Source of the DNA: an uncultured Pelagibacteraceae bacterium
GTDB taxonomy: Bacteria > Pseudomonadota > Alphaproteobacteria > Pelagibacterales > Pelagibacteraceae
DNA: 33,233 nt
Direction of reading: 5' to 3'
Assembly: GCA_902555185.1 (NCBI GenBank)
Contig: CACDSA010000009.1
Location: forward strand, 1-33,233
Shown: positions 1 to 33,233 of the stretch, piece by piece
Position numbering within the stretch: position 1 is the stretch's first letter
Layout of the letters: each line of letters starts with the position of its first letter
Notes under the pieces: generated by a model
The model's input: only the letters and a program-made list of their open reading frames with translations
What the model was told of the DNA's origin: nothing
The model's database searches: none
Position numbers and translations under genes: made by a program

Positions 1-672
1 TAGTGCAGAATTTTCAAAAAATAAAATTTTAGAGTTTTGTTTGTTAATTTCAATTCTAAAAAAAGTATCTACGTTGTTATTGTTGATTAAATTAACTCCC
101 TCTAAAAAACCTTTAAAGATTATTTTTTTTACTTTTAAATTACATTTATTGAATATATTTTTTAAATTATTAAAATCATTTTTATTTATCAAAAAAAAAG
201 ACAATTCATGGGAATAAAGATTTCCAAATAATCCGATAGGCAAATTTTCAATCTTTTTTCCGTCTAGAAGATATTTTGAGTTAAAAATATGAAGAATGTT
301 TTTCTTATTTTCAAATTCATCTATTTTCTGTTTAAGTAAATTAAGAATATATGTGATATTTTCTTTTACTAATTGTGAACCATTTAGTTTTTTATATCCT
401 GAAAAATTAATCAAAGAAGTTTCGAAAAAATCTAAAATAATTACAACTTCTTTAAATACTAAATTAAGTTTTTTTTCTAATAAGAGAATATTTTCCTGGA
501 ATAAGTCATTTACTAAATCAGGATTTGAGATATTATTTTCTGAAAAACCTTGAGAAGGAATTTGATTTTCATATAAAATTTTAAATTCATCATTTTCTAA
601 AATTTTAGTTGCAATAAAATTGCATTCATATTTATTTATTTCTAAGAAAAGAGTTGGTGAATTAATCTTCAT
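1..672 (-). CDS. ftsA: FtsA-like cell division protein, divergent, partial (3' end outside window)
   Basis: FtsA is the actin-fold protein that tethers FtsZ to the membrane. The first 224 codons are visible, from an ATG at 672; the frame stays open to the window edge. Identity rests mainly on position directly after ftsQ, plus a recognisable pattern before the second phosphate loop (IIFKGFLEG, residues about 188-196, against E. coli LIFAGLASS) and ENSAL against its GGAL. The nucleotide motifs are degenerate. Where FtsA has DIG-T/S-T/S-K near the N-terminus, this protein has EINKYE (residues 11-16). Where FtsA has DIGGGT, it has EINKQN (about residues 207-212). Only 3 bp separate it from ftsQ. 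The adenosine motif and the membrane-targeting helix would lie outside the window. Very Asn/Lys/Phe-rich. A different actin-fold or unrelated protein in the ftsA slot cannot be excluded. Confidence 0.75.
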   Translation of the reverse strand, partial: MKINSPTLFLEINKYECNFIATKILENDEFKILYENQIPSQGFSENNISNPDLVNDLFQENILLLEKKLNLVFKEVVIILDFFETSLINFSGYKKLNGSQLVKENITYILNLLKQKIDEFENKKNILHIFNSKYLLDGKKIENLPIGLFGNLYSHELSFFLINKNDFNNLKNIFNKCNLKVKKIIFKGFLEGVNLINNNNVDTFFRIEINKQNSKILFFENSAL

Positions 673-675
673 AAC

Positions 676-1335
676 TTATTTTAAAATAAGTTGATCTTTA
701 ATTCTATAATCAAAAGTTTTATATTTATTAAATTTACCTTGATCTTTAAGGCTCAAAAAGTTTTTTAGACTTATGTCGTAATTCTTTGAAGGTAGTTTTA
801 TGATTTGATTCTTTTTTGTCACCATGTCCCATCGTTGAGTTTCAAATAAATAAAAAGTTTTTATTTCATTTATGGGAAAATCGATAGTTTTCAAACCCTC
901 ATAAAAAATCTTAAAACTTTTTTCTTCACCAAAAACTATTGGCAAATTTTTAAATTCATCTAAATCTCGATAATTTATAAAAGAACCTTTGCTTGTGTAA
1001 AATTTCTTTTCTTTTTTGTTGTGAATTATCGCTATTGGGTTACTTTCAAAAATTGTAAATTTAATTTTAAATGGATAAATTTTTTTAATTTTAAAGTTGT
1101 CTATTAAATCTATTTCACTCAGTTTATTTTCTATTTTTTTAGCATCTAACATTAAAAGATTTGTATTATACAAGAATGATAATTTATCTTTAATCAATCT
1201 TTTTTCTAAAATTTTATTATTTTCAATTATGATTTCTTTTATTGTTATTTTTGAGTTAATATCTGAACTATTTTGAAAGTTATATGTACTTAAGAGTATT
1301 AGTAATAATAAATAAACCAAAATTCTTTTTTTCAT
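676..1335 (-). CDS. ftsQ: Cell division protein FtsQ
   Basis: FtsQ is a bitopic divisome scaffold protein that links FtsB/FtsL to the early division proteins. The 219-aa product has a very short cytoplasmic tail (MKKR), one membrane segment at about residues 5-20, and then a POTRA-like domain (about 28-97; ITIKEIIIENN, later LLMLDAKKIENKL and IYPFKIKFTIFESNP), followed by the FtsQ beta domain. It is shorter than E. coli FtsQ (276 aa), mostly because the cytoplasmic tail is reduced. Its start overlaps the ddl stop by 4 bp (ATGA type), and ftsA follows 3 bp after its stop, so the three genes should be co-translated. Sequence identity to the family is weak; motif pattern and gene order carry the call. 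Confidence 0.88.
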   Translation of the reverse strand: MKKRILVYLLLLILLSTYNFQNSSDINSKITIKEIIIENNKILEKRLIKDKLSFLYNTNLLMLDAKKIENKLSEIDLIDNFKIKKIYPFKIKFTIFESNPIAIIHNKKEKKFYTSKGSFINYRDLDEFKNLPIVFGEEKSFKIFYEGLKTIDFPINEIKTFYLFETQRWDMVTKKNQIIKLPSKNYDISLKNFLSLKDQGKFNKYKTFDYRIKDQLILK

Positions 1336-2270
1336 CGATTAATGCTTGCATCTAATAAAATTTTTTCAATTAAATCTGGGAAGGAAATACCATAATAGCT
1401 TGCAATTTCTGGAACAAGGGAAAGACCTGTCATTCCAGGTTGTGTGTTTATTTCTAAAAGATAGAATTTATTTTTGAAAAATTTAAAATCAGTTCTTGTC
1501 ACTCCTTTACAGTTTAAGGCTAAATGAGCTTTTTTTGCCAAAACTAAAACTTCTTTGTATTGACGTTTACTTAAATTTGCAGGCATAATATGTTTTGTCT
1601 TTGCTGATTTTTTATACTTTGCTTTATAATCGTAAAAAGATCTTTTTGGTATTAACTCAATTGCCCCAAGCGCTTTATCATTGAGCACTGCTGCTTGTAT
1701 TTCTTGTCCACCCACAAACTGCTCTAATATAAGTTGATCATATTTTTTAAAAAGATTTTTAATCGAATAATTTAGTGTTTTATAATTTTTAATTATTTTT
1801 ACACCTAAACTAGAACCCTCATTTACTGGTTTTATGACCAACGGAAAATTAATTTTTTTTTTTTTTAAATTTTTTTTTATATTTACATATTGATCAAGAT
1901 TCTTTTTCACTACTATATATTTTGGAGTTAAAATTTTTTTTTTAATAAATATTTTTTTTGATATTATTTTATTCATAGCATTATATGAGCTAACTACTCC
2001 TGAATGAGTGTATGGAATACCTAAATATTCAAAATAGCTTTGAGCGATACCATCTTCACCATCTTTTCCATGTAATGCGTTAAAAATTACATCAGTTTTA
2101 TTTTTATTGATTAATTTTAGACTTTTAAATTTCGGATCAAATGTTGAAACAATATACTTTTTTTTAACTAGAGCCTTTACGCAAGCTCTACCACTTTCTA
2201 GACTAATTTCTCTTTCTCCGGAGGTGCCTCCAAGTACAACAAGGGCTTTTTTAAATTTTTTTTTATTCAC
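1332..2270 (-). CDS. ddl: D-alanine--D-alanine ligase
   Basis: This enzyme ligates two D-Ala with ATP to make the dipeptide used by MurF. The 312-aa ATP-grasp protein has family length. Visible motifs are GGTSGEREIS (residues 14-23), HGKDGEDG (67-74), the GIPYTHSG and NAMNK segment (85-101), KPVNEGSSLGV (147-157), and the metal-binding LEINTQPGMTGLSLVPE near residues 272-288. It lies between murB and ftsQ, as ddlB does in many proteobacteria, overlapping murB by 8 bp and ftsQ by 4 bp. A run of 14 A on the coding strand (plus-strand T run 1853-1866) encodes a Lys stretch at about residues 136-139; the frame is intact across it. Confidence 0.97.
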   Translation of the reverse strand: MNKKKFKKALVVLGGTSGEREISLESGRACVKALVKKKYIVSTFDPKFKSLKLINKNKTDVIFNALHGKDGEDGIAQSYFEYLGIPYTHSGVVSSYNAMNKIISKKIFIKKKILTPKYIVVKKNLDQYVNIKKNLKKKKINFPLVIKPVNEGSSLGVKIIKNYKTLNYSIKNLFKKYDQLILEQFVGGQEIQAAVLNDKALGAIELIPKRSFYDYKAKYKKSAKTKHIMPANLSKRQYKEVLVLAKKAHLALNCKGVTRTDFKFFKNKFYLLEINTQPGMTGLSLVPEIASYYGISFPDLIEKILLDASINR

Positions 2271-3168
2271 CTATGATTTTTATTTCAAGTTCTAAATTAA
2301 TTCCTGTCTTATCAATTATTGTTTTTTTGACTTTGTTAATCAATTTTTCGATATCAGACGCTTTTGCTTTTCCATTGTTAATAAAAAAATTGCAGTGTTT
2401 TTCAGAAATTATAGCATCTCCTACTTTAAAATTATGACAACCATTTTCTTTAATTAACTGCCATACTTTTTTTTCACTATTAAGATTTTTAAAAGTGCTT
2501 CCACATGTCTTTACTTGACTCGGCTGGGATAATTTTTTTTTTTCAATCAAATTTTTTTGTTTTTTTTGAATATTTTCTGGTGAGTCAGTATTACCTTTAA
2601 GTTTAACTGACGTGATTATCAAATCCTTTGATAAATTTGTATCTCTGTAAAAGAATTGAATTTCCTCTCTCATTATTTCTTTTTCCTCACAAGAATTAAT
2701 ATTTATAGTGCTAATAGAAATTAAAATTTTTGAAATATCATTATTATAACATCCACTATTCATTATAACAGCTCCTCCGATAGAACCAGGTATACAAGAT
2801 AAAAATTCAAAATTCCCAATACCATTATCTTTAGCAAAATTAGAAATTTTTCGGTCAAGTGCAGCGGCACCTGCAACAATAGTATTTTTGTCAATTAAAT
2901 TTATTTGTGAAAAATTTGCTCCAAGTTTAATAACAACACCTTTTATACCATTATCTCTAATTAATGTGTTTGATCCTGCTCCAAGAATTGTGATTTTATG
3001 TTTATTTATCTTGTTGTCTTTCAAAAATTCTTTTAACTGATTATTATTTTCAGGTTTAAATAAGTACTCTGCTGGCCCACCTAAATTGAACCAACTGTAA
3101 TTAGAAAGTTTAGTGTTATTTGAGATATTGTTTTTAAACTTTTGTAATAATTCTTGATTAGAACTCAT
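2263..3168 (-). CDS. murB: UDP-N-acetylenolpyruvoylglucosamine reductase
   Basis: MurB is a cytoplasmic FAD enzyme that reduces UDP-GlcNAc-enolpyruvate to UDP-MurNAc with NADPH. The 301-aa product shows the FAD-binding segment ILGAGSNTLIRDNG (61-74), SCIPGSIGGAV (124-134) with the conserved PGSIGG, the YRD motif (174-176) with catalytic-region Arg175, and CGSTFKN (222-228) with Ser224 as the expected proton donor. A C-terminal LELEIKIIG supplies the conserved Glu. It overlaps murC by 4 bp and ddl by 8 bp in the dcw operon. The length and the form lacking the extra C-terminal domain fit the short (type II) MurB class. Confidence 0.97.
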   Translation of the reverse strand: MSSNQELLQKFKNNISNNTKLSNYSWFNLGGPAEYLFKPENNNQLKEFLKDNKINKHKITILGAGSNTLIRDNGIKGVVIKLGANFSQINLIDKNTIVAGAAALDRKISNFAKDNGIGNFEFLSCIPGSIGGAVIMNSGCYNNDISKILISISTININSCEEKEIMREEIQFFYRDTNLSKDLIITSVKLKGNTDSPENIQKKQKNLIEKKKLSQPSQVKTCGSTFKNLNSEKKVWQLIKENGCHNFKVGDAIISEKHCNFFINNGKAKASDIEKLINKVKKTIIDKTGINLELEIKIIGE

Positions 3169-4562
3169 AAATAGTTTTTCAATTCTCTCATATGTTTTGA
3201 TATTAATCCAGCTCCCATACCTATAATAATTTCATCGCTAACTAAATTTTTTTTAAAATATTTTTGTATATCATTGTAAGTTTTAATTAGTATTACTTGA
3301 GTTTTTGAATTCTTGGAAATTAATTTTGCAAAATTCATTATATTTAATTTTGAATTTTTCTTTTCTCCAGCAGCATAGATTGGGCATAAAATCACTAAAT
3401 TTGATTTAATAAAAGATTTAGAAAATTCTTTTTTTAAAGAGATTATTCTTGAATAACGATGAGGCTCAAAAACAGAGATTATTTTGCGACCTTTATAAAC
3501 ATTTTTAACTCCATCAAGAATTGACATGATTTCAGTGGGGTGGTGAGCATAATCATCATAAAAATCATTACTATTTTTTGAAAATAATTTTGTCATCCTA
3601 CGCTGAACACCAGAAAATTTTTTAAGGGATTTTTTAATAATGTTTTTATTCACCCCTAAATTAAGACATACGGCTATAGCTGCTGTAGCGTTTAATACAT
3701 TATGTTTGCCCAATAATTTTAATTTAATATTTCTTATGGTGTTCTTTGTTTTATCAACACCTTTGAATGTTAAATCAAATATTGTAAAATCGATTTTATA
3801 CCTTATGTTAGATATTTGATATTGTGCTTTCTTACTTTCACCATAAGTAAGTATATTTTTATTTTTAATTTTATTAAATATTTTTTTTATATTTTTACTA
3901 TCAATACAAATTATTGACTTACCTGTAGGGGGAGTTTTTTCTATAAATTTTATAAAAGAATTCTCTAGGTTTTTATAGTTTTTGTAATAATCAAGATGTT
4001 CATAATCAATGTTGGTTACTATAGAATAATTTATAGGTAGTTTAAGAAAACTACCATCTGACTCATCGGCTTCTAAAATTGCCCATTCGCCTTTGCCTAA
4101 CTTAGCGTTGCTGTTCAAAGAGTTTATAACTCCACCATTTATTATTGTAGGGTCAAGTTTTTGATCTGATAATATCTTTGAGACTAATGACGTTGTGGTA
4201 GTTTTACCATGAGAACCAGTGATTATTACGTTTTTTTTGAGAGAAACAACATCAGCTAAAATATCTGCTCTTGAATATATTGGTATTTTTTTTGCTTTTG
4301 CATATTTTATTTCAGAATTATTATTTTTTATTGCCGAAGATTTAACAATTATTGTTGCGTTTTTAATATTTTTTTTTGAGTGTCCAGAAAAAACTTTTAT
4401 ACCTGATTTAGAACAGCTTAAAGTATTTTTGTTTTTACATTGATCGCTTCCTTGAATTCTAAAGCCCATATTTTTCATAATCTGAGCTAAACCACTCATA
4501 CCAATACCTCCAATACCGATGAAGTGTATAACTTCTTTTTGACCTAAATTAATTTTTTTCAT
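3165..4562 (-). CDS. murC: UDP-N-acetylmuramate--L-alanine ligase
   Basis: MurC is an ATP-dependent cytoplasmic ligase that adds L-Ala to UDP-MurNAc, the first amino acid of the stem peptide. The 465-aa protein has the N-terminal UDP-binding loop GIGGIGMSG (16-24), the Mur ligase P-loop TGSHGKTTT (115-123), the central-domain segments ILEADESDGSF and NIDYEHLDYY, and the C-terminal domain marks FYDDYAHHPTEI and EPHRYSR, which are typical of MurC rather than MurD, MurE or MurF. It overlaps murG by 14 bp upstream and murB by 4 bp downstream. Confidence 0.98.
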   Translation of the reverse strand: MKKINLGQKEVIHFIGIGGIGMSGLAQIMKNMGFRIQGSDQCKNKNTLSCSKSGIKVFSGHSKKNIKNATIIVKSSAIKNNNSEIKYAKAKKIPIYSRADILADVVSLKKNVIITGSHGKTTTTSLVSKILSDQKLDPTIINGGVINSLNSNAKLGKGEWAILEADESDGSFLKLPINYSIVTNIDYEHLDYYKNYKNLENSFIKFIEKTPPTGKSIICIDSKNIKKIFNKIKNKNILTYGESKKAQYQISNIRYKIDFTIFDLTFKGVDKTKNTIRNIKLKLLGKHNVLNATAAIAVCLNLGVNKNIIKKSLKKFSGVQRRMTKLFSKNSNDFYDDYAHHPTEIMSILDGVKNVYKGRKIISVFEPHRYSRIISLKKEFSKSFIKSNLVILCPIYAAGEKKNSKLNIMNFAKLISKNSKTQVILIKTYNDIQKYFKKNLVSDEIIIGMGAGLISKHMRELKNYL

Positions 4563-5646
4563 TAGTTATTTCTTCTATTGTTCTATCTATAATATTATAG
4601 ACATTTTTATCAGAGTGGTTTCTTTGATTTTTAGCAATTTTATTTAATATAGATTTATTATCGTAAAACTCTTTAATATAACTCAATAATTTATTATTAA
4701 GGTCTTTTTCCTCAAGTAAAAAAGCATAATTTTTTCTTTGATAGTACAAAGCATTTTTATGTTGATGGTTATCTGCTGAAGACGGAAGAGGTACTGATAT
4801 AAATGGAATATTAGCATTAGTTAGTTCTGCTTGAATAGAAGATCCAGATCTCGTTATTGCTAAATTTATTTTTGAGAAAAATTCAATTAAATCATTACTA
4901 AAATTAAATGTCTCAAATTCAATTTTTTTTTCTTCATAGAATGATTTCAGTTTTTCATTTTGACTAGGTAAGCAGTGTTGATAAATCTTTAATGGTATTT
5001 TTTCTTCAGAACATTCATAAAAAATATTCGGTAGAACCTCTGCAAACACTCTAGCAGCTTGACTACCTCCAAGCACTAATATGCTAAATTTGTTAATTTC
5101 TAAGTTATTAACATTTTTATCCTTAAATTGAATAATTTCCTTCCTAATGATATTGCCTACTTGAATAATTTTATTTTTATATCTCTCATTAATTCCCTCG
5201 AGTTCTTTATACGAAACCAAAATTTTTTTACAAAAAGGTAGTAATAATTTATTAGCTTTTCCAATGATCAAGTTATTTTCATAAATAACAAATTTAATAT
5301 TTAGAATACTTGCGGCAATACATAAAGGAAAAGATGCATAACCACCCATTCCAATAATTATTGTGGGTCTGTTGAAAATTAAAAAAATGATAGATCTTAG
5401 AACTGCGTAAAATATTATAACTATAGATAAGATAATAGTAAGTATATTTTTTGATGCTATTGGTGATGATGGCAAAATTGAAACATTTAAGTTGTTAAAT
5501 TTTCTCAAAAACAAAAATCCTCTTTTGTCTGTTATTAAATGGACTTTATAATCTCTATTTCTTAAATGGGCTGCAAGATTGCAGCCAGGAAATACATGAC
5601 CCCCTGTGCCGCCCGCAGCGATTAATGCTTTTTTTTTCTTATTCAT
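4549..5646 (-). CDS. murG: UDP-GlcNAc:undecaprenyl-PP-MurNAc-pentapeptide GlcNAc transferase
   Basis: MurG is a GT-B (GT28) glycosyltransferase on the inner membrane face that converts lipid I to lipid II. The 365-aa protein opens with the signature loop GGTGGH (12-17) and FPGCNLA. The usual HEQN box appears as YENN. The second glycine loop is LVLGGSQAARVF, and the UDP-GlcNAc-binding segment is TRSGSSIQAELTNANIPFISVPLP, then DNHQHKNA. All fit MurG. It overlaps ftsW by 8 bp and murC by 14 bp. Confidence 0.97.
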   Translation of the reverse strand: MNKKKKALIAAGGTGGHVFPGCNLAAHLRNRDYKVHLITDKRGFLFLRKFNNLNVSILPSSPIASKNILTIILSIVIIFYAVLRSIIFLIFNRPTIIIGMGGYASFPLCIAASILNIKFVIYENNLIIGKANKLLLPFCKKILVSYKELEGINERYKNKIIQVGNIIRKEIIQFKDKNVNNLEINKFSILVLGGSQAARVFAEVLPNIFYECSEEKIPLKIYQHCLPSQNEKLKSFYEEKKIEFETFNFSNDLIEFFSKINLAITRSGSSIQAELTNANIPFISVPLPSSADNHQHKNALYYQRKNYAFLLEEKDLNNKLLSYIKEFYDNKSILNKIAKNQRNHSDKNVYNIIDRTIEEITNEKN

Positions 5647-6766
5647 ATAAATAAGTTGTATTTTTAGTATAGTTTAAGATTACTCCAGCTAATATTGCAC
5701 TTCCAAATAATGAAGATCCACCATAACTTAAAAACGGCAAAGTCATACCAGTAGTAGGAATCAAACTCGTATTAACACCAACATGAATAAATGTTTGAAA
5801 AACTAAAAGTGAGGCAAGGCCACATAAAGAAATCTTTATTAATTTATTATCTTGATAAATACAATTTTTTATAATCCTAAATGAGATGTATAAAAATATG
5901 AAAATAATCATAATTGAAATTATTGATCCATATTCTTCTGAAATTATGGCAATTATATAATCTGTATGAGCTTCTGGAACATTATCTTTTAAAATTCCCT
6001 CACCCATACCTTGTCCTTTCCAACCTCCAAGTTTTATTGCGTCTAATGCAGATGAAGATTGAAATTGATCACCTTTGTTAGGGTCTACAAATGAAATTAA
6101 GCGATTAGTGATATATCCAAATTTTTGAGGCATTGATACTAACAACAGACTTATCAAAATTAAAAAAATTGAAAAGAAACCGAACATGTAAAATAAACTA
6201 ACTCCTGAAATAAAAACCGTAGCAGCCCAGCTTCCAACTAATAAAATAGATTGACCAAGATCAGGTTGATCAATTAAAAGAATAATTACCGCTGAAAGCA
6301 ATAAAAAACTTAATAAATATTTTACCTGGGAATTTTGAAGTTTTTCAATAGTCAAGATTTTTACTGTAGTTAATATAAAGAAAGGTTTTAGTAATTCTAT
6401 AGGTTGTAATCTAAAAAAATAAAAGTCTAACCATCTTTTAGCGCCCTTAACTTCAACCCCAAATAAAGGAACTAAAGCAAGAAAAATAAAAGATAAAATG
6501 AACAAAGGTATAATAATCTTTTTTAAAAATGAGGTTTCTAAAATTGAAATAAAGATCATGATAATCAAAGCTAAGAAAGTAAAAATTAAATGTTTTGAAA
6601 AGAAAAAATAATAGTCCTTATTTAATCGTTCGCCAGCTAAAGATGAAGTAGAGGAAAATGAAAAAAATAAACCGAGAAAAAACAAACCCACAAAACAAAA
6701 AAAAATTTTTTTGTCTATATTTCTCCAATAATTAGAAAATTTAAGTTTAAATATATTTTCGTGCAT
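5639..6766 (-). CDS. ftsW: SEDS glycosyltransferase FtsW
   Basis: FtsW is the septal peptidoglycan polymerase of the SEDS family and works in complex with FtsI (PBP3). The 375-aa polytopic membrane protein has about ten hydrophobic segments. Visible SEDS marks include KGAKRWLDF, then LQPIELLKPFFIL, IDQPDLGQS, the extracellular-loop segment EAHTDYIIAIISEEYG, and the C-terminal LPFLSYGGSSLFG. It lies between murD and murG as in the standard dcw order, and the same operon encodes FtsI, so FtsW rather than RodA is the right family member. It overlaps murD by 20 bp. Confidence 0.97.
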   Translation of the reverse strand: MHENIFKLKFSNYWRNIDKKIFFCFVGLFFLGLFFSFSSTSSLAGERLNKDYYFFFSKHLIFTFLALIIMIFISILETSFLKKIIIPLFILSFIFLALVPLFGVEVKGAKRWLDFYFFRLQPIELLKPFFILTTVKILTIEKLQNSQVKYLLSFLLLSAVIILLIDQPDLGQSILLVGSWAATVFISGVSLFYMFGFFSIFLILISLLLVSMPQKFGYITNRLISFVDPNKGDQFQSSSALDAIKLGGWKGQGMGEGILKDNVPEAHTDYIIAIISEEYGSIISIMIIFIFLYISFRIIKNCIYQDNKLIKISLCGLASLLVFQTFIHVGVNTSLIPTTGMTLPFLSYGGSSLFGSAILAGVILNYTKNTTYLYE

Positions 6767-8033
6767 AAAGTTTACTTAATTTTTTAAATTTAATTCCCCT
6801 TTTTTCAAAATTTAAAAATTGATCAAAAGAAGCTGCGGCTGGGCTAAATAATATTGAATTCTCTTTTTTATTAAAAAACTTTATGTCTTTAAAAATTTGA
6901 ATTAAGGATTTGTTTAAATTTTTAGCAACGTAATAATTTAATTTATTTTGTATTTGTTTTTTAAAAAAGTTTATGTTTTTCCCAATTATATAAGATTTAA
7001 TTATATTTTTTTTTAAGTTATTTAAATTAATTCTGTCATTTTTCTTTGGTAAACCTCCTAAGATCCAATAAATATTTTTTGTATTTTTCAAAGCAAATTT
7101 TGATGCCTCAAATGAGGTTGCTTTCGAGTCGTTTATAAAAGTTAGATTTTTCCTTTGTAGAAAAATTTCATACCTATGAGGTAAGCCTTTAAAAGTTTTT
7201 AATGATCTAAAAAAAGATTTGTTGCTTATTTTCAACAATTTTGACAGTGAAAAAACAAAAGACATATTTTCATTGTTAATATCTGAAGTTAAATATTGAT
7301 TATTTAAATTTGATTTGTATTTAAAATATTTTTTAATATTTGGAATAATCAATTTTGACAATAATTTTCTTTTTTTAAACTTAAATTTTAGTTTTTTATT
7401 CAATATAGCGTATTGGCTTTTGTTTTGATGTTGAAAAATTTTAAATTTTGACTCAATATAGTTTTTCATATTTCCATGCCAGTTAATATGGTCATTAGTA
7501 ATATTTAATAGTAGCGCATAGTCTGGTCGAATAAATTTTGAATGTGCAAGTTGGAAAGAAGACGCTTCGATAACTAAAAAATTATCTTTTTTTATTTTAA
7601 GATTTAGAATCGGGGTTCCAATATTTCCCCCAAGTACCACTTTAAATTTATTTTTCCTAAGAACGTGTGATATAATTTTACATGTTGTTGATTTTCCATT
7701 TGTTCCAGTAACAACAATACTTTTATTAAATTTTTTTAATAAGAAAATAAGATCGATATCGGTAATTATTTTATGTCTGAATTTAATTAACTTTTTTTTA
7801 TTTTTTGACTCATTCAAACTTACTCCTGGGCTTAAAACTATAAAATCAACGTTTTTTATTGTCTCTTTAAGATTATTAGTTCTTCTGTTTTTATACAGTC
7901 CTTCTATATTGTCATCCCAAACCTGATATTTGTTAATATTATTTTTTTTAAAAAAATTAACAATTGATTGACCGGTTAAACCCAATCCATAAACTAGAAA
8001 AGATAGTTCTTTAAGGTTTTTAAAAGATGCCAT
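6747..8033 (-). CDS. murD: UDP-N-acetylmuramoyl-L-alanine--D-glutamate ligase
   Basis: MurD is the ATP-dependent ligase adding D-Glu to UDP-MurNAc-L-Ala. The 428-aa protein has an N-terminal UDP-binding Rossmann segment (FLVYGLGLTGQS, 12-23), SPGVS (68-72), the P-loop TGTNGKSTT (109-117), NITNDHINWHG, FINDSKATSFEA with the family's DSKATN-like box, and WILGGLPKKND, all MurD hallmarks. The C-terminus SPAAASFDQF matches the MurD SPACASFD box. It is very lysine/asparagine-rich, like the rest of the window. It lies 3 bp from the mraY stop. Confidence 0.97.
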   Translation of the reverse strand: MASFKNLKELSFLVYGLGLTGQSIVNFFKKNNINKYQVWDDNIEGLYKNRRTNNLKETIKNVDFIVLSPGVSLNESKNKKKLIKFRHKIITDIDLIFLLKKFNKSIVVTGTNGKSTTCKIISHVLRKNKFKVVLGGNIGTPILNLKIKKDNFLVIEASSFQLAHSKFIRPDYALLLNITNDHINWHGNMKNYIESKFKIFQHQNKSQYAILNKKLKFKFKKRKLLSKLIIPNIKKYFKYKSNLNNQYLTSDINNENMSFVFSLSKLLKISNKSFFRSLKTFKGLPHRYEIFLQRKNLTFINDSKATSFEASKFALKNTKNIYWILGGLPKKNDRINLNNLKKNIIKSYIIGKNINFFKKQIQNKLNYYVAKNLNKSLIQIFKDIKFFNKKENSILFSPAAASFDQFLNFEKRGIKFKKLSKLYARKYI

Positions 8034-8036
8034 CTT

Positions 8037-9122
8037 TTACCTAAGTTTTAAAGTGGCTAAACCAATTAAAGCTAAAATAATTGCTATAATCCAAAAACGA
8101 ATAACAATTGTCGATTCAGCCCAACCTTTTTTTTCAAAATGGTGGTGAATAGGTGCCATTTTAAAAATTCTTTTACCTGTAAGTTTAAAGGATATAACTT
8201 GTATTATTACTGAAGCGGTCTCTAAAACAAATAAACCTCCAATAATCGCTAACACTATTTCATGTTTAACAATAATTGCTATAGCTGCCAAAGAACCTCC
8301 AAGAGATAAGGAACCAGTATCACCCATAAAAATTTTTGCAGGTGGCGCGTTGTACCACAGAAAACCTAAGCACGCTCCTACAATTGAACCGCAAAAAATT
8401 GATAACTCGCCTACATCTGGAATATATTGAATTTGTAGATATTCTGAAAAAATTGTATTACCAACCACATATGAAATAAGTGTAAAAGAAAGTGCTACTA
8501 ACATTACAGGGACAGTTGCCAATCCATCAAGACCGTCTGTCAAATTTACAGCATTTGATGCTCCTATTATTACAAATAGGCCAAATGGAATAAAAAATAA
8601 TTCCATGTGCCAAATTAAGTTTTTTAAAAAAGGGAAATAAAGGTTAAATAAAAAATCATGATTTGAGTATTTGATCAAAATTGTAAAGGTTAATACACCT
8701 ATAATTAATTGACCTAAAAATTTATAACTTGATTTCAGACCTCTAGAATTTTTAAACTTAATTTTTAGCACATCATCTACAAGTCCAAGAGCACCTAAAC
8801 TTAAAGATACAAAAATTAATGTCCAAACATATATGTTTCTAAGATCTGCCCAAAGTAAAGTACTTGATATTATACCTATAATAATAATAACCCCTCCCAT
8901 CGTTGGAGTTCCAGATTTTTTTATAATGTGGTCTATTGGTCCATCTTGCCTGATCGGTCCGGTAATCATTTTCTCAGAAAAAATTTTTATTAAAGGAGCT
9001 CCTATTAAAAAAACTATAACTAAAGAGGTCATGACAGATAGTCCTGTCCTAAATGTTAAATACTTAAATACATTAAAGAAAGAATATTGCTCAATAAGTG
9101 AGGTAAAAAAGTGAAATAACAT
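8037..9122 (-). CDS. mraY: Phospho-N-acetylmuramoyl-pentapeptide transferase
   Basis: MraY is the integral membrane enzyme that transfers phospho-MurNAc-pentapeptide to undecaprenyl phosphate, giving lipid I. The 361-aa product has about ten membrane segments and the family boxes GTPTMGG, LGLVDDVLK (Asp-rich box), NAVNLTDGLDGLA, FMGDTGSLSLGG and the C-terminal PIHHHFEKKGW. Length equals the usual 360 aa. The ATG directly abuts the stop of the upstream murE-murF gene with no spacer. Confidence 0.98.
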   Translation of the reverse strand: MLFHFFTSLIEQYSFFNVFKYLTFRTGLSVMTSLVIVFLIGAPLIKIFSEKMITGPIRQDGPIDHIIKKSGTPTMGGVIIIIGIISSTLLWADLRNIYVWTLIFVSLSLGALGLVDDVLKIKFKNSRGLKSSYKFLGQLIIGVLTFTILIKYSNHDFLFNLYFPFLKNLIWHMELFFIPFGLFVIIGASNAVNLTDGLDGLATVPVMLVALSFTLISYVVGNTIFSEYLQIQYIPDVGELSIFCGSIVGACLGFLWYNAPPAKIFMGDTGSLSLGGSLAAIAIIVKHEIVLAIIGGLFVLETASVIIQVISFKLTGKRIFKMAPIHHHFEKKGWAESTIVIRFWIIAIILALIGLATLKLR

Positions 9123-11888
9123 TTAAAAACCTTTAATTATTTTTTTACTAATATTATTTAAACCTGTCGCGTTTGATCCTTTAATCATTAAATAATCATT
9201 ATTAGCTATAATGGTATTTAAAGTAAAATCTATATCTTCATCCCTTTGAAAAATATTACCCCTCTTAGCTTTGTCAATATTCTTATAAGTGATTAGAGTT
9301 TTGCTTCCCTTTATAAACACTTTATCTATATCTGAATTGTTAATAACTTTTGATAAATCTTTATGTAAAGACTCAGACTTTTTTCCTAATTCAAGCATGT
9401 CTCCTAGTATAAGGTATTTTTTAAATTTTTGTTTTTTTATAGAGTTAAAATTTTGAATTGCATTTTTCACAGACAGCGGATTAGCATTATAGCTCTCATC
9501 GATTAAATTAAATTTTTTATTGTATCTCCTGATTTTATATATTTTCCCCCTTCCTTCTGTGAGCTCAAGATTTTTGAAATATTTTGATATTGAGTCTAAA
9601 TTTAAATTAAGAGATTTAAGTACTGCTATGGATGACAATATATTATAGATATTAAGATTGTTATTCTCTAATTTTAGAATCTGGTTTTTGATTTTGATAG
9701 TTAATTTTTTATTGATTTTATTTTTAGAAAAATTAAGTGGATATACATCAGAGTTTTTTGTTAATCCAAAAGATACTAAATTTAAATTACGTTTTTTTGC
9801 TTTCTTCTTTAAAAAATTGAAGAAGATATCATCTCTATTTAAAATAATAGTACCACCTTCCTCTATATTTCTTAATATTTCACTTTTTGCCTCGGCTATA
9901 CCTTTAATATTTTTAAAGTTTTCTATATGAGCTTCACCAATATTTGTAATAATTCCTAAATGTGGTCGTATAATTTTTGTCAAAGCATTGATTTCTCCAG
10001 CATTACTCATGCCAACCTCAAAAACACCAAATTCATGACTGGTTTTTAATTGTGATAAACTTAGAGGAACGCCATAATGATTATTATAGGACTTTGGAGA
10101 ACATAAGGTGTCTCCAAAATTATCTAATAAATCTTTGATCAAGTTTTTTAACGAAGTTTTTCCTGCACTTCCTGTAATAGCAATTATCTTGGAGCGTGTG
10201 TTATCTCTCTTTAATTCTGCGTATTTATTTAAAAATCTGGTTTCATTTTCAACTTTAAGAAACTTATTTTTATATTTTTTTAAATTTTTGGAGGAGATTA
10301 TATATTTTGCACCTTTTTTGAGAGCTTTTGGAACAAAATTAATTCCATTATTTTTTTTTCCTCTAATAGTTAAAAATAAATTACCTTTTTTAATTACCCT
10401 AGAGTCAATAGCAAGACCGTGAAAATTTTTGACTTTAAAATTTTTATTAATAGTTCTAATTATTTTTTTATTTTGTAAGAAAGTTTGATCTTTATTAGAT
10501 ATTCTCTTTAAATTAAGGTTAAATTTTTTTACAATTTGCTTATCAGAAATAAAAATCTTTTTGTATTTATAAATTTGCTCAGATTCATGACCTTTACCAG
10601 CAACTAGTATAATTTCATTGGGCTCTGCATTTAAAATTGAAAGTTTAATTGCTTTTTCTCTATTTCCTATATCAAAACTTTTAGTATTTTTAATATTTTG
10701 TAAAATTTGTTTTCTTATCTTTTGAGGATTTTCATTTCTAGGATTATCGTCTGTTACGTAAATTTTATCACAATGAGTATTAGCTATACTAGCCATTAAA
10801 GGTCTTTTTTTAAAGTCTCTATCTCCCCCACAGCCGAATACTAAAGAGACATTTTTTTTTGGATATCTTAATTTTATTGCTTTTAATGTTTTTTCAAGTG
10901 CATCAGGAGTGTGTGCAAAATCAATGTAAACTTTTATATTATTTTTAAATTTTCTAACTAATTCGAACCTACCGCTTACATCTTTAATATTTTTTAACGA
11001 TTTAAAAATTTTATTTTCGTCAATATTGCAAGCTTTTGCGGCGATAATAGCCATTGAAAGATTTTTCAATTGATAATCATTTGTTTTATTTTTAAGAAAT
11101 TTTTTCAGTTTTGTTCTTGTTGCACTTATATCTACTAATCTAAGATTTCTTTTGTTAGATATGATTTTTAATTTTGGATATTCTTTTAAATCTTTATCTG
11201 TGATAATTAATTTTTTTTCAGATAAAATATTTTTAAACAAATGTAATTTAGCGTTTAGGTACGATTTCATATTTTTATGATAGTCGAGATGATCTTGGCT
11301 AAAATTTGTAAATATACCTGCTTTAAAATTTATATGTTCAACTCTTTTTTGGTAAAGCCCATGACTTGATGCTTCAATTATTACATTTTCTATTTTTCTC
11401 CTTTTTAATTTAAGTAATGTTTTATGTAGTGTTATCGGGTCTGGTGAGGTAATGTTGGAATTGATTATTTTTCCATTAATTTTAATACCTAAAGTACCTA
11501 TTGAAGCTACAGGAATATTGTTAAGTTTTAAAATCTGATAAAATAAATCTGCTACTGAGGTTTTGCCATTTGTACCAGTAACAGCAAAAATATTTTTTGG
11601 TTTTAAGTTATAGAATTTTGAACAAATTTTACTTAAAAGAAATCTTATGTCTGAGGTTTTCTTTATTATTAAATTTTTTTTAGAATATTTACAATTTTTA
11701 GAACATATTATTACTGAAGCACCCTTTTTTACAGCCTCATTAATATAATTTTCTCCATTAAATTTATTTCCTTTGATAGCAAAAAAAATAAAGCCTTTTT
11801 TTACTTTTTTGCTACTTGTTGATAATCCTCTAATCTTGATTTTTTTATCTTTATTCGGGAGATCTTTAATTAATTCTTTCAACAACAT
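9123..11888 (-). CDS. murE-murF: Bifunctional MurE-MurF fusion: UDP-MurNAc-tripeptide synthetase / D-Ala-D-Ala adding enzyme
   Basis: One 921-aa reading frame carries two complete Mur ligases. The MurE half (about 1-460) has SxxxKKG in its UMP-binding domain, P-loop TGTNGKTS (104-111), ITSPDPIT (146-153), EASSHGL (172-178), FTNFSQDHLDYH (193-204), and DNPRNENP (381-388), the signature of meso-diaminopimelate-adding MurE. The MurF half (about 478-921) has AIDSRVIKKGNLF, P-loop TGSAGKTS (572-579), SYNNHYGVPLS, EVGMSNAGEI, NIGEAHIENF, DESYNANP (797-804) and LGDMLELG. The linker (about 456-478) is short and lysine-rich. The start overlaps ftsI by 23 bp. The protein should add meso-DAP and then D-Ala-D-Ala in succession. 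MurE-MurF fusions are known in some proteobacteria. Confidence 0.96.
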   Translation of the reverse strand: MLLKELIKDLPNKDKKIKIRGLSTSSKKVKKGFIFFAIKGNKFNGENYINEAVKKGASVIICSKNCKYSKKNLIIKKTSDIRFLLSKICSKFYNLKPKNIFAVTGTNGKTSVADLFYQILKLNNIPVASIGTLGIKINGKIINSNITSPDPITLHKTLLKLKRRKIENVIIEASSHGLYQKRVEHINFKAGIFTNFSQDHLDYHKNMKSYLNAKLHLFKNILSEKKLIITDKDLKEYPKLKIISNKRNLRLVDISATRTKLKKFLKNKTNDYQLKNLSMAIIAAKACNIDENKIFKSLKNIKDVSGRFELVRKFKNNIKVYIDFAHTPDALEKTLKAIKLRYPKKNVSLVFGCGGDRDFKKRPLMASIANTHCDKIYVTDDNPRNENPQKIRKQILQNIKNTKSFDIGNREKAIKLSILNAEPNEIILVAGKGHESEQIYKYKKIFISDKQIVKKFNLNLKRISNKDQTFLQNKKIIRTINKNFKVKNFHGLAIDSRVIKKGNLFLTIRGKKNNGINFVPKALKKGAKYIISSKNLKKYKNKFLKVENETRFLNKYAELKRDNTRSKIIAITGSAGKTSLKNLIKDLLDNFGDTLCSPKSYNNHYGVPLSLSQLKTSHEFGVFEVGMSNAGEINALTKIIRPHLGIITNIGEAHIENFKNIKGIAEAKSEILRNIEEGGTIILNRDDIFFNFLKKKAKKRNLNLVSFGLTKNSDVYPLNFSKNKINKKLTIKIKNQILKLENNNLNIYNILSSIAVLKSLNLNLDSISKYFKNLELTEGRGKIYKIRRYNKKFNLIDESYNANPLSVKNAIQNFNSIKKQKFKKYLILGDMLELGKKSESLHKDLSKVINNSDIDKVFIKGSKTLITYKNIDKAKRGNIFQRDEDIDFTLNTIIANNDYLMIKGSNATGLNNISKKIIKGF

Positions 11889-13596
11889 GTTGGATATTAA
11901 GATCTTTATTTTTTATGGCTAAAATTGGTCCAATTTTTTTTATAATTCTGCCAGCTACATATACCGAGTTCCAACCAGCTTCATTACGAGTACCTCTGAT
12001 TTTCGTTCCTTTATAGTTATAAATTAAATCTTTTGCCACTTGGGGATTTTCAAGCATTACTAACAAAGCATATTTTGGTTTTTGATATGGAAAAACTGAA
12101 ATAAAAGTATTTAATTGTTTACTTTTGTTATTATAATTTTCGGAAGTTCCAGTTTTTCCTCCTACATTATAACCATGTATATCTGCTAAGCTTGCTGTTC
12201 CTTCGTCTTCAGTTACAACTTTTCTTAAAATTTTATTTATTTTATTACTTGTTTCTTCTGAAATTAGTCTCACTTTTTTTTTATTGATTTTTTGTTCTTT
12301 AATTAAACTTGGTTTTACTTTTATTCCTCCATTAGTTAAAGCAGCATACACTGTTGCTGCCTGTAGAGGTGTCGTTGTTATACCGTGGCCAAATGAAACT
12401 GTTTCTAATTTACATTTATTCCATTTAAAATGAATAGGATTTCCTACTTCATCTAATTGTATATCTGGTGTACTTAATAGACTTGCTTCTTTTAAAAATT
12501 GCTTAAATTTTTCTTCTCCAATTTTTTTTCCAATTAATAAAGTTCCAATATTAGAAGATCTAATTAAAATATCTTCAACAGTTAAATTTTTTGGAAATTT
12601 TTTCATATCTGAAATTTCGTGTTTTGAGCATTTCACTGTTTGAGGAATATTATTTATAATTGTATTTGGGTTTACAAGGTTGTTATCTAATGCAAGTGCG
12701 ATTGTAAAAGTTTTAAATATTGAACCTAATTCATAAACTCCTTTTGTAATCTTATTTATATATTTTTTGTCTTTTAAATTTCCTCTAATATTTATGTCAA
12801 AATCTGGAAGAGATACTAAAGATAAAATTTCACCATTTTCTACATCCATAAGCAAGGCACCTGCGCCCGTGGCTTGAAAAGTAAGGATTGCATTATTTAG
12901 TTCCTTGTTTATCAGGTGTTGAAGATTTGTATCCAAAGTTAATTGCAAAGGTTGATTTAATAATCTTTTATCTTTTAATTCTTTATCAAAATATCGCTCT
13001 AAACCTGAAACTCCATAATTGTCGTAGTCCACCTGACCAATGATATGACTGAATAAACTTGAATGAGTATAAATTCTTGATTGAAAGGGTTCGAAAATAA
13101 TTCCTTTTTCCCCTAGAGACCATAATTTTTCTTTTTCAGTTTGGGTAATACGTTTTTTTAAATAAAAATATTTATTTTTAAGAAGACTTTTTTCTATTTT
13201 TTTTGCATTTAATTCTGGAAAATTAAGCCTGATCTTAATTAAAAAGTTTTCTTTATTCTTTATATGCGAAGGATTTATTGCTGCATGAAATGATTTTATA
13301 TTTCTTGAAATCAAAATCCCATTTCTGTCAATAATATCCCTTCTATTAAGTGTAAATTTTTCAAATTTATCCTGTTGACTGAAAAGTTCTATTTTATTCG
13401 AGGAGATATGAATAATTCTTAGACTAAATATAAAAATTAGTGAAAAAAATAAAAAAAATAGTAAATAGATTCTGTCCTGAAAATAATTATTTTTTTGTGA
13501 AAATTTATTTTTTTTACTCGTAGCAAGATAATCCTCAAAGTAAAAGCTTTTTTGATTAGGGTTGCTGTACTTATTTTTTTTGTATTTTTTTCTCAT
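11866..13596 (-). CDS. ftsI: Peptidoglycan D,D-transpeptidase FtsI (PBP3)
   Basis: FtsI is the septal class B penicillin-binding protein that crosslinks strands made by FtsW. The 576-aa product has a basic cytoplasmic tail of about 40 residues, one membrane helix (about 43-63), the non-penicillin-binding module with RRDIIDRNG (85-93) and GVSGLERYFD, and the transpeptidase domain. The active-site motifs are all present: SxxK as SIFK (Ser292, Lys295), SxN as SSN (347-349), and KTG (481-483). It overlaps ftsL by 26 bp at its start and the murE-murF gene by 23 bp at its end, so the operon is read in nested frames. Confidence 0.97.
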   Translation of the reverse strand: MRKKYKKNKYSNPNQKSFYFEDYLATSKKNKFSQKNNYFQDRIYLLFFLFFSLIFIFSLRIIHISSNKIELFSQQDKFEKFTLNRRDIIDRNGILISRNIKSFHAAINPSHIKNKENFLIKIRLNFPELNAKKIEKSLLKNKYFYLKKRITQTEKEKLWSLGEKGIIFEPFQSRIYTHSSLFSHIIGQVDYDNYGVSGLERYFDKELKDKRLLNQPLQLTLDTNLQHLINKELNNAILTFQATGAGALLMDVENGEILSLVSLPDFDINIRGNLKDKKYINKITKGVYELGSIFKTFTIALALDNNLVNPNTIINNIPQTVKCSKHEISDMKKFPKNLTVEDILIRSSNIGTLLIGKKIGEEKFKQFLKEASLLSTPDIQLDEVGNPIHFKWNKCKLETVSFGHGITTTPLQAATVYAALTNGGIKVKPSLIKEQKINKKKVRLISEETSNKINKILRKVVTEDEGTASLADIHGYNVGGKTGTSENYNNKSKQLNTFISVFPYQKPKYALLVMLENPQVAKDLIYNYKGTKIRGTRNEAGWNSVYVAGRIIKKIGPILAIKNKDLNIQHVVERIN

Positions 13597-13909
13597 TATA
13601 ATTTTCCTGAAGAGCCAATTTATTTTGAAAATCCATGAAACTTGAAATACTTAAAAATATTTTAGAATATTCCATGGGAAAATATTTACTATTATCTAGA
13701 TGTTCAATTTTTTTTTCAATCATAACTGGTGAGCTTAGGTAAGAGTACTCGAGTTGCGACTCGTTAAGATCTTTTTCTTTTATAAAAATTTTTTTACTGA
13801 GATTGTAAATTTTTTTTTCTATATCTCTTGACTGGTTCTTTATAATTGAAGTTCCAATAAGTAACGTCGAAAAAATAATTACAGAAATAAAGATTTTAAG
13901 TTTAAACAT
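13571..13909 (-). CDS. ftsL: FtsL-like division protein
   Basis: A 112-aa bitopic protein with a short N-terminal tail, one membrane helix (about residues 4-23), and a charged, heptad-like region suited to a coiled coil (about 25-60). FtsL forms the FtsQLB scaffold that activates FtsWI. Sequence identity in this family is minimal, so the call rests on size, topology and position between rsmH and ftsI, the invariant place of ftsL in dcw clusters. It overlaps rsmH by 8 bp and ftsI by 26 bp. Confidence 0.82.
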   Translation of the reverse strand: MFKLKIFISVIIFSTLLIGTSIIKNQSRDIEKKIYNLSKKIFIKEKDLNESQLEYSYLSSPVMIEKKIEHLDNSKYFPMEYSKIFLSISSFMDFQNKLALQENYNEKKIQKK

Positions 13910-14912
13910 ACAACCTTTCAGTATCTAAATATTTACTAAATTTTTGAATTAATTCATGAGGATAAATAAATTTATTTTTATTTCTTACAGCAAATCTTAA
14001 TTTGGCAGACCTAGAGGGATTATTAACTCTTAATTCTCTTGTTGTTGGTTTTATAATCTTGTTTGTATATTTCTCAAACAATACGAAATTATCACTTTCA
14101 TTTTCAGGTAAATATCTAGATGGTTTTGATTTATTCATAGAAAAATTATTAAAAAAATATTTTACAATTTTGTCTTCGATAGAATGAAAACTTACAATAA
14201 TAATTTTTCCACCTGGCTTTAAGAATTTAGTAGCGCAAATTATTCCATTGATAAGCTCTGATATTTCTTTATTTACAAATATTCTCAAGGCTTGAAAAGT
14301 TTTTGTACTTGGATTGATTTTTTTAAAATAATTTTTTTTTTTACTTTTTTCAATTATTTGAACTAATTCATCCGCTTTAGTTATTTTTTTCTTTAATCTA
14401 GCTTTAACAATATTTTTCGCTATTCTTGAGGCATCCCTTTCTTCACCTAAAATTTTTATAATTAATTTTAAATTTGTTTCACTTAAATTATTTACAGCTT
14501 CTTGGGCAGAAATGTTTGATAGACCCATTGTCATATCTAGCTTATCCTTTGATTTAAAAGAAAATCCTCTAGTTAAATCATTTAGTTGGATTGATGAAAG
14601 CCCTAGATCAAAAATTATTGTATCTGCATTTTCTTTTAAAATTTTACTTAACTCACTAAATTTTGATTGATAAAATTTAAATCTATTCTTAAAATTTTTT
14701 TCTAAATTTGTAGCTATTGATTTAACAGACATGTCTCTATCTAAAGCAATTACCCTAGTCCTAGGGAATTTTAATAATGCTTTTGAATAACCTCCGCCAC
14801 CAAAAGTGCAGTCAATAAAAAAACCACCTTTTGAAGGGTTACAGATTTCAATGATTTCACTCAACATTACTGGAAAATGTGATAATTCCAGTGATGATGT
14901 TTGAGTTTTCAT
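13902..14912 (-). CDS. rsmH: 16S rRNA (cytosine-1402-N4)-methyltransferase RsmH
   Basis: RsmH (MraW) methylates N4 of C1402 in 16S rRNA using SAM. The 336-aa protein begins with the family's HFPVMLSEI (12-20) and continues with the SAM loop CTFGGGGYSKALL (35-47), ALDRD, DLGLSSIQLND, RGFSFK, and the C-terminal IIVSFHSIEDKIVK, NNPSRSAKLR. Length is typical. It follows ftsZ after 18 bp here, whereas in most dcw clusters it follows mraZ directly. Confidence 0.97.
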   Translation of the reverse strand: MKTQTSSLELSHFPVMLSEIIEICNPSKGGFFIDCTFGGGGYSKALLKFPRTRVIALDRDMSVKSIATNLEKNFKNRFKFYQSKFSELSKILKENADTIIFDLGLSSIQLNDLTRGFSFKSKDKLDMTMGLSNISAQEAVNNLSETNLKLIIKILGEERDASRIAKNIVKARLKKKITKADELVQIIEKSKKKNYFKKINPSTKTFQALRIFVNKEISELINGIICATKFLKPGGKIIIVSFHSIEDKIVKYFFNNFSMNKSKPSRYLPENESDNFVLFEKYTNKIIKPTTRELRVNNPSRSAKLRFAVRNKNKFIYPHELIQKFSKYLDTERLYV

Positions 14913-14930
14913 TCGATTTTGAAAAAATCA

Positions 14931-16433
14931 TTAAAATTTTTGTCTTCTTAGAAATGCAGGAATTTCAAAATCCTCGTCTTCCGTATTTTCATTATCAAAT
15001 AGTTGATCGGATGCTACATCTTCTTCTAGAACTTGAGCTTCAGCTTCTTGGGGGTTTTGCTCTTCAGAAAAAAGCATAGGAGTTCGCTCTTCTTCTAGAG
15101 AGTCATGTGTTGTATTGTTTGTTTTATCGAATGTATTTCCCATTCTTGTTTCGCTGTTTTCCATGTAGGAAGCACTTTCAATAGAAACACCCTCTGGAAT
15201 ATCATCTATAGCAATTGAATTTGTTAATGAATTATCTGCGGTATTCTTTTCTTCATTTTTCTCAAAACTATCAATAAGTGCATTTTGCTCTTCACTGTTT
15301 TTTATTTCGTAGCTTTCATCAAGTTTAAGTGCAGTTGCTCCATCAATAGAATTAACAATATTTTGGTCTAAATTATTTTTTGAAAAAAGATTTTCAGAAA
15401 AATTGTTTCCTCTATTGTTTGAACCATTAACAATGTTTAATACAGGTTTTGATTCTTGAACAACTGTAGATCCTTTTAAAGAAGTTGCTACAATTGAAAC
15501 TCTAATTTTGCCGCTCATATTTTGATCCTTAATAGCTCCAAATATTAGTTCCGCTTCAGGGTCTACTTCAGCTCTGATTTTATTCACTGCCGCATCTACT
15601 TCAAAAAGTGTTAAATCGCTTCCACCAGTAATATTAATTAATAATCCCTTAGCTCCTTGTAAGGTATATTCATCTATTAGTGGATTGTTCAGTGCAAGAT
15701 CTGTTGCAACCATTGCTCTATTTTCACCCTCTGCTTCCCCAGTTCCCATCATTGCTTTGCCGCTAGAACTCATCACTGTTTCCACATCAGCAAAATCCAA
15801 ATTTATCATTCCAGGCCTTACCATAAGATCTGTAATACTTTGAACACCATGTTTTAATACATCGTTTGAAAGACTAAAGGACTCTTCAAATCCAGTAGAC
15901 TCATTTGCAATTTTAAAAAGATTCTGATTTGGTACTACTATTGTTGTATCTAAATGTTTTTTCAATTCCTCTAATCCGCTTGTTGCTCTTCTCATTCTTT
16001 TTGGTCCTTCATAAGCAAAAGGTAATGTTGTAACTCCTACAGTTAGAATATTCATTTCTCTTGCGGCTCTTGCAATTACATGTGACGCTCCAGTGCCTGT
16101 TCCTCCTCCCATACCAGACGCAATAAAAACCATATTGCTCCCTTGAATATAATTTACAATTTCATTCATTGACTCATCTGCGGCTGCTTGCCCAATGTCA
16201 TGTTTTGCTCCTGCACCAAGTCCTTTTGTTAAATTCATTCCAATTTGTATTTTGGCATCAGCTTTGCTCATTTTAAGATCCTGGGCATCAGTATTTACTG
16301 CAACAAACTCTACTCCCTGCATTCCTGCTTCAATCATTGCATTAATTGCATTTCCACCTGCTCCACCAACTCCTATTACCAATATCCTAGGTTTAAGTTC
16401 TCTTAGTTCGCCACCTCCAACATTTATACTCAT
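14931..16433 (-). CDS. ftsZ: Cell division GTPase FtsZ
   Basis: FtsZ is the tubulin-like GTPase that forms the Z-ring. The 500-aa protein has the N-terminal nucleotide loop GVGGAGGNA (21-29), the tubulin signature GMGGGTGTGA (107-116), the T7 synergy loop NLDFADV (211-217) with catalytic acidic residues, and a polymerising C-terminal subdomain to about residue 320. A long acidic, Asn/Glu/Ser-rich linker (about 320-484) follows, then the conserved C-terminal peptide FEIPAFLRRQ, the docking site for FtsA and other partners. This is the canonical full FtsZ, not a tail-less paralogue. The start codon overlaps the mraZ stop by one base (TAATG), so ftsZ is translationally coupled to mraZ. Its position second in the cluster is unusual. 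Confidence 0.98.
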   Translation of the reverse strand: MSINVGGGELRELKPRILVIGVGGAGGNAINAMIEAGMQGVEFVAVNTDAQDLKMSKADAKIQIGMNLTKGLGAGAKHDIGQAAADESMNEIVNYIQGSNMVFIASGMGGGTGTGASHVIARAAREMNILTVGVTTLPFAYEGPKRMRRATSGLEELKKHLDTTIVVPNQNLFKIANESTGFEESFSLSNDVLKHGVQSITDLMVRPGMINLDFADVETVMSSSGKAMMGTGEAEGENRAMVATDLALNNPLIDEYTLQGAKGLLINITGGSDLTLFEVDAAVNKIRAEVDPEAELIFGAIKDQNMSGKIRVSIVATSLKGSTVVQESKPVLNIVNGSNNRGNNFSENLFSKNNLDQNIVNSIDGATALKLDESYEIKNSEEQNALIDSFEKNEEKNTADNSLTNSIAIDDIPEGVSIESASYMENSETRMGNTFDKTNNTTHDSLEEERTPMLFSEEQNPQEAEAQVLEEDVASDQLFDNENTEDEDFEIPAFLRRQKF

Positions 16434-16894
16434 TACAGCTCCCCTTTCTGTTTATTGTCCCATTTTAAGTTAGACCTGTTTTGAAAAGCTTTTTTTCTTG
16501 CGAAAGCTTTAAATTTTTCAAAATTTTTAGGTTCCCAAATTTGAAAAGTTTGGCCTAACCCAACAAATAAAATATTGCTTCTTATTTTTGCATGATTAAG
16601 TAATTTTTCAGAAATTGATATTCTACCTTCCGTATCAAATTGTAAGTTCTCACTTTCTGACAGAATAGAAGTTGCAAAGAAATCTCTTTTGTCTTCAAAT
16701 GGATTTAAAGAGTCAATTGTTTTGGATAATTTCTCAACTCTGTCTTGAGAACATGCTTCAAGAGCAGAATGGTTAAAAGAGGGATAGCTGATAAAACCGT
16801 TATATCCCATTGAATTTAAATATGATCTAAAAGTCGCTGGCACTGATACACGACCTTTCTTGTCTAATTTGTTTTCGTAACTTGATAAAAACAT
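16433..16894 (-). CDS. mraZ: Transcriptional regulator MraZ
   Basis: MraZ is a DNA-binding protein with two AbrB/SpoVT-like swapped-hairpin domains that represses the dcw operon in E. coli. The 153-aa protein starts with the standard MFLSSYENKLDKKGRVSVPATFR pattern (first repeat, about 7-23) and has the second repeat LQFDTEGRISI at about residues 79-89. It is the first gene of the operon. The ATG at 16894 is preceded by no strong Shine-Dalgarno site, only an A/T-rich leader. Three TGGGN boxes 52-76 bp upstream fit its own operator, suggesting autoregulation. A frame starting at 17015 overlaps this gene but is not coding. Confidence 0.97.
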   Translation of the reverse strand: MFLSSYENKLDKKGRVSVPATFRSYLNSMGYNGFISYPSFNHSALEACSQDRVEKLSKTIDSLNPFEDKRDFFATSILSESENLQFDTEGRISISEKLLNHAKIRSNILFVGLGQTFQIWEPKNFEKFKAFARKKAFQNRSNLKWDNKQKGEL

Positions 16895-16945
16895 TTTTTA
16901 AAAAAAACTCACTGTTTATTACTTTTTTCAAATCACCCTCCATTA

Positions 16946-16970
16946 TGGGATTATTTGGGATAGTATGGGT
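16946..16970. promoter_or_regulatory. Probable MraZ operator: three TGGGN boxes
   Basis: On the plus strand TGGGA (16946-16950), TGGGA (16956-16960) and TGGGT (16966-16970) are separated by exactly 5 bp, giving a 10-bp period (one helical turn). Direct TGGGN repeats with 5-bp spacers are the known binding pattern of E. coli MraZ. The site lies just upstream of mraZ and overlaps the -10 element of the predicted promoter, which would suit repression. Seen directly: the repeats. Inferred: binding by this MraZ. Confidence 0.8.
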
Positions 16971-16987
16971 TTTTAAAAAATAGTCAA
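16960..16987 (-). promoter_or_regulatory. Predicted sigma-70 promoter of the mraZ (dcw) operon
   Basis: Read on the minus strand, TTGACT (-35; 16982-16987) and TACTAT (-10; 16960-16965) are separated by 16 bp. A start about 7 bp after the -10 would fall within the TGGGN repeat block and give a leader of roughly 60 nt before mraZ. It is the only good promoter-like pair noticed in the 146-bp gap between rnpB and mraZ. Internal dcw promoters were not evident because the genes overlap. Confidence 0.6.
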
Positions 16988-17040
16988 TAAGATTGTAATA
17001 AGTCTTATAGTACAAAAGTAGAACGGAATTATTAGATTAA

Positions 17041-17400
17041 AAGCCAGATAATCTGTAAGCCGGGTTCTGTCATTGAAGATGTCATTTATCTAGGCTTAAG
17101 TTCACACTTAAGCTCAAGCGGTTAACCCAGAAGACTAACTAAAGACCGTTTTTTGCATTATATGCGTTGTCTTCTCTATTTAACCTTGCTCCCAGTGGGG
17201 TTTGCCGTGCGTTTTTTGTTACCAAAAAACCGGTGAGCTCTTACCTCGCCGTTTCACCCTTGCCTTGATAAGGCGGTTTAATTTCTGTGGCACTGTCCCT
17301 AAAGTTTCCTTTGCCAGTAGTTAACTGGCACTGTGTCTTTATGGAGCCCGGACTTTCCTCTGCTAACCTATTTAACAGCGACAATCCAATTATCTGGCAC
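17041..17400 (-). ncRNA. rnpB: RNase P RNA (bacterial type A)
   Basis: RNase P RNA is the catalytic subunit that cuts 5' leaders from tRNA precursors. On the minus strand the molecule begins with GCCAGATAAT (17389-17398) and ends with the perfectly complementary ATTATCTGGC (17043-17052), forming helix P1. Between them lie the universal GAGGAAAGTCCGGGCTCC (around 17342-17359), a GGGTGAAACGGCGAGG-type segment (around 17250-17270), and the 3' element ACAGAACCCGGCTTA (around 17055-17070). These define the P4-containing core. Length of about 360 nt is normal. It is transcribed toward mraZ from its own promoter. Ends are set by P1 and are accurate to a few bases. Confidence 0.96.
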
Positions 17401-17404
17401 AACT

Positions 17405-17433
17405 AATCTATTCAATTAAAAAGTGTTTTTCAA
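17405..17433 (-). promoter_or_regulatory. Predicted sigma-70 promoter of rnpB
   Basis: On the minus strand, TTGAAA (17428-17433) and TAGATT (17405-17410) are spaced by exactly 17 bp. The predicted start falls close to the 5' strand of rnpB helix P1 at about 17398. The promoter fits in the 39-bp gap after the amidase gene, so rnpB can be transcribed on its own. Confidence 0.65.
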
Positions 17434-17439
17434 GGCAAT

Positions 17440-18153
17440 TTAGTCACTAGTCAAAAAAATGCTTATTTTTAGGGTTTTTTTATCAATTACACCTGATACT
17501 TTTTTTGGCAAGTATCGTCGTTGAAAAGCCTTAATAATAAATTTGTCATTTTTAGACCTTTTTTCAATCTCAAAATATCTATATCCAAGCTTATGTAAAT
17601 TTTTGAAAAATAAATACTCTACATTCTTCTTTGATAAATTATTGATATTTAAACTTCTTTCTTTGTACCATTTTCCCAACTTAAATTTACTAAGTTTTTT
17701 CCAAGGAAATTTCTCTCCAGGATCAATTTTTCTGAGTGGTGCTATGTCAGAGTGACCTAAAAAATGCTCAGTTCTAATTTTATATTCTTTTTTCAATTTT
17801 TTACATAATCCTATTAAACTGTTCATTTGCAATTTTGGAAAATTTTCATATCCATGATCGTGGCCTTTATTTTCCAGTTCAATTCCTATTGAATTTAAAT
17901 TTAAATTGTTTTGATCAAACCACTTTGATTTTCCAGCATGCCAAGCTATATTTTTCTCGCTAACTAATTGAATTATTTTACCTTTTTTATCGATTAAGTA
18001 ATGACAGCTTACTTTTGATAATGGGTCGGTTAAGCGTTTAATAGATACAATCTGGGATTGCATTCCTGTATAATGTATAATTACAAATTTTATTTGTTTT
18101 TTTGACCTAATGGTATTTGAAAAATTTGGAGATAAATTTGTGTTATTTTTCAT
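17440..18153 (-). CDS. N-acetylmuramoyl-L-alanine amidase, AmpD-like (Amidase_2) with C-terminal peptidoglycan-binding-like domain
   Basis: This zinc amidase cleaves the MurNAc-L-Ala bond; it probably recycles anhydro-muropeptides or trims the wall. The 237-aa protein has Zn ligands His27 (IIHYTG), His134 and Asp144 (LGHSDIAPLRKIDPG), with 10 residues between the last two as in AmpD, plus Glu92 (GIELEN) and Lys142 in the catalytic positions. WHAGKSKW and SCHYLID are family marks. Residues from about 172 (KKNVEYLFFKNLHKLGY, later FIIKAFQRRYLPKKVSGVIDKKT) look like a PG_binding_1 module. No signal peptide or lipobox is visible, which suggests the cytoplasm and an AmpD role, although the two-domain layout resembles E. 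coli AmiD. It precedes rnpB on the same strand. Confidence 0.9.
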   Translation of the reverse strand: MKNNTNLSPNFSNTIRSKKQIKFVIIHYTGMQSQIVSIKRLTDPLSKVSCHYLIDKKGKIIQLVSEKNIAWHAGKSKWFDQNNLNLNSIGIELENKGHDHGYENFPKLQMNSLIGLCKKLKKEYKIRTEHFLGHSDIAPLRKIDPGEKFPWKKLSKFKLGKWYKERSLNINNLSKKNVEYLFFKNLHKLGYRYFEIEKRSKNDKFIIKAFQRRYLPKKVSGVIDKKTLKISIFLTSD

Positions 18154-18251
18154 AATTAAGCTATTTTAAACAAGAAAATACCAAAAAATTACTTTTTTTA
18201 ATGTTTTTATTTATAGAATAATAAATTAGTTTGTATATATAGCATATATTT

Positions 18252-18992
18252 ATGAGATTAAGAAAAAACTTAGTTATAGCGATTTTTGTCACCTTAATTA
18301 CTTTTGCTCAATTTCATGCGAAAGCAACGGAAGAATGTTTCGAAGGTATCAGCAGGGGTATATTTAAATTTAACATGTTTTTTGATGATATTGTGTTGGA
18401 ACCAGTAGCCAAAGGGTACTCAAAATTACCTAATCCCATAAAAGCTGGTACAAGTAACTTTACATCAAATATTTCGACACTTCTTTCATTGCCTAACTCT
18501 CTGCTCCAAGGAAATTTAAAAGAGTTTGGTCATGCTGCTGGAAGTTTTTTGGTAAATACTACAGTTGGAATTTTAGGATTTCTAAACCCCGCGGAAAGGA
18601 TTGGGTTAAAACCCAATAAAGAAGATACTGGACAAACTTTAGCCACTTATGGAGTCGGTTCTGGATGTTATTTTGTACTTCCAATTTTAGGTCCTACTAC
18701 TGTAAGAGATTCTGTGGGATTAATCGCAGACACATTCATCGATCCCTTTGCACACGTAACATTAAGAGAAAACGAGTTACTTGGGGTTTCAGGAAATAAT
18801 TTTGATTATTACTCATTTAAAGGGACAAATGCAATTGATTTTCGTTCTGATAACTTGGCAAACTTTTCAAGTTTAGAAAAAAATTCAATTGATCTCTATG
18901 CTTCTTTTAAAAGTATTTATTTGCAAGACAGAGAAAACAAAATTGAAAATTCACAAGATGACCAGGATGACTGGGGAAATTTAGATAACTAA
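18252..18992 (+). CDS. mlaA: MlaA/VacJ family phospholipid-removal protein
   Basis: MlaA sits in the outer membrane and removes phospholipids from its outer leaflet, passing them to periplasmic MlaC. The 246-aa product has an N-terminal signal peptide (basic MRLRK, hydrophobic core to about residue 20, probable cut after AKA) and MlaA motifs: FEGISRGIFKFNMFFDD, GTSNFTSNISTLLSLPNSLLQG, NTTVGILGFLNPAERIG, EDTGQTLATYGVGSGCYFVLPILGPTTVRDSVG and DTFIDP. There is no lipobox: the only nearby Cys (position 29, EEC) is not preceded by L-[AS]-[GA], so it may be a non-lipidated form. An acidic tail ends the protein. mlaC follows after 9 bp; the MlaFEDB transporter genes are not in the window. Confidence 0.93.
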   Translation: MRLRKNLVIAIFVTLITFAQFHAKATEECFEGISRGIFKFNMFFDDIVLEPVAKGYSKLPNPIKAGTSNFTSNISTLLSLPNSLLQGNLKEFGHAAGSFLVNTTVGILGFLNPAERIGLKPNKEDTGQTLATYGVGSGCYFVLPILGPTTVRDSVGLIADTFIDPFAHVTLRENELLGVSGNNFDYYSFKGTNAIDFRSDNLANFSSLEKNSIDLYASFKSIYLQDRENKIENSQDDQDDWGNLDN

Positions 18993-19001
18993 ATAATTTT
19001 A

Positions 19002-19598
19002 ATGAAAAAATTATTATTTGTTATAGTTACTTTATTGATAATTGCAAATAACTCATTACAGGCCTATAGCAGCTCTCCAAAAGAATTTGTGAAAGAACTA
19101 GTAGAAGATGCAATTACTAAATTAGCAGATAAAAGTGTGTCATCTGATGATAAAAAATTATTTATAGAGAAAATTGCTCTTGAGAATGTAGATATTAAAG
19201 CTTTGGGAATGTACACTCTTGGCGAACTACGTAAATCTGCAAATAAAAAAGACTTAGAAAAATATGAACTAGCTTTTGAAAAATATTTTTTGAAAAGCTT
19301 AACCTCAAGATTAAGTGACTATTCGGAAAGTAAGTTCGAAGTAACCAACTCTGATCAGAAGAGTTCAAATTATACAATAGTAAGCTCTAAAATAATTCCA
19401 AGTGATGGAAATCCTGAAATTAAAATCGATTGGAGAATCTATACTAAAAATCCTAATAAACCATTAATAAGAGATTTAATTGTTGAGGGGCTTAGTTTAG
19501 CTCGGACACAAAAGGAAGAATTTACTTCAATTTTAAGTTCTAATAATAATGATATTAATATTTTAATTACTAAACTTAAAGAATTCGTTCAAAATTAA
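19002..19598 (+). CDS. mlaC: MlaC/Ttg2D family periplasmic phospholipid carrier
   Basis: MlaC shuttles phospholipids between outer-membrane MlaA and the inner-membrane MlaFEDB complex. The 198-aa protein has a clear signal peptide (MKKLLFVIVTLLIIANNSLQA) and the fold pattern of the family: PKEFVKELVEDAITKLAD, LGMYTLGELRKSANKKDLEKYELAFEKYFLKSLTSRL, then IDWRIYTKNPNKPLIRDLIVEGLSLARTQKEEFTSILSS. The last block matches the conserved V-D-W-hydrophobic / D-hydrophobic-x-V-E-G-hydrophobic-S region. It is transcribed with mlaA (9-bp gap). Its stop lies only 3 bp from the 3' end of the oppositely oriented tRNA gene. Confidence 0.9.
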   Translation: MKKLLFVIVTLLIIANNSLQAYSSSPKEFVKELVEDAITKLADKSVSSDDKKLFIEKIALENVDIKALGMYTLGELRKSANKKDLEKYELAFEKYFLKSLTSRLSDYSESKFEVTNSDQKSSNYTIVSSKIIPSDGNPEIKIDWRIYTKNPNKPLIRDLIVEGLSLARTQKEEFTSILSSNNNDINILITKLKEFVQN

Positions 19599-19601
19599 AT
19601 T

Positions 19602-19678
19602 TGGTGGGCCCGCCAGGACTCGAACCTGGGACCAATACATTATGAGTGTACTGCTCTAACCAACTGAGCTACAGGCCC
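19602..19678 (-). tRNA. tRNA with CAU anticodon, best read as tRNA-Ile2 (lysidine type)
   Basis: A 77-nt cloverleaf with encoded CCA. Acceptor GGGCCTG pairs with CGGGCCC (one G-U), discriminator A73; D arm AGCTCAGTTGGTTAGAGC; anticodon stem GTACA/TGTAT with loop CTCATAA (anticodon CAT); T arm CCAGG TTCGAGT CCTGG. C4-G69 and C5-G68 are the identity pairs used by TilS on E. coli tRNA-Ile2, and elongator tRNA-Met usually differs there, so Ile2 (CAU changed to lysidine-AU, reads AUA) is preferred over Met. Initiator tRNA is excluded by a paired 1-72 (G-C) and the lack of the three G-C pairs in the anticodon stem. Confidence 0.93.
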
Positions 19679-19693
19679 TTTGCATAAAAACTA

Positions 19694-19722
19694 CTTATAC
19701 AAGTCTTTTAATTTAAATTCAA
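19694..19722 (-). promoter_or_regulatory. Predicted sigma-70 promoter of the tRNA gene
   Basis: On the minus strand TTGAAT (19717-19722) and TATAAG (19694-19699) are separated by exactly 17 bp. The predicted start at about 19687 lies roughly 9 bp before the mature tRNA 5' end, a normal short leader for RNase P cleavage. Confidence 0.6.
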
Positions 19723-19793
19723 TTTAAGATTTTTAATTACTAATTAAAATTTAGTATTAAATTTTCTATCTCATATCTTGGTTGTTTTTAATG

Positions 19794-20582
19794 TTACTTT
19801 TTAATAATGAAACTTGGTAAATACTTATATTTAATTTTTCTCCAAAAATTATCTTTATCCATGAACTCTGGATCATTTGTTCCAGGTCTCTTTTTCCACT
19901 GAGTGGTATAATATTTTCTCATTTTGATCTTTATAGGCAAAACGCTTTTTTCTTCGATGTAATAATATATTGCAATAGATTTTCTGTGCACGTTGTTTGG
20001 GCAAGTTATGTCATCAGGAAAACCATGGTTTGAATTTTTATCTGTTCTAAATATTAAAGCATTATTCAAGTTTGGAGACAATTCTCTCACTTTATTCCTC
20101 ATCTCTTTATCCCATAATTCAATATGTCCCTTCCATTCATCTTGCCAATCTGAATTTAGATAAAGAAGAAGATTTAAAACTCTTTTGGTATTTTTCTTTC
20201 TTAAAAAAATATAATCACTATGAACCTTTAGATTCCCTCCAGCAGCTGAGGAGTGCATTCCACCTCCCCATAAAGTCCAGTCAGGCATTACGTTAGTTAA
20301 GTTAAATTTCTCCTCTAATAATTTGATAAAACTTTCTGAGTGAAAAAAATTTATTATCTTTTTTATTGTTGGAGGCATTTTTTCGAGTTTATCGTAATGA
20401 TATTTTAAATTTCCATATCTATACCCACCTGCGTTTCTAAGCTCATTATTAAATTGTATAAATTCTTTTTCAGCTTGTTTTACAATTGTCTCAGGTAAAA
20501 AATTTTTTGAAATTATATGTGGGTAAGGATCATTGTTGAGAGATAAATCTTTGTGAAGTTTTTTTATATAATTTGTATCCAT
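19794..20582 (-). CDS. 2-oxoglutarate/Fe(II)-dependent oxygenase (prolyl-4-hydroxylase-like), coupled to rpoD
   Basis: A 262-aa protein with the jelly-roll 2OG oxygenase facial triad: His121 and Asp123 in KVHSDY, His186 in NHGFPD, and the 2-oxoglutarate-binding Arg200 in HRKSIAIYYY. The WGGGMHSSAAGGNLKVHSD and VLNLLLYLNSDW patterns are those of 2OG-FeII_Oxy_3 family members. It probably hydroxylates a protein side chain or a small molecule; the substrate cannot be told from sequence. There is no signal peptide, and a basic aromatic-rich C-terminal tail follows from about residue 215. The start codon overlaps the rpoD stop by one base (TAATG), so it is translated with the housekeeping sigma factor, an unexpected partner. 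The 115 bp between its stop and the tRNA hold the tRNA promoter and no gene. Confidence 0.85.
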   Translation of the reverse strand: MDTNYIKKLHKDLSLNNDPYPHIISKNFLPETIVKQAEKEFIQFNNELRNAGGYRYGNLKYHYDKLEKMPPTIKKIINFFHSESFIKLLEEKFNLTNVMPDWTLWGGGMHSSAAGGNLKVHSDYIFLRKKNTKRVLNLLLYLNSDWQDEWKGHIELWDKEMRNKVRELSPNLNNALIFRTDKNSNHGFPDDITCPNNVHRKSIAIYYYIEEKSVLPIKIKMRKYYTTQWKKRPGTNDPEFMDKDNFWRKIKYKYLPSFIIKK

Positions 20583-22441
20583 TATTTTTCTAAGAAACTT
20601 TTTAATTGCTTTGATCTGCTTGGGTGTTTTAGTTTTCTTAAAGCTTTAGCCTCTATTTGCCGAATTCTTTCTCTTGTAACAGAAAATTGGAGCCCAACCT
20701 CTTCGAGAGTGTGATCTGTATTCATGCCAATTCCAAAACGCATTCTCAGCACTCTTTCCTCACGAGGAGTCAAAGAAGCAAGTATTTTAGTTGTTGACTC
20801 ACTTAAATTTGATTGTATTGCGGTGTCAAGTGGTTGTAATGCATTTTTATCTTCAATAAAATCTCCTAAGCTACTATCCTCTTCATCACCGACCGGTGTT
20901 TCAAGAGAAACCGGTTCTTTTGCAATTTTTAGAACTTTTCGAACTTTTTCTAATGGCATAGCTAATTTTTTTGCTAATTCCTCTGGTGTGGGCTCTCTAC
21001 CAAATTCACTCATAATTTGCCTTTGTGTTCTCACAATCTTATTTATTGTTTCAATCATGTGCACAGGAATTCTTATAGTTCTTGCTTGATCGGCTATTGA
21101 TCTAGTGATCGCCTGTCTGATCCACCAAGTGGCATAAGTTGAAAATTTGTATCCTCTCCTATATTCGAACTTATCGACAGCTTTCATAAGGCCAATATTT
21201 CCTTCTTGGATAAGATCTAAAAATTGAAGTCCCCGATTAGTATATTTTTTTGCAATAGAGATGACTAATCTTAGATTGGCCTCAACCATTTCTTTTTTAG
21301 CTACTCTAGACTCTCTTTCTCCTTTTTGAATTCGACTAACTAATCTTTTAAATTCGCCAACTGAAAGTCCAATTTTTTTACTGAATTCTACTAGTCTATC
21401 CCTTATTTCAGAAAAATCTTTTTTAAATTTTTTAAAAAAAGATTTCCATGTAGAATTTTCTTTTAAAAACGTCTCAAACTTTGGATTTATTTCGTTTCCA
21501 ATATAGTATTTTAGAAATTCGTCCCTTGAAATTTTGTTATCTATTGCTAACCTCATTAGAACTCCTTCTAAAGAAACAATTTTTTTATTTTCTTTATAGT
21601 GAGATTGGACAAGTTCCTCGACTATATGAGGAGCTAATTGTAAATTTTTGAAATTATCCACTAAGATTTCTTGAATCTTTTTAAAATTTTTATTTTTTGA
21701 AACGGACAGATCTTTCGAAGCAAGAATACATTCCAATTTTTCTTTTTGGTATTTTTGTAGCTTAGAATAATTTTTATTTAAAGAGTCAAGAATTTTTAAT
21801 ATTTTTGGCTTTATCTCTTCTTCCATTTTTGCCAAGGAAACATTAAATTCATCATCATCACTCTGTGGAGTTTCTTCATCATTCTTTTCATCTTCGGAAG
21901 TGTCTTTATTTTTATTCTTAATTTTTTTTATTTTTGTCTCGTCGTTATCATTAGAAGCTTCAAAATCTTCATAAGTAGAGTCAATATCAATAATATCTCT
22001 TACCAAAAGTTGCTGATTTTCTATTAGCTCTTTCCACTCAAAAATTTTTTTTCCAACAATTGGGCTTTGTGTTAGTGCATTAATCATCACATCTTTACCT
22101 GCCTCGATCCTCTTGGCTATTGCAATTTCTCCCTCTCGAGACAATAATTCAACTCCACCCATCTCTCTTAGGTACATTCTAATTGGATCATCGCTTTTGT
22201 CAGAGGTCTTTTCCTCACTCGATGTTACGTTTTCTTTCTTCTTTAAAGATTGAAACTGTGATTTTTTTTCAACAAGCGTTACTTTCTCATCAACTAAAAT
22301 TAAAAACGCTCTTTCAGTGTTTTCTGGGGTTCCATTTCTTTTCCCCAAAGATTTGCCCAGTTCTTCGTATGTAACGAAACCTCTATGCTTTCCTTTATCT
22401 AGAAGTCGCTCAAATGATTTGGTTATTAGTTTTTCAGCCAT
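20582..22441 (-). CDS. rpoD: RNA polymerase primary sigma factor RpoD (sigma-70)
   Basis: RpoD is the housekeeping sigma factor that directs promoter recognition. The 619-aa protein has a region 1.1-like N-terminus (1-60), region 1.2 [21 protein letters not shown] (85-105), an acidic low-complexity stretch within the non-conserved region (about 155-200), region 2 with [57 protein letters not shown] (about 389-445, including the -10-reading helix), region 3, and region 4.2 with the helix-turn-helix [27 protein letters not shown] near the C-terminus. It follows dnaG after 54 bp in the yqeY-dnaG-rpoD block. Confidence 0.98.
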
Positions 22442-22495
22442 AATTGAAATGCAAAGATATATATAATAGCTAAGTTAAAAAAATCTATACTTTAT

Positions 22496-24283
22496 TTATT
22501 CCCTATTTAATTGGCTTTTAAGCTTAATTAATTCAGAAAAAGAGTTTTCATCCAAGTTGTTAATCAGTTTTTCTTCTAAAGATTCTATTTTCTTAAGATT
22601 GGTTTGATCAATATGATCTTGAATTAATTCTTCAATTAAATCTAAGATATTTTGATCATTTTTATTTTTTGTAATAATCCTAATGCTTGGATTTTCATTA
22701 ATTTCTGAGATAATTTTGTTAAATTGTTTATCATTTCTCAAATCAAAGATTTTTTTTTTATCCTCTTGAGCGAAAGAGGAAACAAACATATTTTTTAAAC
22801 TTTCATTTTTTTCATCAACAAATTTTAAATTTGATAGTTCCTCCAGCTTTTTTTGAGCTATTTCAAAATAATTCAAAATTATAAATAGAATTGAAAATTC
22901 AATAATTTGAATTTTAGAAAAATTTTTTGTTTTTTGATGTAAGATTGTAGTTTCTTTAAGGATTTTATAATCTTTTTTTTTTTTGAAAGAAAAAAAATTA
23001 TAATTTTGCCCAGATGTTTGAATAGGTGTAAAATTTTTTAGTTTTTCAAGAAAATCCTCGAGGACATACTTTTTCAAAGTTTCATCTTTTATAGAATAAC
23101 CTATCCTTTTTATCTCTTTTTCAAATTTTGATACCTCATATGGATTATTTCTGTCTAATTTACTGTAATAATAATCCCATATAAAAGATTGGATAAACTT
23201 TTTCTCTTTGAGCAAAGATAATAAACCTTCTTTACCATTTTGTTTGATAAAATCGTCAGGATCTTTTCCCTCAGGCATTGTAGAGAAAAAAATCTTATTT
23301 TTTTCATCAATTAGAGGTAATAATTTTTCTGCAATCCTCAATGCTGCTCTTTGCCCGCTTTCATCTCCATCTAAACAAATAATTGGTTGTGAAAAGAATT
23401 TCCAAATCAAACTAATTTGTCTATCTGTGAGAGCTGTACCAGAATTTGCTATCACATTTTTAATTCCAGATGAATAAACACTAACAACATCCATGTAACC
23501 TTCAACAATTAAAACTTCATCAGTTGTTGATCTCAAATCTTTAGCTTTATCTAAATTAAAAATCATATTCCCTTTTTTATAAAATTCTGTTTCTGGCGAG
23601 TTAATGTATTTTGCCAGTTTACCTTCTCGTATTACTCTTCCTCCAAAAGCAATAGTGTCGCCTCCGATATTGTTAACAGGGAAAATTATTCTAGAGTTAA
23701 AGCGATCAATGAACTTTCCAGTTTTATCACTTTTATAATAAAGACCAGTTTGATTAATTTCATCTTCAGAGTACTTATTTAGTAATTTCTCGTAAAAATT
23801 ATTTTTCCACGGTACGTATCCAAGCTTAAACTCTTCAACAATATTTTTTTTTATTTTTCTTTGGTCAAGATAATTTAGGGCTTCTTTATTGCTAGATTCA
23901 AATAGTTGCTGATTAAAAAAATTTGAATAATCATTTAAAATATTTTTATAGCTTTTGAACCTTAAATCTTTTTTTTCATCGAATTTAGAGAATCTGTATG
24001 GTTGCATGCCAGCCTCTGCAGCTAAAATTTTAACGGCTTCTCCAAAACCAACTGCTTTGGTTTTCATTAAAAAATCAAATATATTTCCATGTTCACCTGA
24101 ACTAAAGCAATGATAAAACTCTTTTTCATCGTTTACCGTAAATGAGGGTGTTTTTTCATTTTTAAAAGGTGATAAACCTATAAACTCTTTACCTCTTTTT
24201 TTTAATTGCACTGATTTTCCAACTACTTGGGAAACTTTTAACCTTAGTTTTATTTCATCAAGGTATTCTTTTGGGTATTTCAT
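22496..24283 (-). CDS. dnaG: DNA primase DnaG with degenerate zinc-binding motif
   Basis: DnaG makes RNA primers for replication. The 595-aa protein has the N-terminal CHC2-type domain (about 1-95), the RNA polymerase core with YINSPETEFYKKG and TOPRIM motifs VEGYMDV and LDGDESGQRAALR, and a divergent helicase-interacting C-terminus. In E. coli DnaG zinc is held by Cys40, His43, Cys61 and Cys64. Here the matching residues are Ser38, Lys41, Cys59 and Ser62 (GLSPFK, YHCFSSG), so three of four ligands are gone while the surrounding fold (NEKTPSFTV, EHGNIFDFLM) is conserved. The start overlaps the yqeY stop by one base. The C-terminal third is low in similarity and rich in Lys/Glu/Asn. Confidence 0.96.
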   Translation of the reverse strand: MKYPKEYLDEIKLRLKVSQVVGKSVQLKKRGKEFIGLSPFKNEKTPSFTVNDEKEFYHCFSSGEHGNIFDFLMKTKAVGFGEAVKILAAEAGMQPYRFSKFDEKKDLRFKSYKNILNDYSNFFNQQLFESSNKEALNYLDQRKIKKNIVEEFKLGYVPWKNNFYEKLLNKYSEDEINQTGLYYKSDKTGKFIDRFNSRIIFPVNNIGGDTIAFGGRVIREGKLAKYINSPETEFYKKGNMIFNLDKAKDLRSTTDEVLIVEGYMDVVSVYSSGIKNVIANSGTALTDRQISLIWKFFSQPIICLDGDESGQRAALRIAEKLLPLIDEKNKIFFSTMPEGKDPDDFIKQNGKEGLLSLLKEKKFIQSFIWDYYYSKLDRNNPYEVSKFEKEIKRIGYSIKDETLKKYVLEDFLEKLKNFTPIQTSGQNYNFFSFKKKKDYKILKETTILHQKTKNFSKIQIIEFSILFIILNYFEIAQKKLEELSNLKFVDEKNESLKNMFVSSFAQEDKKKIFDLRNDKQFNKIISEINENPSIRIITKNKNDQNILDLIEELIQDHIDQTNLKKIESLEEKLINNLDENSFSELIKLKSQLNRE

Positions 24284-24738
24284 TAGTTTAATAGTCCTTT
24301 TAAAATTGAACTTACTTTTGAAAAATCTAAGTTATCTGCGTGTTTTGATTTTAAGACGCCCATAATTTTTCCCATATCTTTCATAGATGAAGCGCCAACA
24401 GCTTTAATAGTCTCTTCACAAATTTTCTTTGTTTCTTCTTCACTTAGTTGTTGAGGCAAAAATGTATTTATGACATCTATCTCTTTTTTCTCGTTTTCTA
24501 GAAGTTCATTACGTCCTGCCTTTTTATATACTTCGCAAGACTCGTTTCTTTGTTTAATCATTTTCTTTAATAGTGAAATAACATCACTATCTTTAATTTC
24601 TTTTTGGCCTTTTGAACGTCCTGCTATCTCAGCATCTTTAATGCCTGAAACAATCAGCCTTAATGTTGGATAAGTATTTTTATCTTTTGCTTTCAAGGCC
24701 TTGTTCAGCTTATCTTCGATTTGTTTTCTTAGAGACAT
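24283..24738 (-). CDS. yqeY: GatB/YqeY domain protein
   Basis: A 151-aa protein of the YqeY family, a stand-alone version of the tRNA-binding tail domain of GatB; its cellular role is not firmly known. Typical marks are SLRKQIEDKLNKALKAKDK at the start, LRLIVSGIKDAEI, the central KMIKQRNESCEVYKKAGR with ELLENEKKEIDVINTFLPQQLSEEE, and the C-terminal MGKIMGVLKSKHADNLDFSKVSSILKGLL. The ATG at 24738 (MSLRK) is chosen over an in-frame ATG 24 bases upstream because family members begin here. It is the first gene of yqeY-dnaG-rpoD and diverges from carA. Confidence 0.93.
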   Translation of the reverse strand: MSLRKQIEDKLNKALKAKDKNTYPTLRLIVSGIKDAEIAGRSKGQKEIKDSDVISLLKKMIKQRNESCEVYKKAGRNELLENEKKEIDVINTFLPQQLSEEETKKICEETIKAVGASSMKDMGKIMGVLKSKHADNLDFSKVSSILKGLLN

Positions 24739-24791
24739 AATTAGAATATTTATTTTAATCACAATTCTTGTAAAAAATAAAAAGAACTTTC

Positions 24792-24820
24792 TTGACGATT
24801 TTGTTTCTATTTCATATGTT
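24792..24820 (+). promoter_or_regulatory. Predicted sigma-70 promoter of carAB
   Basis: TTGACG (24792-24797) and TATGTT (24815-24820) are spaced by 17 bp on the plus strand in the gap between divergent yqeY and carA. A start near 24827 would leave a leader of about 40 nt before the likely carA start. Two tiny frames, ATG at 24831 (7 codons) and ATG at 24858 (4 codons), lie in this leader. Confidence 0.55.
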
Positions 24821-24868
24821 GCGCAAAATCATGTTTATAAGTTTTTTACTTTAACTCATGAGTTGTAT

Positions 24869-26071
24869 TTGAAGAAGACTGGTCAAAATATAAACTCTTA
24901 TAAAAATCTTAAAAAGATCGATTCATCAGCTATTTTAATTCTTCAAAACGGAAAATTTTTTAAAGGCATAGGCTTAGGTTATAAGGGTACGGCAACCGGA
25001 GAAGTATGCTTTAATACCTCAATCACAGGCTACCAAGAGATAATATCTGACCCTTCATATGCCGATCAAATAATTAATTTTACCTTTCCTCATGTTGGTA
25101 ATGTTGGGACTAATAAAGAAGATCATGAGTCTGATAAAATTTGGACTAAAGGTGTGATAATAAATACTGAAATAACTAATCCCTCAAATTATAGATCTCT
25201 TAAACATCTTGATGAATGGTTAAAGAAAAATAAAATTGTAGGTATAACCGGTATTGATACAAGAAATTTAACAAATTTTATCAGAGACAAAGGTGCGCCC
25301 AAAGGAACAATATCTTTTTTCAAAAGAGACAAGCTAAACTTAAAAAAACTTCTTAAAATAACTCAAAATTGGAGTGGTCTTAAAAATCTAGATTTAGCTC
25401 AGAAAGTCACAACTAAAAAAAAATATGTTTGGAATGACTTTAAAACCTGGAAAAAGGACGATGGTTTTTTAAAAAATAAAAGGAAGATATTACATGTTGT
25501 AGCAATCGATTATGGGGTTAAAAAAAATATTTTAAGATATTTTTCAGACTTTAATTGTAAAGTAACAATAGTTTCTTGTAAAACAAGTGCAGCAGATATT
25601 CTTAAAGAAAAACCAAATGGAATTTTTTTGTCTAATGGACCTGGAGATCCAGCTGCAACAGGAAAATACGCCATACCAATTATAAAAGAATTGATAAATA
25701 ACAAACTACCAGTTTTTGGTATCTGCTTAGGACATCAGCTCTTGGCTTTAACTTTAGGTGCTAAAACAGATAAAATGAAACTTGGTCACAGAGGAGCTAA
25801 CCATCCAGTAAAAAATTTAATTGAAGGTAAAGTAGAAATTACAAGTCAAAATCATGGTTTTGAAGTTGTTAAAAAGAATTTACCTAAAAATGTAAAGATC
25901 ACTCATCAGTCTCTTTTTGATAATAGTATTGAAGGAATTCAGCTAAAAAATAAACCTGTTTTTTCAGTCCAGTATCATCCAGAGTCTAATCCTGGTCCAC
26001 AAGATAGTGTCTATTTATTTAAACAATTTATTACAAGTATGAAAAAAAATGCCAAAAAGAAAAGATATTAA
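24869..26071 (+). CDS. carA: Carbamoyl-phosphate synthase small (glutaminase) subunit
   Basis: CarA hydrolyses glutamine and feeds ammonia to CarB for carbamoyl phosphate, used in arginine and pyrimidine synthesis. The N-terminal domain aligns from [19 protein letters not shown] through [27 protein letters not shown]. The class I glutamine amidotransferase domain shows the nucleophile Cys in [18 protein letters not shown], and catalytic His/Glu in [12 protein letters not shown]. No in-frame ATG lies between the predicted promoter and the conserved region; the only upstream one (24701) is inside yqeY. TTG at 24869, overlapping the stop of a short upstream frame (TTGA) and preceded by GAG, is used here; TTG at 24863 or a later near-cognate codon is also possible. 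It overlaps carB by 23 bp. Confidence 0.9.
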
Positions 26072-29000
26072 AAAAATTTTAGTAGTAGGTGCTGGTCCAA
26101 TTATTATTGGTCAGGCTTGCGAGTTTGATTATTCAGGTACTCAAGCTTGTAAAGCTTTAAAAGATGAAGGTTTCAAAGTAATTCTTATTAATTCAAACCC
26201 TGCAACGATTATGACGGATCCAAATGTTGCTGATAAAACTTATATTGAGCCTATAACAATAGAAGTTCTTGAAAAGATTCTTATCAAAGAAAAACCTGAT
26301 GCGATTTTGCCAACTATGGGTGGTCAAACTGCATTAAATTTATCAATGGAGGCAGAAAAAAAAGGAATTCTAAAAAAATATAAAATTGAACTTATAGGCG
26401 CTAATTCTAAAGCTATATCCAATGCTGAAGATAGAAAAAAATTCAGAAAAAATATGATAGAGATTGGTTTAGATCTTCCCAAATCAAAAATAGTAAATAA
26501 TTTTAAACAATCTCCAAAGGTATTAAAACAAATCGGATTGCCAGCAATTATAAGACCGGCTTTTACATTAGGTGGTTTAGGGGGTGGTATAGCAAAGAAT
26601 AAAAAAGATTTTTATAAGATAATAAAAACTGGACTTCACGAGTCACCTGTTAATCAAGTCTTAGTCGAAGAGTGTTTAGAGGGTTGGAAAGAATTTGAGA
26701 TGGAAGTTGTAAGAGATAAAAATGATAATTGCATTATCATTTGCTCAATAGAAAATTTAGATCCCATGGGAATTCATACTGGGGACTCGGTTACTATCGC
26801 TCCTGCTCTTACTTTGACCGACAAAGAGTATCAAGTTATGAGGAATGCATCTTTAGCTTGCTTAAGAAAAATTGGTGTAGAAACCGGGGGATCAAATGTT
26901 CAATTTGCAATAAATCCTAAAAATGGAAGAATGGTAATAATTGAGATGAACCCTAGGGTTTCAAGATCATCAGCACTAGCTTCTAAGGCCACAGGGTTTC
27001 CAATAGCAAAAGTAGCGGCAAAGTTAGCTGTTGGTTACACTTTAGACGAATTAAAGAATGAAATTACGAAAGTTACACCCGCATCTTTTGAGCCTACAAT
27101 AGACTATGTGGTCACCAAAATCCCAAGATTTACTTTTGAAAAATTCTCCTCTTCAGCTGCAGTTTTAGGTACATCAATGAAATCGGTGGGAGAGGCTATG
27201 GCTATTGGTAGAAATTTTAAAGAGTCTCTTCAAAAAGCTTTGGTATCTCTAGAGACAGGTTTCTCAGGATTAGACCAAATATTTAATTTAAACACGAAAC
27301 AAATTAGGAAAAAACTTAAAGAAAATATTCCAAATAAGATTTTACTTGTTGGAGAGGCTATAAGAAAAAAAATAAATTTAAAGGATATAAATAAACTTTC
27401 AAAAATTGACCCTTGGTTTTTAAATCAAATAAAAGAAATCATAGAGAATGAAATTAAAATAAAGAAAAAAGGTCTCCCTAAAAATTTCAATGAATTTAAT
27501 TATATTAAGTCGATAGGATTTTCTGACAAAAAATTATCTGAACTTACGAATACCTCAGAGTCGTTAATTAGAAAGAAAAGATATGCTTTAAAAGTTTTAC
27601 CAGTTTATAAAAAAGTTGATACTTGTGCTGCTGAATTTAAATCTTTCACTCCTTATATGTACTCCACTTATCAAAGAAATTTCTCTTCTAATTCAGAATG
27701 TGAGGCTGACCCTTCTAACAAGAATAAAATTATAATACTTGGAGGGGGGCCGAATAGAATTGGTCAGGGAATAGAGTTTGATTATTGCTGTTGCCAAGCT
27801 AGTTTCGCTCTTAAGGAAGTTAAATATGAAACTATCATGGTTAATTGTAATCCAGAAACCGTGTCGACAGATTATGATACAAGTGACAGATTATATTTTG
27901 AACCTTTAATAGACGAATACGTTTTCAATATTATAAAAAGAGAGAAATCAAAAGGTAATCTAAAAGGTGTCATTACTCAATTTGGAGGCCAAACTCCTAT
28001 TAAACTTGCCAAATTTTTACATGAGAATAAACTTCCAATTCTAGGAACTCAATATTCATCAATCGATCTTGCTGAGGATAGAGATAGATTTAGAGATCTT
28101 TTAAATAAACTAAATTTAAATCAAGCTGAAAGTGGCATAGCTAGAACTTTTCCTCAAGCAATTAAGATTGCAGATAGGATTGGTTTGCCTCTAATGGTAA
28201 GACCATCTTACGTATTAGGTGGAAGAGCAATGGAGATTGTTCATGAAAAAAGCCAACTCAAAGACTTTGTAAAAGAAGCATTTAAAGTTGCCGAAAAAAA
28301 TCCAATCTTAATTGACAAGTTTATTGATAATGCAATGGAAGTTGATGTCGACGCAATATCAGATGGTAAAGATGTTTTTGTAGCTGGTATTATGCAGCAC
28401 ATTGAAGAAGCTGGAATACATTCTGGTGACTCAGCATGTAGTCTGCCTCCGGTATCAATAAAACCTTTTTTAATTAAAGAAATTGAAATTCAAACAAAAA
28501 AATTAGCTTTAGCACTTAAAGTTAAAGGATTCATGAATGTTCAATATGCAATTAAAAAAGACAAAATTTATGTAATTGAAGTTAATCCTAGAGCAAGTAG
28601 AACTGTTCCATTTGTATCAAAAGCAAAAAATTTACCTCTTGCTAAGATAGCATCAAGAGTGATGGCAGGAGAAAAGTTATCAAAGTTCAATTTGAAAAGT
28701 AAAACAAAAGATATGTTTGCAGTAAAAGAGGCAGTCTTCCCATTCAACAAATTTCCAAATAGCGATCTTTTACTTGGACCAGAAATGAAATCTACAGGTG
28801 AAGTTATGGGTTTTGATAAAAATTTTGGTATGGCTTTTGCCAAAAGTCAAATTGCTGCCTCAAACTCACTACCTAAAAAAGGTTTAGCTTTTATCTCTCT
28901 CAAAAATAGCCATAAAGAAGAGGGAGTGCAATTAGCTAAACAATTAGTTAAGTTAAATTTTAAACTTTGTGGGACCGGTGGAACCGCTGATTATATAACC

Positions 29001-29273
29001 CAACATGGAATTCAGTGTAAAAAAATAAATAAGGTGAATCAGGGTTCCCCACATATTGTAGATGTTTTAAATGCTAAAAAAATAGCTTTGGTAATAAATA
29101 CCGGTGGAGGAAACAGTGAATCTCAGTTAAGCGATGCTGTTGCATTGAGAAGAGCTACTTTAGCCAATAAAGTTCCTTACTGTACCAATATGTCTACGGC
29201 TAAAGTTTGTTTGGAAGGTATAAAATCTCTCAAGCTAAGAGATATAAATGTAATTTCTTTGCAAGATATCTAA
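26049..29273 (+). CDS. carB: Carbamoyl-phosphate synthase large subunit
   Basis: CarB makes carbamoyl phosphate from bicarbonate, ammonia and two ATP. The 1074-aa protein has the usual length and two homologous ATP-grasp halves. The N-terminal half has [52 protein letters not shown] and [18 protein letters not shown]. The C-terminal half has [57 protein letters not shown] and [12 protein letters not shown]. The last 140 residues form the MGS-like regulatory domain ([18 protein letters not shown]). It overlaps carA by 23 bp, and its TAA overlaps the stop of the convergent oxygenase gene. Confidence 0.98.
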
Positions 29274-29935
29274 CTTTTTACTTTCCAATCAGTCTCGAAA
29301 GTAACATAGTTTATTTGGATGCATCTTCTCTCTTTTTTAATCTCTTTTTTTTCCATGCCATGCCAAGTATTTGGTCCGCTTGTGAAGAAATATCCATAAT
29401 TATGTTTGTAAGGAACTGTTTTAACTTTATTTAATTTTGAGTCATAAAAATCAGTACCCAAGTTTTCTGACTCGTTATGTAAATTGACAAAAACTATTGA
29501 CGACATTAATTTTTCTTCAATATCGCAGTGGGGTTTCAGCCAAAAACCTTCTCGGTCACAAATCACTTCTAATCTTACGAAGGAATTACTTAAATCTTTT
29601 TCAATTAATGATCCAATTTTGTTATAAACTTCAGGTGATCTTAATTCTTCAATAAATTTTGTTAAGTTAGGATATTGGCTAGAATTTTCTTTAGTAACAT
29701 AACATCTAAGTTTTTTTGCTTTTCCGCCATCTTTAATTCCAGCTCTAAAAGCTCCCTCTCCTCCATCAAGAGCTCTTGTTCCATCATAATTTAAGTTTTG
29801 TTTTCTAGGATCAGCTATGTCAGCGTTACAGATTTCATCAATAGCATTTTTCGTCAATGGCTGGTTGATTTCAAAATGTTTAAAAGGGTCACTAAATAAT
29901 TTAGTCCTTTGTTCTAATGATTTAAATAATTCCAT
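29270..29935 (-). CDS. Putative 2-oxoglutarate/Fe(II)-dependent oxygenase
   Basis: A 221-aa protein with a likely 2OG oxygenase triad: His136 and Asp138 in KPHCD, His192 in NTWHGME, and Arg203 or Arg204 in [11 protein letters not shown] as the co-substrate anchor. SIVFVNL before the distal His fits the jelly-roll strand. It is clearly distinct from the oxygenase gene next to rpoD. There is no signal peptide; the substrate is unknown. It overlaps the upstream ELM1-family gene by 14 bp, so the two are probably co-translated, and converges on carB with shared bases in the stop codons (CTAA on the plus strand). A nonenzymatic jelly-roll protein is possible but the triad makes it less likely. Confidence 0.75.
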
Positions 29936-30875
29936 GTTTTTTCATTTTTGCTTTTACAAGCGGAGCAATTCTATTTACCTCATTTAAACTATTATAACTC
30001 CAACTTTCAACCCTATCATTAAGTTCTCTTGTTATACCTAAATCTTTCAATTGTGAATAAAATTTTTTAAACCTGCCTGTAGGCTTAAAAGACTTCATCA
30101 TAGCAATATAAACAGGTTTTCCGGTCATAGCAGCCTCTGAAATCATTGACGTGGAGTCGCACGTTACAACTATATAATTTGAGATTGCTAGTGCACAAAG
30201 ATAAGCTTTTTTATCAATATTTTTTACAACGTGATGATTAATGCTGAAGGTATTAAATGCTATTTTTAAAATATTTTCAGGTGTTCTATAAGAAGGAATT
30301 ACAACAATTTTAAATTTATCTGGAGTAAATAGTGTCTTAACTTTATTGAAAAGTTCATGAATTTGTTTTTCTGAATAATTATAATATTTGTTTGGTCCTC
30401 CGATAATGAATGCTACTAATTCCTTTCTTTTATCTTTTTCTATTCCTAGATATTTTGAATTATCATTAATCTCTTTTTTTGTCAGGTAGTGAATAGCACC
30501 TGTTGTATTGATTATATTTTCACCTTTTAAACGATCATGCTCAGGACTTACTATAAGGTCAAAGTATTCAAAAGAAACTTTAGGATCTTGTATATGAATA
30601 TTGAAAATCTGATTACCTAATCTTTTTTTTAAAGCTATTGATGGTATTACACTTTTTCTTCCGCAAGATATAATGATTTTACAATCACATACAAATTTAT
30701 TTTTTACCAAATTTTCTGATATTGGGCTAATTTTAGGAGGAATTAAATTCCAAAAAGATTTTAATTCAATTTTTTGGTGTTTATAACTTAGGCCCAAAGC
30801 TTTAGCTAATCCTTCTACTTGACTAACCATGCCGTGCATACCTTGCGTTAAAAGAAGTGCTTTTAATTCTAACAT
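29922..30875 (-). CDS. ELM1 family (DUF1022) GT-B-like protein
   Basis: A 317-aa protein of the family named after plant mitochondrial fission factor ELM1, common in alphaproteobacteria and of unproven biochemical function. Marks are LLLTQGMHGMVSQVEGLAKALGL (start), CGRKSVIPSIAL (71-82), HIQDPK (94-99), LIVSPEHDRL (107-116), NTTGAIHYL, FIIGGPNKYY and VTCDSTSMISEAAMTGKPVYI. The two-lobe layout with a glycine loop and a C-terminal Ser/Glu-rich binding segment resembles GT-B glycosyltransferases, so a role in envelope glycan or lipid chemistry is possible. It is divergent from trxB with only 23 bp between starts, and overlaps the downstream oxygenase by 14 bp. Confidence 0.87.
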   Translation of the reverse strand: MLELKALLLTQGMHGMVSQVEGLAKALGLSYKHQKIELKSFWNLIPPKISPISENLVKNKFVCDCKIIISCGRKSVIPSIALKKRLGNQIFNIHIQDPKVSFEYFDLIVSPEHDRLKGENIINTTGAIHYLTKKEINDNSKYLGIEKDKRKELVAFIIGGPNKYYNYSEKQIHELFNKVKTLFTPDKFKIVVIPSYRTPENILKIAFNTFSINHHVVKNIDKKAYLCALAISNYIVVTCDSTSMISEAAMTGKPVYIAMMKSFKPTGRFKKFYSQLKDLGITRELNDRVESWSYNSLNEVNRIAPLVKAKMKKHGII

Positions 30876-30898
30876 TAGTTATTATATACCTTTACATA

Positions 30899-31849
30899 AT
30901 GAATAATAAATCAACAAAACATACAAAAGTGTTAATTCTTGGATCAGGTCCTGCCGGCTATACAGCAGCTATTTATGCGGCTAGAGCTATGCTTAAACCG
31001 ATACTTGTTCATGGTTCTCAACCCGGAGGACAATTAACTACCACCACAGATGTTGAAAATTACCCTGGATATTCAAAGGTGATTCAGGGGCCATGGCTAA
31101 TGGACGAAATGAAAGGCCAAGCAGAAGCTGTAGGCACAGAGATGATACAAGATCATATAAGTAAAGTTGATTTAACAAAAAAACCTTTTACAGCAACAGG
31201 TGATAGTGGTCAGGTATACACTGCAGATAGTTTTATAATTTCAACGGGAGCGCAAGCAAGATGGTTGAATTTAAAATCTGAACAAGAGTTTAGAGGATTT
31301 GGAGTTTCAGCATGTGCTACTTGTGACGGGTTTTTCTTTAAAGAAAAAAAAGTGGCTGTAGTTGGTGGAGGAAATGCTGCTGTTGAGGAAGCAATGTTTC
31401 TAACTAAATTTGCTTCAAAAGTTTATTTAATACATAGGAGAAACGAACTTAGGGCAGAAAAAATGCTTCAAGCAAAATTAAAATCTAATAAGAAAATAGA
31501 AATTATTTGGGATACTGTAGTTGAGGATGTTATTGGTACTAAAGAGCCAAAAACTGTTAATGCATTAAAAATTAAAAATGTAAAAGATAATAAAGTTAAA
31601 GAGCTTAAAGTTGATGGTTTATTTATTGCCATAGGTCATGATCCAGCAACATCTTTGTTTAAAGATCAACTTAATATGGACAAAGAAGGGTATTTAATTA
31701 CAAAACCAGACTCTACTGAAACAAATATTCCAGGGGTTTTTGCTGCAGGAGATGTAAAGGATAAAATTTTTAGACAAGCTGTTACCGCTGCTGGAATGGG
31801 TTGTATGTCAGCGCTTGAAGCTGAAAAATATCTATCTGAGTCTAATTAA
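30899..31849 (+). CDS. trxB: Thioredoxin-disulfide reductase
   Basis: TrxB is the FAD/NADPH enzyme that reduces thioredoxin. From the ATG at 30899 (MNNKSTKHTK) the protein is 316 aa, the family norm; a longer frame from 30857 adds only a hydrophobic stretch overlapping the divergent gene and is rejected. FAD loop GSGPAGYTAA (15-24), QPGGQL (41-46), redox-active CATC (Cys139, Cys142) in SACATCDG, NADPH loop VVGGGNAA (155-162), HRRNELRAEK, and the C-terminal FAD box GVFAAGDVKD are all present. It converges with the aminotransferase gene, overlapping by 8 bp. Confidence 0.97.
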   Translation: MNNKSTKHTKVLILGSGPAGYTAAIYAARAMLKPILVHGSQPGGQLTTTTDVENYPGYSKVIQGPWLMDEMKGQAEAVGTEMIQDHISKVDLTKKPFTATGDSGQVYTADSFIISTGAQARWLNLKSEQEFRGFGVSACATCDGFFFKEKKVAVVGGGNAAVEEAMFLTKFASKVYLIHRRNELRAEKMLQAKLKSNKKIEIIWDTVVEDVIGTKEPKTVNALKIKNVKDNKVKELKVDGLFIAIGHDPATSLFKDQLNMDKEGYLITKPDSTETNIPGVFAAGDVKDKIFRQAVTAAGMGCMSALEAEKYLSESN

Positions 31850-33029
31850 GGCTATCACAAAAAGTTTTAATTCTTTGCATTGCTTTTTTCAAATTTTCCA
31901 TTGAAGTAGCGTAAGATATTCTAAAGTAACCGTCTAGACCAAAGGCAGAACCTTGAACCACAGCTACCTCAGCTTTTTCTAACAGTTTTTCTACAAAATC
32001 TTTATCAGTTTTCAGTTTTGTTTTCTTGTTTAGTAGCTTTTTACAGTTTGGAAAAACATAAAAAGCTCCTTCAGGGCTTAAGCAGCTTATACCTTTTATA
32101 TTATTTAAACTATCAACAACGAAATTTCTTCTCTCTTTAAAAGAATTAGATCTTTCTGAAATAAAGTCTTGTGTTCCGTTTAAAGCCTCGACTGCAGCTG
32201 CTTGGCTTATGGATGTAGGATTACTAGTTGATTGGGATTGAATTTTGGCCATCGCTTTAATTATTTCCTTTGGACCTGCAGCATAACCTATTCTCCAGCC
32301 AGTCATTGAGTAAGATTTACTCACTCCATTCATGGTTAAAGTTCTACTTTTTAATTTTTCAATTTGCGCAATTGTAAAAAATTTAAAACCGTCATAAGTA
32401 ATATGTTCGTAAATATCATCGCTTAAAATATATAAGTTTTTATATTTTATTAAAATCTTCGATAACGCTATTATCTCATCTTTGGTATAACCAGAGCCCG
32501 TAGGGTTTGATGGAGAGTTGATAATTATCCACTTTGTTTTCTTCGAAACTGCTTTTGTTAATTTTTCTGGTGTTAATTTAAAGTTATTTTTTTCATCACA
32601 CTTAATTATTTTGGGTTTTCCCCCAGCTAACAAAACAATGTCTGGGTAAGAAACCCAATAAGGTGCTGGAATAATTACCTCATCATCTTTATTTATTGTT
32701 GCCATAAAAGCATTATATAAAACTTGCTTTCCACCAGTTCCAACTGAAATTTGATCAAGCTCGTATGATAAGTCATTTTCTCTAGAAAATTTTGCTTGGA
32801 TAGCTTTTTTTAAAGCAGGAGTTCCATCCACTGCTGTATATTTTGTATCACCTTTTCTAATCGCTTCTATTGCTGCTTCTTTAATATTGTCTGGAGTATC
32901 AAAATCAGGCTCTCCAGCCCCTAAACCAATAACATCCTTGCCTGCAGCTCTCATTTCCCTCGCTTTTGAGGTAACTGCTATTGTAGGCGACGGTTTTATA
33001 CGTTTTAAACTATTGGAAACTATGCTCAT
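31842..33029 (-). CDS. aspC: Pyridoxal-phosphate aminotransferase, aspartate aminotransferase type (class I)
   Basis: This enzyme interconverts aspartate and oxaloacetate with 2-oxoglutarate/glutamate, as in the Ib-subgroup AATases of alphaproteobacteria. The 395-aa protein has LGAGEPDFDTP (36-46), YTAVDGTPALKKAI (64-77), GTGGKQVLYNAFMA (97-110), PAPYWVSYPD (121-130), NSPSNPTGSGY (171-181) with NPTG, LSDDIYEHITYDG (202-214), and the PLP lysine Lys238 in GVSKSYSMTGWRIGY. The substrate-carboxylate Arg is in FRISYA near the C-terminus. Prephenate or other amino acceptors are possible for this subgroup. It is divergent from uvrB with a 38-bp gap and overlaps trxB by 8 bp. Confidence 0.92.
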   Translation of the reverse strand: MSIVSNSLKRIKPSPTIAVTSKAREMRAAGKDVIGLGAGEPDFDTPDNIKEAAIEAIRKGDTKYTAVDGTPALKKAIQAKFSRENDLSYELDQISVGTGGKQVLYNAFMATINKDDEVIIPAPYWVSYPDIVLLAGGKPKIIKCDEKNNFKLTPEKLTKAVSKKTKWIIINSPSNPTGSGYTKDEIIALSKILIKYKNLYILSDDIYEHITYDGFKFFTIAQIEKLKSRTLTMNGVSKSYSMTGWRIGYAAGPKEIIKAMAKIQSQSTSNPTSISQAAAVEALNGTQDFISERSNSFKERRNFVVDSLNNIKGISCLSPEGAFYVFPNCKKLLNKKTKLKTDKDFVEKLLEKAEVAVVQGSAFGLDGYFRISYATSMENLKKAMQRIKTFCDSLN

Positions 33030-33067
33030 TGAAATTTATAATATAATTAATTTATTATTAACACAAA

Positions 33068-33233
33068 ATGCAAAATACTTATCAAGAAAAATTAGCTGAT
33101 CTAGAAGTTAATAACTCGAAAAAAATTAAGAAGTTAGAGGGAGGAATTAACTTTAAAATCAAAAGTGGCTTTCAACCTAGCGGTGACCAACCAGAGGCAA
33201 TTAAGCAAATATTAAAAAACTTAAAAGATAACA
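33068..33233 (+). CDS. uvrB: Excinuclease ABC subunit UvrB, partial (5' end only)
   Basis: UvrB is the damage-verifying helicase-like subunit of nucleotide excision repair. Only the first 55 codons fall inside the window. After an N-terminal extension of about 25 residues (MQNTYQEKLADLEV...), the protein shows FKIKSGFQPSGDQPEAIKQI, matching the UvrB start pattern F-x-hydrophobic-x-S-x-F-x-P-x-G-D-Q-P-x-A-I. The Walker motifs lie beyond the edge. Confidence 0.9.
   Translation, partial: MQNTYQEKLADLEVNNSKKIKKLEGGINFKIKSGFQPSGDQPEAIKQILKNLKDN

Follow-up and report, generated by a model that had tools for sequence, protein, structure and literature searches.

The role of ATP in FtsA is unsettled, and the locus described here raises the question of whether an FtsA can take part in division without any nucleotide. 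The window, that is, the whole stretch of DNA that was analysed, is an entire contig of 33,233 nucleotides (G000:C9) from an uncultured bacterium of the Pelagibacteraceae. Its ftsA gene starts at base 672 on the minus strand and leaves the contig at base 1, which makes the first 224 residues readable (1..672, -) and places the C-terminus beyond the contig start. Translation and alignment put EINKYE at the phosphate-1 (P1) loop position (residues 11-16; 625..642, -) and EINKQN at the phosphate-2 (P2) loop position (residues 208-213; 34..51, -). Both loops are free of glycine, as an initial annotation had claimed, and the flanking patterns that it had cited, IIFKGFLEG and ENSAL, are present in the translation; for the second loop its letters and the missing glycine stood, and the position, given as about 207-212, had to be corrected.

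The gene belongs to a minus-strand division and cell wall cluster comprising mraZ, ftsZ, rsmH (mraW), an ftsL-like ORF, ftsI, a 921-aa fused Mur ligase, mraY, murD, ftsW, murG, murC, murB, ddl, ftsQ and ftsA. These names were mostly read from translations; those of ftsQ, ftsZ and the Mur fusion are backed by profile searches, and a Pfam search with the ftsL-like ORF gave no family match. Directly upstream of ftsA lies ftsQ (676..1335, -; POTRA_1, E 5.8e-7; FtsQ_DivIB_C, E 1.8e-4), so that ftsA occupies the place after ftsQ in the dcw cluster that is expected of it. The ftsZ gene (14931..16433, -; TIGR00065, E 2.9e-113) does not adjoin ftsA: it belongs to the beginning of the cluster, about 14 kb away, and in the closed genome G267 the two genes are likewise about 15 kb apart. 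The window ftsZ DNA had no match in E. coli genomes. The 921-aa ORF (9123-11888, -) contains two stretches each of three Mur ligase families and is read as a MurE-MurF fusion.

Profile searches, predicted structures and gene order identify the window gene as an FtsA ortholog. The 224-aa fragment matches the ftsA family TIGR01174 with E 1.9e-15 and 56.8 bits, and E. coli FtsA (7q6d) with E 3.3e-6; the curated TIGR01174 cut-off of 175.85 bits is reached neither by the fragment nor by the full-length proteins of the genus, which score at most 138 bits among the matches listed. A model of the fragment (pLDDT 82.0, pTM 0.75, residues 132-149 poor) has FtsA entries as all of its 11 best structural matches (Z 13.0-13.7, rmsd 3.1-4.4 over 202-212 residues), followed from Z 11.7 by PilM and related folds. 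For the model of a full-length relative, AG-917-K20 (pLDDT 87.7, pTM 0.85), the first 19 Foldseek ranks are all FtsA (best E 1.5e-23), and VIA-align gives FtsA Z 22.1-25.2 with rmsd 5.6-7.1 over 346-361 residues, PilM-type entries Z 14.8-18.1 and Arp7/Arp9 up to 15.8. Thus, both models support the actin/FtsA fold that the initial annotation had presumed. Furthermore, a profile of 79 relatives is collinear with E. coli FtsA (E 4.8e-17), and this alignment places P1 and P2 where they had been claimed, with no intact glycine loop there.

Features outside the loops were retained. The core of the 1C (SHS2) subdomain, residues 88-151 (220..411, -), has a weak Pfam SHS2_FTSA match that lies below the cut-off (E 0.0052), and 1C also holds the most conserved 20-residue block of the 79 relatives (141-160, around NLPIGLFG). 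The residue R300 of E. coli FtsA is present in every SAR11 and canonical row compared. The C-terminal amphipathic helix, which was sought in relatives since the window gene is cut, is present in three relatives of the genus with muH values of 0.64, 0.62 and 0.67, reached by 1, 14 and 7 of 1000 shuffles; the mini and HTCC1062-size forms gave 0.56-0.61 (reached by 53-69 of 1000) and E. coli FtsA gave 0.78 (39 of 1000).

The glycine loss is shared by the relatives. The protein was found in 35 of 61 genomes searched (the own genome and 60 relatives), among them 28 same-genus genomes with full-length frames of 396-405 aa (L002-L029). A further scan of named genomes returned 111 relatives, 80 of which were kept, with titles reading Pelagibacteraceae, Pelagibacterales or Candidatus Pelagibacter (SAR11); all 80 are closer to the window's genus than to the genus g172, and their frames measure 394-401 aa at 79 loci and 376 aa at one, relatives being about 398 aa long. 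The named rows overlap with a second set, 34 rows of the window's genus: 24 of the 80 have an identical counterpart there, and the two sets are not additive. As canonical reference we used the 30 best-scoring FtsA from 192 genomes of the class, a set thus chosen to look canonical. Glycine is absent from the P1 hexamer in 76 of the named rows, from P2 in 70 and from the adenosine motif in 79, and in 15 rows one of the three motifs contains a glycine at some position. At the individual motif positions, the named rows retain the P1 glycine in 2, the three P2 glycines in 10, 0 and 0, and the adenosine glycines in 0 and 0; the genus rows retain them in 1, in 4, 0 and 0, and in 0 and 0, respectively, compared with 30 of 30 canonical rows for the P1 glycine, 30, 25 and 30 for P2 and 30 for both adenosine glycines. 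The loss is real, common to the genus and beyond chance, because the 34 genus and 80 named rows share it, whereas all 30 best-scoring FtsA of the class keep the motifs. The relatives therefore lack the P1, P2 and adenosine motifs by which FtsA is recognised (the window itself extends over P1 and P2 only), and the window's genus has an FtsA ortholog that does not pass its own family's motif test.

Comparison with other SAR11 bacteria places this change in a wider series. All 16 rows from six further genera of the family retain the P1 glycine as well as the first of the P2 glycines; none of the 16 retains the second or third. For full-length FtsA of Pelagibacter sensu stricto (g6), each of the 19 rows has the P1 glycine and the first adenosine glycine, 18 have the first P2 glycine, and the second and third P2 glycines are gone in all; here P1 is kept and the changed P2 loop is conserved, and on this pattern the protein may still bind something. 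The six rows of genus g172 show no P1 glycine, two first P2 glycines and no adenosine glycines. A tree of 30 FtsZ rows groups g172 with the window's genus (SH-aLRT 99) and places g6 as the sister of this clade, in which we infer one complete motif loss. Among the groups compared, joint loss of all three motifs is confined to the window's genus and g172. A family of the same order, f2 (21 rows), has the P1 glycine in one row, no P2 glycines and the first adenosine glycine in 21, probably as a separate loss; its loops (L032-L048) are DIRADK-like at P1 and DIQKNK-like at P2, with the first adenosine glycine kept. In other families of alphaproteobacteria, 22 low-scoring genomes were examined and 14 yielded an FtsA row; the P1 glycine and the first P2 glycine are each present in 13 of these rows, the third P2 glycine in none. 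Partial change of P2 is therefore widespread among atypical FtsA proteins of the alphaproteobacteria. In another alphaproteobacterial family, the FtsA frames of two genomes (about 0.9 Mb each) are 597 and 593 residues long, and their P2 loops read DFGAQF and DLGAQY (L236, L239).

The larger find is that this loss is graded across SAR11 and ends in an FtsA of half the usual size. In the closed g6 genome G235, a 233-aa ORF (mini-FtsA; L249 2060-2758, -; also L250-L279 in Pelagibacter) stands between ftsQ and lpxC. With this protein as the query, 181 of 248 genomes of the family gave a match at E <=0.001. Among the matches listed, uninterrupted frames of 220-245 aa were counted by hand in at least 97 of the 248 genomes, all in g6; at least 26 further g6 genomes match through frames of 370-395 aa, and at least 20 more have pieces at contig ends or with stops. 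Over residues 2-188, which reach approximately to the end of domain 1, an alignment of 18 minis matches full-length g6 FtsA (probability 99.7%, E 5.8e-26); its match to FtsA of the window's genus has a probability of 98.3% (E 1.6e-14). Against the single E. coli FtsA the mini profile is not significant (probability 0.9%, E 0.059), and for this reason the homology of mini-FtsA to FtsA is drawn through the full-length SAR11 forms. Searched against phage records and, at E 0.1, against Pfam, mini-FtsA matched nothing, and solved structures yielded a single chance match (E 0.98).

When the minis of the closed genomes G235, G261, G273 and G284 are set against the full-length FtsA of G267, a single gap of 141 columns takes out P2 and the adenosine motif; the minis then continue through the final 47 residues, which close with GFFE-K/R-F-F. 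The gene lies between ftsQ and lpxC in all five genomes, its neighbours being named from translations. By its alignment, mini-FtsA matches a putative domain 1 (1A and 1C) joined to the C-terminal tail, with domain 2 missing. It is under purifying selection, with a median omega of 0.19 over all 36 pairs of nine close mini genes and values of 0.11-0.24 among the 12 pairs listed. On the FtsZ tree two changes are needed to account for its distribution; as the well-supported branches force only one, mini-FtsA may have a single origin in one loss of domain 2. The closed genome G289 carries its mini gene in two overlapping frames (L313 2263-2962, +), either a true break or an error of the record.

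The FtsA-docking peptide that the initial annotation had noted on FtsZ is indeed kept: the window FtsZ ends in EIPAFLRRQKF, and the tail L/F-EIPAFLR-R/K-Q is present in 29 of 30 rows, among them the window row and those of every one of the 12 mini-FtsA genomes examined. The exception, G037 of family f2, lacks the tail in a match lying 175 bases from a contig end and may simply be cut there; from G417, one of the 30 genomes queried, FtsZ was not obtained. FtsA of T. maritima receives the FtsZ tail on its subdomain 2B; the entry 4a2a is, by its title, a complex of the two. Mini-FtsA is without 2B in genomes that keep the FtsZ tail, and therefore the tail would serve another partner or bind mini-FtsA elsewhere. 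SepF, considered as a replacement anchor for FtsZ, was not seen: 0 of 30 genomes were above the cut-off, and 13 of the 30 had weak short matches (E up to 1).

Other explanations of the glycine-free loops were weighed against these data. One is that the protein, through its altered loops, continues to bind ATP or some other nucleotide, as an acidic residue at P1 in 71 of the 80 named rows and a fold and cleft that are predicted to be intact might suggest. However, all three motifs are gone together, the P2 aspartate survives in 1 of the 80 rows, and the sister genus could do without domain 2 as a whole; moreover, the P1 and P2 positions vary freely (mean entropy percentiles 0.54 and 0.61 in the genus versus 0.27 and 0.18 in the 30 canonical alphaproteobacterial rows), and there is therefore no conserved replacement loop at these places. 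We consider continued nucleotide binding unlikely, and decay of ftsA into a non-functional gene scarcely credible. Decay would agree with the vanished motifs and with the split mini gene of G289, but the genus has 28 full-length frames free of stops, the lengths at the named loci hardly vary, the 1C block is strongly conserved and omega is about 0.19 in 36/36 pairs of close mini genes.

Chance removal of the glycines by AT-driven drift or by sequencing error has in its favour an AT-rich genome, the GC-rich codons of glycine and replacements that are often N, K or E, yet the same loss recurs in 80 separate named records, MreB keeps DIGGGT and TGGG in 7/7 genomes (5 of the window's genus, 2 of Pelagibacter) and the window FtsZ keeps GGGTGTG. 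AT bias as the cause is rejected on account of these MreB and FtsZ motifs, and we give chance removal of either kind next to no weight. Hardly more probable is that the gene encodes an actin-like protein of a different kind and that the true FtsA is to be found at another locus. Scores below the TIGR01174 cut-off are what such a protein would show, but the gene follows ftsQ, FtsA structures come first for both models, and a search for a second FtsA with TIGR01174 in 61 and 248 genomes returned, within the genus and among the matches listed, this gene and frames that resemble MreB and DnaK by their length and model range, with no second canonical FtsA among them. PF14450 (FtsA) had no match in the window's own genome, whose assembly is 78% complete, so that absence there proves little. 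In one MAG, G276, two FtsA genes of unlike type occur; with a contamination estimate of 6, this genome is probably a mixed bin.

We thus regard it as highly probable that the window gene is a true FtsA ortholog turned into a nucleotide-free pseudo-actin, and the interpretation of the initial annotation, a possible non-ATPase actin in the divisome, is supported. From the joint loss of the motifs we infer that ATP is not bound by FtsA of this genus. What is kept, namely the predicted FtsA fold, 1C (SHS2), the place after ftsQ and, in full-length relatives, the C-terminal amphipathic helix, together with the lost motifs and the many relatives that have shed half of the protein, suggests that the protein works as an ATP-free membrane scaffold. 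In such a scaffold, FtsA would be held at the membrane by its tail helix; late divisome proteins would bind in the cleft between 1A and 1C and the FtsZ tail on subdomain 2B, and FtsA could act permanently, with neither binding nor turnover of ATP needed. Many Pelagibacter lineages would have gone a step further by giving up domain 2, and with it the second phosphate loop and the adenosine motif. The motif loss in the window's genus and the loss of domain 2 in Pelagibacter may be viewed as steps towards an ATP-free scaffold, in an order that is likewise a proposal.

With less assurance, we favour extending this reading to a SAR11 divisome that runs without a nucleotide cycle of FtsA. The clade of the window would have lost the ATP site and kept the fold, and FtsA of many Pelagibacter would consist of domain 1 and the membrane tail; as a half-actin, mini-FtsA would recruit divisome partners without the filament contacts of domain 2 or the docking of FtsZ on 2B, and FtsZ would be bound in a new way or by another anchor. 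If this is true, anchoring and divisome signalling (domain 1 and the tail) are separable from nucleotide switching and polymerisation (domain 2). SAR11 bacteria rank with the most abundant cells of the ocean, and cultured strains exist. The division of labour between the domains is in line with PMC7613929, in which FtsN binds the 1A-1C cleft of FtsA and filament contacts lie between IIA and IIB; from these contacts, domain 1 with the tail helix would recruit late divisome proteins, and domain 2 would serve polymers and the docking of FtsZ. For E. coli, PMC10213515 states that ATP promotes FtsA polymers and that residues near the site matter for lipid remodelling, division and function.

The nearest known systems are the solved FtsA structures of E. 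coli, Vibrio, Xenorhabdus, Staphylococcus and Thermotoga (7q6d, 7q6f, 7q6g, 3wqu, 4a2b, 4a2a), which the SAR11 protein resembles in its predicted fold over 346-361 residues, in 1C, in the gene's position after ftsQ and, in relatives, in the C-terminal helix. Unlike these, FtsA of the SAR11 genus is without the P1, P2 and adenosine motifs, and the window ftsZ lies far from ftsA, between mraZ and rsmH. In the open-access literature searched, no paper was found that deals with FtsA of SAR11 or with an FtsA that lacks domain 2. FtsA of Deinococcus radiodurans is described in PMC4281207 as having no ATPase activity and an ATP-dependent polymerisation; compared by description only, the absence of ATPase is like the state proposed for SAR11, but nucleotide is still used (PMC4281207). 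PilM combines an actin fold with a 1C-like subdomain and comes next in the fold lists (Z 14.8-18.1), below FtsA, whereas the window gene lies in the dcw cluster with ftsQ as its neighbour. Arp7 and Arp9 are eukaryotic and are not known to have the 1C subdomain or the membrane helix, and the use of ATP is weak or absent in some Arps. These two proteins are actin folds that serve as structural parts of a complex, and they match the full-length model with Z 13-16.
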